A stretch of 64,000 bases of DNA from Pseudacidovorax sp. (GTDB lineage: Bacteria; Pseudomonadota; Gammaproteobacteria; Burkholderiales; Burkholderiaceae_C), in contig NZ_JAGOPN010000007.1 of NCBI RefSeq assembly GCF_017991995.1, positions 186,001 to 250,000 of the forward strand. Reading direction: 5' to 3'. Positions 1-64,000 of this stretch are shown here, piece by piece. Under the pieces are notes generated by a model that was given only the letters and a program-made list of their open reading frames with translations, did not search any database and was not told the origin of the DNA. Position numbers and translations under genes: made by a program. Every line of letters begins with the position of its first letter. Positions within the stretch are counted from its first letter, which is position 1.

Positions 1-2
1 GC

Positions 3-671
3 AATGCCGACAGCGGTGCCTATGCCGCCGAGGCGCCGGGCGCCGATTTCGGCCTCTCCCTGCGCCTGCAACCCACCCAGGCCGTGTTGTTGCAGGGGAA
101 GGCCGGCCTTTCGCGCAAGGGCCCCGAGGCGGCGCAAGCCAGCTACTACTACAGCCAGCCGCAACTGGCGGTGCAAGGTCGCATCGCCGTCAAAGGACAA
201 GCACCCCTGCGGGTGGAGGGACGGGCCTGGCTCGACCACGAATGGAGCGAGGCGCTGCTGCACCCGCAAGCGGTAGGCTGGGACTGGATCGGCATGAACC
301 TGGACGACGGAAGCGCCCTCACGGCCTTCCGCCTGCGCCGTGCGGACGGCAGCGCGCTCTGGGCGGGCGGCTCGTGGCGGCCGGCGGGCGGGCAAGCGCA
401 GGCCTTCGAAGACAAGGACGTGCGATTCGAGCCGCTTCGGTTCTGGACGAGCCCGCTCTCGCGGGCACGCTACCCGGTGCAGTGCCAGGTCCATACACCC
501 GCCGGCCGCTTCGAGGTCCGCGCCCTGGTCGACGACCAGGAACTGGACAGTCGCGCCTCGACCGGCGCCATTTACTGGGAAGGCCTGAGCGATCTGCTCG
601 ACACGACCGGTCGCCGCGTCGGCCGCGGCTACCTCGAAATGACGGGGTATGCGCAGGCATTGAGGCTTTGA
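3..671 (+). CDS. AttH/CrtC-like lipocalin-domain protein, 5'-truncated by window edge
   Basis: The reading frame is open from the first bases of the window to a TGA at 669-671, so the start and any signal peptide lie outside. The visible 222 residues resemble the C-terminal part of the secreted AttH / carotenoid 1,2-hydratase-like (lipocalin-like) family: a conserved WLDHEWS segment, then GWDWIGMNL and a closing GYLEMTGY stretch. In Burkholderiales such genes commonly sit at the end of an FtsX-type ABC transporter operon; that context is not visible here. The physiological substrate is unknown. A GC-rich inverted repeat directly follows the stop (about 682-709). Family assignment is from recognition of the motif pattern only. 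Confidence 0.7.
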   Translation, partial: NADSGAYAAEAPGADFGLSLRLQPTQAVLLQGKAGLSRKGPEAAQASYYYSQPQLAVQGRIAVKGQAPLRVEGRAWLDHEWSEALLHPQAVGWDWIGMNLDDGSALTAFRLRRADGSALWAGGSWRPAGGQAQAFEDKDVRFEPLRFWTSPLSRARYPVQCQVHTPAGRFEVRALVDDQELDSRASTGAIYWEGLSDLLDTTGRRVGRGYLEMTGYAQALRL

Positions 672-713
672 ACGGCGGCAAGGCCCCTGCAGTGCACTGC
701 GCAGGGCCCAAAG

Positions 714-747
714 AAAAAGCCCTTGCTGCAGAACGGCAAGGGCTTTG
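714..747 (-). terminator. Intrinsic terminator of the tRNA cluster
   Basis: An 11-bp stem (AAAGCCCTTGC on one arm) around a short loop, followed on the minus strand by TTTTTC. It lies seven bases downstream of the last tRNA-Asp gene in the direction of transcription and is well placed to end the six-tRNA transcript. Confidence 0.75.
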
Positions 748-753
748 GATGAC

Positions 754-830
754 TGGCGGAGTGGACGGGACTCGAACCCGCGACCCCCGGCGTGACAGGC
801 CGGTATTCTAACCAACTGAACTACCACTCC
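754..830 (-). tRNA. tRNA-Asp(GTC), copy 1
   Basis: A 77-nt cloverleaf read on the minus strand: acceptor GGAGTGG/CCACTCC, anticodon loop CTGTCAC giving anticodon GTC, T-loop GGTTCGAGTCC, and an encoded CCA. The mature sequence is the same as the second copy at 1111-1187. It is the promoter-distal gene of a six-tRNA array. Confidence 0.96.
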
Positions 831-877
831 TGGCAGGCAGCATTGCGCTCTGTAGACAGAGCCAAGCGCTACGAACT

Positions 878-953
878 TGGCGACCCTACGGGGATTCGAA
901 CCCCGGTACTCACCGTGAAAGGGTGATGTCCTAGGCCTCTAGACGATAGGGTC
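878..953 (-). tRNA. tRNA-Glu(TTC), copy 1
   Basis: A 76-nt cloverleaf on the minus strand with acceptor GACCCTA, D-arm CGTCTAGAGGCCTAGGACA typical of bacterial tRNA-Glu, anticodon loop CTTTCAC (TTC) and an encoded CCA. It is the substrate of glutamyl-tRNA synthetase, whose gene lies upstream in the same orientation. Confidence 0.96.
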
Positions 954-974
954 TAAACCTGGACTGGTTTGAAG

Positions 975-1050
<76 letters not shown>

Positions 1051-1110
1051 ACTGATCTTGGCTTTCACCGAGACCTTGAGATCGAAGGCTTGCGCCTGCG
1101 AACTGGAATC

Positions 1111-1187
1111 TGGCGGAGTGGACGGGACTCGAACCCGCGACCCCCGGCGTGACAGGCCGGTATTCTAACCAACTGAACTACCACTCC
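1111..1187 (-). tRNA. tRNA-Asp(GTC), copy 2
   Basis: Same 77-nt tRNA as copy 1 with anticodon GTC and encoded CCA. The 47-nt spacer joining it to the adjacent tRNA-Glu is almost the same as in the first unit (about four substitutions), so Asp-spacer-Glu was duplicated as a block. Confidence 0.96.
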
Positions 1188-1234
1188 TGGCAGGCAGCTT
1201 TGCGCTCTGCTGACAGAGCCAAGTGCTACGAACT

Positions 1235-1310
1235 TGGCGACCCTACGGGGATTCGAACCCCGGTACTCACCGTGAAAGGGTGATGTCCTAGGCCTCTAGA
1301 CGATAGGGTC
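1235..1310 (-). tRNA. tRNA-Glu(TTC), copy 2
   Basis: Same 76-nt tRNA as copy 1: anticodon loop CTTTCAC (TTC) and encoded CCA. The distance to its Asp partner equals that in the other unit; each Asp-Glu block is 200 bp. Confidence 0.96.
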
Positions 1311-1356
1311 AAAACCTTGGACGAAAGTCTTGCGACTCTCTACGACGACACCTTGA

Positions 1357-1432
<76 letters not shown>

Positions 1433-1496
1433 GTTTCGACCGACGCTTTTGACGTCGACCCTGTCAGGTGTCGAGCCTTGCATTATATGCAGGTTT

Positions 1497-2891
1497 TTAC
1501 GCGTTGCGCAATCTTTCTTGCACGGTGTCCGGAGAAAAAAGCGCGAGCACGGCGTCGAGTGAAGGCGTCTGCGGCGTGCCCATCACCAGCACGCGCACGG
1601 GCATGGCCAGGGCGGGCATCTTGAGGCCGTGCTGGGCCAGCACTTCCTTGATCGCCGCGGCGATGGAGGGCTTGTCCCAGGCCGCCACTCCGGCCAACTT
1701 CTCGGCCAGCGAAGTGATCGCCGGGCGCACAGCGTCGGTGATGTGCTGCGCGCGATCCGCCTCGCTGGCGGTGACGGGCGCGTAGAAAGCCGCGCTCCAG
1801 TCGGCCAGTGCCACGGTGGTGTCGCAGCGATCCTTGAACAGGCCGCAGATGGCTGGCAGGCGCTCGTCCGCCGTGATGCCGCGCTTGGCAAGCTGGGCTG
1901 CCACCAGCGGCGCGAGCTGGTCGTCGGCCATGGCCTTGAGGTGCTGGGCATTCACCCAGCGCAGCTTGGCCTCGTCGAACTGGGCGGCGCTGCGGCCCAG
2001 GTGGTCCAGGTCGAACCATTCCAGGAACTGCGCGCGGCTGAAGATCTCGTCGTCGCCATGGCTCCAGCCCAGACGGGCCAGGTAGTTGACCATGGCGTCA
2101 GGGAGGTAGCCCTCGTCGCGGTACTGCGTCACCGGCTTGGCGCCGTTGCGCTTGCTCATCTTCTCGCCCTGCTCGTTCAGCACGGTGGGCAGGTGGGCAT
2201 AGACCGGTGGCTCCTTGCCGAGAGCGCGGAAGATGTTGATCTGCCGCGGCGTGTTGTTGACGTGGTCGTCGCCGCGGATGACATGGGTGATGGCCATGTC
2301 GATGTCGTCGACAACCACGCAGAAGTTGTACGTGGGCGTGCCGTCGGGCCGGGCGATGACCAAGTCGTCCAGCTCGTCGTTGCGGATCTCGATGCGGCCC
2401 TTGACCTTGTCGTCCCAGGCGACGACGCCGCCGACGGGGTTCTTGAAGCGCAGCACCGGCTGCACGCCCTCGGGGACTGCCGGCAGCGTCTTGCCGGGCT
2501 CGGGCCGCCAGGTGCCGTCGTAGCGCGGCTTTTCCTTGGCGGCCATCTGGCGCTCGCGCAGAGCGTCGAGCTCCGCCACGCTCATGTAGCAGGGATAGAC
2601 CAGGCCCTGGGCCTGCATCTCCGCCAACACCGCCTTGTAGCGGTCCATGCGCTGCATCTGATAGAAGGGACCTTCATCATGGTCCAGGCCCAGCCAGGCC
2701 ATGCCTTCGATGATCACGTCGACGGCGGCCTGGGTCGAGCGCTCGAGGTCGGTGTCCTCGATGCGCAGGATGAAGTCGCCGCCAGTGGAGCGGGCGAAGG
2801 CCCAGGGGTACAAGGCCGAGCGGATGTTGCCCAGGTGGATGAAGCCCGTCGGCGACGGGGCGAAGCGGGTCCGGGTGCGTGCGTTCGTCAT
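1497..2891 (-). CDS. gltX: Glutamate--tRNA ligase
   Basis: Cytoplasmic class I aminoacyl-tRNA synthetase charging tRNA-Glu. The 464-residue product has the usual length. The HIGH-type motif is near residues 10-21 ([11 protein letters not shown]) and the KMSKR loop (EKMSKRNG) near residue 242. I chose the ATG at 2891 because the protein then begins [16 protein letters not shown], the normal family N-terminus; the frame runs further upstream but only as a shadow of metZ. The ATG overlaps the metZ stop as ATGA, suggesting translational coupling. Two tRNA-Glu genes lie downstream in the same orientation. Confidence 0.97.
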
Positions 2892-4120
2892 GCGGGAAGG
2901 GAGCTCAGGCCGCGGTCGAGGTCCGCGGCGACATCGTCGGTGTGTTCGAGGCCCACGGCCACGCGAATCAGGCCCTGGCCCACGCCAGCAGCCTGGCGCT
3001 GCGCCTCGGTCAGGCGACCGTGCGAGGTGCTGGCCGGGTGCGCGCACATGGTCTTGGTGTCGCCCAGATTGGTGGCCAGCGACAGCCACTGCATCGCGTC
3101 CAGCACATGGAAGGCGCGGCGGCGAGCCTGCTCAGGGTCGGAAGCCTTCACGTCAAAGGACAGCACCGCCCCGCCGCTGCCCGATTGCTGCGCCATGGCC
3201 AGTTCATGCTGCGGATGGCTGGCAAGGCCAGGGTAGTACACGCGCCCGACGCCGGGATGCGCCTCCAGCCAGCGCGCCAACGCCAGCGCCTTGGCGGCCT
3301 GCGCCTTCATGCGGATGTCCAGCGTCTCCAGGCCCTTGAGCACCACCCAGGCGTTGAAGGGCGCGAGCGTCATGCCGGCACTCTTGAGCACCGGCAGGAA
3401 CTTCTCCGTGACCATCTTCTGGCTGGCGCACAGCGCGCCGGCCATCACGCGGCCCTGGCCGTCGAGATACTTGGTGCCGGAGTGCATGACGATGTCGGCG
3501 CCCATGGCCATGGGCCGCTGCAACGCCGGCGTGGCGAAGCAGTTGTCCACCGCCATCAGCGCGCCGTTCTCGTGCGCCAGATCTGCCAGGGCGGCGATGT
3601 CGCACACCTCCGTCAGCGGATTGGTGGGCGTCTCGGCGAAGAGCAGCCGCGTGGTACCTGGCCGCACGGCGGCCTTCCAGGCCGCGATGTCGGTCTGCGG
3701 CACGAAGCTCGACTCGACGCCAAACTTGGCCAGGTCCGAGCCGATCAGCTTGATGGTGGAGCCGAACATCGACTGCGAGCACACCACGTGGTCGCCGGCC
3801 TTGAGCAGGCCCATGCACATCATCAGGATGGCCGACATGCCCGAGGCGGTGGACATGCAGGCCTCGGCGCCCTCGAGCGCGGCCAGGCGCTGCTCGAAGC
3901 TGGCGACCGTCGGGTTGCCGTAGCGGCCGTAGGTGAAGCCTTCCTCATCGCCGGCGAAGCGGCGGGCGGCGGACTCTGCCGACGGCTGGACGTAGCCGCT
4001 CGTCAGGTACAGCGCTTCGGAGTTCTCGCCGTACTGGCTGCGCGCCGTGGCGCGGCGCACGGCCTCGGTCTCGGGATGCAGGCCAGCCGGCAGTTCGCGA
4101 TCTTGCGGGCTCATGGTCAT
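2888..4120 (-). CDS. metZ: O-succinylhomoserine sulfhydrylase
   Basis: PLP-dependent trans-sulfuration family enzyme making homocysteine from an activated homoserine and sulfide in methionine synthesis. The 410 residues show the Cys/Met-metabolism PLP fold: [16 protein letters not shown] near the N-terminus, YGRYGNPT, and the Schiff-base lysine in [11 protein letters not shown] near residue 217. The immediate context after purF is the usual one for metZ in betaproteobacteria. The start ATG overlaps the purF stop (ATGA), and the stop overlaps the gltX start in the same way. A second in-frame ATG lies two codons later. Choice of O-succinyl over O-acetyl substrate is by family and context. Confidence 0.93.
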
Positions 4121-5637
4121 TCGCTGTGGTTGGGCAGGGTCAGGCGCGAGGAATCGATGTCGGTCTCCTCAATGCGCGGACGGTTGCCGTTCATGCGCGT
4201 GATGGCCTCGGTGTCGATGTCGCCGGTGACATACACGCCGTCGAAGCAGGAGGCCTCGAAACCGCCCAGCGGCACGGCGCCGGGCGTCTTGGGCGCGGCC
4301 TTCATCACGGCGCGCTTCATGGCGTCCACGTCCTGGTAGATCAGGGCGTCGCAGCCGATGATCTGGCGGATCTCCTCGATGGTGCGGCCGTGGGCCACCA
4401 GCTCGTCCTTCGTCGGCATGTCGATGCCGTAGACGTTGGGAAAGCGCACCGGCGGCGCGGCGCTGGCCATGTAGACCTTGCGGGCGCCGGCGTCGCGCGC
4501 CATCTGAACGATCTCGCGGCTGGTGGTGCCGCGCACGATGGAATCGTCCACCAGCAGCACGTTGCGGTCCTTGAACTCGCTGGCGATCACGTTGAGCTTC
4601 TGGCGCACCGATTTCTTGCGCACCGCCTGGCCCGGCATGATGAAGGTGCGGCCCACGTAGCGGTTCTTGACGAAACCCTCGCGGTACGGCACGCCCAGCA
4701 GGTGCGCGAGCTGCGTGGCGCTCGGGCGGCTGGACTCGGGAATCGGCACGATCACGTCGATCTCGCTCGGCGGCACGGTCGAGACCACGCGCTGCGCCAG
4801 CGTCTCGCCCAGGTTCAGGCGGGCCTGATAGACGGAGATGCCGTCCAGCGTGGAATCGGGCCGCGCCAGGTAGACGAACTCGAAGATGCAGGGATGCAGG
4901 CTGGCGTTGGGCGCGCACTGGCGCGCATGCACCTGGCCTTGCAGGTCGATGAAGACGGCCTCGCCCGGCAGCACATCGCGCTCGAAGGTGAAGCCCGAGC
5001 CTTCCAGCGCCACCGATTCGCTGGCCACCATCACGCCGCCGTCAGCATTGCGGCCGAGGCACAGCGGGCGGATGCCGTACGGGTCGCGGAAGACCAGCAG
5101 GCCGTGGCCGGCGATCATCGAGATGACGGCGTAGGAGCCGCGCAGCCGACGGTGCACCGCCTCGACGGCCGTGAAGATGTCCTGGATGTGCAGGGGGATG
5201 CCGCGCGTGGCGCGCTCGATCTCGTGCGCCAGCACGTTGAGCAGCACCTCGGAATCGCTCTCGGTGTTGGTATGGCGATGGTCGGTCGAGAACAACTCGG
5301 CCCGCAGCGCATGCGCGTTGGTGAGGTTGCCGTTGTGCACCAGCACGATGCCGAAGGGCGCGTTGACGTAGAAGGGCTGGGCCTCTTCCTCGCTGTAGGC
5401 ATTGCCCGCCGTCGGATAGCGCACCTGGCCCAGGCCCGTGGTGCCCGGCAGCGCGCGCATGTTGCGGGTGCGGAACACGTCGCGCACCATGCCCTTGGCC
5501 TTGTGCATGAAGAACTTGCGCTCCAGCATCGTCACGATGCCGGCGGCGTCCTGGCCGCGGTGCTGCAGCAGCAGCATGGCGTCATAGAGCAGTTGGTTGA
5601 CGGGCGCGTTGCTGAAAACGCCGACGATTCCACACAT
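4117..5637 (-). CDS. purF: Amidophosphoribosyltransferase
   Basis: First committed step of purine synthesis: PRPP plus glutamine gives 5-phosphoribosylamine. The 506-residue protein starts MCGIVGVF, so Cys2 becomes the N-terminal nucleophile of the class II glutaminase domain (about 1-235) after Met removal; this fixes the start at 5637, with an AAGGA Shine-Dalgarno upstream. The phosphoribosyltransferase domain carries the PRPP loop VLLVDDSIVRGTTS near residues 359-372. It lies 22 bp after cvpA and overlaps metZ by four bases. Confidence 0.97.
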   Translation of the reverse strand: MCGIVGVFSNAPVNQLLYDAMLLLQHRGQDAAGIVTMLERKFFMHKAKGMVRDVFRTRNMRALPGTTGLGQVRYPTAGNAYSEEEAQPFYVNAPFGIVLVHNGNLTNAHALRAELFSTDHRHTNTESDSEVLLNVLAHEIERATRGIPLHIQDIFTAVEAVHRRLRGSYAVISMIAGHGLLVFRDPYGIRPLCLGRNADGGVMVASESVALEGSGFTFERDVLPGEAVFIDLQGQVHARQCAPNASLHPCIFEFVYLARPDSTLDGISVYQARLNLGETLAQRVVSTVPPSEIDVIVPIPESSRPSATQLAHLLGVPYREGFVKNRYVGRTFIMPGQAVRKKSVRQKLNVIASEFKDRNVLLVDDSIVRGTTSREIVQMARDAGARKVYMASAAPPVRFPNVYGIDMPTKDELVAHGRTIEEIRQIIGCDALIYQDVDAMKRAVMKAAPKTPGAVPLGGFEASCFDGVYVTGDIDTEAITRMNGNRPRIEETDIDSSRLTLPNHSE

Positions 5638-5659
5638 GGGAGATCCTTGATTTCCTGAA

Positions 5660-6145
5660 CTACGGAAGGTAGCTGGCCAGTTTCTGCGGCAGCGCGGGCT
5701 TGAGACCCTGCAATGCCGCATCGATGAAGGGCGCGCCGGCCGACTCGCGCCACCAGGCCTGGTCGTGCCAGGCCATCACATGAACCACCACGGCGATCGC
5801 CAGCAGCGCCACGGCTGCGCGGGCGGCGCCGAATAGTGCGCCGAGCGACCGATCCACCGGCCGCAGCCCGGCCACGGTGATCAGGCGGCGCGTCATCGAC
5901 GCAATGGCGCCGCCCACGAAGGCGACGACGATGAAGATGAGCGCAAACGCCACCCCGTAACGCCAAGGTGCCTCCGGTTCACCGAAAGGCAAGACCGCAG
6001 CCAGACTGCCCGCCAGCCACTGCGCACACAGGAAGGCCGCGACCCACCCCGCCAGCGACAGCACTTCATAAACCAGCCCGCGCCACAGGCCCATCAGCAT
6101 CGACACCGCGATCAGCATCACGGCGATCCAGTCGAAGAGCGCCAT
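5660..6145 (-). CDS. cvpA: CvpA family inner-membrane protein
   Basis: A 161-residue protein with about four hydrophobic segments (roughly residues 5-22, 28-48, 62-85 and 102-125), matching the colicin V production protein family. CvpA is almost always encoded directly upstream of purF in proteobacteria, as here. Its exact molecular role is unsettled; links to envelope stress and colicin V export are known for E. coli. No extracellular catalytic motif is visible. Confidence 0.93.
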   Translation of the reverse strand: MALFDWIAVMLIAVSMLMGLWRGLVYEVLSLAGWVAAFLCAQWLAGSLAAVLPFGEPEAPWRYGVAFALIFIVVAFVGGAIASMTRRLITVAGLRPVDRSLGALFGAARAAVALLAIAVVVHVMAWHDQAWWRESAGAPFIDAALQGLKPALPQKLASYLP

Positions 6146-6157
6146 GGCGCAGCGCGA

Positions 6158-7084
6158 TCAGAGTGTGAGCACGGCAGCCGGCAGGGCCAGCGCCTTGATG
6201 CGGGCGGCGGCCTTGTCGGCGTCGGCACGCGAGGAAAAGGGCCCGACCCGCACCCGGGTGCGCTCGCCCTGGGGCGTCTTCGCCACATGGGTGTACGTCT
6301 TGAGACCGGCACGCTCCAGCTTCTGGCGCGTTTCCTGGGCCTTGGCGGCGTCGGCGAAGGCGCCCACCTGGACCACAAAGCGTCCGGCGACCTCGGCGGG
6401 TGCTGCGGCCGCGGGCTGTGCCTGCGCCACGACCTGCTGCTGCGGGGCCTTGCCTTCGAGCAGGGCGCGGGCGCGGGCGCCGTCGTCGCGGCCCGGCGCC
6501 GGCGCCGGCGAGGCTGGCTTGGCGGGCTCGGGCTTCGAGGGCTCGGCCTTGGCGACCTCGCTCTTGGCTTCGGTCTTGGGGGCCTCGGACTTGGTCACCG
6601 GCGTCTTGGCCGGTTCAGGCTTGGCGTCGACACGCGCTGGCTCCGTGCGCGGTGCCTCGCTCTTGGCCGGTTCGGAACTGGCAACGGCCTCGCGGCGCGG
6701 CTCCGGTACCGCGGCAGGGGGCGCCACCGCCACCTCACTGCCATCGGCGCGTTCCGTGATCACACCATTGGCGGGCGGCGGCAAGGCGATGCCGCCGGAA
6801 GCGCTGCGCGAGGTGTCGGCCGCCGGCGCCTCCGCCTGTGCCAGCGGCTTGACCTTGGCCCGGTCCGGCATTTCGATGGGAATGTCGACGGCCACGGGCC
6901 GCGGCTGGGTGTCGAACAGGAGGGGAAAGCCGATCACGCCGAGTAGCACCAGCACGGCGGCGCCGACGAGGCGGTGTCGCGCGCGGCGGCGCAGCGATTC
7001 GACGCTTTCGGCCGGTGCGGCCGAGACGTTGCCGCGGCCTTCCTTGCCCGGGGAACCTTTGGATCGAAGCTTGAAGAAAGCCAT
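6158..7084 (-). CDS. SPOR-domain membrane protein (DedD-like)
   Basis: The 308 residues comprise a short basic cytoplasmic N-terminus, one transmembrane segment (about 39-57), a long Ala/Pro/Lys/Glu-rich periplasmic linker (about 70-230), and a C-terminal SPOR domain (about 233-308, beginning FVVQVGAF). SPOR domains bind denuded peptidoglycan at the septum, so a cell-division role similar to DedD or FtsN is expected. It sits between folC and cvpA, the same place as dedD in E. coli. The linker is low-complexity, with repeated KSEAPK/KPEPAK-type units. Confidence 0.9.
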   Translation of the reverse strand: MAFFKLRSKGSPGKEGRGNVSAAPAESVESLRRRARHRLVGAAVLVLLGVIGFPLLFDTQPRPVAVDIPIEMPDRAKVKPLAQAEAPAADTSRSASGGIALPPPANGVITERADGSEVAVAPPAAVPEPRREAVASSEPAKSEAPRTEPARVDAKPEPAKTPVTKSEAPKTEAKSEVAKAEPSKPEPAKPASPAPAPGRDDGARARALLEGKAPQQQVVAQAQPAAAAPAEVAGRFVVQVGAFADAAKAQETRQKLERAGLKTYTHVAKTPQGERTRVRVGPFSSRADADKAAARIKALALPAAVLTL

Positions 7085-7155
7085 GTGGACGTCGAATCCC
7101 CGAGCGGAGCGGCTGTCTGGCGGACGAAGGGCGAATAGCGCCGCAGCGACCGAAT

Positions 7156-8463
7156 TCAGGTACCCGGCTGCAGATGCCGGGCTGTCAGCCGGGGCACACC
7201 GTGCGCGAGAACACCGCCGACGGTGAAGAAAGAACCAAAGACGACGATTCTATCAGCCGGGTCTGCCGCCGCCGTGGCCGCGGAGAGGGCCGCCATGGGG
7301 TCGGCGTGCAGGGAGGCACTGGCGTCCGTGCGGCGGTTCAGCGCCGTCCACATGCGCATCAGGTCCGCGGCCCGCGCGGCGCGCGGCGTGGGCAAGTCCG
7401 TAAAGTACCAGCGATCCACCAGGGGGCCCAGGCGTTCGAAGATGGGCGCCAAGTCCTTGTCTGCCATGGCGCCGAAGACGGCATGCGTGACCGGAAAGAA
7501 GCCCATCGCGTCCAGGTTCTCGGCCAAGGCCGCCGCCGAATGCGGGTTGTGGGCCACGTCCAGCACCAGCGCCGGCTGGCCGGGCACGATCTGGAAGCGG
7601 CCCGGCAGCTCGACGGTGGCAAAGCCCTGGCGGATGGCCTGGGCCGACACCGGCAGCCGCGGGCGCAGGGCCTCCAGCGCCGCCAGCACGCCCGCCGCAT
7701 TGATCAGTTGGTTGGCGCCGCGCAACGCCGGATAGGCCAGGCCCGCATAGCGGCGCCCACGGCCCGACCAGGCCCACTGCTGCTTGTCGCCGCTGACGGT
7801 GAAATCGCGGCCGGAGAGCCACAGGTCGGCGCCCAGGTCCTCGGCGCGGGCCACCACGCTGCGCGGCGGCATCGGATCGCTCACGATGGCGGGCCGGCCC
7901 GCGCGCAGGATGCCGGCTTTTTCCGTGCCGATGCTTTCACGGTCGGTGCCGAGGAATTCGATGTGGTCGATGTCCACGCTGGTGATCACGGCGCAGTCGG
8001 CATCGATGATGTTGACGGCGTCGAGCCGGCCGCCCAGGCCGACCTCGAGGATCGCGGCATCGAGGCCCGAGGCTGCCATGCACGACAGGATGGCGAGGGT
8101 GGTGAACTCGAAATACGTCAGCGCAACGGCTTCGCCGCCGGCCGTGCGCGCGGTCTCGACGGCGTCGAAATGCGGCAGCAGCGCCTCGCCCTCGACCGAT
8201 TGCCCGCCGATGCGCAGGCGCTCCTCGAAATGGACCAGGTGCGGCGAGGTGTAGACGCCGGTGCGGTAGCCGGCCTGGGCCAGGATGGCCTCCAGCATGG
8301 CGCAGGTGGATCCCTTGCCGTTGGTGCCGGCCACGGTGATGACAGGGCAGGTCAGCGCGAGGCCCATGCGCCGTGCCACGGCCTGGACCCGGTCCAGCCC
8401 GAGGGCGATGTTCTTGGCATGCAGTTGCTCGGCGTAGGCGAGCCAGTCGGCGAGGGTCTTCAT
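7156..8463 (-). CDS. folC: Bifunctional dihydrofolate synthase/folylpolyglutamate synthase
   Basis: Mur-ligase family enzyme that adds glutamate to dihydropteroate and to folates. The 435-residue product starts MKTLADWLAYAEQLH; the P-loop VAGTNGKGST is at about residues 42-52, followed by YTSPHLVHFEERLRI. The frame extends upstream to 8616, but the family N-terminus fits the ATG at 8463. No good Shine-Dalgarno precedes it. It heads the visible minus-strand block; accD, often upstream in this order, is replaced here by an unrelated plus-strand gene. Confidence 0.94.
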   Translation of the reverse strand: MKTLADWLAYAEQLHAKNIALGLDRVQAVARRMGLALTCPVITVAGTNGKGSTCAMLEAILAQAGYRTGVYTSPHLVHFEERLRIGGQSVEGEALLPHFDAVETARTAGGEAVALTYFEFTTLAILSCMAASGLDAAILEVGLGGRLDAVNIIDADCAVITSVDIDHIEFLGTDRESIGTEKAGILRAGRPAIVSDPMPPRSVVARAEDLGADLWLSGRDFTVSGDKQQWAWSGRGRRYAGLAYPALRGANQLINAAGVLAALEALRPRLPVSAQAIRQGFATVELPGRFQIVPGQPALVLDVAHNPHSAAALAENLDAMGFFPVTHAVFGAMADKDLAPIFERLGPLVDRWYFTDLPTPRAARAADLMRMWTALNRRTDASASLHADPMAALSAATAAADPADRIVVFGSFFTVGGVLAHGVPRLTARHLQPGT

Positions 8464-8624
8464 AGGAGGGCGGCATTGTCGCCGAGCCCTCTGACGCGCT
8501 CCCCGGCCCCGAACCAATGACCGGCCAAGCGACGGGAGATGCCCCGGGACGGCGCTCGCCGCGCCGCGGCAGGGGGCGCGCCGCGCGCCACGGGCCGCCA
8601 ACGGCTGAGGCATCATCGCGCCCC

Positions 8625-8978
8625 ATGATCGACGTCTACGGCATCCCCAACTGCGACACCGTCAAGCGCGCCCGCACCTGGCTCGACAGCCAGGGCCAGG
8701 CCTACACCTTCCACGACTTCAAGAAGCAGGGCGTGCCCGAGACGGCCCTCGCCCGCTGGCTGGCGGCCCTCGGCTGGGAGCCGCTGGTCAACCGCCGCGG
8801 CACCACCTGGCGGCAACTGGACGAAAGCGCGCGCCAGGCGGTGGTCGACGCCGATTCGGCCGCCGCCGCCCTGCGCGCCAACCCCAGTCTGGTGAAGCGC
8901 CCGGTCGTCGAATGGCCGGGTGGCGCGGTTACCGTTGGTTTCGATGCCGACACCTGGAAGGCCCGCATCGGCCATTGA
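8625..8978 (+). CDS. ArsC/Spx-family reductase-like protein (YffB type)
   Basis: A 117-residue thioredoxin-fold protein of the ArsC/Spx family: MIDVYGIPNCDTVKRAR at the N-terminus with a single cysteine (Cys10), FHDFKKQGV and a NPSLVKRPV loop. This matches the YffB/Spx-like subgroup found in many proteobacteria, not the genuine arsenate reductase (compare 62950-63306, with NPACGTSRNT). Function in proteobacteria is not established; a thiol-related role is possible. The frame extends to 8517, but the family start fits ATG 8625. It is divergent from folC. Confidence 0.85.
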   Translation: MIDVYGIPNCDTVKRARTWLDSQGQAYTFHDFKKQGVPETALARWLAALGWEPLVNRRGTTWRQLDESARQAVVDADSAAAALRANPSLVKRPVVEWPGGAVTVGFDADTWKARIGH

Positions 8979-9057
8979 GGGATTGAACCCGCCGCAACGG
9001 GTGGCGTCCAATCGAGGTTGCGGCGCGTCCGCCGCCTCTCACACGCAGGAGATGTCC

Positions 9058-9630
9058 ATGACCTTCCCCCGTCCATCGCTCGGCGCTCTGGCCTTGGCCG
9101 TGCTCGGCAGCCTCGCCGCCCCGACCTTCGCCCAGAGCCAACCCCAGTACGCCGAGGGCCGCGTGCTCTCGAGCACCCCGGTCGTCGAGAACGGCCGCAC
9201 CAGCTACAGCGTGCGCTACGAGTACAACGGCCGCACCTACACCACCCGCACCGACACGCCGCCCGGCCAGACCATCGGCCTGCAGGTGAGCGACCTGGGC
9301 GTCAGCACCTACCCGGTGACGCCGCAGCCGAGCATGCAGACGGGCCAGGTTCCGCCTCCTGCCGGCAACACCTACGCCACCCGCGCCCCTTGGGAGCAGG
9401 TGGCCCCGGAGCCCGGGGTCGTGGTGTCGAATGCACCGATGCCCGTTGCCGCGCCCCAGGCCGTCGTGGCGCCCGGCTATCCCGTCTACACGACCACGTA
9501 CCCGGCGCCCGTCTATTACCCCGCCCCGGTGGCTGCGCCGGTCTATGCCTACCCGTCGCCTTATGTTTACCCGCCGGTGGGCCTGTCGCTCAACTTCGGC
9601 TACTCGCGCGGCTGGCACCGGCGCTGGTGA
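9058..9630 (+). CDS. Secreted Pro/Tyr-rich protein of unknown function
   Basis: A 190-residue protein with a Sec signal peptide (hydrophobic stretch about 8-20, cleavage after TFAQ). A central segment repeats the NGRTxY motif (ENGRTSYSVRYEYNGRTYTTRT), recalling short outer-membrane-lipoprotein-like folds, and the C-terminal half is rich in Pro, Tyr, Val and Ala, ending LSLNFGYSRGWHRRW. I do not recognise a named family. ATG 9058 was chosen over 9052 and 8920 because AGGAG at 9047-9051 is spaced six bases from it. Confidence 0.75.
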   Translation: MTFPRPSLGALALAVLGSLAAPTFAQSQPQYAEGRVLSSTPVVENGRTSYSVRYEYNGRTYTTRTDTPPGQTIGLQVSDLGVSTYPVTPQPSMQTGQVPPPAGNTYATRAPWEQVAPEPGVVVSNAPMPVAAPQAVVAPGYPVYTTTYPAPVYYPAPVAAPVYAYPSPYVYPPVGLSLNFGYSRGWHRRW

Positions 9631-9716
9631 GCGAGCCCGGCAGGGCTGCGCCGGTGCGCGACCGACCGGCCCCTAGAATCCGCGGCCCTGTTCCATCCTC
9701 CTCATCGCTGCAGTCC

Positions 9717-10040
9717 ATGAGCATCCAGAAGACCCTCGACGGCGTGTCCGTCGCCACCTCGGCCAATGTGTATTTCGACGGCAAGTGCGTCTCGCACGGC
9801 GTGACGCTGGCCGATGGCCGCAAGTGCACCGTCGGGGTGATCCTGCCGTCTTCGCTGACCTTCAGCACCGGCGCGCCCGAGATCATGGAATGCACCGCCG
9901 GCAGCTGCGAATACCGCCTCGACGGCGAAAGCGACTGGAAGCGCTCCGCCGCCGGCGAGAAATTCAGCATCCCCGGCAACGCCAAGTTCGAGATCCGCGT
10001 GAGCGGCGAACCCTACAGCTACATCTGCCATTTCGGCTGA
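9717..10040 (+). CDS. ppnP: Pyrimidine/purine nucleoside phosphorylase
   Basis: A 107-residue cupin of the PpnP (formerly YaiE/DUF1255) family, known in E. coli to phosphorolyse several nucleosides. Visible family features are the NVYFDGKCVSHGV N-terminal stretch, GVILPSSLTFSTGAPEIMECTAG and FSIPGNAKFEI. A TAGAAT box about 45 bp upstream of the ATG could be a -10 element. It appears monocistronic: the next gene, murB, is convergent with its stop eight bases away. Confidence 0.92.
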   Translation: MSIQKTLDGVSVATSANVYFDGKCVSHGVTLADGRKCTVGVILPSSLTFSTGAPEIMECTAGSCEYRLDGESDWKRSAAGEKFSIPGNAKFEIRVSGEPYSYICHFG

Positions 10041-10048
10041 ACGCGCGT

Positions 10049-11104
10049 TCAGACGACGACCGGCTCCGGCTCCAGCCGGATGCCGAAGCGCTCGTAGACG
10101 CTGGTCTGGATGGCCTTGGCCAGCGTCATCACCTCGCCACCGGTGGCGGGGTGCGTGTTTCCCCCGCGGTTGACCAGCACCAGCGCCTGCTTTTCGTAGA
10201 CGCCGGCATTGCCCACCGACTTGCCCTTCCAGCCGCACGCGTCGATCAGCCAGCCCGCCGCCAGCTTCACCGTGCCGTCGGGCATGGGGTAGTGAACGAT
10301 GCGCGGCTCGCGGGCGATGATGTCCGCGCACTGCTCCGGCGTGACCGTCGGGTTCTTGAAGAAGCTCCCGGCATTGCCCAGCACGCGCCAGTCCGGCAGC
10401 TTGGCCTGACGGATGGCGCAGACCCAGTTGAAGACCTGCATGGGCGTGGGCTCGTCGATGCCGCTCTCGGCCGCCTTGCGCGCCAGGTCCAGATAACCCA
10501 GCTCCGGCTTCCAGGGCCGCGGCAGGCGCAGCCGCACCCGTGTGATGAACGCGCGGCCGGCCAGGCCGAAGTCGTTGGGGCCGCTCCCCGGCGGATGCTT
10601 GAACACCGAATCGCGGTAGCCGAAGGCGCACTGGGCCGCGTCGAGGGTGAAGCGGCGGCCAGTTTCCAGGTCGATGCCGTCGAGCGACTCGAAGCGGTCC
10701 TGCAGTTCGACGCCGTAGGCGCCGATGTTCTGCACCGGGGCGCCGCCCACGGTGCCCGGGATCATGGCCATGTTCTCCAGGCCCGGGCAGCCCTGCTCCA
10801 GCGTCCAGCGCACCGTGTCGTGCCACAGCTCGCCGGCGCCGATCTCGACGATGCAGCCCTTCGGCGTGTCTTCGACCACGCGGCGACCGGGGATCTCGAC
10901 CTTGAGCACCAGTGGCTTGACGTCGCCGGTGATGACGATGTTGCTGCCGCCACCGAGGACGAACTTGGGCATCTCGCGCCAGTCCTCGCGGGCCAGCACC
11001 TCGGCGATGTCGTCCTCGCTGCGGATGCGGACGAGTTGCTGCGCGCGGGCGACGATGCCGAAGCTGTTGTGGGGTTGAAGGGGGACGTTGCGCTCGGCGA
11101 TCAT
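10049..11104 (-). CDS. murB: UDP-N-acetylenolpyruvoylglucosamine reductase
   Basis: FAD-dependent enzyme reducing UDP-GlcNAc-enolpyruvate to UDP-MurNAc in peptidoglycan synthesis, cytoplasmic. The 351 residues match the long type I MurB of proteobacteria: N-terminal [12 protein letters not shown]-binding [25 protein letters not shown], and the catalytic serine in [10 protein letters not shown] near residue 243. It lies apart from the mcr division cluster and is divergent from yajQ, with about 100 bp between starts. Confidence 0.96.
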
Positions 11105-11207
11105 GGGAGAATTTTCGCATCTGCTGCCTCAGGGCTTCGTCCGCGGGCGGCGCCCTCTTCCGTCCCGGCGCAGGCGCCCGGGCGCGACACCTTCAGGAGA
11201 ACACCCC

Positions 11208-11693
11208 ATGCCGTCTTTCGACACCGTCTGCGAACCCAACATGGTCGAGGTGCGCAACGCCATCGACACCGCGTCCAAGGAAATCGCCACCCGCTTCGAC
11301 TTCAAGGGCACGCCGGCCTCGGTCGAGCTCAAGGACAAGGAAATCATCCTGATCGGCAATGCCGACTTCCAGCTGGCGCAGATCGAGGACATCGTGCGCG
11401 GCAAGCTCACCAAGCGCAACGTGGACGTGCGCTTTCTGGACAAGGGCGACGTGCAGAAGATCGGCGGCGACAAGGTCAAGCAGGTCTTCAAGGTCAAGAG
11501 CGGCGTCGACTCGGACACGGGCAAGAAGATCCAGCGCCTGCTCAAGGACAGCAAGCTCAAGGTGCAGGCGGCCATCCAGGGCGATGCCGTGCGCGTGACC
11601 GGCGCCAAACGGGACGACCTGCAGGCGGCGATGGCGCTGATCCGCAAGGATGTGGCCGATCTGCCGGTCTCTTTCGACAACTTCAGAGATTGA
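11208..11693 (+). CDS. yajQ: YajQ family nucleotide/c-di-GMP-binding protein
   Basis: A 161-residue member of the UPF0234/YajQ family, starting [20 protein letters not shown] with RFDFKGT and the C-terminal [11 protein letters not shown]. Members bind nucleotides, and the Xanthomonas homologue XC_3703 binds cyclic di-GMP and affects virulence gene expression. AGGAGA at 11195-11200 supports ATG 11208. The direct target in this organism cannot be told from sequence. Confidence 0.94.
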
Positions 11694-11716
11694 TCTTTTG
11701 AACCCCCCATGCCGCT

Positions 11717-11794
11717 TCGCGGCTCCGGGCGGCCGCCAGAGGCGGCTGCTCTTCGGGCACGTCCAAGCCTGCGCAGGCAGGCTTGGAGCCGCGA
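11717..11794. repeat. Nested inverted-repeat intergenic element
   Basis: Between yajQ and the aspartic protease. An outer 10-bp inverted repeat (TCGCGGCTCC at 11717-11726, GGAGCCGCGA at 11785-11794) overlaps the end of an inner perfect 11-bp stem with a 4-nt loop (11762-11787, TCCAAGCCTGC arm). A further short GC-rich inverted repeat (GGCCGCC/GGCGGC) lies in between. No T-run follows, so it is not a simple terminator. The form is that of a repetitive extragenic palindrome, but I cannot count genome copies. Confidence 0.55.
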
Positions 11795-11957
11795 CCCTCA
11801 GCCCCTCTCTTGCGCCTTCGGCTTGGAGGGGGGCGCACCCCGCGGCCTGGCAAAGCAAATTCCGCGGGTGCACTGGCATGGCCTGCTCCGCGGCCTTCGG
11901 CACAGGGAGCGATGCTGTGCCGTCGGCGGTGTCGATGCGTTGCGGCGGATCGCGGCG

Positions 11958-12623
11958 ATGAAACGGACACGCGCACACATCCTCGCCGCATTGCTGGCAG
12001 CGGGTTTTGCGGTCGCCACGCAAGCGCAGGCTCAGACCCAATCGATCACGCTGACCGGCACCATCGGCAGCCGCGCGATCCTGATCGTGGGCGGGGGCGC
12101 GCCCCGGACGCTGGCGCCCGGAGAGAGCCTGCAGGGCGTGCGGCTGGTGAGCGTGCAGGACGGCGAGGCCGTGGTGGAGTCCGGCGGCAAGCGGCTCACG
12201 CTGCGCATGGGCGCGCCGGTGAGCGTCGGCGGCTCTGGCGGCGGCGGCGGCGGCAGCAGCCGCATCGTGCTGACGGCGGACAGCCGCGGTCACTTCGTGA
12301 CGGCCGGCGGGATCAACGGCCGACCGGTGACCTTCATGCTGGACACGGGCGCCACCGCGGTGGCCCTGTCCATGGCCGACGCGCAACGCATCGGCCTCGA
12401 TCCCACACGCGGGCAGCCGGTGACCATGAACACGGCCAACGGCACGGCGCCGGGCTGGCGGATCAAGCTGGATTCGGTGAAGGTGGGCGACGTGACGGTG
12501 TACGACGTCGATGCCGTCGTCTCGCCACAAGCCATGCCCTATGTGCTGCTGGGCAACAGCTTCATCAACCGCTTCTCGATGCGGCGCGACGCCGACCAGA
12601 TGGTGCTGGAACGGCGCTACTGA
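11958..12623 (+). CDS. Retropepsin-like aspartic protease, periplasmic (TIGR02281 type)
   Basis: A 221-residue protein with a Sec signal peptide (about 1-26, ending AQAQ), an SH3-like N-terminal part that binds the chain, a Gly-rich hinge (SGGGGGGSS near residue 100) and a C-terminal clan AA retropepsin domain with the catalytic FMLDTGATAVALS motif. Proteins of this family are predicted periplasmic or membrane-tethered and likely act as dimers. ATG 11958 is chosen because it gives the signal peptide; the frame is open upstream through the repeat element but without coding character. Confidence 0.87.
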   Translation: MKRTRAHILAALLAAGFAVATQAQAQTQSITLTGTIGSRAILIVGGGAPRTLAPGESLQGVRLVSVQDGEAVVESGGKRLTLRMGAPVSVGGSGGGGGGSSRIVLTADSRGHFVTAGGINGRPVTFMLDTGATAVALSMADAQRIGLDPTRGQPVTMNTANGTAPGWRIKLDSVKVGDVTVYDVDAVVSPQAMPYVLLGNSFINRFSMRRDADQMVLERRY

Positions 12624-12653
12624 CTCGCCCGGACCGCTGGCGACGGGCGCGTA

Positions 12654-13409
12654 TCAGAGTTTGGCGACGATGAGCTGACCGAAGAACTGCAGCATCAGGA
12701 TGGTCATCGTGGCCGCCGTCGCGAAGGCCCACAGCCAGTTCATCTCGGCCCGCAGCACCAGGCGTGCGCGGGCGTCGAACCGTCCTGCGTCCCGCCGGCG
12801 CCGCTGGCGGTGGGTCAGCGCGACGGCCAGCAGCCCGAAGACGACCAGGGGCAGGTAGCCGAAGAGCAACATCGGCAGTTGCCGCCGGGTGGCCGTGCCC
12901 GAGCCCAGCCGCCAGACCAGCCGCACCAGCTCGACCTGGTGTTCATAGGGCATGAAGCCGTACAGCAAGCCGGCAAGCGTGAGCACGTAGAGCAGCGCAT
13001 GCCGCGCGCGCAACGTCCACGGCCAGGACACAGGCGGCGCCGGGGGCGTGGATCGAGGACCGGGCGGCGGCACCCGATCGCCCGGCCGCCATTCACCGCG
13101 AGCCACGGCGCGTTCCTGGTTCCAGAGCAGCCGGTACATCATGCGCTGGATCAGGAAGAGCATGACCACGGCGATGAAGGGCACCAACACGTACAGCAGC
13201 GCCACCGCCCCGGCATTGCGGTCCGTCGAACCGCGCCACAGCGCCACTCCGATCCACGAGGCGAACAGCCCGCTGAAGAACACGACGAAGATCACCGCGC
13301 CTACCATAGCGCGGCGCAGCGGGCGGCCTTCCATCCAGACCCACAGGCGATCGATGAACCGGGGTGGGCCGACCGTGAGTGCCTCGTCGTCCGGGCTGCT
13401 GCCGTGCAT
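12654..13409 (-). CDS. Multi-pass membrane protein of unknown function
   Basis: A 251-residue protein with about five hydrophobic helices (roughly 34-58, 68-92, 138-152, 182-202, 228-250) separated by a Pro-rich cytoplasmic loop (PPPGPRSTPPAPPVSWP) near residue 115. I see no catalytic or transport signature and do not recognise the family. It is convergent with the protease gene (stops 30 bp apart) and lies 64 bp downstream of the RidA gene. Confidence 0.65.
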   Translation of the reverse strand: MHGSSPDDEALTVGPPRFIDRLWVWMEGRPLRRAMVGAVIFVVFFSGLFASWIGVALWRGSTDRNAGAVALLYVLVPFIAVVMLFLIQRMMYRLLWNQERAVARGEWRPGDRVPPPGPRSTPPAPPVSWPWTLRARHALLYVLTLAGLLYGFMPYEHQVELVRLVWRLGSGTATRRQLPMLLFGYLPLVVFGLLAVALTHRQRRRRDAGRFDARARLVLRAEMNWLWAFATAATMTILMLQFFGQLIVAKL

Positions 13410-13473
13410 CGCGGTCCGAAGTCGCGTCGTGCTCGAAGCGCTCGCGCGCCGTCGCGCCGTCGCGCCGTCGCGG

Positions 13474-13827
13474 TCAGGCCAGCGCGGCCGTGACGACTAT
13501 CTCGATCTTGTAGGCCGCATTGGCCAGCGCCGCCTGCACGGTGGCGCGCGGCGGAGTGTGGCCCGCGGGCACCCAGGCATCCCACACCTCGTTCATCGCC
13601 CCGATCTCGCTGATGTCGGTCAGAAAGATCTGCGTCATCAGGATGCGCGTCTTGTCGCTGCCGGCTTCGGCCAGCAGGCGGTCGACCATCGCCAGCACCT
13701 GGGCCGTCTGGCCGCGGATGTCCTGCGTGGTGTCGTCCGGCACCTGGCCAGCCAGATAGACGGTGCCGTTGTGGATGGCCATCTCCGACAGGCGGGGGCC
13801 GACGTGGAAGCGCTTGAGTTCTGCCAT
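13474..13827 (-). CDS. RidA family protein (enamine/imine deaminase-like)
   Basis: A 117-residue YjgF/YER057c/UK114 (RidA) family protein. The conserved arginine that binds the carboxylate of the imine is present in HTPPRATVQA near residue 94, and GTVYLAGQVP and TDISEIGAMNEVWDAW are family stretches. RidA enzymes hydrolyse reactive 2-aminoacrylate-type enamines; this branch is short and may have another imine substrate. It is encoded 13 bp downstream of plsY. Confidence 0.88.
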   Translation of the reverse strand: MAELKRFHVGPRLSEMAIHNGTVYLAGQVPDDTTQDIRGQTAQVLAMVDRLLAEAGSDKTRILMTQIFLTDISEIGAMNEVWDAWVPAGHTPPRATVQAALANAAYKIEIVVTAALA

Positions 13828-13840
13828 GGGGAAATCCTGA

Positions 13841-14497
13841 TCAGGAGGAAGGAGTCTTGGCCTTGGCCTTCGCCTTGGCGCCGAGCCGCGATTCGGTGCC
13901 GGCCAGAAGCCGGCGGATGTTCTCGCGATGGCGCCACACCAGCAGCAGACCCATGACCACGATGGCCGCCAGCACGCCGCGGTACAGGGGCCAGGCGATG
14001 CCGCCGCCCAGCAGGTAGTAGGCCGGCGCGAAGAAGGCGGCCACTAGCGCGGCCAGCGAGGAATAGCGGAAGAAGAAGGCAATGATGATCCAGGTCAGCC
14101 CCGTCGCCAAGCCCAGCATCCAGTCGATGCCCAGCAGCACGCCAGCGGCCGTGGCCACGCCCTTGCCACCCTTGAAGCCGAAGAACACCGGGTACAGGTG
14201 GCCCAGGAAGGCGGCCAGCCCGGCGAGTGCCGCCACGTTCTCGTCCAGCCCGTAGGCCGCGCCGAAGCGCCGCACCAGGAACACCGGCAGCCAGCCCTTG
14301 GCAGCATCCAGCAGCAGCGTGGCCAGGGCCGCGCCCTTGCGGCCGGAGCGCAGCACGTTGGTGGCGCCCGGGTTGCCGCTGCCGTAGCTGCGCGGATCGT
14401 CCATGCCCATCAGGCGGCTGACGATCACGGCAAAGGACAGTGAGCCGATCAGATAGGCGGCAACGACGACGAGGATGGAGGACAGAGGCAGGCTCAT
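13841..14497 (-). CDS. plsY: Glycerol-3-phosphate 1-acyltransferase PlsY
   Basis: Inner-membrane enzyme transferring acyl from acyl-phosphate to glycerol-3-phosphate, first step of phospholipid synthesis. The 218 residues have the family motifs: [12 protein letters not shown] (about 40-51), [18 protein letters not shown] (about 99-116), and several membrane helices. The C-terminus carries a Lys/Ala repeat tail (AKAKAKAK). Its partner plsX is not in this window. Confidence 0.95.
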
Positions 14498-14613
14498 GGA
14501 AGGACCTTCGCCGGCCGCTCAAGCGCGGCCGTTGGGCGCCGCGCATGAGGCGGCGTCTTGGCATTCGGGAATCGTGGGATACGTGGTCGGGACGGCCTGG
14601 TTCGGGCCGCGCC

Positions 14614-15111
14614 TCATTCTGCCAGCGCGCATTGCACCGGCTTGGCACCGAGCAGTTGCACGCACACCTGCGGATCGATGCCGACCAGGTAGCCGCGCCG
14701 CCCGCCGTTGATGCAGATGCGCGGCAGGTCGAGGATGGTCGACTCGATGTAGACCGGCATCTCCCGCCGCGTGCCGAAGGGCGAGGTGCCGCCCACCTGA
14801 TAGCCGCTGTGGCGCTGGGCCACCTCGGGCTTGCACGGCTCCACCGACTTGGCGCCGATCTGCCGCGCGAGGTTCTTGGTCGACACGGTGCGGTTGCCGT
14901 GCATCAGCACGATGAGCGGTTTGGCGTCCTGATCCTGCATCACCAGCGTCTTGACCACCGTGAACGGGTCGAAACCCAGCACCGCCGCGCTGTGCTGCGC
15001 GCCGCCGTGTTCCAGGTATTCGTACGGATGCTCAGTGAAGGCCACCTTGGCCGCGCGCAGCACGGCCGTGGCCGGGGTCTCGGAAACGTGGGCCTTGTCC
15101 TTCTTGGCCAT
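14614..15111 (-). CDS. ybaK: Cys-tRNA(Pro)/Cys-tRNA(Cys) deacylase YbaK
   Basis: Trans-editing protein that hydrolyses Cys mischarged onto tRNA-Pro. The 165 residues match the YbaK/ProX family: KDKAHVSETPAT, KTLVMQ, GTSPFGTRREMPV, and the conserved lysine of the KTL segment. Starting at ATG 15111 gives the usual N-terminus; a longer frame upstream is a shadow of the neighbouring aldo/keto reductase. Its start is one base from the stop of that gene, so the pair are probably co-transcribed. Confidence 0.92.
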   Translation of the reverse strand: MAKKDKAHVSETPATAVLRAAKVAFTEHPYEYLEHGGAQHSAAVLGFDPFTVVKTLVMQDQDAKPLIVLMHGNRTVSTKNLARQIGAKSVEPCKPEVAQRHSGYQVGGTSPFGTRREMPVYIESTILDLPRICINGGRRGYLVGIDPQVCVQLLGAKPVQCALAE

Positions 15112-15112
15112 G

Positions 15113-16174
15113 TCAGTTCGCGGGGTCGCGCAGCTCCCAGCGGATCTTGTCGATCTCGGCCAGCAGCTCGGGCGACAGCGTCGTGCCCCAGGCGTCCAGG
15201 TCCTCATCCAACTGGGCCTTGGTGGTGACGCCGATGATGGTGCTGGCCACCTGCCACTTGGTGTAGCAGAAGGCCAGGGCCAGGCGCGCGGGCGTCATGC
15301 CGTAGTCGCGCGCAAGCTGGTTGTAGCGGCGCGCGGCGACCAGCGCCTCGGGCCGGCCCCAGCGCTGCTTGCGCACCGATTCGTAGCGGGCGATGCGGCC
15401 GCTCTTGGGCGCATCCGGGCCTTCGGTGCCGCTGGCGTCGTACTTGCCGGTCAGCAGGCCGAAGCCCAGCGGCGAATAGGCCAGCAGCGAGACGTCCAGC
15501 CGGTGCATGGTCTCGTCCAGGCCGTTCTCCAGCGCGCGGCTGAGGAGGCAGTAGACGTTCTGCACCGTGGCCACGCGCGGCAGGTTGTGCTGTTCGGCCA
15601 GTCGCACAAACTCGTGCACGCCATAGGGCGTCTCGTTGGACAGGCCGATGTAGCGCACCTTGCCCGCCTTCACCAGTCCGGCCAGCGCTTCGAGCTGCTC
15701 GTGGATCGAGGTCTGCGTGCGCTCCTTGGTGGGGTCGTAGTACATGGTGCCGAAGGCGGGCACGTTGCGCTCGGGCCAATGGATCTGGTAGAGGTCGATG
15801 ACGTCCGTTTGCAAACGGCGCAGGCTGCCCTCGCAGGAGGCCACGATGTCGGCAGCCGTCATGCCGCCCCCTTCACGCACCCAGGGCATGCCGCGCGAGG
15901 GGCCGGCCACCTTGGTGGCCAGCGTGAGCTTCTGGCGCAGGCCCGGGTTCCTGGCGAACCAGTGGCCGAGGATGGTCTCGGTGGCGCCGTAGGTTTCCTT
16001 GCGGGCGGGCACCGCGTACATCTCGGCCGTGTCCAGAAAATCGACGCCGCGGGCCACCGCATGGTCGAGGATGTCGTGCGCGGTGGGCTCGTCCACCTGT
16101 TCGCCGAAGGTCATGGTGCCCAGGCAGATGGGCGTGACGTGCAGATCGCTGCGACCGAGCTGGATGCGTTGCAT
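15113..16174 (-). CDS. NADP(H)-dependent aldo/keto reductase, Tas-like
   Basis: A 353-residue aldo/keto reductase. The N-terminus MQRIQLGRSDLHVTPICLGTMTFGEQ and the catalytic segment DFLDTAEMYAVPARKETYGATE (split here by the Asp and Tyr of the tetrad) match the E. coli Tas subgroup, followed by KVRYIGLSNET and the NADP-binding C-terminal IIGVTTKAQL. The physiological substrate is unknown. The frame is open upstream to 16267, but the family start is ATG 16174. Confidence 0.9.
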   Translation of the reverse strand: MQRIQLGRSDLHVTPICLGTMTFGEQVDEPTAHDILDHAVARGVDFLDTAEMYAVPARKETYGATETILGHWFARNPGLRQKLTLATKVAGPSRGMPWVREGGGMTAADIVASCEGSLRRLQTDVIDLYQIHWPERNVPAFGTMYYDPTKERTQTSIHEQLEALAGLVKAGKVRYIGLSNETPYGVHEFVRLAEQHNLPRVATVQNVYCLLSRALENGLDETMHRLDVSLLAYSPLGFGLLTGKYDASGTEGPDAPKSGRIARYESVRKQRWGRPEALVAARRYNQLARDYGMTPARLALAFCYTKWQVASTIIGVTTKAQLDEDLDAWGTTLSPELLAEIDKIRWELRDPAN

Positions 16175-16295
16175 GGCGGGAAAGAGCTGAAGCGGAAAAG
16201 CCCGGCACTGTAGCGCGACGGGTGCGGCCTTGCAGGCGCGCGCGCAGTGCCCCGCCCGGGCCGGCACCCCAAACCGGCGCCGATGTGGCCGCCGC

Positions 16296-17309
16296 CTACC
16301 CCGTCTGCGCGTTCAACTGTTCCTTGGCCTGCGCCACCGCCATCTCGCGCGGCAGGGCCACGCCGTTCTTCACGGCCAGGATCTCGGCCATCACGCTCAC
16401 TGCGATCTCGGGCGGCGTCTTGCTGCCGATGTACAGGCCGATGGGGCCGCGCAGGCGGGCGAGCGACTCGGGCGTCTGGTCGAAGTGCTCGATCATCCGT
16501 TCGCGCCGGGCCTGGGCGTTGCGGCGCGAGCCGATGGCGCCGACGTAGAAGGCGTCGGTCTCCAGCGCTGCCAGCAGCGCCAGGTCGTCGAGCTTGGGGT
16601 CGTGCGTGAGGGCGACGACGCAGCTGCGCCGGTCGGGCCGGAAGGCGGCGACGGCGTCATCGGGCATCTCGGTAGACAGGCGTACGTTGGGCAGCGACCA
16701 GGCGCCGCGGTATTCCTCGCGCGGATCGCACAGCGTGACGGCGAAACCGCTGAAGCTGGCCATGGTCGCCAGGTACTCGGCGAGCTGGCCGGCGCCGATC
16801 AGCAGCATGCGGTACTCGGGGCCGAAGGTGTTGACCAGCCGGGCGTCGTCGATGGTCAGCTCGGCAGGGGCGTGCGCCGCTTCGAGCATGACGGCGCCAT
16901 CGCTCAGGTGCACGATGCGCTGCGTGAGCTGGCCGCCTTCCAGGCGTTGGACCAGCTCGGCCAGTTGGCCCGCGTCGGGGTCGAACTCCAGCACCAGCTC
17001 CAGCGTGCCACCGCAGGGCAGGCCGAAGCGGTGCGCCTCGTCCGCGGTGATGCCGTACTTGACACGCGCCGGTGCGCCCGTCGGCATGGCCTGCTGGCCC
17101 ACGCGGCTGTGGCGGGCGATCAGGTCGTCCTCGATGCAGCCGCCGGAAACGGAGCCAACCACCGCGCCGTCTTCCGCCAGCGCCATGATGGAGCCCACCG
17201 GCCGCGGCGACGAGCCCCAGGTGCGCACCACCGTCGCCAGCAGCGCCCGGCGGCCGGCCTGGCGCCAGTCGCGCAGCTGGCGCAGCACCATCACATCGAG
17301 GTTTTCCAT
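16296..17309 (-). CDS. XdhC/CoxI family molybdenum-enzyme maturation protein
   Basis: A 337-residue XdhC-type protein: N-terminal domain with ATVVRTWGSSPRPVGSIM and SGGCIEDD, C-terminal Rossmann-like domain with LLIGAGQLAEYLA and VGAIGSRRNAQARR. XdhC binds molybdenum cofactor and assists terminal sulfuration and insertion into xanthine-dehydrogenase family enzymes; CoxF/CoxI are the equivalents for CO dehydrogenase. It closes the seven-gene minus-strand cluster led by coxS and begins five bases after coxG, indicating a role in maturing that enzyme. Confidence 0.9.
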   Translation of the reverse strand: MENLDVMVLRQLRDWRQAGRRALLATVVRTWGSSPRPVGSIMALAEDGAVVGSVSGGCIEDDLIARHSRVGQQAMPTGAPARVKYGITADEAHRFGLPCGGTLELVLEFDPDAGQLAELVQRLEGGQLTQRIVHLSDGAVMLEAAHAPAELTIDDARLVNTFGPEYRMLLIGAGQLAEYLATMASFSGFAVTLCDPREEYRGAWSLPNVRLSTEMPDDAVAAFRPDRRSCVVALTHDPKLDDLALLAALETDAFYVGAIGSRRNAQARRERMIEHFDQTPESLARLRGPIGLYIGSKTPPEIAVSVMAEILAVKNGVALPREMAVAQAKEQLNAQTG

Positions 17310-17314
17310 CGTGT

Positions 17315-17869
17315 TCAGCCCTCCTCGGGCTTGTCTTTCTTGCCGAAGCCCATCTTCTGCATGAGACCGGCGACGGCGCCGGTCTTGGGCTCTTCTGCCG
17401 GCTCGGCAGCGTTGGGGGGCACGCCGTGCACGCGCTGCATCTCGGCATCGAAGCGCTTGAAAAAGTCGTCCGCCATGGACTTGGCCGCGCCGTCGATCAG
17501 GCGCTGGCCCAGTTGCGCGATCTTGCCGCCCACCTGTGCCTGCACGGTGTAGCTGAGCGTGCAGCCGGTGTCGGTGGGCGCCAGCGAGACCGAGGACGCG
17601 CCCTTGCCGAAGCCGGCCACGCCGCCCTGCCCTTCGAAGCTGAGGCGGTAGCTTTCGGGCGGCTGGATGTCGCTGAGCGTGACCTTGCCCGCGAACTTGG
17701 CCGACACCGGGCCCACCTTCACGGCCATGGTGACGGTGTACTGGCCTTCGCCCGTGGCCTCGAACTTGTCACAACCGGGCAGGCAGCGCTTGAGCGTCTC
17801 GGGGTCGTTGAGGGCCTCCCAGGCCTGTTGCTGGGTCACGCCCAGGGGGCGGCTGCCTTGCATGTCCAT
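17315..17869 (-). CDS. coxG: CoxG-like SRPBCC-domain protein
   Basis: A 184-residue protein of the CO dehydrogenase subunit G (CoxG, DUF1857-like SRPBCC) family: MDMQGSRPLGVTQQQAWEALNDPETLKRCLPGCDKFE, then GPVSAKFAGKVTLSD and GGKIAQLGQRLIDGAAK. CoxG tethers or recruits CO dehydrogenase to the membrane in characterised systems, and related members may bind quinone or lipid; the C-terminal tail here is Pro/Ala-rich then basic (MGFGKKDKPEEG). AGGAG six bases upstream supports ATG 17869. Confidence 0.9.
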   Translation of the reverse strand: MDMQGSRPLGVTQQQAWEALNDPETLKRCLPGCDKFEATGEGQYTVTMAVKVGPVSAKFAGKVTLSDIQPPESYRLSFEGQGGVAGFGKGASSVSLAPTDTGCTLSYTVQAQVGGKIAQLGQRLIDGAAKSMADDFFKRFDAEMQRVHGVPPNAAEPAEEPKTGAVAGLMQKMGFGKKDKPEEG

Positions 17870-17902
17870 GTGGGTCTCCTGAAATGAATGAAGGTGAGGG
17901 AT

Positions 17903-19114
17903 TCAGCGCAGTCGGCGCAGCAGCGCGGCCAGACTGTCGGCCAGTTCGTCCAGCGCCTGCAGGTTGTGCACGGCCAGCATGGCATCGGCGTGGCGGTCGA
18001 GCAGTGCGGCGCCGCGCGCCAGCGGCGCATAGCCGGCGAAGCGCAGAAGGGGATTGAGCCACAGCAGCGCGCCCGTGTGGCGACGCAGCCATTCCAACTG
18101 GGCATCCAGCTCGGCCGGCTCGCCGGTGTCCAGCCCGTCGCTGATCAGCAGCACCAGCGTGCGCCGGCCGACCAGGCGACGCGCATGCTGCCGGCGCAAC
18201 TGAGCCAGGGCCTCGCCCAGGCGCGTGCCGCCGGCGAAGTCGGCGATGGCACGGCCGGCCTCGGCCAGCATGATGTCGGTGTCGGCATGGCGAAAGGCGG
18301 GCGTGAGGTCGGTCAGCCCAGTGCCGAAGGCGAAGACGTCGCGCCGCGCGCCCTCGCCCACCAGCGGCCGCGTGGCCGCATGCAGGTAGGCCAGCAGCAG
18401 TCGCGCATAGCGCTCCATGGAGCCGGAGACATCGACCAGCACCAGCAGCGGCCGGGGCCGTGCGCGCCTGACCTGCCGCGGCAGGCGGGGGATCTCGCCG
18501 CCGTGCCGCGCGGCCTGGCGCCACACGCCGGGCCAGTGGATGCGGGCCGACGCACCGGCCTGCGCCACCGGCCGCAGCCGGCGCGATGCATAGGAGGGCA
18601 CGGGCAGCGCCTTCTCGCGCGCCAAGCGCTCGACCAAGAGGTACTCGGCAGCGCCCAGGCTGTTGAAATCCGCATGCTGCAGGCGCTCGCGCGTGCCGGC
18701 ACTCATGGCGGCGTCGAGCTGCAGTTCCTCGTCCTGGGGGGCGGGCTTGAGCCTGGTCGGCGCGGCGAGGGCCTCGCGCACGCGGTTGCGGCGCTGCACC
18801 GGCTCGGCCCGGCCCTCGGCGTTGGGCAGCATGCGCGCCAGCATCTTCTGGGCGAGGGCCGGGTCCTGGAACCAGGCGTCGAAGAGTTCCCGGAAAACCA
18901 GCCGGTCCTGCTCGCGGCTGACCAGCACCGATTCCAGCGCCGCCTGAAGGTCGGCCCGTTGCTCGATGCCCACCAGCAGCGCCGCCTCCAGCCCCAGCGC
19001 GATGCGCGAAGGATCGATGCGCACACCGGCCCGCCGCAGCGCCCGGCCGAAGCCCGCCAGGTGACCGGCCAGCTTGCCGCGTCGCGCGTCGCCGAGTTGC
19101 TGGATGCCTTGCAT
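17903..19114 (-). CDS. coxE: VWA-domain protein CoxE-like
   Basis: A 403-residue protein with a C-terminal von Willebrand A domain carrying an intact MIDAS motif (LVDVSGSM near residue 225, TRLG around 315 and SDGLD around 340). In CO dehydrogenase clusters CoxE works with the AAA+ ATPase CoxD in building the Cu/Mo active site; related MoxR-VWA pairs are general metal-enzyme chaperones. ATG 19114 and GTG 19120 are both possible starts. The gene is 16 bp downstream of the moxR-like gene and followed by coxG. Confidence 0.88.
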   Translation of the reverse strand: MQGIQQLGDARRGKLAGHLAGFGRALRRAGVRIDPSRIALGLEAALLVGIEQRADLQAALESVLVSREQDRLVFRELFDAWFQDPALAQKMLARMLPNAEGRAEPVQRRNRVREALAAPTRLKPAPQDEELQLDAAMSAGTRERLQHADFNSLGAAEYLLVERLAREKALPVPSYASRRLRPVAQAGASARIHWPGVWRQAARHGGEIPRLPRQVRRARPRPLLVLVDVSGSMERYARLLLAYLHAATRPLVGEGARRDVFAFGTGLTDLTPAFRHADTDIMLAEAGRAIADFAGGTRLGEALAQLRRQHARRLVGRRTLVLLISDGLDTGEPAELDAQLEWLRRHTGALLWLNPLLRFAGYAPLARGAALLDRHADAMLAVHNLQALDELADSLAALLRRLR

Positions 19115-19130
19115 GGCCACAGCACCCTCG

Positions 19131-20069
19131 TCAGGCGGCTTCCGGCGCGAGCAGATCGGTGGCCAGCTGGTGGTTCAGTGCCGCCACGTCGTCGCGCTGC
19201 TTGAACAGGATGCCGGCGGTGTCGACCACCACCTCGGGGTCGAGCACCACGGTGTCCAGCGCCACCAGCGCGCGCGCCCATTCCACGCTCTCGGCGATGC
19301 CGGGCGCGCGCTGGAAGGCATTGGCGAAGGGTTGGGCACGCACGCGTTGCACGAAGTCCGCCACCTGGGCCGACAGCGCCTCGCCGGCCTGCGGCACCTG
19401 GGCGCGAACGATGGCCAGCTCGCGTTCGCGCTCCGGGTAGTCCAGCCAGTGGTAGAGGCAGCGACGCTTGACCGCGTCGTTCAGGTCGCGGGTGCGGTTG
19501 CTGGTGAGCAGGGTCACCGGCGGCACCGCGGCGCGCACCGTGCCCAGCTCGGGAATGCTCACCTGGTACTCGCCCAGGTATTCGAGCAGGAAGGCCTCGA
19601 AGGGCTCGTCGGCGCGGTCCACCTCGTCGACCAGCAGCACAGCGCCGGGGGCCGGCGCCTGCAGGGCCTGCAGCAGCGGGCGCTGGATCAGGTAGCGCGG
19701 CTGGTAGACCTCGGCCTCCGCGTCGCGTGCGCCCTCACCTCCCGCGGCGCCGCCGGCCTCGGAGGCGCGAAGGTGCAGGAGTTGTGCCGCGTAGTTCCAT
19801 TCGTACAGCGCCTCGCGCTGCTCCAGACCGTCGTAACACTGCAGGCGCAGCAGCTGGCGGCCCAACAGGCCGGACAGCGCCTTCGCCAGCTCGGTCTTGC
19901 CCACGCCCGGCTCGCCCTCCAGCAGCAGCGGACGCTGCAGCTTCAGGGCAAGAAAGACGGCGGTCGCCAGCCGCCGGTCGGCCAGGTACCCGCGTGACGC
20001 CAGGCCCCGTTCCAGCGCGTCGATGGAGGAAAGGTCGGGCGCGGGCGCAGGGCGGTGGGCGTCGGTCAT
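19131..20069 (-). CDS. coxD: MoxR-type AAA+ ATPase, CoxD-like
   Basis: A 312-residue AAA+ ATPase. Walker A GEPGVGKTE at about residues 50-58, Walker B VLLVDEVDRAD near 143, sensor 1 in LTSNRTRDLNDA. CoxD acts as a chaperone in active-site assembly of CO dehydrogenase in Oligotropha; MoxR proteins work with VWA partners, here the next gene. An unusual Ala/Gly/Glu-rich insertion (about residues 105-120) separates two strands of the core. Confidence 0.9.
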   Translation of the reverse strand: MTDAHRPAPAPDLSSIDALERGLASRGYLADRRLATAVFLALKLQRPLLLEGEPGVGKTELAKALSGLLGRQLLRLQCYDGLEQREALYEWNYAAQLLHLRASEAGGAAGGEGARDAEAEVYQPRYLIQRPLLQALQAPAPGAVLLVDEVDRADEPFEAFLLEYLGEYQVSIPELGTVRAAVPPVTLLTSNRTRDLNDAVKRRCLYHWLDYPERERELAIVRAQVPQAGEALSAQVADFVQRVRAQPFANAFQRAPGIAESVEWARALVALDTVVLDPEVVVDTAGILFKQRDDVAALNHQLATDLLAPEAA

Positions 20070-20079
20070 CGTGCCGAGC

Positions 20080-20871
20080 TTAGCGGCTCGCCTTGATCAC
20101 CGCGCGCTGGGCCAGCACGCTGATCAGGTTGGCGCGGTAGGCCGCGGTGCCGTGCAGGTCGCTGTTGAGCTCGCTGGCGTCGATCTCCACACCGCCGGCC
20201 GCCTGGGCCGTGAAGGCCTGCGACAGCGCCTGCTCCAGGCCTGCATGGCGGAACACGCCATTGCCCGCGCCCGTGACGGCCACACGCACGCCGTCGTCGA
20301 AGCGGGCCACGAACACGCCCACCAGCGGGAAGTGCGAGGCCTTCTGGCGCAGCTTCTCGTAGGCCGCCTGTTTGGGCAGCGGGAAGCGGATCGCCTTGAT
20401 CAGCTCGCCCTCCTCCAGCGACGTGGCGAACAGGCCCAGGAAGAAGTCGTCGGCCGCGATTTCACGCTGCGTGGTGACGATGGTCGCGCACGAGGCGAGC
20501 ACGGCGCTGGGGTAGCAGGCGGCCGGGTCGTTGTTGGCTACCGAGCCGCCCAGCGTGCCCATGGCCCGCACCTGGCGGTCGCCGATGCGCGAGGCCAGGT
20601 CGGCCAGCGCGGGATAGGCTTCGCGCACCTGCGGATTGACCGCGACCTCGGCATGGCGCGTCATGGCGCCGATGACCAGCTCGCCGTTCTGCAGGCCAAT
20701 GCCCGACAGCTCCTTGCAGCGGCCCAGGTCGACCAGCTGTTCGGGTGCCGAAAGGCGCAGCTTCATCGAAGCCAGCAGCGTCTGGCCACCGGCCAGCGGC
20801 TTGCCGCCCGCGGCTGCCAGGCGTTGCGCCTCGTCGAGTGCGGTGGGCTGTTCGAAGGTGAATGCGTACAT
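20080..20871 (-). CDS. coxM: CoxM-like FAD-binding subunit of molybdenum hydroxylase
   Basis: A 263-residue medium subunit with the FAD-binding motifs AGGQTLLASMKLR (about 27-39) and TLGGSVANNDPAACYPS (about 102-118), and a C-terminal CO-dehydrogenase flavoprotein domain. It passes electrons from the [2Fe-2S] subunit to a quinone or other acceptor. ATG 20871 gives MYAFTFEQPTALDEA, the usual start. Length is a little short of the form I CoxM (about 288), consistent with form II relatives. Confidence 0.92.
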   Translation of the reverse strand: MYAFTFEQPTALDEAQRLAAAGGKPLAGGQTLLASMKLRLSAPEQLVDLGRCKELSGIGLQNGELVIGAMTRHAEVAVNPQVREAYPALADLASRIGDRQVRAMGTLGGSVANNDPAACYPSAVLASCATIVTTQREIAADDFFLGLFATSLEEGELIKAIRFPLPKQAAYEKLRQKASHFPLVGVFVARFDDGVRVAVTGAGNGVFRHAGLEQALSQAFTAQAAGGVEIDASELNSDLHGTAAYRANLISVLAQRAVIKASR

Positions 20872-20897
20872 GGAAAAGGCTCCTTCCTTCGAGGGTT

Positions 20898-23339
<2,442 letters not shown>

Positions 23340-23356
23340 GGCGGACTCCTTTTCGC

Positions 23357-23860
23357 TCAGGCCGTGGCGGTGGCGGATGAGGTGGCCGACTGGCCTTCGG
23401 CCATACCCTGGCCGCCCATCTTCACGGCCTTGACGATGTTCTGGTAGCCGGTGCAGCGGCACAGGTTGCCGTCGAGCAGCTCGCGGATCTCCTGCTCGTC
23501 GGCACCGGGATGCTGCTGGCACAGGTCGATCGCGCTCATCACCATGCCGGGCGTGCAGAAGCCGCATTGAAGGCCGTGGCATTCCTTGAAGGCGGCCTGC
23601 ATCGGGTGCAGCGTGCCGTCGGGCTGGGCGATGCCCTCGATGGTGGTGATCTCGGCGCCAGCCGCCTGGGCCAGCAGGATGTTGCAGGACTTCACCGCAC
23701 GGCCGTTCATGTGCACCGTGCAGGCGCCGCACTGGGCGGTGTCGCAGCCCACATGGGTGCCGGTGAGCTGCAGATGCTCGCGGATGGCCGTGACGAGGAG
23801 GGTGTTGGGCGGCGCGTCGAGGTTAACGGCGCGGCCATTGACGCTGAGGGATACCTGCAT
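23357..23860 (-). CDS. coxS: CoxS-like [2Fe-2S] subunit of molybdenum hydroxylase
   Basis: A 167-residue iron-sulfur subunit. Plant-ferredoxin-type cluster cysteines Cys39, Cys44, Cys47 and Cys59 ([10 protein letters not shown]...SC), and second cluster Cys99, Cys102, Cys134 and Cys136 (CGFC...CRCTG). It transfers electrons from Mo to FAD. ATG 23860 gives the standard [10 protein letters not shown] start. It is the first gene of the cluster in S-L-M order, typical of form II, and is followed 17 bp later by coxL. Confidence 0.95.
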
Positions 23861-24017
23861 GCTGGCTGTCTCCATTCGAGGGGATGGCTGGGTGGCACGA
23901 GGGCCGAAGCGTCTCATGTTCCGCGCGCACCCAGGGGCGGCGCTCAGGCAAAACCCTAGCGCGATGGACGGTCGGGCCCGAAATTCTCAAAATGGAACAC
24001 CCCCACGAAAGCCCCCC
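23861..24017. promoter_or_regulatory. Divergent regulatory region between coxS and the GAF/HTH regulator
   Basis: 157 bp containing the start regions of two divergent transcription units. It holds a separated inverted pair TGTTCC (about 23918) and GGAACA (about 23992) and a TGGCAC tract without the matching TTGC of a sigma-54 promoter. I cannot define promoters with confidence; its position makes it the likely site of control of the cox operon by the adjacent regulator. Confidence 0.4.
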
Positions 24018-25115
24018 ATGGAGACATTGGTCCATCGCGCGCCCGACCGTGCCGGCGCCATCGCGCTGGCGCGCGGGCACTGGCTGCATGGCACACAAGG
24101 ACGCCATGCGCCCCCCATCGAACCCTGGATTACGCGCTCCTGGCAGCGCTGCCTGGCGGCCGGTCGCCAGCCGGGCGAGCGAGTGCAGTTCGACCCCATC
24201 TCGGCGCCCCGGCTGCGCCAGGCCATCGAGGGGAGCCGGCGACTGATCGAGGCTGCCCGGCCGGTGATGGGCCGGCTCTCGCGCGCCATCGCCGCGACCC
24301 GCTACTTCGCGCTGCTGACCGATGCCCAGGGCATGGTGCTCGAAGTGGGCACGCTGCCGGCGCAGGACGAGCGCGCCATCGCGGACATCGCGCGCGTCGG
24401 CGTCGACCTGTCGGAACGCGCCGTCGGCACCACCGCCATCGGCGCGGCCTTGGCCGAGCAGGCCCCGGTCTGGCTGCACCGCGGCGAGCATTTCTTCGAC
24501 GACACCAGTGTCTACACCTGCGCCGGCGCGCCGCTGTTCGACCCACAGGGCCGCTGCATCGGCATGCTGGACCTGACCGGCGTGCAGGTGGACGAGCGGC
24601 CCGAGCTGCAGCACCTGGCCCGCCACGCGGTCCAGACCATCGGCAACCGGCTCCTGCGCGCGCAGCCTCATGCGCTGCTGCTGCAGTTGAACTGGCCGGG
24701 CTGCCTGGCCCCGGTCGAGGGCGCGGACGGCGACGGGCTGCTGGTGCTCGACGCCGACGGCCGCATCACCGGGGCGAACGCGCTCGCGCGGCAACTGCTG
24801 GGACTGCAGGGCACGGGGCCCTGGCCGGCGGAAGAGGTGTTCGCTGCACCGGCGCATCTGCTCTTCGATGCCGCCACCCGCGGCGGGGCGCCGCTCGAAG
24901 TCCCGCTCTGGAGCGGCCTGCGCACCCAGGTGCGTGCCACGCGAAGCGGCGGCACCAGCCCCCGCGTCGCCGCGCGCCCGCGGCTGAAGGAGGCGCAGGC
25001 CGCGTGGATCCGCCAGGCCGTCGACGACGCCCAGGGCAATGTCGCCGAGGCGGCGCGGCTGCTGGGCGTGAGCCGGGCCACGGTCTACCGCAAGCTGGCG
25101 CGGCGCGGCGGCTGA
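24018..25115 (+). CDS. AcoR-like GAF/Fis-HTH regulator lacking the AAA+ domain
   Basis: A 365-residue protein with the N-terminal layout of AcoR-type sigma-54 activators: helical leader with ITRSWQRCL, GAF domain about residues 75-210 (GTTAIGAAL, CAGAPLFDPQGRCIGMLDLTG), a PAS-like remnant (LLVLDADGRITGANALARQLLG, about 240-262) and a C-terminal Fis-type HTH (about 325-362, EAARLLGVSRATVYRKL). The AAA+ domain with the GAFTGA loop that should lie between is missing altogether, so it cannot activate sigma-54 promoters in the usual way. It is divergent from coxS and is probably its ligand-responsive regulator. Confidence 0.85.
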   Translation: METLVHRAPDRAGAIALARGHWLHGTQGRHAPPIEPWITRSWQRCLAAGRQPGERVQFDPISAPRLRQAIEGSRRLIEAARPVMGRLSRAIAATRYFALLTDAQGMVLEVGTLPAQDERAIADIARVGVDLSERAVGTTAIGAALAEQAPVWLHRGEHFFDDTSVYTCAGAPLFDPQGRCIGMLDLTGVQVDERPELQHLARHAVQTIGNRLLRAQPHALLLQLNWPGCLAPVEGADGDGLLVLDADGRITGANALARQLLGLQGTGPWPAEEVFAAPAHLLFDAATRGGAPLEVPLWSGLRTQVRATRSGGTSPRVAARPRLKEAQAAWIRQAVDDAQGNVAEAARLLGVSRATVYRKLARRGG

Positions 25116-25231
25116 GCCCGTCGCCCGCCTTGCGGCCCGCCGCTCACGTCCCATCATCCGACTCCCCCTGCCGACATCCCACGCCGGCACCGCCGCACAC
25201 ACCGCCCGCGCAGCGCTGCCACACTCGCCCC

Positions 25232-25552
25232 ATGACACGACCCTACGAACCCGAAAGCCTGCGCCAGGACGAGGTGGCCGCCCTCACCGGGCCCACCGTC
25301 CTCGAATTCGGCGCCAACTGGTGCGGCATCTGCAAGGGCGCCCAGCCCGCCATCGCCGAAGCCCTGGCCGAAGCGCCGGAAGGCCTGCGCCACATCAAGG
25401 TGGAAGACGGCAGCGGCCGGCCGCTGGGCCGGGCCTTCGGCGTCAAGCTGTGGCCGACGCTGGTCTTCCTCAAGGACGGCCGGGAAGTGGCCCGCGTGGT
25501 GCGGCCCGCATCGGCCGACGCCGTGCGGGAACCGTTGCGGCAGTTGGCCTGA
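25232..25552 (+). CDS. Thioredoxin-family protein with WCGIC motif
   Basis: A 106-residue single-domain thioredoxin fold without signal peptide. The redox motif is WCGIC (Cys31, Cys34), an unusual variant of WCGPC, and the cis-Pro loop is KLWPTLVF. Cytoplasmic thiol-disulfide exchange is expected, with altered redox potential because Pro is replaced by Ile. It precedes a small hypothetical gene and trxC on the same strand. Confidence 0.88.
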   Translation: MTRPYEPESLRQDEVAALTGPTVLEFGANWCGICKGAQPAIAEALAEAPEGLRHIKVEDGSGRPLGRAFGVKLWPTLVFLKDGREVARVVRPASADAVREPLRQLA

Positions 25553-25638
25553 GGCACAGCAGCAGGCGCCCCGCGCACGCCTGCGGCGGCGCGGGGGCGC
25601 CTCTTGCAAAGCGCCTGTATGCCCCAAAACTCGGTGGC

Positions 25639-25995
25639 ATGAACACCTCTCGCACCCACACCCCCCATGCCGTGCTGCTCGCCCACGATCTGGAGCGGAT
25701 GGAGCGCGGCCACCCCGATGCCGGCCAGTACCGGCTGGTGGCGCAGCGGCTGGCCGCCGCGCTGGACCAGGTCCAGGACACGGACGTGCTGCAGCCGCTG
25801 CTGCAGGCCTCGCCGGCCGCAGCGGCCATCTACGAAAACCTGCGCTATCAGCACGCCGGCCTGTGCCGGGCGCCGCTGGAGGCGGCACTCGCGGCCGAGC
25901 AGAGCGCCCGCGCCGCCATCGCCCGTGCGCAGGATCGCGCCCGCGGTGGCGCCACCCCGTCGGGCGAAAAGGCGGAAGGTCCGTCAGCCGCCTGA
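25639..25995 (+). CDS. Small helical hypothetical protein
   Basis: A 118-residue protein predicted to be mostly alpha-helical, with Ala/Glu/Arg-rich amphipathic stretches and a disordered tail (RGGATPSGEKAEGPSAA). No signal peptide, metal motif or membrane segment. I do not recognise the family. Position between two thioredoxin genes, with GC-rich third codon positions like its neighbours, supports real coding; the start at 25639 lacks a strong Shine-Dalgarno. Confidence 0.55.
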   Translation: MNTSRTHTPHAVLLAHDLERMERGHPDAGQYRLVAQRLAAALDQVQDTDVLQPLLQASPAAAAIYENLRYQHAGLCRAPLEAALAAEQSARAAIARAQDRARGGATPSGEKAEGPSAA

Positions 25996-26064
25996 CCGCG
26001 CGGCCCGTGCCGCCACGACGCCGCCCCGTCACCGCCATTGCCGCCGCAGGAAGGAGACCCCTCC

Positions 26065-26529
26065 ATGACCACCGCCACCGCAGACAGCCTGCACGTCGTC
26101 TGCCCGCACTGCCAGACCACCAACCGCGTGCGTACGGCTCAGCTCGGCAGCGCGCCCGACTGCGGCCAGTGCCACCAGCCCCTGTTCACCGGCCATCCCG
26201 TGGCGCTGGATGCCGCCGCCTTCGACCGCCATGTGGGCCGCGGTCAGTTGCCGGTGCTGGTGGACTTCTGGGCGCCCTGGTGCGGCCCCTGCCGGCAGAT
26301 GGCCCCGGCCTTCGAACAGGCCGCCCGCACGCTGGAGCCGCAGGTGCGGGTGGCCAAGGTCGACACCGAGGCGCAGCCTGGGCTGGGCGCACGCTTCAAC
26401 ATCCGCAGCATCCCGACGCTGGCCCTGTTCGTCGGGGGCCGGGAGATCGCACGCCATCCCGGGGCGATGGGTGGCGCGGACATCGTGCGCTGGACGCAGC
26501 AGGCGCTGGGGCGTGCGGCAGCTGCGTGA
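26065..26529 (+). CDS. trxC: Thioredoxin 2
   Basis: A 154-residue TrxC: an N-terminal zinc ribbon with CPHC (Cys13, Cys16) and CGQC (Cys33, Cys36), followed by a thioredoxin domain with the WCGPC active site (Cys73, Cys76) and RSIPTLALF cis-Pro loop. TrxC is a cytoplasmic disulfide reductase tied to oxidative stress responses and controlled by OxyR in E. coli. AAGGAG at 26051-26056 supports ATG 26065. Confidence 0.95.
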   Translation: MTTATADSLHVVCPHCQTTNRVRTAQLGSAPDCGQCHQPLFTGHPVALDAAAFDRHVGRGQLPVLVDFWAPWCGPCRQMAPAFEQAARTLEPQVRVAKVDTEAQPGLGARFNIRSIPTLALFVGGREIARHPGAMGGADIVRWTQQALGRAAAA

Positions 26530-26570
26530 CAGGTGGCCCTCCCCGATCAATCACCGCAAGTCAGGCGCCA

Positions 26571-26631
26571 CCGTTCGGGCTGAGCCTGTCGAAGCCTCGC
26601 ATCAGCGCTTCGACGGGCTCAGCGCGAACGG
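26571..26631. repeat. Extragenic palindrome (CCGTTCGGGCTGAGCC type)
   Basis: Two 25-bp arms in inverted orientation (CCGTTCGGGCTGAGCCTGTC... at 26571-26595; matching arm 26607-26631) with two mismatches and an 11-nt loop. Partial members of the same family are at 34407-34430 and 59645-59678. Such palindromes are widespread in Comamonadaceae and related genomes in intergenic space; no coding capacity. Confidence 0.75.
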
Positions 26632-26707
26632 GCGTGCGGCATTGAGCAGAGGTGTCGCATCGCGCGAGGTCACGTCACAGGGAGCAGACAGCCCCCATGG
26701 CGCGGCC

Positions 26708-27058
26708 TCAGCCCAGCAACAGTGCCGCCATCGCCAGCACGGCCGGCACTGTCTGCACGAACAGGATCTTCCGGCTCGACGTGGCAGCGCCATACAACCC
26801 TGCCACCGCCACGCAGGCGAGGAAGAACAGCTTGACCGCGATGCCCGCGGCGCCGAGCCACAGGCCCCAGAACAGGCCCGCCGCCAGGAAGCCGTTGTAC
26901 AGGCCCTGGTTGGCCGCCAGCACGCGCGTGGCACGGGCGAACTCGGGTTTCAGGCCGAAGGCCTTGTGGCCGCGCGGCGTGTCCCAGAAGAACATCTCCA
27001 GCACCAGGATGTAGACGTGGATGAGGGCCACCACGGCCGTCAGCAGGTTTCCGATCAC
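26708..27058 (-). CDS. DUF1304 family membrane protein
   Basis: A 116-residue protein with four hydrophobic segments (about 1-22, 50-66, 70-90, 98-115), containing the family stretches HVYILVLEMFFW and NQGLYNGFLAAGL. DUF1304 members are small inner-membrane proteins of unknown function. The start is GTG at 27058, preceded by a purine-rich GAGGAAAGAGAG tract; no in-frame ATG lies near. It is divergent from the YigZ-family gene. Confidence 0.88.
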   Translation of the reverse strand: MIGNLLTAVVALIHVYILVLEMFFWDTPRGHKAFGLKPEFARATRVLAANQGLYNGFLAAGLFWGLWLGAAGIAVKLFFLACVAVAGLYGAATSSRKILFVQTVPAVLAMAALLLG

Positions 27059-27144
27059 GTTGTTCTCTCTTTCCTCTCGACCGCCATTCGGCCTGCGGCA
27101 TCATCGCCGACCCGCCCTTCATGGCGCCTTTCGCCCTCTTCCTC

Positions 27145-27726
27145 ATGCCTTTCTCCATCGCGGCGCCTGCCGGCTTCGAACTGCTGGTGCGCAAGAGCCG
27201 CTTCCTGGCCTGCGTGCAGGCGGTGCCCGACCGGGCGGCCGCGCAGGCCATCGTGGCGCAACTGCGGGCGCAGCATCCGGATGCAGCCCACGTCTGCTGG
27301 GCCCTGATGGCGGGCGGCCAATCCGCGGCCGTGGACGATGGCGAGCCTGCGGGCACCGCCGGCCGGCCGATGCTGGAGGTGCTGCGCCACCATGAGCTCG
27401 AAGGCGTTCTGGCCACGGTCGTGCGTTACTTTGGCGGCGTGAAGCTGGGCGCCGGCGGCCTGGTGCGCGCCTATACCGACGCCGTCGCACAGGCGCTGAA
27501 GGCCGCGCAGACCGTGCCGCTGCAACGGCGCGTCGCGCTGAGCTGCGAAGTGCCCTACGCCCTGGAAGGCACCGTCCGCCGCGAACTGGCACACGCCGGC
27601 GCCGCCCTGCTGGAGGTGACCCACGGCAGCGTCGTGCGGCTTCGCTTCGAGATGGTCGACGAGGCGGCGTCCGCGCTGAAGGCCACCATCACCGATGCGG
27701 CGCAGGGGCGCGTGGGCTGGGGCTGA
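27145..27726 (+). CDS. YigZ/IMPACT family protein
   Basis: A 193-residue protein of the YigZ/IMPACT family: KSRFLACVQAV, DDGEPAGTAGRPMLEVL and TVVRYFGGVKLGAGGLVRAY in the N-terminal domain, and a smaller DUF1949-like C-terminal domain. Bacterial members have unknown function; eukaryotic IMPACT regulates GCN2. An earlier in-frame ATG at 27121 exists, but the family N-terminus fits MPFSIAAPAGFELLVRKSRF from 27145. Confidence 0.9.
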   Translation: MPFSIAAPAGFELLVRKSRFLACVQAVPDRAAAQAIVAQLRAQHPDAAHVCWALMAGGQSAAVDDGEPAGTAGRPMLEVLRHHELEGVLATVVRYFGGVKLGAGGLVRAYTDAVAQALKAAQTVPLQRRVALSCEVPYALEGTVRRELAHAGAALLEVTHGSVVRLRFEMVDEAASALKATITDAAQGRVGWG

Positions 27727-27916
27727 CACGCTCCGAGGGCAAACGGCCAAGCGTCACAGGGGCGCAGGCGCTGACGGCCCCGCGCCGTGCGGACCGCCTG
27801 AGGCGCAGGCCGCACGCATCGAGGTCCGGTATCGCTCCGTTCCTACGCTAGCGCCCCAGCGAAATTCTTAGGATGAATGCGAGTCCATTCGTATTTACCC
27901 TTGATTTGGAGCTGCC

Positions 27917-29641
27917 ATGCCCTTCACCGTCGCCGACCTCCTCGCCCACAGCCTTGCCGACCTCGGCGTCGAGCGCATCTGGGGCGTGACGGGCGACAGC
28001 CTCAACGGCCTCAACGACAGCCTGCGACGTCTGGGCCGCATCGAATGGATGCATGTGCGGCACGAGGAATCGGCCGCCTTCGCCGCGGGCGCCGAGGCGG
28101 CGCTGACCGGCCGGCTGGCGGTCTGCGCCGGCAGTTGCGGGCCCGGCAATCTGCACCTGATCAACGGTCTGTTCGACTGCCAGCGCAATCGGGTGCCGGT
28201 GCTGGCCATCGCGGCGCACATTCCCTCGTCGGAGATCGGGCTGGGCTACTTTCAGGAGACGCATCCGCAGGAGCTTTTCCGGGAATGCGCGGACTATGTG
28301 GAGCTGGTCTCCAACCCTGCACAGATGCCGGCCGTGCTGCACCGCGCGATCCAGACGGCCGTGGGGCGTGGTGGCGTGGCCGTGCTGGTGATTCCCGGCG
28401 ATGTGGCGCTGGCCGCCGCGCCGGTGGAAAAGGCGCCGCGCATCCCGCTCGCACCGCGGCCGCGCGTCGTGCCGCCGGACGCCGCGCTCGATGAACTTGC
28501 CGCCCACCTGGACGGAAGCCGGGCCATCACCCTGCTGGCCGGCAGCGGTTGCGCGGGCCACCACGACGCTGTTGTGGCCCTGGCCGAACGGCTGAAGGCG
28601 CCCATCGTCCATGCGCTGCGCGGCAAGGAACATGTGGAATGGGACAACCCCTACGACGTGGGCATGACCGGCCTGATCGGCTTCGCCTCCGGCTACCACG
28701 CGATGGAGAACGCCGACACCCTGCTGATGCTGGGCACCGACTTTCCCTACCGCGCCTTCTATCCCAAGGAGGCGCACATCGTGCAGATCGACCGCGACCC
28801 CGGCGCCCTGGGCCGCCGGGCGCCGCTGGCGCAGGGCCTGGTCGGCGACGTGGGCGACACAATCGCCGCACTGCTGCCGCGGCTCCAGGACCACGACGAC
28901 CGGCGCTTCCTCGATGGCGCACTGGCCCACTATGCGAAGGCGCGCGAAGGCCTGGACGACCTGGCCGTGGCCGCTGGCATAGGCCGGCCACTACACCCGC
29001 AGTACGTGGCGCAGCGGGTGAGCGCCATGGCGGCCGACGACGCCGTCTTCACGGCCGATGTGGGCACGCCCACGGTATGGGCCGCGCGGTACCTCAGGAT
29101 GAACGGCCGGCGCCGGCTCATCGGCTCCTTCAACCATGGTTCGATGGCCAACGCCATGCTGCAGGCCATGGGCGCGCAGGCGGCAGCGCCCGGGCGGCAG
29201 GTGGTCTCGCTCTCGGGCGATGGCGGCTTCACCATGATGATGGGCGACTTCCTGAGCCTGGTGCAGCTGGGCCTGCCGGTGAAGGTGATCGTCTTCAACA
29301 ACGGCAGCCTGGGCTTCGTCGCCATGGAGATGAAGTCCGGCGGCTATCTGGACACCGGCACCGACCTGGCGAATCCGGACTTCGCGGCCATGGCGACGGC
29401 CATGGGTGTGCGAGGCATCCGCGTCACCAATTCGGCCGAGCTGGACGGCGCCCTCGCCGCCGCCTTCGCGCACGACGGCCCTGCGCTGGTGGACGTGGTC
29501 ACCGCCAAGCAGGAGCTGGTGCTGCCGCCCAAGATCGAGGCGGAACAGGCCAAGGGCTTCGGCCTGTACCTGCTCAAGGCCATCATCAATGGCCGCGGGG
29601 ACGAGGTGGTGGAACTGGCGCGGACGAACCTGTGGCGCTGA
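27917..29641 (+). CDS. poxB: Pyruvate dehydrogenase (quinone), pyruvate oxidase
   Basis: A 574-residue ThDP/FAD enzyme converting pyruvate to acetate and CO2 with electrons passed to ubiquinone at the membrane. Seen: N-terminal Pyr domain with the catalytic Glu in [15 protein letters not shown] (near residue 51), FAD-domain region [13 protein letters not shown]-domain [15 protein letters not shown] with the Mg/ThDP motif ending in FNNGSLGF, and a C-terminus [19 protein letters not shown] resembling the lipid-binding helix of E. coli PoxB. Length matches the E. coli enzyme (572). GGAG at 27908 supports the ATG. An imperfect inverted repeat lies at 27875-27890. Confidence 0.93.
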
Positions 29642-29676
29642 GGGCAGGGCGTCCGGGTCGATAATCCACGCCCTTC

Positions 29677-29702
29677 GTCGGCCCGCCCCGCAGCGGGCCG
29701 AC
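29677..29702. other. Perfect GC hairpin upstream of mutS
   Basis: A perfect 10-bp inverted repeat (GTCGGCCCGC, loop CCCGCA) 35 bp downstream of poxB. There is no T-run, so it is at most a weak or Rho-assisted terminator for poxB, or a structure in the mutS 5' leader; a GATAAT box at 29660-29665 could be a -10 element for mutS. Confidence 0.4.
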
Positions 29703-29764
29703 CTCGCGCACAGCATTCGCCATCCGGCAGCAGGCATGCGCGGCCCCTGGACATCGACAAGCAA

Positions 29765-32422
29765 TTGCAAGACCCGAGCACCGCCCTGCCGACGCCGGCC
29801 AGCGCCGACTTCTCCGCCCACACGCCGATGATGGCGCAGTACCTGCGCCTCAAGGCCGACCATCCCGAGACGCTTCTGTTCTACCGGATGGGCGACTTCT
29901 ACGAGCTGTTCTACGCCGATGCCGAGAAGGCGGCGCGCCTGCTCGACATCACCCTCACCACGCGCGGCCAGTCGGCCGGCTCGCCGGTGGTCATGGCCGG
30001 CGTGCCCTTCCATTCGGTCGACACCTACCTGGCGCGCCTCATCAAGCTGGGCGAGTCGGTCGCCATCTGCGAACAGGTGGGCGAGGTCGGCGCCGCCAAG
30101 GGGCCGGTCGAACGCAAGGTGGTGCGCGTGGTCACGCCCGGCACGCTCACCGACGCCGAACTGCTGGCCGACAAGAACGATGCCATCCTCATGGCGGTGC
30201 ATGCCGGCGCGCGTAACGTCTGCGGCCTGGCTTGGCTCAGCGTCACGGGCGCCGAGGTGCACCTGGCCGAGTGCGACGCGAATGCGCTGGAAGGCTGGCT
30301 GCAGCGGGTGGGCCCGAGCGAGTTGCTCTACAGCGCCGAGGTCACGCCCGCCTTCGAACAGCGCCTGAAGCTGCAGCGGGAGCCCGGCGGCTTCACGCTG
30401 TCGGTGCGGCCCGCCTGGCAGTTCGACCCCGGCCTGGGCGAGCGCAAGCTGCGCGAGCAGCTGGGCGCCGCCAGTCTGGCGGCCTGGGGCGCGGAGTCGC
30501 TGGGCCAGGCCCATGCCGCCGCCGCGGCGCTGCTGGGCTATGCCGAGCACACGCAGGGCCGCACGCTGTCGCACCTGCAGCGCCTGGCCGTCGAGCGCGA
30601 TGGCGAGTTGATCGAGCTGCCCGCCACCACGCGTCGCAACCTGGAGTTGGTGCAGACGCTGCGCGGCGAGGAGTCGCCCACCCTCTTCTCGCTGCTGGAC
30701 ACCTGCATGACCGGCATGGGCAGCCGCATGCTCAAGCGCTGGCTGCTGGCCCCGCGCCGCGACCGGGCCGAGGCCCAGGCCCGGTTGGGCGCCATCGCTG
30801 CCCTGCGCGCACCCGCGCCCGGCGAAACCGCGGCACCCTGGAAGCTGCTGCGCGAGCAGCTCAAGAACACCAGCGACGTGGAGCGCATCGCCGCGCGCGT
30901 CGCCCTGCGCCAGGTGCGCCCACGCGAGCTGGTCGCGCTGCAGCTGGCGCTGGTCAAGTGCGAGCGCCTGGGGCCGCTGCTGCCCATGGGCGCGCCACTG
31001 CTCGGCTACTTCGCCGAAGAGCTGGTGCCACCGCCCGGCTGCGCCGGGTTGCTGGCCCGCGCCATCCAGCCCGAACCCGCCGCGCTGGTCCGCGAGGGCG
31101 GCGTGATCGCCACCGGCTTCGACGCCGAGCTGGACGAGTTGCGGGCCATCGGCGAGAACTGCGACGGCTTCCTGCTGGAACTGGAGACGCGCGAGCGCGC
31201 CCTCACCGGCATCGCCAACCTGCGGGTGCAGTTCAACCGCGTGCATGGCTTCTACATCGAGATCACGCAGAGCGCCCTGTCGCGCGTGCCCGAGCACTAC
31301 CGCCGACGGCAGACGCTGAAGAATGCCGAGCGCTTCATCACGCCCGAGCTCAAGGCCTTCGAGGACAAGGCGCTGTCCGCGCAAGACCGCGCCCTGGCGC
31401 GCGAGAAGTGGCTCTACGAGCAGTTGCTCGACCAGCTACAGCCGCACGTGCCGGCCCTCACGCGTGTTGCGGCAGCGCTGGCCTCGCTCGACGCCCTCGC
31501 GGCGCTGGCCGAACGCGCTCACATGCTCAACTGGAACGCGCCCAGCTTCGTGGCCCATCCCTGCATCGAGATCGAGCAGGGCCGCCATCCGGTGGTGGAG
31601 GCACGCCTGGCCGAAAAATCGAGCGGCGCCTTCATCGCCAACGACACGCGCCTGGGGCCCAGCCAGCGCATGCAGGTCATCACCGGCCCGAACATGGGCG
31701 GCAAGTCGACCTACATGCGGCAGGTGGCGATCATCGTGCTGCTGGCTTCCATCGGCTCCTGCGTACCGGCCCACAGTTGCAGGCTCGGGCCCATCGACGC
31801 CATCCACACCCGCATCGGCGCGGCCGATGACCTGGCCAACGCCCAGTCCACCTTCATGCTGGAGATGACCGAGGCCGCGCAAATCCTGCACAGCGCCACG
31901 CCGCATTCGCTGGTGCTGATGGACGAGATCGGCCGCGGCACCAGCACCTTCGACGGCCTGGCGCTGGCTGCGGGCATCGCGGCGCATCTGCATGACCGGG
32001 CGAAGTCCTTCACCCTCTTCGCCACCCACTATTTCGAACTGACGGAGTTCCCGGCCACGCACCGCGCCGCGCTCAACATGCACGTGAGCGCGACCGAGAG
32101 CGGCCGCGACATCGTCTTCCTGCACGAGATGCAGCCGGGCCCTGCCAGCCGCAGCTACGGCATCCAGGTGGCGCGGCTGGCGGGCATGCCGGCGGCGGTG
32201 ATCCACCATGCCCGCGGCGCGCTGGAGGCGCTGGAGTCGCAGCAGACCCAGGCGCAGGCCCAGGTCGACCTGTTCGCGCCACCGCCCGTGGCCCAGACGC
32301 CGCAGGAGAGCCCCGTAGAATCCGCGTTGGCCACGCTCGACCCCGATGCGATGAGCCCCCGGGAGGCGCTCGAAGCGCTCTACACACTCAAAAAGCTGCA
32401 CCAACGCGAGCGTCGGGACTGA
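29765..32422 (+). CDS. mutS: DNA mismatch repair protein MutS
   Basis: An 885-residue MutS, recognises mismatches and recruits MutL. Mismatch-binding domain I contains [13 protein letters not shown] (Phe-x-Glu wedge near residue 40), and the C-terminal ATPase has Walker [10 protein letters not shown] (about 642-650), Walker [13 protein letters not shown] and a terminal helix-rich clamp region. The start is uncertain: a TTG at 29765 gives the N-terminal length of E. coli MutS (before [14 protein letters not shown]), while the first in-frame ATG is at 29828. No strong Shine-Dalgarno precedes the TTG. Confidence 0.95.
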
Positions 32423-32457
32423 AGCCTCCGCGGCCCGCCCGCCGACCGCGCATCACC

Positions 32458-33288
32458 ATGACGTACTGCGTAGGCATCAAACTCAACGCCGGCCTGGTCT
32501 TCCTGTCGGACTCCCGCACCAACGCGGGCGTGGACCACATCAGCACCTTCCGCAAGACCATCGTCTACGAGAAGCCCGGCGACCGCACGATGGTGCTGCT
32601 GTCGGCCGGCAACCTGTCGATCTCGCAGTCGGTGCGCGAGATCCTGCAGATCGAAGAGCTGGAAGAGCGCGGCCGCGAGGGCCCGCCCATCACCATCTGG
32701 AACGCCCGGAGCATGTTCGACGCCGCCCGCGTGCTGGGCTCCGCCGTGCGCCATGTGTACGACCGCGATGGCGAGGCGCTGAAGGCGGCCGGCGTGGACT
32801 TCAACGTGAGCTTCATCCTCGGCGGCCAGGTCAAGGGTGAGGGCATGCGGCTCTTCCTCGTCTACTCGGCCGGCAACTTCATCGAGGCGACGCCCGAGAC
32901 GCCCTACTTCCAGATCGGCGAGGCCAAGTACGGCAAGCCCGTGCTCGACCGTGTGCTCACGCCCGACACACCGCTGGACGAGGCTGCCAAGTGCGCGCTG
33001 GTGTCGATGGACTCGACCATGAAGTCCAACTTGTCGGTGGGCCTGCCGCTGGATCTGGTGGTGTACGAAGCCAACCGCCTGCAGACCGACAAGGTGATCT
33101 GCATCGACGCCGACAACCCCTACTTCCGCATGATCCGCGACGGCTGGGGCCGCAAGCTGCGCGAAGTCTTCGACAGCCTGGAAGACCCGGTCTGGAACGA
33201 CGACCACACGGCGCACCCGCTGAAGATGCCGGCCGGCCGCCACGGCGCGCTGCGCAAGATCTCGACGCGGGACGAGAAGCTCATCTGA
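32458..33288 (+). CDS. anbu: Anbu-type bacterial proteasome homologue
   Basis: A 276-residue Ntn-hydrolase of the proteasome beta superfamily, recognised as Anbu (ancestral beta subunit, BPH). The start MTYCVGIKLNAGLVFLSDSRTNAG exposes Thr2 as the likely N-terminal nucleophile after Met removal; the Asp of SDSRT and the Lys of FRKTIV take the positions of proteasomal Asp17 and Lys33. VSFILGGQ and YKP-like KYGKPVLDR segments are family features. Anbu commonly sits with an ATP-grasp, alpha-E and transglutaminase gene; none is present here. Substrate unknown. Confidence 0.85.
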   Translation: MTYCVGIKLNAGLVFLSDSRTNAGVDHISTFRKTIVYEKPGDRTMVLLSAGNLSISQSVREILQIEELEERGREGPPITIWNARSMFDAARVLGSAVRHVYDRDGEALKAAGVDFNVSFILGGQVKGEGMRLFLVYSAGNFIEATPETPYFQIGEAKYGKPVLDRVLTPDTPLDEAAKCALVSMDSTMKSNLSVGLPLDLVVYEANRLQTDKVICIDADNPYFRMIRDGWGRKLREVFDSLEDPVWNDDHTAHPLKMPAGRHGALRKISTRDEKLI

Positions 33289-33339
33289 GAAGGCCCGCCC
33301 GCTCGGCCTGCGGATTCGTCCGCGCATCGTGGCCGGGCG

Positions 33340-34251
33340 GTGCCGCACCCCGTCCGGCGTCTGCCCCTGTCCTTCCACCCCGATTCCCGATTCCACCGCT
33401 TGCTGCCGACCGTGCCTGCCTCCGCGCCCTTGCCATCCGCCGCGGCCACGCTGCCGCCCATCGTCTTCTCGCATGGCAACAGCTTTCCGGCCAGCACCTA
33501 CCGGGTGATGCTCGACAGCCTGCGCGCCCGCGGCTTTGCCGTGCACGCCATCGAGAAGTTCGGCCATGACCCGCGCTTTCCGGTCACGGACAACTGGCCG
33601 CACCTGGTCGAGCAGTTGGCCGAGTTCACGGCCCCCATCGCCGACGGCGCGGGCACCGCGCCCTTCCTCGTCGGGCATTCGCTGGGCGGCATCCTGAGCG
33701 TCATGTGTGCGTCGAAACATCCCTTGCTCGCACGCGGCGTGGTGATGATCGATTCACCCATCATCGACGGCTGGCGTGCCGGCACGCTGGGGCTGGTCAA
33801 GCGCACGCCGCTGATGCGCCGCGTCTCGCCGGGCATGGTCAGCCGCAAGCGCCGCGACAGCTGGGAAGACCGAGAGGCGGTGTTCGAGCACTTCCGCCAC
33901 AAGAAGGCCTTCGCGCGCTGGGATCCGCAGGTGCTGCACGACTACATCGACCATGGCACCTTCGTGCATGGCGATGCCCGCGCCCTCGCCTTCGACCGCG
34001 ATGTCGAGACCGCGATCTACGACAACCTGCCCGACAACATCGGCCGCCTGCTGCGCAGCCGGCCGCTGCAGTGTCCCTGCGCCTTCATCGGCGGCCGCCA
34101 GTCGGTGGAGATGAAGCGCGCAGGCATGGCGGCCACGCTGCGCCTGACGCGCGGGCGCATCAGCATGCTGGACGGCACGCACCTCTTTCCGATGGAAAAG
34201 CCGATCGCCACGGCAGCAGCCATCGAAGCGACGCTGCGCAACCTGCTCTGA
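33340..34251 (+). CDS. Alpha/beta hydrolase
   Basis: A 303-residue alpha/beta-hydrolase fold protein. Nucleophile elbow GHSLGG (Ser near residue 114), oxyanion-loop region FSHGNSFPAS, and a candidate catalytic His in LDGTHLFPME near the C-terminus. Esterase or related hydrolase activity is likely; substrate unknown. The listed start is GTG 33340; another GTG about 24 codons later is possible and the fold itself begins near residue 38. No signal peptide. Confidence 0.82.
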   Translation: MPHPVRRLPLSFHPDSRFHRLLPTVPASAPLPSAAATLPPIVFSHGNSFPASTYRVMLDSLRARGFAVHAIEKFGHDPRFPVTDNWPHLVEQLAEFTAPIADGAGTAPFLVGHSLGGILSVMCASKHPLLARGVVMIDSPIIDGWRAGTLGLVKRTPLMRRVSPGMVSRKRRDSWEDREAVFEHFRHKKAFARWDPQVLHDYIDHGTFVHGDARALAFDRDVETAIYDNLPDNIGRLLRSRPLQCPCAFIGGRQSVEMKRAGMAATLRLTRGRISMLDGTHLFPMEKPIATAAAIEATLRNLL

Positions 34252-34312
34252 GGGCTTTCTCGGACCGCGTGGGACATGGGGGTCGGCGAGCGCCACGCGG
34301 TGCGCCAAAGGA

Positions 34313-34345
34313 CAAAAGCCACCGGCCTGCGACCGGTGGCTTTTC
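34313..34345. terminator. Bidirectional intrinsic terminator
   Basis: Perfect inverted repeat AAAAGCCACCGG / CCGGTGGCTTTT with a 7-nt loop, flanked by A- and T-runs on both sides. It lies 62 bp beyond the stop of the alpha/beta hydrolase and 115 bp beyond the stop of convergent uppP, and can serve both. Confidence 0.85.
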
Positions 34346-34406
34346 TGTTTGCACCTCATGTGCAGGCTCAGGGAACCGCGCTGCACCCGGCGTATGCGCC
34401 CTCCAA

Positions 34407-34430
34407 CCGTTCGGGCTGAGCTGGTCGAAA
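34407..34430. repeat. Half-site of the CCGTTCGGGCTGAG extragenic repeat
   Basis: A single arm of the palindrome described at 26571-26631 (CCGTTCGGGCTGAGCTGGTC plus four bases), one base shorter in the middle. It lies in the 200-bp gap between the convergent hydrolase and uppP genes; the rest of the gap holds only the terminator. Confidence 0.6.
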
Positions 34431-34459
34431 CCGGGGCGCGATGACCCGCCCCGCGCCAC

Positions 34460-35284
34460 TCAATCCGCCCAGACCACCATCCCGCTCCAGGCCGTACCCA
34501 GCACGATCAGGCCGAACACGATGCGGTACCAGGCGAAGGGAATGAAGCTGTGGGTGGAGATGTAGCGCAGCAACCAACGCACGCACAGCCAGGCGCTGAT
34601 GAAGGAGAACACGAGGCCGACGGCGAACATCGGGATGTCCGCCACCGACAGCAGCGCGCGCTCTTTGTAGAGGCTGTAGACGCCCGCGCCGATCAGCGTG
34701 GGAATGGCCAGGAAGAAGGAGAAGTCGGTCGCCGCCTTGCGCGAGAGGCCCAGCAGCATGCCGCCGATGATGGTGGAGCCGCTGCGGCTGGTGCCGGGGA
34801 TCATGGCAAAGCACTGCACCAGGCCGACCTTGAGCGCGTCCCAGGGCGTCATGTCATCCACATGCTCGACGCGCACGGCACCCGGCGGCCGCTTCTCGGC
34901 CCAGAGGATGATGAAGCCGCCGATGATGAAGGTGCTGGCCACCACGGTGGGGATGAACAGGTGTGCCTTGATGGCCTTGCCGAACAGCAGGCCCAGCACC
35001 ACGGCGGGCAGGAAGCCGATCAGCACATTGAGCGCCAGACGTTGCGCTTTTCGCTGACGGGGCAAGGCCACGACGGTGGACTTGATCTTCTGCCAGTAGA
35101 CCAGGATCACCGCGAAGATCGCGCCGGTCTGGATCGCGATGTCAAAGACCTTGGCCTTGCCGTCATCGAAGCCTAGCAGCGAGCCGGCGAGGATGAGGTG
35201 ACCCGTGGAGGAAATCGGAAGGAACTCGGTGAGCCCTTCCACGATGCCCATGATGGCGGCCTTGGTCAGCAGAACGATGTCCAA
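34460..35284 (-). CDS. uppP: Undecaprenyl-diphosphatase
   Basis: A 274-residue inner-membrane enzyme (BacA/UppP) dephosphorylating undecaprenyl pyrophosphate for cell-wall lipid recycling; confers bacitracin resistance when overproduced. Motifs [14 protein letters not shown] (about 16-29) and PGTSRSGST (near 160) carry the catalytic residues. There is no suitable ATG; I place the start at TTG 35284, which gives [20 protein letters not shown] and has AGGAG seven bases upstream. An intrinsic terminator upstream isolates it from tRNA-Pro. Confidence 0.93.
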
Positions 35285-35349
35285 AACGGAACTCCTGTTT
35301 TCGAAAGCCGGGCCGTTCAGCCCGCGAGACACACAACACCCAAAACAAA

Positions 35350-35383
35350 AAAGCCGCTGTGGATTTGACTCCACAGCGGCTTT
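35350..35383 (-). terminator. Intrinsic terminator of tRNA-Pro
   Basis: A 14-bp perfect stem (AAAGCCGCTGTGGA arm, loop TTTGAC), followed on the minus strand by TTTTTTG. It lies 16 bp downstream of the tRNA-Pro gene and upstream of uppP. Confidence 0.88.
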
Positions 35384-35398
35384 CAGCTTCTTTAATAG

Positions 35399-35475
35399 TG
35401 GTCGGTGTGAAAGGATTCGAACCTTCGACCCCTTGCACCCCATGCAAGTGCGCTACCAGGCTGCGCCACACACCG
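35399..35475 (-). tRNA. tRNA-Pro(GGG)
   Basis: A 77-nt cloverleaf on the minus strand: acceptor CGGTGTG, anticodon stem CTTGC/GCAAG around ATGGGGT giving anticodon GGG, T-loop GGTTCGAATCC, and an encoded CCA. It has its own terminator downstream and lies 65 bp beyond the end of the merR-like gene. Confidence 0.95.
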
Positions 35476-35540
35476 AAGCCATAAAGTATATACCGGATTT
35501 GACCGTCTTCGCGAACTTCGAAGAGAGAAATTCGCTTCGC

Positions 35541-36068
35541 TCAGTAGAAGCTGAGCAGGTCTCGGATCTCCACCAGCTCGCGGCGCAGCAGCGCCACGGG
35601 ATAAGCGTCCGAGATCATCGGCAACGGCGACCCGACGACCAGTTCGGCGTCGGCCGCGACACGATGCGCCGAGTGGCGCGCGCCCTCCGCCACGAACGCG
35701 GGCGGCTCCTCGAAGACGGGCTCGTCGTCGAAGGACGGCTCGGCGAAGGCAGGTTGGGCGTCGACCTCGTCGACAGGCATGTCCCCACGGCGGCGACGCT
35801 CGCGCTCGGCTTGCGCCAGTTCCTGCAGCCGGTTGCGGGCGCCGCTGATCGTGAAGCCCTGCTCGTAGAGCAGGTCCCGGATGCGGCGGATCATCAGCAC
35901 CTCGTGATGCTGGTAATAGCGGCGATTGCCCCGGCGCTTCATGGGCCGCAACTGAGTGAATTCCTGCTCCCAGTAGCGCAGCACATGCGGCTTGACCCCG
36001 CACAACTCAGCCACCTCACCGATGGTGAAGTAGCGCTTGACGGGAATCGGAGGGAGGCTGTTCTCCAT
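35541..36068 (-). CDS. MerR-family transcriptional regulator (ihfA-linked)
   Basis: A 175-residue regulator with an N-terminal MerR winged helix (about 12-80: RYFTIGEVAELCGVKPHVLRYWEQEF...RRGNRRYY), then an acidic Pro/Glu-rich stretch (about 110-140) and a short C-terminal helix. No effector-binding cysteines, so not a metal sensor of the MerR type. It is the gene regularly found after pheT-ihfA in betaproteobacteria; target unknown. ATG 36068 gives the family-like MENSLPPIPVKRYF start. Confidence 0.9.
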   Translation of the reverse strand: MENSLPPIPVKRYFTIGEVAELCGVKPHVLRYWEQEFTQLRPMKRRGNRRYYQHHEVLMIRRIRDLLYEQGFTISGARNRLQELAQAERERRRRGDMPVDEVDAQPAFAEPSFDDEPVFEEPPAFVAEGARHSAHRVAADAELVVGSPLPMISDAYPVALLRRELVEIRDLLSFY

Positions 36069-36228
36069 CGAAATCAACACGGTGCGAGGCAAACGTGCGA
36101 GGTTACTCCAGCAGTGCAGCACATACCAGACACCGAACGTTCAAAGTGCGCGCAGATGTGACCGGGTCCTCGTGCCCGGGTGCCGCAGCACTGCGTGCGC
36201 TTGGGCGCCCTGCGGGCTCGCACTGACA

Positions 36229-36609
36229 TCAACCAAGCTCGGCGCGCTCGGCCTCGATGGGGGCGGCCGTGACCGGCGATGCGGCGTCGGCCGCGACGGC
36301 TTCGTGCAACTGCTCCTTGAGCTTGGCGCTGGCGTGGAAGACCGCCACCCGGCGCGGGCCGATCGGGATCGATTCGCCCGTGCGCGGATTGCGCCCCGGC
36401 CGCGCCGCCTTGGTCCGGATCTGGAAGTTGCCGAAGCCCGAGATCTTGACTTCGTCACCTTCGATCAGGCGCTGGGCGATGACCTCGAAGAAGGCCTCGA
36501 CCATGTCCTTGGCTTCGCGCTTGTTGAGGCCGATCTGCTCGAACAGCAGTTCCGACAGCTGCGCCTTGGTCAGCGCGGGCGTCTCGATGGCGTCGATCTT
36601 GAATTCCAT
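36229..36609 (-). CDS. ihfA: Integration host factor subunit alpha
   Basis: A 126-residue HU/IHF-family DNA-bending protein: [29 protein letters not shown], then [25 protein letters not shown] with the Pro at the tip of the beta arm that intercalates into DNA. It is longer than E. coli IhfA (99 residues) by a short N-terminal extension and an Ala/Glu-rich C-terminal tail. It lies 16 bp after pheT, the classical pheST-ihfA arrangement. Confidence 0.95.
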
Positions 36610-36625
36610 GTCGTCGTCCTCGGTG

Positions 36626-39055
36626 TCAGCCACGCAGGCGGGCGCCGACCTGTTGCTGGGCCTTCGCCACGATGGCCGCCACGGCGGCATCGACCTGCTC
36701 GTCGGTCAGCGTGGCCTCCCCCAGGAAGGCCAGGCGCACGGCCATGCTCTTCTCGCCCGCGGCGAGGGCGCCGGCCGCGGCAACATTCGCCTCAGGCGCC
36801 GGCCGATAGATGTCGAACAGCGCCGCATCGCGCAGCAGGCCACCGGTGTCGGCGGCGCGCACGGCGTCCAGCAGGGCGTCGTGGCTCACCGATTCAGCCA
36901 CCACCACGGCGATGTCGCGCTCCACGGACTGGTGGCGCGGCACCGGACGCAGGGCCGGCATGGCTCGCGCCGTCACGGCGTCGAGGGACAGCTCGAACAG
37001 CATGGGCGCGAAGGGCAGATCCCACTGCTGGCGCCAGCGCGGGTGCAACTCGCCGATGAAGCCGACCGGCTGGCCATCCACGAGCACCCGGGCGCAGCGG
37101 CCCGGATGCAGCGCGGGATGCTCCGCCTTCTCGAAACGCACGGCGCGCGGCGCGAGCAGCGCTTCGACATCGCCCTTGGCGTCGTAGAAATCCACGCGCT
37201 GCGGCTTGCCGTCCCAGCGCGCAGCCTCGTCATCGCCCCAGGCCAAGCCCGCCACATGCACCGGCTGGCGTACGCCCTTGACGCTGCTGTCGCTGGTCAC
37301 GACGGCGTCGTCGCGCACGAACACGCGGCCCACCTCGAACACGCGCACGCGCGGCGCCTTGCGGTCCAGATTGAACTTGAGCACGGCCAGCAGCGAACCC
37401 ATGAGCGAGGAGCGCATCACGCTCATCTGGCTGGCGATGGGGTTGAGCAGTTGCACCGGGTTGGCGTTGCCCGCGAGGTCACGCTCCCAGGCGGCCTCGA
37501 CGAAGCTGAAGTTGATCGTCTCCTGGTAGCCCAGGTCGGCCAGGCGACGGCGCACGGCGAAGCGGCTGCGCTGCGCTTCCGAGAGCACGCGGGCGCGGAT
37601 GGGCGCCAGCGGCGGCGTGGACGGCAGGTTGTTGTAGCCGACGAGGCGGGCGACCTCCTCGATCAGGTCTTCCTCGATGGCGATGTCGAAGCGGTGCGGC
37701 GGCGGCGTGACGGTGATGGTGCCCTCGCCTTCGGTGAAGTCGAGGTGCAGCTTGCGCAGCACGTCGGCGCACTGGGCCTGGGTGATCGGCATGCCGATCA
37801 CACGCTCGGCGCGAGCGACGCGGAGGGTGACCGGCGCGGCCTCGGGCAGCTTCAAGACTTGGTCGTCGATGGGGCCAGCCTGGCCGCCGCAGATCTCCTG
37901 CACCAGGCGGGTGATGCGCTCGATCATGGCGACGGTGCGACTCGGGTCCACGCCACGCTCGAAGCGATGGCCGGCGTCGGTCGAGAAGTTGAAGCGGCGC
38001 GAACGGCCTTGGATCGCGGCCGGCCACCAGAAGGCCGCCTCGATGTAGATGCTGCTCGTGTCGTCGGACACGGCCGTGGCGTCGCCACCCATGATGCCGG
38101 CCAGGGACTCGACCTCGCGCTCGTCGGCGATCACACCCACCTGTTCGTCGACAGTGACGGTGTTGCCGTTGAGCAGCTTGAGCTGCTCGCCCGCGCGACC
38201 CCAGCGCACCGTCAGGCCGCCGTGGATCTTGTCCAGGTCGAAGATGTGCGAGGGCGAGCCGTACTCGAACATCACGTAGTTGGAGATGTCCACCAGCGGC
38301 GACACGCTGCGCTGGCCGCAGCGCGCCAGGCGGTCGACCATCCAGGCCGGCGTGGCGGCGCGCGTGTTCACGCCGCGCACGATGCGGCCGGAGAAGCGGC
38401 CGCACAGGTCGGCGGCTTCAACGCGCACCGGCAGCTTGTCGTCCAGCTGTGGCTGCACGGGCTCGATCACCGGCGTCTGCAGCGGCGCACCCGTTAGCGC
38501 CGAGAGTTCGCGCGCGATGCCGTAGACCGACAGGCCATGCGCCAGGTTGGGCGTGAGCTTGATGGTGATCAGCACGTCGTCGAGCTGCAGCAGATCGCGC
38601 ACGTCGGCGCCCACCGGCGCATCGCCAGTGAGTTCGAGCAGGCCGCCGTGGTCGTCGCTCAGGCCCAGCTCGCGGGCGGAGCACAGCATGCCCTGGCTTT
38701 CCACGCCGCGCAGCTTGCCCAGCTTGATCTTGAAGGGCTTGCCGTCCTCGCCCGGAGGCAGCTCGGCACCGACGAGCGCGCAAGGCACCTTGATGCCGAC
38801 GCGGGCGTTGGGCGCGCCGCAGACGATGTTAAGCAGCCCACCCTGGCCAGCGTCCACCTGGCACACGCGCAGGCGGTCGGCATTCGGATGCTGCACGGCC
38901 TCCTTGATCTCGCCGACGACGATCTTGGTGAAGGGTGGCGCGGCGGGGCGGCGCTCCTCGACTTCGAAGCCGCCCATGGTCAGCGTGTCGGCCAGGGCTT
39001 CGGAGGACAGGGGCGGATTGCAGAAGGCGCGCAGCCAGGATTCGGGGAATTGCAT
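36626..39055 (-). CDS. pheT: Phenylalanine--tRNA ligase beta subunit
   Basis: An 809-residue beta subunit of the alpha2beta2 synthetase. Domain order: EMAP-like tRNA-binding domain (about 40-150), B3/B4 editing domain, B5 (about 405-475), catalytic-like core, and C-terminal FDX-ACB anticodon-binding domain (about 715-808). Starts [25 protein letters not shown] (here cited in part). It begins 15 bp after pheS and is followed by ihfA. Confidence 0.97.
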
Positions 39056-39070
39056 CGGGTCGCCCTCGTC

Positions 39071-40114
39071 TTATTGGAATTGGTTCAGGAAACGCAGGTC
39101 GCCGTCGAAGAAGAGGCGCAGGTCGCTCACGCCGTAGCGCAGCATGGCCAAGCGGTCGATGCCCGAACCGAAGGCGAAGCCGATGTACTTCTCCGGGTCC
39201 AGGCCCATGTTGCGCACCACCTGCGGATGCACTTGGCCGGAGCCCGAGACCTCCAGCCAGCGGCCGGCCAGCGGCCCCTTCTCGAACATGATGTCGATTT
39301 CGGCGCTGGGCTCGGTGAAAGGGAAGTAGCTGGGGCGGAAGCGCAGCTTGAGCGCGCTGGTCTCGAAGAAGGCCTGGATGAAATCCAGGTACATCACCTT
39401 CAGGTCCTTGAAGCTGACGTTCTGGCCGATCCACAGGCCCTCGACCTGATGGAACATGGGCGAATGCGTGGCATCGCTGTCCACACGGTAGGTGCGGCCC
39501 GGCGCGATCACACGGATGTCGGGCATGCTCTCCTGGCCGGCGTACTGGCGCGCATGAGCCTGGGCATAGCGCACCTGCATCGGCGAGGTATGCGGGCGCA
39601 GGTTGAACAGCTGGCCGTCGTCGTCCTTCATGTCGACGTAGAAGGTGTCCTGCATCGAACGCGCCGGATGGTTGGGCGGGTTGTTCAGCGAGGTGAAGCT
39701 GAACCAGTCGGTCTCGACCTCGGGGCCGTCGGCCACGTCGAAGCCCATGCTGGCGAAGATGGCCTCGATGCGTTCCTGCGCGCGCGCCACCGGGTGCAGG
39801 CCGCCCCCGACACGGCGACGGCCGGGCAGCGTGACGTCCAGCGCCTCAGCCTGCAGCTGTGCGTTGAGTTCAGCATCGGCCAGTTCCTGGCGCCGGGCAT
39901 TGAGCGCGGCCTCGATCGCCTGCTTGGCCACGTTGATGGCGGCGCCGCGGCTCTTCTTCTCGTCGACCGGCAACTGGGCCAGGCCCTTCATCAGTTCCGT
40001 GACGCGGCCGGACTTGCCCATGAACTGCGCCTTCGCGTTCTCGAGCTCAGCGGGTGCCCGGGCGCCAGCGAAGGCGGCACGGGCTTGGTCGACCAGGGTG
40101 TCCAGTTCGTTCAT
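39071..40114 (-). CDS. pheS: Phenylalanine--tRNA ligase alpha subunit
   Basis: A 347-residue catalytic alpha subunit with an N-terminal coiled-coil arm (about 1-85) and class II motifs: [17 protein letters not shown] (motif 2 region) and [17 protein letters not shown] (motif 3). ATG 40114 gives the normal [15 protein letters not shown] start; the longer frame upstream is not coding. A strong terminator lies between rplT and pheS, so pheS probably has its own promoter in the gap 40115-40207. Confidence 0.97.
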
Positions 40115-40207
40115 GGAATGCGTGCGATGCGGAGAAATGGAGAGGGCCGTGACCGCTGGGGGCAAACGCACCAACCTGGGGTCGATGCGCGCGCTGCGGG
40201 GCCCATG

Positions 40208-40240
40208 AAAAAGGGCCGGAGCTTTTTCAAGCGCCAGCCC
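40208..40240 (-). terminator. Intrinsic terminator between rplT and pheS
   Basis: Minus-strand GGGCTGG paired with CCGGCCC, an inner GCTT-GAAA-AAGC hairpin stacked in the loop, then five T residues. It lies about 50 bp after the rplT stop and about 95 bp before pheS. I looked for a Phe-rich leader ORF that would make it an attenuator and found none. Confidence 0.8.
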
Positions 40241-40292
40241 TGGAACCGTGGGCGTGCGCGGCTCCGCCGGAGCGGACGCGCACTGGGCGGAA

Positions 40293-40652
40293 TCAAGCAG
40301 CCAGCTTGGCCTTGACCTGCTCCACGATGCCGGCGAAAGCCGCCTTGTCGTGCACGGCGATGTCGGCGAGGACCTTGCGGTCGATCTCGATGCCGGCCTT
40401 GCGGATGCCGTTGGCGAACTGGCTGTACGTCAGGCCCAGTTCACGGGAGGCGGCGTTGATACGCGCAATCCACAGACGACGGAAGACGCGCTTCTTGGCG
40501 CGGCGGTCACGGTAGGCGTACTGGCCCGCCTTCATCACCGCCTGCTTGGCGATGCGGAAGACGTTGCCGCGACGACCGCGGAAGCCCTTGGCAAGGGCGA
40601 GAACCTTCTTGTGGCGGGCGCGAGCGGTTACACCACGTTTGACGCGAGGCAT
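40293..40652 (-). CDS. rplT: 50S ribosomal protein L20
   Basis: A 119-residue primary rRNA-binding protein of the large subunit: [16 protein letters not shown] with a long basic N-terminal arm, and the globular C-terminus ending [18 protein letters not shown]. In E. coli L20 represses translation of its own operon by binding mRNA; I cannot verify the operator here. It follows rpmI by 28 bp. Confidence 0.98.
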
Positions 40653-40680
40653 GTTGAATCCTTCCTAGTTCGTCGGTTGA

Positions 40681-40884
40681 TCAAATGCCTTGGCCGGGCA
40701 GCATGGCGGCCATCGAAACCATGTTGGTCTCGTGAACCGTCACCGCACCGCGCAGGTGGCGCTTGTTCTTGGTGGTCTTCTTGGTCAGGATGTGACGCTT
40801 GAAGGCTTGACCGCGCTTGACGGTGCCACCGGGACGAACGCGGAAGCGTTTCTTCGCGCTGCTCTTGGTCTTCATCTTGGGCAT
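40681..40884 (-). CDS. rpmI: 50S ribosomal protein L35
   Basis: A 67-residue basic ribosomal protein: [37 protein letters not shown]. Standard place between infC and rplT. The preceding 142-bp gap after infC has a GC-rich stretch of possible leader structure but nothing I can define. Confidence 0.98.
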
Positions 40885-41026
40885 GTGAATGCTCCTTTTA
40901 CTTGTGCTCGCAAGGCGCCGGGAATCCTTCCCGAACTTGTTGGCCTTCGAGGCACTTCTTCATCCCGCCACCCGCGCCTTGCGGCGCCGGCGGCGAAATC
41001 CTTTGCAGGCAGGCGAAGCTCGCGCT

Positions 41027-41623
41027 TCAGGCCTGGCCGGACGTTGCCGGCTCGGCGGCCTTGGGAGCCGCCCCACCCTTCTTGCGGCCCGGCGCGATCA
41101 TCATGATCATCTGCCGGCCTTCCAGCTTGGGGAACTGCTCGACCACGATGGCGTCGCCCAGTTCGTCCCGGATGCGCTGCAGCAGGGCCAGGCCCAGCTC
41201 CTGGTGCGTGATCTCGCGACCGCGGAAGCGCAGCGTGATCTTGCACTTGTCGCCGTCGTCCAGGAAACGCCGGATGTTGCGCATCTTGATGTTGTAGTCG
41301 CCATCGTCGGTACCGGGCCGGAACTTGACTTCCTTGACCTCGATGACCTTCTGCTTCGACTTCGCCTCGGCGGCCTTCTTCTGTTCGAGGAACTTGAACT
41401 TGCCGTACTCGATCAACCGGCAGACCGGCGGATTGGCGGCAGCAACCACCTCGACTAGGTCCACGTCGTGCTCGCCGGCCAGACGCAATGCCTCGGAAAG
41501 GCTCACAACGCCCAGGGCCTCGTTTTCGGGTCCGAACAGGCGAACTTCCGGGGCCATGATTTCCCGGTTCAGGCGGTGTTGGCGTTCCTCGCGTTGGCGA
41601 CGGTCGCGAAATGCAGTAGCGAT
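41027..41623 (-). CDS. infC: Translation initiation factor IF-3 (ATC start)
   Basis: A 198-residue IF-3: N-terminal domain with [23 protein letters not shown] and [22 protein letters not shown] linker start, C-terminal domain with [22 protein letters not shown]. The first in-frame ATG (41557) would remove the basic N-terminus; upstream in frame lies ATC at 41621-41623 with AAGGA spaced about 8 bases, and an in-frame TGA four codons earlier rules out any farther start. From ATC the product begins with A-T-A-F-R-D-R-R after the initiator, as in other betaproteobacterial IF-3. Rare AUU/AUC starts on infC underlie IF-3 autoregulation. Confidence 0.94.
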
Positions 41624-41728
41624 GGCTTCAGTCCTTCATCAGATGCTACAAATTCTGTAGCTAACGCCGTTGTTGGCACGCACCCAAGTAAAGCGCAGGC
41701 CCGGCAGGAAAGCCGGACCTGAGGGTTG

Positions 41729-43636
41729 TCAACGCTTGCTGGAGATGTCGTCGGCGATCTTTTGGGAGAACGCCTCCACCGACATGACACCGAGGTCGAC
41801 ATTGCCTCGGGCGCGCACCGCAACGGCACCGGCTTCCTTTTCCTTGTCACCCACGACGAGGATGTAGGGAAGCTTTTGCAGCGAATGCTTGCGTATTTTA
41901 TACGTGATCTTCTCGTTCTGCAGATCGAGCTGCACCCTAAACCCTTGATGGCGCAGCGTTTTCGCAACTTCCGCAGCATAGTCGGCCTGCGCATCCGTGA
42001 TGTTCAGCACCGAAATCTGCACCGGCGCGAGCCAAACAGGCATGGCGCCGGCGTGGTGCTCGATCAGCATGCCGATGAAACGCTCGAGGCTGCCGACGAT
42101 GGCTCGGTGCAGCATCACCGGATGGGCGCGGCCACTCGACTCCGTCACATACTCGGCGCCCAGGCGCTCGGCCATGTTGAAGTCCACCTGCATCGTGCCG
42201 CATTGCCACTGGCGGCCGATGGCGTCGCGCAACGTGTACTCGATCTTGGGGCCATAGAAGGCCCCATCGCCCGGGGCGATGACGAAGTCCACGCCCGATC
42301 GGCGCAGCGCTTCCATCAGCGCGCCTTCGGCCTTGTCCCAGAGCTCGTCGGAACCGATGCGGTGCTCGGGGCGCGTGGCCACCTTGTAGAGGATGTCCGT
42401 GAAGCCGAAGTCCGCATACACCGTGAGCAACTGCGACGTGTAGGCCACGCATTCCTCGAGGATGTGGTCCTCCGTGCAGAAGATGTGGCCGTCATCCTGC
42501 GTGAAGCCGCGCACACGCATGATGCCGTGCAGGCCGCCCGAGGGCTCGTTGCGGTGGCACTGGCCGAACTCGCCGTAGCGCAGCGGCAGTTCGCGGTAGC
42601 TGCGCAGGTCGCTCTTGAAGATGAGCACATGGCCGGGGCAGTTCATCGGCTTCAGCGCGTAGTCGCGCTTTTCCGACTCCGTGACGAACATGTTCTCGCG
42701 GTAGTTCTGCCAATGGCCCGTCTTCTCCCACAGGCTCTTGTCGAGGATCTGCGGGCCCTTCACTTCCTGGTAGCCCGTGTCCTTGTAGACCTGGCGCATG
42801 TACTGCTCGACGGCCTGCCACAGGGCCCAGCCCTTGGGATGCCAGAAGACCACGCCGGGTGCGACGTCGTCGATGTGGAACAGATCGAGTTCCTTGCCCA
42901 GCTTGCGGTGGTCGCGCTTCTCGGCCTCCTCGATGCGCTGGATGTACTGATCGAGTTGCTTCTTGTCGGCCCAGGCCGTGCCGTAGATGCGCTGCAGCTG
43001 CTCGTTCTTGGCATCGCCGCGCCAGTAGGCGCCGGCCAGCTTCGTAAGCTTGAAGACCTTCAGAAAGCGCGTGTTGGGCACGTGCGGTCCGCGGCACATG
43101 TCCACATATTCCTGGTGGTAGTACAGGCCCATGGCCTGCTCGTCGGGCATGTCCTCGACCAGGCGCAGCTTGTAGTCCTCGCCACGGGACTTGAACACCT
43201 CGATCACCTCGGCGCGCGGCGTCATCTTCTTGATGACGTCGTAGTCCTGGGCGATCAGCTCCCTCATGCGCTGCTCGATGGCGGCCATGTCGTCGGGCGT
43301 GAAGGGGCGCTCGTAGGAGATGTCGTAGTAGAAGCCCTCGTCGATCACCGGGCCGATCACCATCTTTGCAGTCGGATAGAGCTGCTTGACCGCATGGCCG
43401 ACCAGGTGGGCGCAGGAGTGGCGGATGATCTCCAGCCCTTCCTCGTCCTTCGGCGTGATGATCTGCAGGCGGGCATCGTGGTCGATGAGATCGCTGGCGT
43501 CCACCAGCTTGCCGTCCACCTTGCCGGCCACCGTGTTCTTGGCAAGACCGGGGCCGATGGACTGGGCCACTTCGGCGACCGTCACGGGGCTGGGGTATTC
43601 GCGGCGAGAGTTGTCGGGGAGCGTGATCTGGATCAT
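41729..43636 (-). CDS. thrS: Threonine--tRNA ligase
   Basis: A 635-residue class II synthetase. Domain order: TGS (about 1-62), editing domain (about 65-225) with [16 protein letters not shown] zinc/editing histidines, catalytic core with motif 2 and GxKxMNCPGH-type zinc site ([13 protein letters not shown]), and the C-terminal anticodon-binding domain. ATG 43636 gives [15 protein letters not shown]. It is preceded by a Thr-rich leader ORF and an intrinsic terminator, indicating attenuation control. infC follows 105 bp downstream. Confidence 0.98.
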
Positions 43637-43658
43637 GGAAAACCTCGGAGCGGAAAAC

Positions 43659-43685
43659 AAAAAAGCGCGGGGGTGAGCCGCGCTT
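43659..43685 (-). terminator. Terminator in thrS leader (candidate attenuator)
   Basis: On the minus strand AAGCGCGG, loop CTCACCC, CCGCGCTT, then a T-run (TTTTG). It lies only 22 bp upstream of the thrS ATG, so it would stop transcription before thrS. The 5' arm (GCGCGG, 43678-43683) can alternatively pair with CCGCGC at 43720-43725, giving a candidate antiterminator. Confidence 0.82.
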
Positions 43686-43727
43686 CGTGCTGGATGAGCG
43701 AGCCGGACCTGCCGGCGCTGCGCGGGC

Positions 43728-43790
43728 CTACCGGCCGCTTCCTTCGGAAAGCGGACCGAACGATTCGGTGCCTGTAGTTCGCGGTGTCAT
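43728..43790 (-). CDS. Putative thrS leader peptide (Thr-rich)
   Basis: A 20-codon ORF, ATG at 43788-43790 and TAG at 43728-43730. The peptide begins MTPRTTGT, with Thr at positions 2, 5, 6 and 8, and ends GSGR. A purine-rich GAGAAAGG lies about 10 bases upstream. A hairpin (CCGCTTTCC / GGAAGCGG with one bulge) overlaps its 3' end and could act as the pause hairpin. Enrichment in Thr codons ahead of an intrinsic terminator and thrS is the layout of ribosome-mediated attenuation: stalling on Thr codons when charged tRNA-Thr is scarce would favour the antiterminator. Confidence 0.75.
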
Positions 43791-43965
43791 AACCAGATTG
43801 CCTTTCTCGCCCTTGTTGGTGGACAGACGGTGAGCCGGCGATTGTAGCGGGCCCTCGCCTCGAGGCGCCGATGCACAACGCACTGCCAAAAAGGATGAAG
43901 GCGCTTTCGCAGGCCACAAGAGGCCGCGCCAGTCCAGCGCGCGCCCAAACCCGCACGCCAGAAGC

Positions 43966-43994
43966 AAAAAGGGCCCGGCCAGTGGCCGAGCCCT
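43966..43994 (-). terminator. Intrinsic terminator of aceA
   Basis: On the minus strand GGGCTCGGCC, loop ACT, GGCCGGGCCC, then TTTTTG: a 10-bp stem with one G-T pair. It lies 27 bp downstream of the aceA stop. Confidence 0.88.
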
Positions 43995-44021
43995 GCTCCC
44001 TGAGCAAACCTGCTGAACCGA

Positions 44022-45353
44022 TCAGTGGAACTGCTCTTCCTCCGTCGAGCCCGTCAGCGCCTTCACGCTGGACGAGCCGCCCTGGATGACGGTGGTCACG
44101 TCATCGAAATAACCAGCGCCGACCTCCTGCTGGTGCGACACGAAGGTGTAGCCCTTCTCGCGCGCGGCGAACTCGGGCTCCTGCACCATCTCGGTGTAGT
44201 GCTTCATGCCTTCGCCGCGGGCATAGGCATGGGCGAACTGGAAGGTCTGGAACCAGTTGATGTGGATGCCGGCCAGCGTGATGAACTGGAACTTGTAGCC
44301 GAGCGCCGACAGGTCTTCCTGGAACGAGGCAATCTGCTTTTCGTTCAGGTTCTTCTTCCAGTTGAACGAGGGCGAGCAGTTGTAGCTCAGCAGCTTGCCT
44401 GGGCAGGCGGCATGCACGGCCTGGGCGAACTCGCGGGCGAAGCCGATGTCGGGCACACCGGTCTCGCACCACACCAGGTCGGCATAGGGCGCGTAGGCGA
44501 CGCCGCGGCTGATGGACTGCTCCAGGCCGTTCTTGACGCGGAAGAAACCTTCCTGCGTGCGTTCGCCCGTCAGGAAGGGCTTGTCGTTGGCGTCGTGGTC
44601 GCTGGTGATCAGGTTGGCAGCCTCGGCGTCCGTGCGGGCCAGCACGATCGAAGGCACACCCATCACGTCAGCGGCAAAACGCGCGGCGATCAGCTTCTCG
44701 ACGGCCTCCTGCGTGGGCACCAGCACCTTGCCGCCCATGTGGCCGCACTTCTTGACGGCGGCCAGCTGGTCTTCGAAGTGCACGCCTGCAGCGCCGGCCG
44801 CGATCATGTTCTTCATCAGCTCGAAGGCGTTGAGCACGCCGCCAAAGCCGGCTTCGGCATCGGCCACGATGGGCAGGAAGTAGTCGACGAACTCCGCATC
44901 GCCGGGGTTGATGCCACGGCCCCACTGGATCTCGTCGGCACGCTTGAAGGTGTTGTTGATGCGGCGGACCATGGTGGGCACCGAGTCGTACGCGTAGAGC
45001 GACTGGTCGGGATACATGGTCTCGGACGTGTTGCCGTCGGCAGCGACCTGCCAGCCCGACAGGTACACGGCCTCCAGGCCGGCCTTGGCCTGCTGCATGG
45101 CCTGGCCTGCGGTGATGGCGCCGAAGGCGTTGACGTAGCCCTTCTTGGCACCGCCGTTGATCTTCTCCCACAGCTTCTCGGCGCCGCGCTGGGCCAGCGT
45201 GTATTCGATCGGCACCGAGCCGCGCAGGCGGACCACGTCGGCGGCGCTGTAGCCACGCTTCACGCCCTTCCAGCGCGGGTTGGTCGCCCAGTCCTTCTCG
45301 AGGGCGCTGATTTGCTGGTCGCGGCTGAGTTGTTCGGTGATGGCTTGAGGCAT
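44022..45353 (-). CDS. aceA: Isocitrate lyase
   Basis: A 443-residue glyoxylate-shunt enzyme splitting isocitrate to glyoxylate and succinate. Catalytic loop KKCGHMGGK with the active cysteine near residue 200; substrate-binding WxTNPRWKG near the N-terminus and [12 protein letters not shown] near residue 320. ATG 45353 has GGAG nine bases upstream. The gene is monocistronic here (terminator downstream) and preceded by an AT-rich region with a palindrome and tandem ATAAGAC repeats, indicating specific transcription control. Confidence 0.97.
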
Positions 45354-45433
45354 GGTGCTGGACTCCAAGGTTGCAATGCGTGGTCGGAAGGCTCGGCGGC
45401 GAGATCGCTGCTTGGCCTCTACTGTACGAGCAC

Positions 45434-45461
45434 CTCTTGTGTCTTATGTCTTATATAAGAC
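45434..45461 (-). promoter_or_regulatory. Palindrome and tandem 7-mers upstream of aceA
   Basis: A perfect 14-bp palindrome GTCTTATATAAGAC (45448-45461) is followed on the minus strand by ATAAGAC and an approximate third copy ACAAGAG, giving head-to-tail 7-mers in phase. The region is AT-rich in a GC-rich genome and is 80-108 bp upstream of the aceA ATG. This has the form of an operator for a dimeric regulator, overlapping or near the promoter. Confidence 0.6.
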
Positions 45462-45692
45462 TTTTTTTAGTCCAATGAATTCAATGAGTTAGAGAACGAA
45501 TTCCGCATCAAGAAATCAACTTCTTTGTCATGAAAGACGAAAGTGCGTCCGTCCACCGCCTCATCTCACCATGAGAAATGCCTTTTCCTTGCGTGGAAGG
45601 CGAAGCCCCTGGCCATCGAACGGCGGCCACGCGCAAGCCCACAGGTGCACCGCGGGCAAAAAGACGGAGCCTTGACCTCATGGAGCCATCGC
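45462..45692. other. Non-coding upstream region of aceA
   Basis: About 230 bp between the aceA operator and the convergent end of the GGCT-like gene. The first 80 bp are AT-rich (containing TTGAATTCATTGG) and likely carry the aceA promoter; from about 45545 onward I see no gene, hairpin terminator or repeat I can support. Confidence 0.4.
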
Positions 45693-46142
45693 TCATCCGC
45701 GCCCTTGTCGCGCCTGCCAATGCGCGATCCAGTCGCCGGAAGGAATCACCGGCGTCCCGCGGACATGCCGGGGATGGATCTCGTAGACCAGGCACGTGAC
45801 CTGCCGGCCCCCGTTGAGCGCAACCGACACGTGGCGCCGGCGGTACTCGCCTTCGTCGTCACCCTGGACCTCCTCCAGCGCATCGAGTGCGCGCTCGACC
45901 TCCGGCGCGACCTCGTACACCTCGCCTACGACCAGGCCGACTCCCCCGAGTACCACACCCGGATACGGCCCCAGGTCGTGCAGTACACCGGCGATGCAGC
46001 CTGTGCCGCCGAAGCGCGGGGCCGGTGGTCCGAAGCGATGGATGTCATTGCTGCCCCCGCGCCGCAAGGTGCCATAGACGAACACGGTGCGTGGCTGCGC
46101 CGGGGAGCGATCCGGAAGGAAGGTGTTCAGGGGCTCAGGCAT
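45693..46142 (-). CDS. Gamma-glutamylcyclotransferase-like (AIG2) protein
   Basis: A 149-residue protein of the GGCT/AIG2 superfamily: VFVYGTLRRGGSN at residues 20-32 is the substrate-binding loop, followed by LHDLGPYPGVV and VVGEVYEV. The catalytic glutamate is probably in the VQGDDEGEYRR stretch. Members act on gamma-glutamyl compounds or gamma-glutamylamines; the precise substrate is unknown. It is divergent from the EamA transporter gene, starts 27 bp apart. Confidence 0.85.
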   Translation of the reverse strand: MPEPLNTFLPDRSPAQPRTVFVYGTLRRGGSNDIHRFGPPAPRFGGTGCIAGVLHDLGPYPGVVLGGVGLVVGEVYEVAPEVERALDALEEVQGDDEGEYRRRHVSVALNGGRQVTCLVYEIHPRHVRGTPVIPSGDWIAHWQARQGRG

Positions 46143-46168
46143 GATCGACCGCCCCGCTAGCGCGGGGC

Positions 46169-47146
46169 ATGAAGGAAAGAAAGAACAGTCTAGTGACGCC
46201 CTCCTCTGCGCCGACCTCGTCCCATCGCCTGCTTTCCTATGGTTGCCTGGCGCTCAGCATGACGCTCGTCGGCAGCTATGTGGCGCTGTCCAAGCCACTG
46301 GTGGCGACCTTTCCCGTGCTGCTGCTAGCCTGGCTGCGCTTCGGCATCGCCGCACTCGCGATGCCGCACTGGCTGCGCAAGCCCGCCGACGAGCCGCCGA
46401 TGACCGGGCGAACGCGCGGGCTGGTGTTCCTCGAATCCTTCCTCGGCAACTTCCTCTTCTCCATCTTCATGCTGTTCGGCGTGCGCATGACGAGCGCGGT
46501 CTCGGCGGGCGTGATCATGGCGGCCATTCCCGCGATGGTGGCCATCGGCAGTTGGCTGTTCCTGCGCGAGCGCATCGGCGCGCGGGTGGTGGCAGCCATC
46601 GGCTGCGCCGCCGCGGGCATCGGCCTGCTGGCGCTGGCACCCCATCAGGCCCATGCGGATGCCACGGGTGGTGGGCCTGCCATGCCGTGGCTCGGCAACC
46701 TGCTGGTGTTCTGCGCGGTGCTGTGCGAAGCGGCCTATGCGGTCATCGGCAAATCGCTCACGGGTCGGCTGGGGCCTCGCCGCATCTCCGCACTGATCAA
46801 CCTGTGGGGCTTTGCGCTGAGCACCCCGTTTGGCGTCGCGCTGGCCTGGAACTTCGACTTCGCCGCGGTTCCGGCGGGCATGTGGATGCTGCTGGTGGCC
46901 TACGCCCTGGCGGCCAGCATCTGGACGGTGTGGCTCTGGATGACCGGACTGAAGGGCGGCGTGCCAGCCTCGCAGGCCGGTGTGTTCACGGTGATGTTGC
47001 CGGTGGCGGCGGCGCTCGTGGGCGTGTTCGTGCTCGGCGAGTCGCTGTCGGCGTTGCAACTGTTGGCCTTTGCTGCCGCGCTGGCCGGCGTCGTGCTGGC
47101 CACATGGCCTTCGCGCAGCAGCCGGACGACGCAAACGCAGCTTTGA
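46169..47146 (+). CDS. EamA/DMT-family transporter
   Basis: A 325-residue protein with ten predicted membrane helices in two EamA repeats (first about 20-155, second about 175-310). DMT exporters handle amino acids, metabolites or drugs; no specificity can be read. The listed ATG 46169 has no Shine-Dalgarno; a GTG at 46193 has AAGGAAAGAAAG spaced nine bases and could be the real start, removing eight residues before TPSSAPTSS. Confidence 0.88.
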   Translation: MKERKNSLVTPSSAPTSSHRLLSYGCLALSMTLVGSYVALSKPLVATFPVLLLAWLRFGIAALAMPHWLRKPADEPPMTGRTRGLVFLESFLGNFLFSIFMLFGVRMTSAVSAGVIMAAIPAMVAIGSWLFLRERIGARVVAAIGCAAAGIGLLALAPHQAHADATGGGPAMPWLGNLLVFCAVLCEAAYAVIGKSLTGRLGPRRISALINLWGFALSTPFGVALAWNFDFAAVPAGMWMLLVAYALAASIWTVWLWMTGLKGGVPASQAGVFTVMLPVAAALVGVFVLGESLSALQLLAFAAALAGVVLATWPSRSSRTTQTQL

Positions 47147-47209
47147 GCGACGCGGGCCTGTTTCTCTCGGAAAAAAGCAACGCGCCCCTTTGAAAAGCCT
47201 TGTTCTCCC

Positions 47210-47238
47210 TTGGAAAGGCGTTTCTTCTCCATTAGCAT
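47210..47238 (+). promoter_or_regulatory. Candidate sigma-70 promoter of the SWIB gene
   Basis: TTGGAA (47210-47215), a 17-bp spacer and TAGCAT (47233-47238), about 70 bp upstream of the SWIB-protein ATG in a locally AT-richer stretch. Both boxes match consensus at four of six positions. Confidence 0.4.
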
Positions 47239-47306
47239 CAGGGACACCCAGGAAGACACCGTTTTCATTGGGAAGACTGCATCTATCCAACGACAAGGAC
47301 TCAACC

Positions 47307-47705
47307 ATGGCAACTGCAAAGAAAGCTCCGGCGAAGGCGCCAGCGAAGAAGGCCGCCGCGCCCGCAAAGAAGGCGGCTCCGGCGAAGAAGGCGGCTCCGA
47401 CCAAGACGGCCGCCGCACCGGCGAAGAAGGCTGCCGCCAAGAAGGTCGCGGCCAAGCGCACCCCCAACGCCGCCTTCATGAAGGCCCTCACCCCCAGCCC
47501 CGCGCTGGCCGCCGTGGTCGGCAGCACCCCGCTGCCCCGCACTGCCATCGTGAGCAAGCTGTGGGACTACATCAAGAAGAACAACCTGCAGGACAAGGCC
47601 AACAAGCGGATGATCAACGCCGACGCCAAGCTGAAGGAAATCTTCGGCAAGGCCCAGGTCTCGATGTTCGAACTGGCCTCGCTGATCGGCTCGCACGTCA
47701 AGTAA
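47307..47705 (+). CDS. SWIB/MDM2-domain protein with histone H1-like tail
   Basis: A 132-residue protein in two parts: residues 1-52 are an Ala/Lys/Pro repeat (KKAPAKAPAKKAA type) like the C-terminal tail of histone H1 and likely to bind DNA; residues 60-132 form a SWIB domain (LPRTAIVSKLWDYIKKNNLQD...INADAKLKEIFGK). SWIB domains occur in eukaryotic chromatin remodellers and in chlamydiae and betaproteobacteria, where fusions like this are presumed nucleoid proteins. It has its own terminator and candidate promoter. Confidence 0.92.
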   Translation: MATAKKAPAKAPAKKAAAPAKKAAPAKKAAPTKTAAAPAKKAAAKKVAAKRTPNAAFMKALTPSPALAAVVGSTPLPRTAIVSKLWDYIKKNNLQDKANKRMINADAKLKEIFGKAQVSMFELASLIGSHVK

Positions 47706-47725
47706 GACGCGCCTTCCGGCCAGCA

Positions 47726-47759
47726 GAAAGGGACGTGCAATGCACGTCCCTTTTTCTTT
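47726..47759 (+). terminator. Intrinsic terminator of the SWIB gene
   Basis: GGGACGTGCA paired with TGCACGTCCC with essentially no extra loop beyond the central bases, flanked by AAA on the left and TTTTTCTTT on the right. It lies 20 bp after the stop, between convergent genes. Confidence 0.9.
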
Positions 47760-47819
47760 GCCTATCGGGCCTGACAGTGGGCCTGGATCGAAAAAGCCGA
47801 CACCCGGCCGTTCAGCACG

Positions 47820-49526
47820 TCAGCCAGCAGCCGCGCCCTTGGCGATGGCAGCCTCCCGGATCGCGCCGAGCGTCGTGCGCGTAGTGATCACTTCGGGGTC
47901 GAGCGGAATCTCGATCAGCGTGCCGGTCGGCGCCTCCAGCGCGCGCAACAACGCCGCCTCGAAGTCCTCTGTGCGCGTCACGCGTTCCGACGCATAGCCG
48001 TAGGCGCGGCCGAGTGCGCAGAAATCCGGATTGCCCAGGGCCGTCCCGCTGATGCGCGTGGGGTACTCGCGCTCCTGGTGCATGCGGATGGTGCCGAACA
48101 TTCCGTTGTTGAGCAGCACCACGATGCTGCGGCCACCGTGCTGCATGGCCGTGGCCAGTTCCTGGCCGTTCATCAGAAAGTCGCCGTCGCCCGCCACGGT
48201 GAAGGCCACCCGGCCCGACACGATGCTGGCGGCGATGCCCGCCGGCACGCCGTAGCCCATCGCGCCGCTGGTGGGCGCGAGCTGCGTCTTGAAGCCCTTG
48301 GCCAGGCCATGGTGGCGAAAAAAGCGGTGCATCCAGCTGGCGAAGTTGCCGGCGCCATTGGTCACCACCGCATCGGCGGGCAGGCGCTTCTGCACGACGC
48401 CGACGATGGCGGCCATGTCGACAGGGCCGGGCAGTGGTTGCGGCACCAGGTTGGCCTCGTAGCTGGCGTGCAGCTGCTGCGCCCAGCCGGCCCAAGGCAC
48501 CTCCGGCGGGGCGGTCAGCACTTCCAGCGCACGGGCCGCGGCATTCATGGTGGTGTTGAACGCCAGGTCGGCCTGGTACACGCGGTGAAGCTCTTCCCCG
48601 CTGGCGTGGAAATGCACCAGCTTCTGGCAACTTCGCGGCGCCTCCAGCAGCGTGTAGCCGCCCGTAGTCATCTCGCCCAGCCGCGGACCGATGGCGATCA
48701 CAAGGTCACTCTCGCGCACATGCGCCGCCAGGCGCGGGTTGATGGCGATGCCCACGTCGCCGGCGTAGAGCGGATGGTGGTTGTCGAAGGTGTCCTGGAA
48801 GCGGAAGGCATTGGCCACCGGCAGTTGCCAGTTCTCGGCAAAGCGCTGCAGCGCCTGGGCGGCCTGCGGCGTCCAGCCACCACCGCCCACAATGACGAGC
48901 GGCCGCTCGGCGGCCAGCAGCATCGTGCGCAGGGTGCGAAGCGCGCCCGGGTCGGCCCAGGCCTGCGGCGGTTCGACGCGCGGCAACGGCCGGGCAGTCG
49001 TGGGCGCCCGCAGCATGTCCTCGGGCAGCACCAAAACCACCGGGCCCGGGCGGCCGCTCATCGCGGTCGCGAAGGCACGGGCCACGTACTCCGGCAAGCG
49101 ATCGGCATCGTCCACGCGCTCGACCCGCTTGGCGAAACCCTTCGTGCTGGGACCGAAGAAACTGGCGAAGTCCACCTCCTGGAAGGCCTCGCGGTCGCGG
49201 AAATCGCTGCCCACATCCCCGACCAGCAGCACCATCGGCGTCGAATCCTGGAAGGCGGTATGCACGCCGATGGATGCGTTGGTGGCGCCCGGCCCGCGCG
49301 TCACGAAGCACACGCCCGGACGCCCGCTCAGCTTGCCGTGGGCCTCGGCCATGAAGGCGGCACCGCCTTCCTGCCGGCAGGCCACGAAGCGGATCTGCGC
49401 CTCGTGGTCATGGAAGCCGTCGAGCGCCGCCAGAAAGCTTTCGCCCGGCACGCCGAACACATGGGAAACACCTTGGGCGACGAGGCATTCGACCAGCAGA
49501 TGGCCGGCGGGACGGGAAGCGGTCAT
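47820..49526 (-). CDS. ThDP-dependent enzyme, acetolactate synthase-like
   Basis: A 568-residue ThDP-binding enzyme with three domains: Pyr (about 1-170, catalytic Glu in ACRQEGGAAFMAEAHGKLSG near residue 53), central (about 190-330), and PP (about 370-550, GDGDFLMNGQELATA...NNGMFGTIRMHQE). It resembles annotated acetolactate synthase/IlvB-like proteins outside the ilvBN operon; no small subunit is nearby, so a catabolic or decarboxylase role is as likely. It is divergent from a TetR gene and may be under its control. Confidence 0.82.
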   Translation of the reverse strand: MTASRPAGHLLVECLVAQGVSHVFGVPGESFLAALDGFHDHEAQIRFVACRQEGGAAFMAEAHGKLSGRPGVCFVTRGPGATNASIGVHTAFQDSTPMVLLVGDVGSDFRDREAFQEVDFASFFGPSTKGFAKRVERVDDADRLPEYVARAFATAMSGRPGPVVLVLPEDMLRAPTTARPLPRVEPPQAWADPGALRTLRTMLLAAERPLVIVGGGGWTPQAAQALQRFAENWQLPVANAFRFQDTFDNHHPLYAGDVGIAINPRLAAHVRESDLVIAIGPRLGEMTTGGYTLLEAPRSCQKLVHFHASGEELHRVYQADLAFNTTMNAAARALEVLTAPPEVPWAGWAQQLHASYEANLVPQPLPGPVDMAAIVGVVQKRLPADAVVTNGAGNFASWMHRFFRHHGLAKGFKTQLAPTSGAMGYGVPAGIAASIVSGRVAFTVAGDGDFLMNGQELATAMQHGGRSIVVLLNNGMFGTIRMHQEREYPTRISGTALGNPDFCALGRAYGYASERVTRTEDFEAALLRALEAPTGTLIEIPLDPEVITTRTTLGAIREAAIAKGAAAG

Positions 49527-49589
49527 GAGGTGAAGTGAGGCGCGGGCGCCGGAAGCTGCAGAAAGTTGGGCGATTATCGGCAGCCCGCG

Positions 49590-49622
49590 TTGCCGGCGCG
49601 CTTAGTTAACCATATAGTGAAT
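49590..49622 (+). promoter_or_regulatory. TetR-gene promoter with overlapping operator
   Basis: TTGCCG (49590-49595), 17-bp spacer, TATAGT (49613-49618). The -10 box is inside an imperfect palindrome TTAACCATATAGTGAAT (49606-49622) that resembles the perfect operator at 50337-50354 (shared ATTCAC...TGGT elements). Initiation near 49625 would leave only a few bases before the ATG at 49629, i.e. a nearly leaderless mRNA and autorepression by the TetR product. Confidence 0.55.
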
Positions 49623-49628
49623 TAGAAG

Positions 49629-50273
49629 ATGAGCGACGATCCCACCCTCTCCGAAACGCGCCTGCGCGATGCCGACCGCTCGCAGGCCGCCATCCTGCTG
49701 GCTGCGCGCGAGGAGTTCGCCGGACACGGCCTTGCCGGCGCACGGATGGACCGCATCGCCGAACGCGCCGATGTGAACAAGCGCCTCATCTACTACTACT
49801 TCGGCAGCAAGGACGAACTGTTCCTGGCCGTGCTCGAACGCGTCTATGCCGACATCCGGACGGCCGAGCAGCAGCTGCACCTGGACGAGGTCGAACCGGT
49901 GGAGGCGGTGCGGCGCCTGATCTCCTTCACCTGGCACTACTACCTGGAGCATCCGGAGTTCATCACCCTGCTCAACAGCGAGAACCTGCACCGCGCCGAG
50001 CATCTGCGCCGCTCCGACCGCATCCAGGAGATGAACTCGCCGCTGGTGCAGCTGCTGGACGGCGTGGTCGAGCGAGGCCGCCGTTCGGGCGTCTTCCGTG
50101 CGGGCGTCGACCCCATCCAGCTCTACATCTCGATCGCCTCGCTGTGCTACTTCTACCTGTCGAACAACCACACGCTCTCGGCCATCTTCGGGCGTGACCT
50201 GCGCGCGCCCAAGGCCATGGCGCAGCGGCTGTCGCACATGACGGAACTGGTGCTGGGCTACCTGATGCACTGA
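49629..50273 (+). CDS. TetR-family transcriptional regulator
   Basis: A 214-residue repressor. N-terminal HTH about residues 18-62 (ILLAAREEFAGHGLAGARMDRIAERADVNKRLIYYYF, cited here as the TetR_N pattern), C-terminal TetR_C-like ligand domain with aromatic-rich helix LYISIASLCYFYLSNNHTLS. Similar regulators sit beside aromatic and pyrimidine-type catabolic genes. It is the first gene of the plus-strand cluster, followed by an operator palindrome and a Bug binding-protein gene. Confidence 0.93.
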   Translation: MSDDPTLSETRLRDADRSQAAILLAAREEFAGHGLAGARMDRIAERADVNKRLIYYYFGSKDELFLAVLERVYADIRTAEQQLHLDEVEPVEAVRRLISFTWHYYLEHPEFITLLNSENLHRAEHLRRSDRIQEMNSPLVQLLDGVVERGRRSGVFRAGVDPIQLYISIASLCYFYLSNNHTLSAIFGRDLRAPKAMAQRLSHMTELVLGYLMH

Positions 50274-50299
50274 CCCGGGTATCTACCGACGACGACGCG

Positions 50300-50354
50300 T
50301 TGACGGCGCGAGAGCCCCGGAGACAGAATCTCCTAAATTCACCAATTGGTGAAT
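50300..50354 (+). promoter_or_regulatory. Promoter and perfect operator before the Bug gene
   Basis: TTGACG (50300-50305), 18-bp spacer, CAGAAT (50324-50329), then an 18-bp perfect palindrome ATTCACCAATTGGTGAAT (50337-50354) over the expected start of transcription. The Bug-gene Shine-Dalgarno (GGAG) follows at 50361. The related site in front of the tetR gene argues that the TetR protein binds both. Confidence 0.6.
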
Positions 50355-50373
50355 AAAACAGGAGACAAGACCG

Positions 50374-51351
50374 ATGCGCTTCGTTGCCGGCGCCGCCCTG
50401 GCGGCCGCTTTCACCCTGTCCGTCGCCCCGGTGCCCGCGCTTGCCGAGGCCGCCTACCCTAGCAAGCCGATCCGCGTGATCGTGCCCTTTGCGGCCGGCA
50501 GCACCACCGACATCATTGCCCGCGCCATCACCGACAAGATGAGCCAGAGCATGGGCCAGCAGCTGGTCATCGACAACCGCGGCGGCGCGAGCGGCACCAT
50601 CGGGCAGGCGGCCGTCGCCTCGGCCGCGCCGGACGGCTACACGGTGATGATCCATTCGTCCTCGCACACCGTCAGCCCGTCCACCTTCGCCAAGCTGCCC
50701 TTCGACACGGTGCGCGACTTCGCAGGCGTGACACCGATCTCCTCGCTGTCCAATGCGCTGGTGGTGTCGCCGCAGAAGGGCTACCGCACGCTGGGCGACC
50801 TGCTGGCCGCTGCCCGCGCCCAGCCGGGCAAGCTCAACTTCGCCTCGGCCGGCCAGGGCAGCGCCACGCACCTCAATGCCGAGAAGTTCAAGCTGGCGGC
50901 GCGCATCGATGCGACCAACATTCCCTTCAAGGGCTCGGCCGAGGCCGTCACCGAGGTGCTGGCCGGCCGCGTCGACTACTACTTCTCGCCCATCGCCCCC
51001 GTGATCGGGCAGATCCGCGAAGGCCAGTTGCTGGCCCTTGCGGTGGGATCGCCGCAACGCGCCAGCGCCCTGCCCGACGTGCCGACCACGGCCGAAGCCG
51101 GCGTGCCCGGCTCCGAATTCAACTTCTGGATCGGCATGATGGCCCCGGCCAAGACACCGCGCCCCGTGATCGAGCGGCTGCATGCCGAGGTGCTCAAGGC
51201 CCTGGCCACGCCCGAGGTCAAGGAGCGCTTCGCCAAGCTGGGCGCCGACACCTGGACGCTCAAGCCCGAGCAGTTCGACGCCTACATCAAGGACGAGATC
51301 GCCAGCAACGCTTCGGTGGTCAAGGCCGCCGGCCTGGCGGCCCAGCAGTGA
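50374..51351 (+). CDS. Tripartite tricarboxylate transporter-type (Bug) binding protein
   Basis: A 325-residue periplasmic binding protein with a Sec signal peptide (about 1-24, ending ALAEA). Bug-family signatures: YPSKPIRVIVPFAAGSTTDIIAR, NRGGASGTIG, PDGYTVMI and LPDVPTTAEAGVPG. Bug proteins are hugely expanded in Bordetella and Comamonadaceae; they bind organic acids such as citramalate, aromatic acids or nicotinate. No TctA/TctB membrane components are encoded here, so it may serve as an orphan binder or sensor for the cluster. Confidence 0.93.
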   Translation: MRFVAGAALAAAFTLSVAPVPALAEAAYPSKPIRVIVPFAAGSTTDIIARAITDKMSQSMGQQLVIDNRGGASGTIGQAAVASAAPDGYTVMIHSSSHTVSPSTFAKLPFDTVRDFAGVTPISSLSNALVVSPQKGYRTLGDLLAAARAQPGKLNFASAGQGSATHLNAEKFKLAARIDATNIPFKGSAEAVTEVLAGRVDYYFSPIAPVIGQIREGQLLALAVGSPQRASALPDVPTTAEAGVPGSEFNFWIGMMAPAKTPRPVIERLHAEVLKALATPEVKERFAKLGADTWTLKPEQFDAYIKDEIASNASVVKAAGLAAQQ

Positions 51352-51415
51352 CGTACGGCGGCGGCGCCGCCGCCCCGGCCCCTTCCGCCTTCCAAACCTC
51401 GAGGAGCGAAGTCCC

Positions 51416-52156
51416 ATGATGGACGCGTACGACGCCGCCTATTACCGGCACCATGGCCACCTGACGGTCAATGGCGTGTTCACCCCGACCGAGATGGATG
51501 CCGTGGTGCACGACATCGAGGCCTGGGGCGAGTCCTTCCTGGGCGCCCTGCCGCCCGAGCAGCGCGCCTGGTACGTCGACGGCGGCGTTCAGGCCCGCAC
51601 CGTGTTGCGCAAGCTGGACAACCCCCACACCCAGCGCATGGCCGTGCAGGCCCTGGCGCGCGACCGACGACTGCTCGATCTGGTGGAGACGCTGATCGGC
51701 CCGGGCGTGTCGGTGTACTTCAGCCAGATCTTCTTCAAGCCGCCCGAAGGGGGTGGCCCCAAGCCAGCGCACCAGGACAACTTCTACTTCGGCCCCGAGG
51801 ATCCGGAGGGCATGGTGACCGCCTGGATCGCCCTGGACGATGCCACGCTGGAGAACGGCTGCCTCTACTACGGCGACGGCACCAACCTGGGGCCGGTGTA
51901 CGAACACTTCGCGCCGGAGAACGAGCCCTACAACCTGCAGGTGCCGCACGAGATCCTGGACCGCCAGCCGATGACCCCCGCGCCGGTGCGCAAAGGCGGG
52001 GTGAGCTTCCACCATGGCAACACCTTCCACTACTCCGGCCCCAACCAGAGCCGCCACTGGCGCCGGGCCTGCGCGCTGCACTTCGTGAGCAACACCAACC
52101 ATTTCGCGAAGCCGGCCCTGCCCTATGACCACTCGCTGAAGCTGCAGGTGTCGTGA
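51416..52156 (+). CDS. Phytanoyl-CoA dioxygenase (PhyH) family oxygenase
   Basis: A 246-residue Fe(II)/2-oxoglutarate oxygenase. The iron triad is visible: PAHQDNFYF gives His-x-Asp, and the distal His with the 2OG-binding Arg are in FHYSGPNQSRHWRR. Bacterial PhyH proteins hydroxylate varied small molecules (ectoine, phosphonates, alkylated compounds). GAGGAG at 51401-51406 supports ATG 51416. Its stop overlaps the next start (TGATG), linking it to the ABC permease. Confidence 0.9.
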   Translation: MMDAYDAAYYRHHGHLTVNGVFTPTEMDAVVHDIEAWGESFLGALPPEQRAWYVDGGVQARTVLRKLDNPHTQRMAVQALARDRRLLDLVETLIGPGVSVYFSQIFFKPPEGGGPKPAHQDNFYFGPEDPEGMVTAWIALDDATLENGCLYYGDGTNLGPVYEHFAPENEPYNLQVPHEILDRQPMTPAPVRKGGVSFHHGNTFHYSGPNQSRHWRRACALHFVSNTNHFAKPALPYDHSLKLQVS

Positions 52157-52977
52157 TGGATGGATCGCCCCCCTCTGCCCGCCCGCGCTTCGAGCTGCAA
52201 CGCTGGCTCATGCATCCGGCCACGCGCCCCGTCTGGCTGCTCGTGCTGCTGCTGTTGCTGTGGGACCTGGCCGTGCGCATCTTTTCGATCCCGCCCTACC
52301 TGATCCCGCCGCCGGCCGCCGTGGTCAAGCAGTTGGTGGCGGAGTGGCCGATGCTGCTGCAGCAGAGCCTGCCCACGCTCTATGCCACGCTGGGTGGCTT
52401 CATCGCCTCGGCGGTGATCGGCGTGCCGATCGCGATGTGGATCGCCTATTCGCGAACGGTCGAGAGCTTCGTCTACCCGCTGCTCGTGTTCTCGCAGTCC
52501 GTGCCCAAGGTGGCGGTGGCACCGCTGTTCGTCGTGTGGTTCGGCTTCGGCATCGTGCCCAAGGTCATCGCCGCCTTCCTCCTGGGCTTCTTCCCCGTGG
52601 TCGTGTCCACGGTGCAGGGCTTCAAGTCGGTGGAGCCGGACGTGATCGACCTGGCCCGCTCGATGGGCGCCAACCCGCTCAAGATCTTCCTCAAGTTCCG
52701 CCTGCCGCAAGCCCTGCCCGCCATCTTCAGCGGACTGAAGGTGTCGGTCACGCTGGCCGTGGTGGGCGCGGTGGTCGGCGAATTCGTCGGCGCCAACTCA
52801 GGCATCGGCTTCGTGCTGCAGCGCGCCACGGGCACCTTCGACCTGCCGCTGATGTTCGCGGCGCTGGTGGTGCTTTCGATGATGGGTGTGCTGCTGTTCC
52901 TGGCGGTCGAGGTGGTGGAGCGATGGCTCATGCCCTGGCACGCCTCGCAGCGCCACGACCTTCAGGCCACGGCCTGA
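52156..52977 (+). CDS. ABC transporter permease (SsuC/TauC/ThiX-type)
   Basis: A 273-residue inner-membrane permease with about six helices and the BPD_transp_1 EAA-type loop (DLARSMGANPLKIFLKFRLPQALPAIFSGLK region). This family imports taurine, sulfonates, nitrate, or pyrimidine precursors. Start ATG 52156 overlaps the previous stop; GTG 52153 is an alternative. It forms a full importer with the binding protein and ATPase that follow. Confidence 0.93.
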   Translation: MDGSPPSARPRFELQRWLMHPATRPVWLLVLLLLLWDLAVRIFSIPPYLIPPPAAVVKQLVAEWPMLLQQSLPTLYATLGGFIASAVIGVPIAMWIAYSRTVESFVYPLLVFSQSVPKVAVAPLFVVWFGFGIVPKVIAAFLLGFFPVVVSTVQGFKSVEPDVIDLARSMGANPLKIFLKFRLPQALPAIFSGLKVSVTLAVVGAVVGEFVGANSGIGFVLQRATGTFDLPLMFAALVVLSMMGVLLFLAVEVVERWLMPWHASQRHDLQATA

Positions 52978-53022
52978 TCGACGCCGCCCCCTTTCGCCTT
53001 CGCCCTTCAAGGAGACACTTGC

Positions 53023-54021
53023 ATGGAACGTCGACACCTTCTGCGCGCGGCCGCTACCGCCGCCCTGGCCGCCAGCATGGCCGCGCCTGCCTTCGCGCAG
53101 CAGCGCGACAAGGTCACGCTGCTCTTGAACTGGTACGTGTACAGCGAGCACGCGCCCTTCTTCATCGGCAAGGAGCGAGGCTTCTATGCCGACGAGGGCA
53201 TCGACCTCGACATCCAGGAGGGCCGCGGCTCCGCGGTCTCGATCCAGGCCGTCGCGGCCAACTCGGCCACCTTCGGCTACGTGGACGTGCCGACCATGAT
53301 CAAGGCCGCCACCAAGGGCGCGCCGGTCAAGGCGGTGGGCGTGGCCCTGCAGGTCAGCCCCATGTCGGTGATGGGCCTGGCCGAGAAGAACATCAAGACG
53401 CCCAAGGACATCGTCGGCAAGACGGTGGCCATGACGCCCGGCGACTCGATGAGCCAGATCTGGCCGCTGTTCCTGAAGAAAACCGGCCTGCAGGAAGGCC
53501 AGTACAAGGTGGTCTCCGGCGATGCGCAGACCAAGCTCAATGCCGTGATCCACGGCCAGGCCGACCTCCTGCTGGGCTACCTGATGGACCAGAACATCAA
53601 GGTGCAGGACGCCACCAAGAAGCCGGTGCAGGTCATCCGCTTCGCCGACTACGGCGTCAACCTGATCAGCTCGGGCATCGTGGCCCACAAGGACACGCTG
53701 GCCAACAAGGGCGACCTGGTACGTCGCTTCATGCGCGCCACCACGCGCGCCTTCGAGGCCACCGAGAAGGAGCCGGAGGCCGCCATCGATGCGTTGCTCA
53801 AGGCCAACAGCAAGGCCGGTCAGCGCGACACGCTGATCATCGGCATCAAGCTCACCACGCCGCTCTATCACTCGCCCGAGACCCAGAAGCTGCGGCCGCT
53901 GCGCGCCTCGATGAAGGACATCGACGAGTCGCTCGACCTGCTCGTGCAGTACGGCGGCCTCGACGCTGCCCAGCGCGGCAAGGCCCAGGACTGGGTCACC
54001 AACGACTTCCTGCCGCAATGA
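53023..54021 (+). CDS. ABC transporter substrate-binding protein (NMT1/THI5-like)
   Basis: A 332-residue periplasmic binding protein; N-terminal signal MERRHLLRAAATAALAASMAAPAFAQ could be Sec or Tat. The mature part begins KVTLLLNWYVYSEHAPFFIGKERGFY, the NMT1/SsuA-like pattern shared with hydroxymethylpyrimidine and riboflavin-precursor binders, with an aromatic NWYVYSEHAPF pocket strand. AAGGAG at 53009-53014 supports the start. Ligand not identified. Confidence 0.92.
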   Translation: MERRHLLRAAATAALAASMAAPAFAQQRDKVTLLLNWYVYSEHAPFFIGKERGFYADEGIDLDIQEGRGSAVSIQAVAANSATFGYVDVPTMIKAATKGAPVKAVGVALQVSPMSVMGLAEKNIKTPKDIVGKTVAMTPGDSMSQIWPLFLKKTGLQEGQYKVVSGDAQTKLNAVIHGQADLLLGYLMDQNIKVQDATKKPVQVIRFADYGVNLISSGIVAHKDTLANKGDLVRRFMRATTRAFEATEKEPEAAIDALLKANSKAGQRDTLIIGIKLTTPLYHSPETQKLRPLRASMKDIDESLDLLVQYGGLDAAQRGKAQDWVTNDFLPQ

Positions 54022-54052
54022 GCGCGGCATTGGCCACCCCGAAGGCGAATCC

Positions 54053-54880
54053 ATGAGTGCCGTGCCGTCCAACGTCGTCCCGCTGGCCGCCGGCGCCCGC
54101 ACCGGCCAGGTGCTGATCGAAGGCCGAGGCGTTCGCAAGGTCTACCGCACCCGCGAGGGCGAGGTCGAGACGCTGCGGCCGCTGGACTTCCAGATCCGCG
54201 CCGGAGAGTTCGTCTCGGTGGTGGGGCCTTCGGGCTGCGGCAAGAGCACGCTGATGAAGATGGTGGCCGGCCTGCTGCCCATCTCCGGCGGCGAGCTGCG
54301 GCTGGCGGGCAAGCCGGTGACCGGACCGCAGACCGACGTCGGCATCGTGTTCCAGAGCGCACTGCTGCTGCCCTGGCGCAGGGTGATCGACAACATCCTG
54401 CTGCAGGCCGAGATCCGCGGCATGCCCATGGCCGCGGCTCGCCAGCGGGCCGAGTCGCTGATCGCCATGGCGGGCCTGCAAGGCTTCGAGCACAAGTACC
54501 CGTGGCAGTTGTCGGGCGGCATGCAGCAGCGCGTGGCCATCCTGCGCGCCCTGCTGCACGACCCGCCCGTGCTGCTGATGGACGAGCCCTTCGGTGCGCT
54601 GGACGCCATGACCCGCGAGCGCATGAACCTGGAGCTGCAGCGCATCTGGCAGGCCTCGGGCAAGACGGTGCTGCTGATCACCCACAGCATTCCGGAGGCG
54701 GTGTTCCTGTCCGACCGCGTGCTGGTGATGAGCGAGCGGCCCGGCCGCATCGCCGCCACCTACGACATCGACCTGCCCCGCCCCCGTCCGCTGGACGTGA
54801 TGGGCACCGAGGCCTTCGCCGCCTACGCGCGCCAGCTGCGCGCGCACTTCTACGCGCAGGGCCACCTGGATGCGCACTGA
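54053..54880 (+). CDS. ABC transporter ATP-binding protein (SsuB/TauB-type)
   Basis: A 275-residue ATPase: Walker A GPSGCGKST (about 58-66), Q-loop FQSALLLPWR, signature LSGGMQQR (about 152), Walker B VLLMDEPFGALD and His-switch ITHSIPEA. Energises the permease encoded upstream. Its last codons overlap the start of the enolase-superfamily gene by 11 bases, so transport and catabolism are co-expressed. Confidence 0.95.
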   Translation: MSAVPSNVVPLAAGARTGQVLIEGRGVRKVYRTREGEVETLRPLDFQIRAGEFVSVVGPSGCGKSTLMKMVAGLLPISGGELRLAGKPVTGPQTDVGIVFQSALLLPWRRVIDNILLQAEIRGMPMAAARQRAESLIAMAGLQGFEHKYPWQLSGGMQQRVAILRALLHDPPVLLMDEPFGALDAMTRERMNLELQRIWQASGKTVLLITHSIPEAVFLSDRVLVMSERPGRIAATYDIDLPRPRPLDVMGTEAFAAYARQLRAHFYAQGHLDAH

Positions 54881-56327
54881 GGCGGGTTCATCGTCGGCCG
54901 GCGCCGGGCTGCCGCTGCGCGTGCGGCGGGTGGAGGCCGGCGTGCGCGACATGCGGTTGCGCCTGCCCTTCCGCTTCGGGCAGGTCACGCTCACCCGCTG
55001 CCCGCAGCTCTTCGTGCGGGTCGAGGTCGAGGTGGCCGGCCACGGCAGCGCATTCGGCCATGCCGCCGAGATGATGGTGCCGCGCTGGTTCGACAAGCGC
55101 TCCGAGCGCGATGCCGCCCACAACATCGCCGACCTGGCCACCGCCTTCACACGCGCCGCACAGGCCTACGAGAACGACCAGCCCGCCAGCGCCTTCGGTC
55201 TCTTCGAGCGGCACTGCAGCGCTCTGGCCGTCGCGGGTCGATCCGCTGGCGAGACCGCCCTGAGCACCACCTTCGGCCAGGCCGTGCTGGACCGCGCCGT
55301 GCTCGACGCCCTGTGCCGCGCCGCCGGGTTGCCGGTGCACGAGGCCCTGGCGCGCAACCTGCCGGGCCTGGCCGACACGCCCCTGCTGCCCGACCTGGCC
55401 GGCTGGGACTGGAACGGCTGGCTGCGCACGCGCCATCCGGCTGCCACGCTGCAGGCCCGCCACACCATCGGCATGCTCGATGCGCTGGACGACGAGCCGG
55501 CCGGCGTCGACGCCCAGGCACTGCCCGCCACCCTGCCCGCGGTGATCCGCCGCTACGGCCACCGCTTCTTCAAGATCAAGCTCGGCGGCGACCCGCAGGC
55601 CGACCTCGACCGGCTGGACGCCGTGCTGGCTGTGCTGGACCGCCTCTGCCCGCAGCACCGCTACACGCTCGACGGCAACGAGCAATACGCCGACATCGAC
55701 CGCCTGGCGCACCTGGCCGACGGCCTGCGCACGCTGCCGCGCGTGGCGCAGCGGCCGCAGGCGCTGCTCTACCTGGAGCAGCCGCTGCCGCGCGACGGCA
55801 GCTTCGTCGACGGCCTGGCGGCATTGCGCCTGCCCGTTCCGCTGCTGCTGGACGAGGGCGATGCCGCGCTGGACAGCTTCGTGCAGGCGCGCGCCGCAGG
55901 CTGGGCCGGCATCTCCAGCAAAGGCTGCAAAGGCATCTGGAAGGCACTGGCCAATCGCGCGCGCCGCGAGCAGCAGGCGAGCGCCCATGGCACGCCGCCT
56001 TTCCTTTCGGCCGAAGACCTCACCTGCCAGGCCGGCCTGTCGGTCCAGCAGGACCTGGCCTGGGCCGCCCTGCTCGGCCTCACGCATGCGGAGCGCAACG
56101 GCCACCACTACGTGGATGGCTTCGGTACCGCACCGGATGCCGAAGCCCAGGCCTTTGCCAAGGCCCACCCCGATCTGTACGAGTGCAGCGCCGGCCGGCC
56201 CCGGCTGGCGATCCGCGAGGGCGCCATCGCGCTGGACTCGCTGTTCGCCCAGCCTGGCTTTGCCACCGGCGCCCTGCCCCACTTCGACCACCTCGCACCG
56301 CTCGATCACGCCTCGTCGATGGTCTGA
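54870..56327 (+). CDS. Enolase-superfamily (mandelate racemase-like) enzyme
   Basis: A 485-residue protein with the enolase-superfamily barrel: Lys-x-Lys in FFKIKLGGD (Lys235, Lys237), first metal ligand region LDGNEQY (Asp268, Asn270, Glu271), second YLEQPLP (near 303) and third LLLDEGD (near 328). Members abstract an alpha-proton from a carboxylate; most in sugar pathways are acid-sugar dehydratases. It is about 100 residues longer than typical mandelate racemases, with an extended C-terminus. Start ATG 54870 overlaps the ATPase gene. Confidence 0.82.
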   Translation: MRTEAGSSSAGAGLPLRVRRVEAGVRDMRLRLPFRFGQVTLTRCPQLFVRVEVEVAGHGSAFGHAAEMMVPRWFDKRSERDAAHNIADLATAFTRAAQAYENDQPASAFGLFERHCSALAVAGRSAGETALSTTFGQAVLDRAVLDALCRAAGLPVHEALARNLPGLADTPLLPDLAGWDWNGWLRTRHPAATLQARHTIGMLDALDDEPAGVDAQALPATLPAVIRRYGHRFFKIKLGGDPQADLDRLDAVLAVLDRLCPQHRYTLDGNEQYADIDRLAHLADGLRTLPRVAQRPQALLYLEQPLPRDGSFVDGLAALRLPVPLLLDEGDAALDSFVQARAAGWAGISSKGCKGIWKALANRARREQQASAHGTPPFLSAEDLTCQAGLSVQQDLAWAALLGLTHAERNGHHYVDGFGTAPDAEAQAFAKAHPDLYECSAGRPRLAIREGAIALDSLFAQPGFATGALPHFDHLAPLDHASSMV

Positions 56328-56367
56328 GCCGCCCCTTTCCCCTGCAATTTCTAGAGAGGAGCCTTCC

Positions 56368-57543
56368 ATGGCCACACAACGACTCGGACTGATCATGCAC
56401 GGCGTCACCGGACGCATGGGCATGAACCAGCACCTGATCCGCTCCATCTGCGCCATCCGCGCGCAGGGCGGTGTCCAACTCGCCAACGGCGACCGCGTGA
56501 TGCCCGACCCCATCCTCATCGGCCGCAATGCCGAGAAGATCGAGGCGCTGGCCCGCGCCCATGGCATCGATCGCTGGGGCACCGACCTGGAGGTGGCGCT
56601 TGCCAATCCGCAAGACACCGTCTTCTTCGACGCCGGCACCACCCAGATGCGCCCGCAACTGCTGGCCCAGGCCATCCGCGCCGGCAAGCACGTGTACTGC
56701 GAAAAGCCCATCGCCACCAACCTCAACGAGGCGGTGGAGATCGCGCGCCTGGCCGACGAGGCCGGCCGCACGAAGGGCATCAAGCACGGCGCCGTCCAGG
56801 ACAAGCTCTTCCTGCCCGGCCTTCGCAAGCTGGACATGCTGCGCCGCGCCGGCTTCTTCGGGCGCATGCTGTCGGTGCGGCTGGAGTTCGGGTACTGGGT
56901 GTTCGAAGGCGACCTGCAGCCGATCCAGCGCCCCAGCTGGAATTACCGCAAGGAAGACGGCGGCGGAATGATCCTGGACATGATGTGCCACTGGCGCTAT
57001 GTGCTCGACAACCTGTTCGGCGAGGTGAAGTCGGTCAGCTGCCTGGGCACCACGCACATCCCCAAGCGCTGGGACGAGGCCGGCCAGCCCTACGAGGCCA
57101 CGGCCGACGACGCGGCCTACGCCACCTGCCAGCTCACCGGCCACAACGGCGAGCCGGTGATCGCGCAGATCAACATGAGCTGGGTCACGCGCGTGCGCCG
57201 CGACGACCTGGTGACCTTCCACGTCGACGGCACCGACGGCTCGGCCGTCGCAGGCCTGCAGAGCTGCCGGGCGCAGTCCCGCGTGGCCACGCCGCGGCCG
57301 GTGTGGAACCCGGACATCAAGCAGACGATGAACTTCTTCGACCAGTGGCAGGAGATCCCGGACGTCGAGACCTACGACAACGGCTTCAAGATCCAGTGGG
57401 AACACTTCATCCGCCACGTGGTGGAAGACGCGCCCTACAAGTGGACCCTGCCCGAAGGCGCCAAGGGCGTGCAGCTGGTGGAGGCCGCGCTCGACTCCTG
57501 GAAGGAGCGGCGCTGGATCGACGTGCCGCCGCTCAAGGTCTGA
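56368..57543 (+). CDS. Gfo/Idh/MocA-family dehydrogenase
   Basis: A 391-residue NAD(P)-dependent oxidoreductase. N-terminal Rossmann start LGLIMHGVTGRMGMNQH (GxxGRMG), the EKP catalytic motif in YCEKPIATN (Lys113), and a C-terminal alpha/beta domain. The family oxidises hydroxyls of sugars, inositols and related polyols or acts on glycosides. GAGAGGA at 56354-56360 supports the start. It lies between the enolase-like and DUF993 genes. Confidence 0.92.
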   Translation: MATQRLGLIMHGVTGRMGMNQHLIRSICAIRAQGGVQLANGDRVMPDPILIGRNAEKIEALARAHGIDRWGTDLEVALANPQDTVFFDAGTTQMRPQLLAQAIRAGKHVYCEKPIATNLNEAVEIARLADEAGRTKGIKHGAVQDKLFLPGLRKLDMLRRAGFFGRMLSVRLEFGYWVFEGDLQPIQRPSWNYRKEDGGGMILDMMCHWRYVLDNLFGEVKSVSCLGTTHIPKRWDEAGQPYEATADDAAYATCQLTGHNGEPVIAQINMSWVTRVRRDDLVTFHVDGTDGSAVAGLQSCRAQSRVATPRPVWNPDIKQTMNFFDQWQEIPDVETYDNGFKIQWEHFIRHVVEDAPYKWTLPEGAKGVQLVEAALDSWKERRWIDVPPLKV

Positions 57544-57568
57544 TGGTCGCCGAACCGAGGTACACGCC

Positions 57569-58756
57569 ATGGCCCTGACCCTTCGCCTGCCCGACGCCGA
57601 CGGCCGCCTGGCCCCCTACACGCTCAGCGGCGCCGCGCCCGTGCAGCCGCAGCCGGGCGCACGCTTCAACCGCATCGCCTACTCGGCCGCGCACGTCGTG
57701 GCCGACCCGCTCGCGGCCATCGACCCGTGGCTGCAATGCGCCGTCGACTGGGACGCCACCCTGGCCTACCGCCGCCACCTGTGGTCGCTGGGCCTGGGCG
57801 TGGCCGAGGCCATGGACACGGCCCAGCGTGGCATGGGCCTGGACTGGCCCACGTCGCTGGAACTCATCGGCCGCTCCATCGACGCCGCGCGCGACGTGCC
57901 GGGCGCCTTCCTCGCCTCCGGCTGCGGCACCGACCACCTGGATCTGGCCGAGGTGCGCAGAGTGGACGACGTGATCCGGGGCTACGAGACGCAGATGGCC
58001 GCCATCGAAGCCCTGGGCGGCAAGCTGATCGTGATGGCCAGCCGCGCGCTGGCCCGCGTGGCGAAGAGCCCCGCCGACTATGAGCGCGTGTACGACCGGG
58101 TGCTGAGCCAGGCGAAGCAGCCGGTGGTGCTGCACTGGCTGGGCGACATGTTCGACCCTGCGCTGGCCGGCTACTGGGGCACCACCGATGTGGATGCCGC
58201 CATGGACACGGCCCTGGGCATCATTGCCGCGCATCCGCACAAGGTCGATGGCATCAAGATCTCGCTGCTCGACAAGGACAAGGAGATCGCCATGCGCCGC
58301 CGGCTTCCCGCCGGCGTGCGCATGTACACCGGCGACGACTTCAACTATGCCGAGCTGATCGCCGGCGACGGCGCCGGCACCGAACCCACACACGGCAAGA
58401 GCGATGCGCTGCTGGGCATCTTCGACGCCATCGCGCCGGCAGCGAGCGCGGCGCTGGCCGCACTGGCACAGGGCAACACGGCGCGCTTCCACGAGATCCT
58501 GGCGCCGACGGTGCCGCTGTCGCGCCACATCTTCCGGGCGCCCACGCGCTTCTACAAGACGGGCGTGGTCTTCATGGCCTGGCTCAACGGCCACCAGTCG
58601 CACTTCACCATGGTGGGCGGGCAGCAGAGCACGCGCTCGCTGCCGCACCTGGCCGAGCTGTTCCGCCTGGCCGACGCGGCGCACCTGCTGGCCGATCCGG
58701 AACTGGCGGTGCGGCGCATGAAGGCACTGCTGGCCACGCACGGGGTGGAGGGCTGA
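57569..58756 (+). CDS. DUF993 protein (dihydrodipicolinate synthase-like)
   Basis: A 395-residue protein of the DUF993 family, a TIM-barrel relative of the DHDPS/N-acetylneuraminate lyase group. The PVVLHWLGDMFDP stretch and the lysine in HPHKVDGIKISLLD (the Schiff-base lysine position in DHDPS-type aldolases) are notable. An aldolase or lyase role is likely but unproven. It frequently co-occurs with Gfo/Idh/MocA and sugar-isomerase genes, as here. Its stop overlaps the next start. Confidence 0.85.
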   Translation: MALTLRLPDADGRLAPYTLSGAAPVQPQPGARFNRIAYSAAHVVADPLAAIDPWLQCAVDWDATLAYRRHLWSLGLGVAEAMDTAQRGMGLDWPTSLELIGRSIDAARDVPGAFLASGCGTDHLDLAEVRRVDDVIRGYETQMAAIEALGGKLIVMASRALARVAKSPADYERVYDRVLSQAKQPVVLHWLGDMFDPALAGYWGTTDVDAAMDTALGIIAAHPHKVDGIKISLLDKDKEIAMRRRLPAGVRMYTGDDFNYAELIAGDGAGTEPTHGKSDALLGIFDAIAPAASAALAALAQGNTARFHEILAPTVPLSRHIFRAPTRFYKTGVVFMAWLNGHQSHFTMVGGQQSTRSLPHLAELFRLADAAHLLADPELAVRRMKALLATHGVEG

Positions 58757-59634
58757 TGCGCGACCTGTCGCAGGACAGCCGCTGGCTGTCGATCAACACC
58801 GCCACCCTCCGCCGCCAGCGCGGCGCCGAGGTGCCGCTGGCGCGCATCATCGACCAGTGCGCCGAGCAGGGCATCCGCGCCATCAGCCCCTGGCGCGACC
58901 AGGTGGCCGCCGCCGGGCTGCAGGCCATCGGCCGGCAGCTGCGGGCGCTGGACATGCAGCTGTCGGGCTACTGCCGCGGCGGCTTCTATCCTGCCGCCGA
59001 TGCGGCCGGCCTGCGCGCGGCGCTGGACGACAACCGCCGGGCCATCGACGAGGCCAAGGCGCTGGATGCGCCCTGCCTGGTGCTGGTGGTCGGCGCGCTG
59101 CCCGGCGCCCTGGAAGGCAAGCCGATCCACAAGAACATTACCCGCGCCCGCAGCGAGGTCCGCGATGGCATCGCCGCCTCGCTGGAGTACGCGCGCAGCG
59201 TCGGCATGCCGCTGGCCATCGAGCCGCTGCATCCCATGCAGGCCGCGGAACGGGCCTGCGTCAACACGCTGGAGCAGGCGCTGGACCTGTGCGACGCGCT
59301 CGACCCGGACCGCACGGGCATGCTGGGTGTCGCCCTCGATGCCTACCACTGCTGGTGGGATCCGAAGCTCGAAGCGCAGACCGCACGCGCCGGCCGGGAC
59401 CGCCTGCTGGCCTACCACGTGTGCGACTGGCTCACGCCCACGCGCGACCTGCTCAACGACCGCGGGATGATGGGCGACGGCGTGATCGAGCTGCGGCAAC
59501 TGCGCGGCTGGGTCGAGGCCGCGGGCTACGCGGGGCACTGCGAGGTGGAGATCTTCTCGACGCAGGACTGGTGGCAGCGCGACGGGGAGGAGACGCTGCG
59601 CATCTGCATCGAGCGGCATCGCAGCGTGGTGTGA
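58756..59634 (+). CDS. Sugar phosphate isomerase/epimerase-like (AP endonuclease 2) protein
   Basis: A 292-residue TIM-barrel of the xylose isomerase-like/AP_endonuc_2 family: ALEGKPIHKN, LAIEPLHPMQAAERA (metal-binding Glu and His), GVALDAYHCWWDP and GHCEVEIFS (C-terminal metal Glu). Such enzymes isomerise or epimerise keto-sugars or act as hydroxypyruvate isomerases. ATG 58756 overlaps the DUF993 stop, so it ends the catabolic operon. Confidence 0.9.
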   Translation: MRDLSQDSRWLSINTATLRRQRGAEVPLARIIDQCAEQGIRAISPWRDQVAAAGLQAIGRQLRALDMQLSGYCRGGFYPAADAAGLRAALDDNRRAIDEAKALDAPCLVLVVGALPGALEGKPIHKNITRARSEVRDGIAASLEYARSVGMPLAIEPLHPMQAAERACVNTLEQALDLCDALDPDRTGMLGVALDAYHCWWDPKLEAQTARAGRDRLLAYHVCDWLTPTRDLLNDRGMMGDGVIELRQLRGWVEAAGYAGHCEVEIFSTQDWWQRDGEETLRICIERHRSVV

Positions 59635-59644
59635 GGGGCGCGCG

Positions 59645-59678
59645 CCGTTCGGCCCTTCGACGCGCCCAGGGTGAACGG
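59645..59678. repeat. Short degenerate extragenic palindrome (CCGTTCGG type)
   Basis: CCGTTCGGCCCTTCGAC with a degenerate inverted arm ending GTGAACGG. The ends match the repeat at 26571-26631. It lies directly after the catabolic operon and before the EamA gene. Confidence 0.5.
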
Positions 59679-59705
59679 ATTGAGGCCGCGTTACCCTCGC
59701 CCTCC

Positions 59706-60620
59706 GTGCCTTCCCTCCCCTCCCCCGATCCGACCCGTCGCGGCCGACGCGCCATCGGCTGCATGCTCGGCGCCATGGCGTGCTTCGTCGTCAACGACGC
59801 GCTCAGCAAGTTCGTCAGCCAGGGCCTGCCGGCCGGCCAGCTCATCTTCCTGCGCGGGCTGATGGCCACGCTGCTGGTGCTGGCCGTGGCCGTCGTGCTC
59901 GGCGAGCACCGGCGCCTGGGCGCCCTTCGCCATCCGCGCGTGCTGCTGCGCGCCGGCGTGGATGCCTGCGCGACGGTGATGTACCTGCTCTCGCTGTTCA
60001 GGCTGCCGCTGGGCAACGCCACCGCCATCAACCTCGCGGCACCGCTCTTCATGACGGTGTTCGCCGCCATCTTCCTGCGCGAGCGGCCGGGCGCGGCGCG
60101 CTGGTGGGCCGTGGGAATCGGGTTCGTCGGCGTGCTGCTGGTGGTGCAGCCGCGCGGCGACGGCTTCAACGCCTGGGCGCTGCTGTGCCTGGCGGCGACG
60201 CTGTTCCATGCCACGCGTGACCTGCTCACCCGCGGGCTGGATCCGGCCATTCCCTCCATCGTGGTCACGCTCTCCACCGCATTGGCCGTCACCCTGCTGT
60301 CGGGCGCGCTGTCGGTGGCCGAGGGCTGGCAGCCGGCCACGGCCGGGCAGCTCGGGCTGCTGGCGCTGTCTTCCGCCTTTCTGGCCACCGCCTACTTCCT
60401 GCTGATCCAGTGCATGCGCCAGGGCGAGGTGTCGCTCACCGCGCCCTTCCGCTATTCGGCCCTGCTCTTCGCCGTGGGCCTGGGCTACGCTGTCTGGGGC
60501 GACGTGCCCAATGCCTGGGCCTGGGCCGGCATCGCGCTGCTGGTAGGCTCGGGCCTGCAGGTGATCCGCAGCGAGCGCAACCGCCAGCCGGTGCGCACGC
60601 TGGAGGCGCAGGCGGAATGA
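59706..60620 (+). CDS. EamA/DMT-family transporter
   Basis: A 304-residue protein with ten predicted helices in two EamA repeats, beginning around GCMLGAMACFVVNDALSKF. Start is probably GTG 59706; the first ATG (59763) would leave a complete first helix and is the alternative. Substrate unknown. It is transcribed in the same direction as the catabolic cluster, 71 bp after it, and could export or import its compound, but the repeat in the gap argues for a separate unit. Confidence 0.86.
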   Translation: MPSLPSPDPTRRGRRAIGCMLGAMACFVVNDALSKFVSQGLPAGQLIFLRGLMATLLVLAVAVVLGEHRRLGALRHPRVLLRAGVDACATVMYLLSLFRLPLGNATAINLAAPLFMTVFAAIFLRERPGAARWWAVGIGFVGVLLVVQPRGDGFNAWALLCLAATLFHATRDLLTRGLDPAIPSIVVTLSTALAVTLLSGALSVAEGWQPATAGQLGLLALSSAFLATAYFLLIQCMRQGEVSLTAPFRYSALLFAVGLGYAVWGDVPNAWAWAGIALLVGSGLQVIRSERNRQPVRTLEAQAE

Positions 60621-60649
60621 AGGCGACAGCAAGGGCTTTGACCCGCTCC

Positions 60650-60655
60650 TAGAAT
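60650..60655 (+). promoter_or_regulatory. Candidate -10 box of the FMN-riboswitch transcript
   Basis: TAGAAT at 60650-60655, 33 bp upstream of the start of the riboswitch aptamer, in the position expected for a -10 element. No convincing -35 is seen at 17 bp. Confidence 0.35.
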
Positions 60656-60687
60656 CCGCCCGCGGTCACCCTCGGGTGGCCGCCAAG

Positions 60688-60856
60688 CGTTCTCAGGGCA
60701 GGGTGAAATTCCCTACCGGCGGTCATGGTGGAAGGCGACTTCCGCACGAGCCCGCGAGCGCCCGCCGCTGCAGCCTTGACGGGCCGTGGTGGCGGGGTCA
60801 GCAGATTTCGGTGCGATTCCGAAGCCGACGGTCACAGTCCGGATGAAAGAGAGCGC
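60688..60856 (+). ncRNA. FMN riboswitch (RFN element)
   Basis: The conserved RFN blocks appear in order: CAGGGCAGGGTGAAATTCCC TACCGGCGG at 60694-60722, GAGCCCGCGAGCG, GGTCAGCAGATTTCGGTGCGATTCC (in parts), GCCGACGGTCACAGTC and GGATGAAAGAGA closing near 60856. It binds FMN and would lower expression of the downstream lumazine synthase. The expression platform between 60860 and 60930 contains a GCGGCCAGG/CCTGGCCGC hairpin and a GCCG...CGGC stem followed by TTTT (about 60894-60927), a candidate terminator. Confidence 0.93.
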
Positions 60857-60982
60857 GAGATGCGGCCAGGCCCCTGGCCGCGTGCGGCGCCATGCCGTGC
60901 GCGGTCTGCGGGTCGGGCGCGGCTTTTCGTGCGTGTTCTCGATGCCCTGATTCAGGCCCACCCTTTGTTCAAAGGTAACACC

Positions 60983-61486
60983 ATGAGTCAGCTCAACGAC
61001 CTTCCCCTCCAGATCCTGCCCGCCCTGGGCGACCGGCGCATCGCGCTGGTCGAGGCCCAGTGGCATGCAGACATCGTCCACCAGGCGCGCGACGCCTTCC
61101 TCGCCGAGATGGAACGCCTGAGCGTGCCCGCCTCGCAGATCGACATCTTCGACGTCCCCGGCGCCTTCGAGATTCCCCTGCATGCCAAACGCCTGGCTCG
61201 AAGCGGCCGCTATGCCGCGGTGGTGTGCTGCGCGCTGGTGGTCGACGGCGGCATCTACCGCCACGAGTTCGTGGCCAGCACCGTGGTCGAGTCGCTGATG
61301 CAGGTGCAACTGGAGACCGAGGTGCCGATGATCTCGGCCGTGCTCACGCCGCACCACTTCCACGAGCACATCGAGCACCGCAAGTACTTCCACCGCCACT
61401 TCGCGGTCAAGGGCACCGAAGCCGCCGAGGCCTGCGTGAAGACCATCGCCGGACTTTCGCGGCTGGACGCGCTGCTGGCCGCCTGA
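60983..61486 (+). CDS. ribH: 6,7-dimethyl-8-ribityllumazine synthase, type II
   Basis: A 167-residue lumazine synthase, penultimate step of riboflavin synthesis. The PGAFEIP motif and the HHFHEHIEHRKYFHRHF segment match the RibH2 (type II) lineage known from Brucella and Mesorhizobium, which forms decamers, and not the common icosahedral RibH1. It stands alone under an FMN riboswitch; the main rib operon is not in this window. ATG 60983 is chosen by family N-terminus; an earlier ATG at 60725 lies in the riboswitch and is not used. Confidence 0.9.
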   Translation: MSQLNDLPLQILPALGDRRIALVEAQWHADIVHQARDAFLAEMERLSVPASQIDIFDVPGAFEIPLHAKRLARSGRYAAVVCCALVVDGGIYRHEFVASTVVESLMQVQLETEVPMISAVLTPHHFHEHIEHRKYFHRHFAVKGTEAAEACVKTIAGLSRLDALLAA

Positions 61487-61540
61487 GGGCGCGCAGTCGC
61501 GGGGCGGCCTGGCGGCGGGCCGCCCGAGCCTTGCGTCGGC

Positions 61541-62008
<468 letters not shown>

Positions 62009-62083
62009 GGCGGCATTGTCCGGGCTGGTGCGCGCACCGGCTCACCACTTGCAAGCATGCGTACCCCAGCGGGACAGGCGGGC

Positions 62084-62920
62084 TCAGGACGGGCAGCCGG
62101 CAGCGGGCCGCCGCGCGAGGCGGATGCCGTCCGGCAGTCCTGGAATGCCGCGCCGCACCAGCAACTGGCCGTCGCTCCAGATCAGCCAGGGCCGCAGTTG
62201 GCCACCGACCGGCGGCGGCAGGCTCGCGCCGTCGATGCGGCCGCGCCACTGCACGGGGGTCCCGGCGCCGCGCGCGAAGGTGGCCTGGTACGCCAGCATC
62301 GACTGACGAAAGCTGAGCTGGAAGCCGCCCGGCGCGCACCATGCGCCTTCGACCGGTGCCGGCACGCGCCAGAGAGAGATGCGCTGCGTCCGTAGACGGC
62401 CGGGACTGCGGTCGGGCAGCTCCACGGTCTGCGTCTGCTCGGCCGGCCAGCCGGACAACCCGTCCGTGTCGGAGATCACCCGCGTGCCCGGCGCCAGACG
62501 CAGCAGCGCCGGACGCAACTGCTGCTGCGATTCGGGCGGGAGGTGCATCACGATGACGCTGGCGCCGGTGAGGCGCGTGCGCAGGAGGTCTTCCTCGCGG
62601 AACACGACCCGGTCCGCCACGCCCGCCTGGGCCGCGCGCTGGCGGGCGCGGTCGAGCAGCTCGGGTTCGGTCTCGACGCCGGTGGCGCGCGCACCGGCCA
62701 GCGCCGCGGCCACGACCACGCGGCCTTCTGCCGTGCCCAGGTCGAGCAGATGGTCGTCGCTGCGCAGCGCGGCCATCCGGACGATGGCCTGGGCGAGCCG
62801 CTCGGCCGCCACCATCGATGCCACGGCGGCTCCATCGCCCCGCGGCTGCGCCACGACCGTGGGCACCGCGGCCATCGCCGCGGGCCCAAGCAGCAGAAGC
62901 AGGAGAGGTCGGCAGCGCAT
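62084..62920 (-). CDS. Secreted SAM-dependent methyltransferase-like protein
   Basis: A 278-residue protein with a signal peptide (MRCRPLLLLLLGPAAMAAV, about 1-25) followed by a class I methyltransferase-like core: DHLLDLGTAEGRVVVAAA (motif I with DLGTAEG), a GVETEPELLDRA motif and VIVMHLPPES. A secreted SAM-fold protein is odd, because SAM is not expected in the periplasm; it may bind another ligand, or the leader may be a membrane anchor. An upstream start at 62956 is less likely. Divergent from arsC. Confidence 0.72.
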   Translation of the reverse strand: MRCRPLLLLLLGPAAMAAVPTVVAQPRGDGAAVASMVAAERLAQAIVRMAALRSDDHLLDLGTAEGRVVVAAALAGARATGVETEPELLDRARQRAAQAGVADRVVFREEDLLRTRLTGASVIVMHLPPESQQQLRPALLRLAPGTRVISDTDGLSGWPAEQTQTVELPDRSPGRLRTQRISLWRVPAPVEGAWCAPGGFQLSFRQSMLAYQATFARGAGTPVQWRGRIDGASLPPPVGGQLRPWLIWSDGQLLVRRGIPGLPDGIRLARRPAAGCPS

Positions 62921-62949
62921 CCGGCCAGTATGGTGGGAATAATTCCCGG

Positions 62950-63306
62950 ATGCCAAGCAACGACGCCACGATCTATCACAACCCCGCCTGCGGCACCTCG
63001 CGTAACACGCTGGCGATGCTGCGCGAGCGGGGCATCGAGCCCACGGTCATCCACTACCTGAAGACACCGCCCGACCGCGACACGCTGCGGCGCCTGTGTG
63101 CGGACAGCGGCCTCGGCGTACGGGGCGTGCTGCGCGAGAAGGAGGCGCTGGCCGCCGAACTCGGCCTGCTCGATCCCGCCCGCAGCGACGAGGCGTTGCT
63201 GGATGCGATGCTGGCCCACCCGGTGCTCATCAACCGCCCGCTGGTGGTCACGCCGAAGGGCACGCGGCTGTGCCGGCCCAAGGAGGTGGTGCTGGAGATC
63301 CTCTGA
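62950..63306 (+). CDS. arsC: Arsenate reductase (glutaredoxin type)
   Basis: A 118-residue glutaredoxin-dependent ArsC: catalytic Cys14 in HNPACGTSRNTLAML, then LKTPPDRDTL and the Arg-rich LINRPLVVTPKGTRLCRP anion-binding region. Reduces arsenate to arsenite, which needs an exporter; no arsB or arsR is seen here. The neighbouring MFS gene is not an obvious arsenite exporter. Length is shorter than E. coli plasmid ArsC (141). Confidence 0.92.
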   Translation: MPSNDATIYHNPACGTSRNTLAMLRERGIEPTVIHYLKTPPDRDTLRRLCADSGLGVRGVLREKEALAAELGLLDPARSDEALLDAMLAHPVLINRPLVVTPKGTRLCRPKEVVLEIL

Positions 63307-63428
63307 GTGCCGTCGCCCGGTGTCGGGCGAAAGCGCGACAGCGACGGCACGGCGGATCGGTCGGCGGCGGCCTGGAAGTCCTCGCCGTGTTCCTGCGGCC
63401 TGCACTGCCGACCCGTGGCGCGGGAAAG

Positions 63429-64000
63429 TCAGGCCGAAGCCGGCGTCAGCAGCTCGCGCCGCGCCCGGCGCACATTGAAAGCGCTGGCGATCAGCACGGC
63501 CTGCACCATCGCCAGCCCCAGGATCACGCTGGTGTACTGGCCGGCGTCCATCAGGCGGCCGAAGATCAGCGGCGCCACCGCCTGGCCGATGTCCAGGCCC
63601 GCGTACACCACGCCGTAGACCCGCCCGCTGGCATTGGCCGGCGTCGAACGCTTGACGATCAGGTCGCGCGAGGGGCCGGCGATGCCCGAGGCGAAGCCCA
63701 TGGCGCCGAACAGCACCGGCACCACCGCGGGCGGAAAGCTCGCCAGGCCCAGCACCAGCGCCAGCACGGCGGCGATACCGAAGCCCGCCCCCACGATGCG
63801 CTCGCAGCGCGTCGGGTCCGAGGCCAGGAAGCCGCCCAGCACCATGCCCACTGAGCTGGCCACCATGTACACCGTCACGCAGATGGCCACCAGCGCCACC
63901 GGCACCTCGTGCAGCCGGCCGGCAGCCTGGGGCGCGAAGGTCTGCACCACGCTGATGACCATGGCGTAGAAAAAGAAGAAGCCGAAGCACATCCACACCG
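63429..64000 (-). CDS. MFS transporter, 5'-truncated by window edge
   Basis: The C-terminal 189 residues of a major facilitator protein with six hydrophobic helices (the C-terminal half), ending RRARRELLTPASA. Frame is open to the window edge, where it reads MWMCFGFFFFYAM. The GIAGPSRDLIVK and GLDIGQAVAPLIFGRLMD stretches fit MFS metabolite exporters. Substrate unknown. Confidence 0.85.
   Translation of the reverse strand, partial: VWMCFGFFFFYAMVISVVQTFAPQAAGRLHEVPVALVAICVTVYMVASSVGMVLGGFLASDPTRCERIVGAGFGIAAVLALVLGLASFPPAVVPVLFGAMGFASGIAGPSRDLIVKRSTPANASGRVYGVVYAGLDIGQAVAPLIFGRLMDAGQYTSVILGLAMVQAVLIASAFNVRRARRELLTPASA

Follow-up and report, generated by a model that had tools for sequence, protein, structure and literature searches.

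A putative Thr-rich leader-peptide attenuator upstream of thrS in Pseudacidovorax and related beta-proteobacteria

The analysis of a 64,000-nucleotide stretch of Pseudacidovorax DNA, hereafter the window, suggests that the tRNA-synthetase gene thrS is controlled by a ribosome-mediated transcription attenuator based on a short leader peptide, and the probability of this reading is put at about 0.86. Such a leader would probably raise thrS expression when charged tRNA-Thr is short. Comparison over relatives supports a translated Thr-rich frame, a terminator and the competing pairings around them, and from these we infer ribosome stalling, masking of the antiterminator 5' arm (segment 2) at the leader stop codon, a switch operating in vivo and charged tRNA-Thr as its signal. 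Most sampled members of a beta-proteobacterial family thus appear to use a sensor for thrS other than that of E. coli, and their leader is conserved enough for an 18-nt string to find it.

Organization of the thrS leader region

The thrS gene (635 aa) occupies positions 41729..43636 on the minus strand of the window, as do the leader elements upstream of it; its ATG lies at 43636, and an ORF opening at TTG 43660 was listed too. Upstream of the leader, a -10-like box, TACAAT, is found at 43841..43846. A sigma-70 scan of 43600-44050 returned no full promoter. Boxes of the form TANDAT were present in 93 of the 121 family leaders described below, at a median of 46 nt upstream of the conserved core, against 7.6% of base-shuffled sequences.

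The purine-rich ribosome site that an initial annotation of this DNA had placed ahead of the leader ORF was recovered, with GGCGAGAAAGG preceding the ORF and the ribosome-binding region being read from the sequence as the purine-rich CGAGAAAGG (43801..43809). The ORF, described in that annotation as Thr-rich and 20 codons long, lies where it had been announced (43790-43728), ends at TAG and has Thr as residues 2, 5, 6 and 8, with both the frame and the Thr enrichment kept in the 121 leaders. Its start is covered by the 18-nt core GGTTATGACACCGCGAAC (43777..43794), which begins 4 nt ahead of the leader ATG, runs through base 2 of codon 5 and contains segment 1. Segment 2, GCCCGCGCAGC (43717..43727), is the candidate 5' arm of an antiterminator and stands immediately 3' of the leader stop codon; within it, CCGCGC (43725-43720) is complementary to the 5' arm of the terminator.

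This terminator, GAAGCGCGG-CTCACCC-CCGCGCTTT followed by a T run, spans 43686-43659, with a hairpin of -13.5 kcal/mol. Its 5' arm (segment 3, 43678..43686) and its 3' arm (segment 4, 43662..43670) were delimited by a terminator scan, which placed the hairpin at 43686-43662 and gave two sites in 43600-44050 against 0.6 expected. The T run (43659..43664) ends 22 nt before the thrS ATG, the distance that had been noted for the terminator at the outset. Further upstream on the minus strand, an 11-pair terminator-like hairpin (43994-43970) parts the thrS leader from the upstream ORF, which we take to be isocitrate-lyase-like. The window also holds an FMN riboswitch (60685-60858, 102 bits) and a tRNA-Asp, -Glu, -Ala cluster in two tandem copies (754-1432).

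In the proposed mechanism, RNA polymerase would start upstream of the leader, and the position of the translating ribosome would govern the fate of the transcript. With charged tRNA-Thr plentiful, the ribosome would reach the leader stop codon and cover segment 2, so that segments 3 and 4 would form the 3:4 hairpin, which is the intrinsic terminator. With charged tRNA-Thr short, the ribosome would stall at the rare ACA (codon 2), at ACT (codon 5) or at codon 6, segment 2, left exposed, would pair with segment 3 and so prevent the terminator, and thrS would be made. When the leader is left untranslated, segment 2 is predicted to pair back to the leader start region (1:2), and termination would prevail.

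Distribution of the conserved core

A family sample of 150 genomes was taken from the GTDB family of the window, in which a thrS match was found in 145 genomes and five were without one. Judging by its named relatives, this family is probably the large Burkholderiaceae/Comamonadaceae group. The core was called as the 18-nt GGTTATGACACCGCGAAC upstream of thrS with at most two mismatches, and by this definition it was present in 121 of the 145 thrS-bearing genomes and exact in 109, beginning 117-208 nt upstream of the gene. The other 24 genomes had no core at this cut and stand outside the 121, which indicates that the core is dispensable. In four of these 24 (L023, L146, L151 and L197), a terminator-like hairpin was seen by eye before thrS with the leader absent, a possible case of leader loss.

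Among the best 80 ThrS matches, listed as named loci, the core was found in 26, and it was present in 26 of the 28 listed Burkholderiales loci, L049 and L054 being the exceptions, and in none of the 52 listed loci from Pseudomonas and relatives or from Xanthomonad-type records. In the loci of Pseudomonas and relatives (L057-L110), a hairpin GTGRCC-TTTNGTA-GGGTCAC was observed adjoining the thrS ribosome site, with 48 of the 52 loci carrying it and the four misses being Xanthomonad-type. Its loop presumably resembles the tRNA-Thr anticodon loop, and the sequences suggest an E. coli-like ThrS autoregulation in this group.

When the search was carried to an order sample, the 18-nt string with at most one mismatch matched 18 of 200 genomes, five of them in the family of the window, and a thrS match lay downstream of all 18. 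A 17-nt core with at most three mismatches was found in 9 of 105 upstream loci from other families of the order, a set that does not count G156 and G231, which carry the exact core, and that also leaves out G114, a family genome of the order sample; the variants in other families include MTPLT and MRPPT. In a class sample the core was found in 2 of 185 genomes, both of the family of the window, and at these stringencies each matching genome of the order and class samples had a single core match. The core is thus distributed across the family and patchily in the order. In three loci (L241-L243) the 17-nt core stands unchanged amid AT-rich sequence, and by eye the leader ribosome site can pair there with a stretch after the leader ORF. 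Another locus, from a different family of the order (L295), has a distinct Thr-rich stretch, RTPTRTTTW, followed by a terminator-like hairpin and then thrS, which is perhaps an independent thrS leader.

Evidence for translation of the leader

Judged by its codon pattern over the 121 family leaders, the leader looks translated. The leader frame met a stop 4-22 codons past codon 5 in all 121 (median 8); the median for the two non-leader frames was 51 and 43 codons. From codon 6 to the stop, Thr accounted for 272 of 1114 codons (24.4%) in the leader frame, compared with 11 of 993 (1.1%) and 28 of 993 (2.8%) in the other two frames. The corresponding share was 4.8% in 37 ORFs of the window, a mechanical selection based on length and third-position GC. 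Each leader contains two to seven Thr codons, most commonly four; only two are present in nine of the 121 and likewise in several leaders of other families.

Codon 2 was ACA in 119 of the 121 leaders, and codon 5 was ACT in 107 and ACG in 14; in the 37 window ORFs, ACA and ACT make up 2.4% and 2.1% of Thr codons and are the two rarest. Ten changes were seen within the core codons of the 121 leaders, nine of them silent or ATG to GTG and one altering Thr2. In the ribosome-site profile of the same leaders, A was found at -11 in 115 and at -10 in 115, and G at -8 in 113.

Terminator, competing pairings and ribosome position

A terminator-like hairpin with a score of at least 14 follows the core in 120 of the 121 leaders, and the single leader without one was excluded from the 120 considered here. 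Conservation in relatives had been proposed as a check in the initial annotation, and both the Thr codons (121 family leaders) and the terminator (120 of 121) proved to be kept. The terminator 5' arm contains GCGCGG in 109 of the 120 leaders, a T run of at least five is present in 114, and the terminator ends at a median of 27 nt before thrS (range 15-95).

In the window alone, neither the 2:3 duplex (z +0.6) nor the 1:2 duplex (z +0.4) beats shuffles, and the leader as a whole gives no better fold than its shuffled versions (z -0.03), so that the argument was shifted to the relatives. When duplex energies were scored against dinucleotide shuffles of the spacer, the 2:3 duplex had a mean z of -1.38 over the 120 leaders, with z < -1.645 in 40 and shuffle p <= 0.05 in 31, and the 1:2 duplex had a mean z of -0.80, with 23 of 120 leaders passing by either measure. 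The best 2:3 site begins at most 15 nt from the leader stop in 103 of the 120, and the best 2:3 and 1:2 sites overlap in 114, as needed for a switch. The antiterminator (2:3) and protector (1:2) pairings therefore appear supported over the set of relatives and not by the window alone. The same division applies to the alternative pairing of the terminator 5' arm with CCGCGC that had been claimed from the window, which is supported over the relatives and not in the window taken by itself.

Unguided consensus folds were obtained for subsets picked by eye. In 23 of the 33 leaders with GTTCGCG, the fold gave CGCGAAC:GTTCGCG as the 1:2 pairing, a helix that never varies in these 23 leaders and hence offers no covariation. 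In 17 out of 20 leaders of another type, the fold paired AAGGC, in the ribosome site, with GTCTT and included start-codon pairs and CCGCG:CGCGG, with an unfavourable covariation term (+0.88). The pairing partner of the core thus seems to differ from one lineage to another. As for the hairpin reported at the 3' end of the ORF, it is present in the window (GGTCCGCTTTCCGAAGGAAGCGGCC, 43733..43757, -14.9 kcal/mol), but its region does no better there than shuffles (z -0.1), and as a set-wide feature it was rejected (mean z -0.23 over the 120 leaders, 28 below -1). In the subset of 23 leaders, four of the five pairs of the leader-stop hairpin have changes on both sides, with one to five broken cells per pair.

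The influence of ribosome position was modelled as the upstream pairing of segment 3 in a transcript ending short of segment 4, for three cases: a ribosome stalled at codon 5, one at the stop codon, and none. Over the 120 leaders, this pairing was 0.90 in the stalled state, 0.71 at the stop and 0.52 with no ribosome, against 0.77, 0.71 and 0.73, respectively, in shuffles; the window itself gave 0.94, 0.72 and 0.54. GC-rich spacers pair segment 3 well even when shuffled, as seen in the stalled state (0.77 versus 0.90 in the real leaders). For real-minus-shuffled differences the 120 leaders were thinned to 83, and the difference was +0.118 for the stall at codon 5 (67 of 83 positive, p 8e-9) and -0.152 with no ribosome (27 of 83 positive, p 1.5e-5), both p values being too small as relatedness is ignored in them. 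For a ribosome placed at the stop codon, the difference over the 83 thinned leaders was -0.025 (p 0.82); segment 3 was still predicted to be paired upstream (>0.5) in 104 of the 120 leaders, and only 16 of 120 cross the 0.5 level downwards on passing from the stalled to the stop state. In this model, the stalled and untranslated states act like those of a classical attenuator, and the stop state is not set apart from shuffles. The place of segment 2 at the leader stop codon, within 15 nt in 103 of the 120, fits masking there.

Leader retention across two ThrS types

The leader is found over two types of ThrS. The ThrS tree was a quick ML tree of 80 rows with SH-aLRT support only, two of 81 ThrS rows being too short and left out, and in it the nearest rows to the ThrS of the window are from Pseudacidovorax. 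In a 39-row clade (support 100), the ThrS of Pseudomonas and Lysobacteraceae joins the window type found in Comamonadaceae and their relatives, and the usual ThrS type of the family stands apart in 14 rows (support 87), a topology suggestive of ThrS gene exchange between Comamonadaceae relatives and gamma-proteobacteria in either direction. Over the first 150 residues, the window type was defined by at least 80% identity to the window ThrS and the other type has 48-70% identity to it; the core was found in 13 of 16 family genomes with the former and in 108 of 129 with the latter. Either the leader was kept while the coding sequence was replaced beneath it, or the leader itself moved, and on the ThrS tree it needs several gains or losses, at least six of which are forced by starred branches. 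A leader that survives a change of enzyme would fit the sensing of charged tRNA better than the sensing of the enzyme. With two ThrS types beneath it that are 30-50% different over the first 150 residues, the leader provides a natural test of charged-tRNA versus enzyme control.

Alternative explanations

Other forms of control were weighed against the leader-peptide attenuator. thrS is commonly a T-box target in Firmicutes, which speaks for a T-box or another known riboswitch; however, there was no Rfam match, either for the leader region of the window at gathering score or for seven relatives up to E 1, and the Thr_leader model in particular gave none in the window at gathering score or in the seven relatives at E <= 1. 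This class of explanation was rejected on that ground and is given a very small probability. It could also be supposed that the ThrS protein binds its own leader RNA at the invariant core, as in E. coli, with the ORF being incidental or secondary. Like a binding site, the core is indeed near-invariant base by base, silent positions and the 4 nt ahead of the start codon included. Pseudomonas may have a control of a related kind, with the anticodon-like hairpin next to the thrS ribosome site that was seen in 48 of the 52 gamma-proteobacterial loci. Nevertheless, protein binding would leave the frame-specific Thr enrichment and the stops unexplained, the core of family members lies 117-208 nt upstream of thrS with a terminator in between, and one core is kept under two ThrS types (13/16 and 108/129), all of which makes this explanation very improbable.

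An equally poor prospect is given to a constitutive leader ORF and terminator, which would provide basal damping of thrS, perhaps with translational coupling, and no amino-acid sensing. Some core-less family genomes (L023, L146) appear by eye to keep a terminator-like hairpin before thrS, the ribosome-at-stop state was not told apart from shuffles, and many leader genes have been argued to be non-regulatory in the available text of PMC4833913. However, a leader of this kind would not be expected to confine its Thr enrichment to the translated frame and to favour rare codons, nor to show pairing that depends on the ribosome in the stalled and untranslated states, features that are consistent with the leader-peptide attenuator.

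Invariance of the core

The invariance of the core exceeds what attenuation needs. In the 121 leaders, the conserved stretch has sharp edges and takes in silent positions as well as the 4 nt ahead of the start codon; this profile is conditioned on the cut at two mismatches, yet 109 of 145 loci match exactly. Part of the invariance is accounted for by rare-codon choice and by the 1:2 pairing, whose partner varies between lineages whereas the core does not. The near-complete base-by-base conservation, together with the pairing of the leader ribosome site in the 1:2 state of one type, led to the idea of a second control layer at the core: ThrS, uncharged tRNA or some feature of the initiating ribosome would, as a trans-acting factor, recognise GTTATGACACCGCGAAC and gate translation of the leader ahead of the reading of its Thr codons; this proposal is tentative and considered unlikely. 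A DNA-level protein-binding site as the role of the core was disfavoured by the frame-specific coding signal. For rRNA, a conceivable pairing partner of the core, this assembly yielded no match. That the core is so invariant poses a concrete experimental question.

Comparison with known systems

Lopatovskaya et al. in 2010 reportedly described the attenuation of amino acid and aminoacyl-tRNA operons, a possible forerunner that may list a thrS leader. According to the available part of PMC3766115, the attenuators covered by Rfam at the time were limited to those for His, Leu, Thr and Trp. In Burkholderia cenocepacia, 82 short 5'UTRs were attributed to processing or attenuation in the accessible sections of PMC5688073, whose account of 5'UTRs gives two tRNA-synthetase genes by locus tag. 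thrS is absent from the portion of PMC4176332 at hand. In the literature searched, much of it in excerpt, no thrS leader peptide was found for beta-proteobacteria, although one may already be in print, and 'MTPRTT' had no literature match.

In E. coli, the thr operon leader (Thr_leader, Rfam RF00506) is an attenuator, as are the trp, his and phe leaders, and all of them share with the thrS leader a short ORF rich in the regulated amino acid, a terminator and competing hairpins. The thrS leader differs from the thr operon leader in its predicted control of a tRNA synthetase instead of biosynthesis, in its lack of an Rfam match, in a start region that is near base-identical across the family and in having fewer regulatory codons than thrL is generally described to have. 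The E. coli thrS operator acts on the same target gene and is a textbook case of protein-mediated autoregulation, in which ThrS represses its own translation by binding beside the ribosome site, whereas here a translated Thr-rich leader and a terminator would take this part. E. coli pheST, in turn, has leader-peptide control.

Control by a leader peptide, acting on a tRNA synthetase or on paralogues of one, would be common to pheST, to the thrS leader and to the His leaders of bacilli, placed upstream of hisZ and hisS* in the available text of PMC2965389, although pheST and the His leaders concern another amino acid and another lineage than the thrS leader. A further parallel is the uORFC-8-2 motif upstream of cysS in Rhodobacterales, of which 145 unique examples are given in the accessible part of PMC8632094 and which is, as proposed for the thrS leader, a leader-peptide attenuator of a tRNA-synthetase gene with a terminator; unlike the thrS leader, it belongs to alpha-proteobacteria and carries a pair of Cys codons, in most cases codons 14 and 15 (PMC8632094). 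Attenuation of tRNA-synthetase genes by leader peptides is thus already known, and the thrS leader, unless already in print, would be a new member of this group, notable for its conservation.
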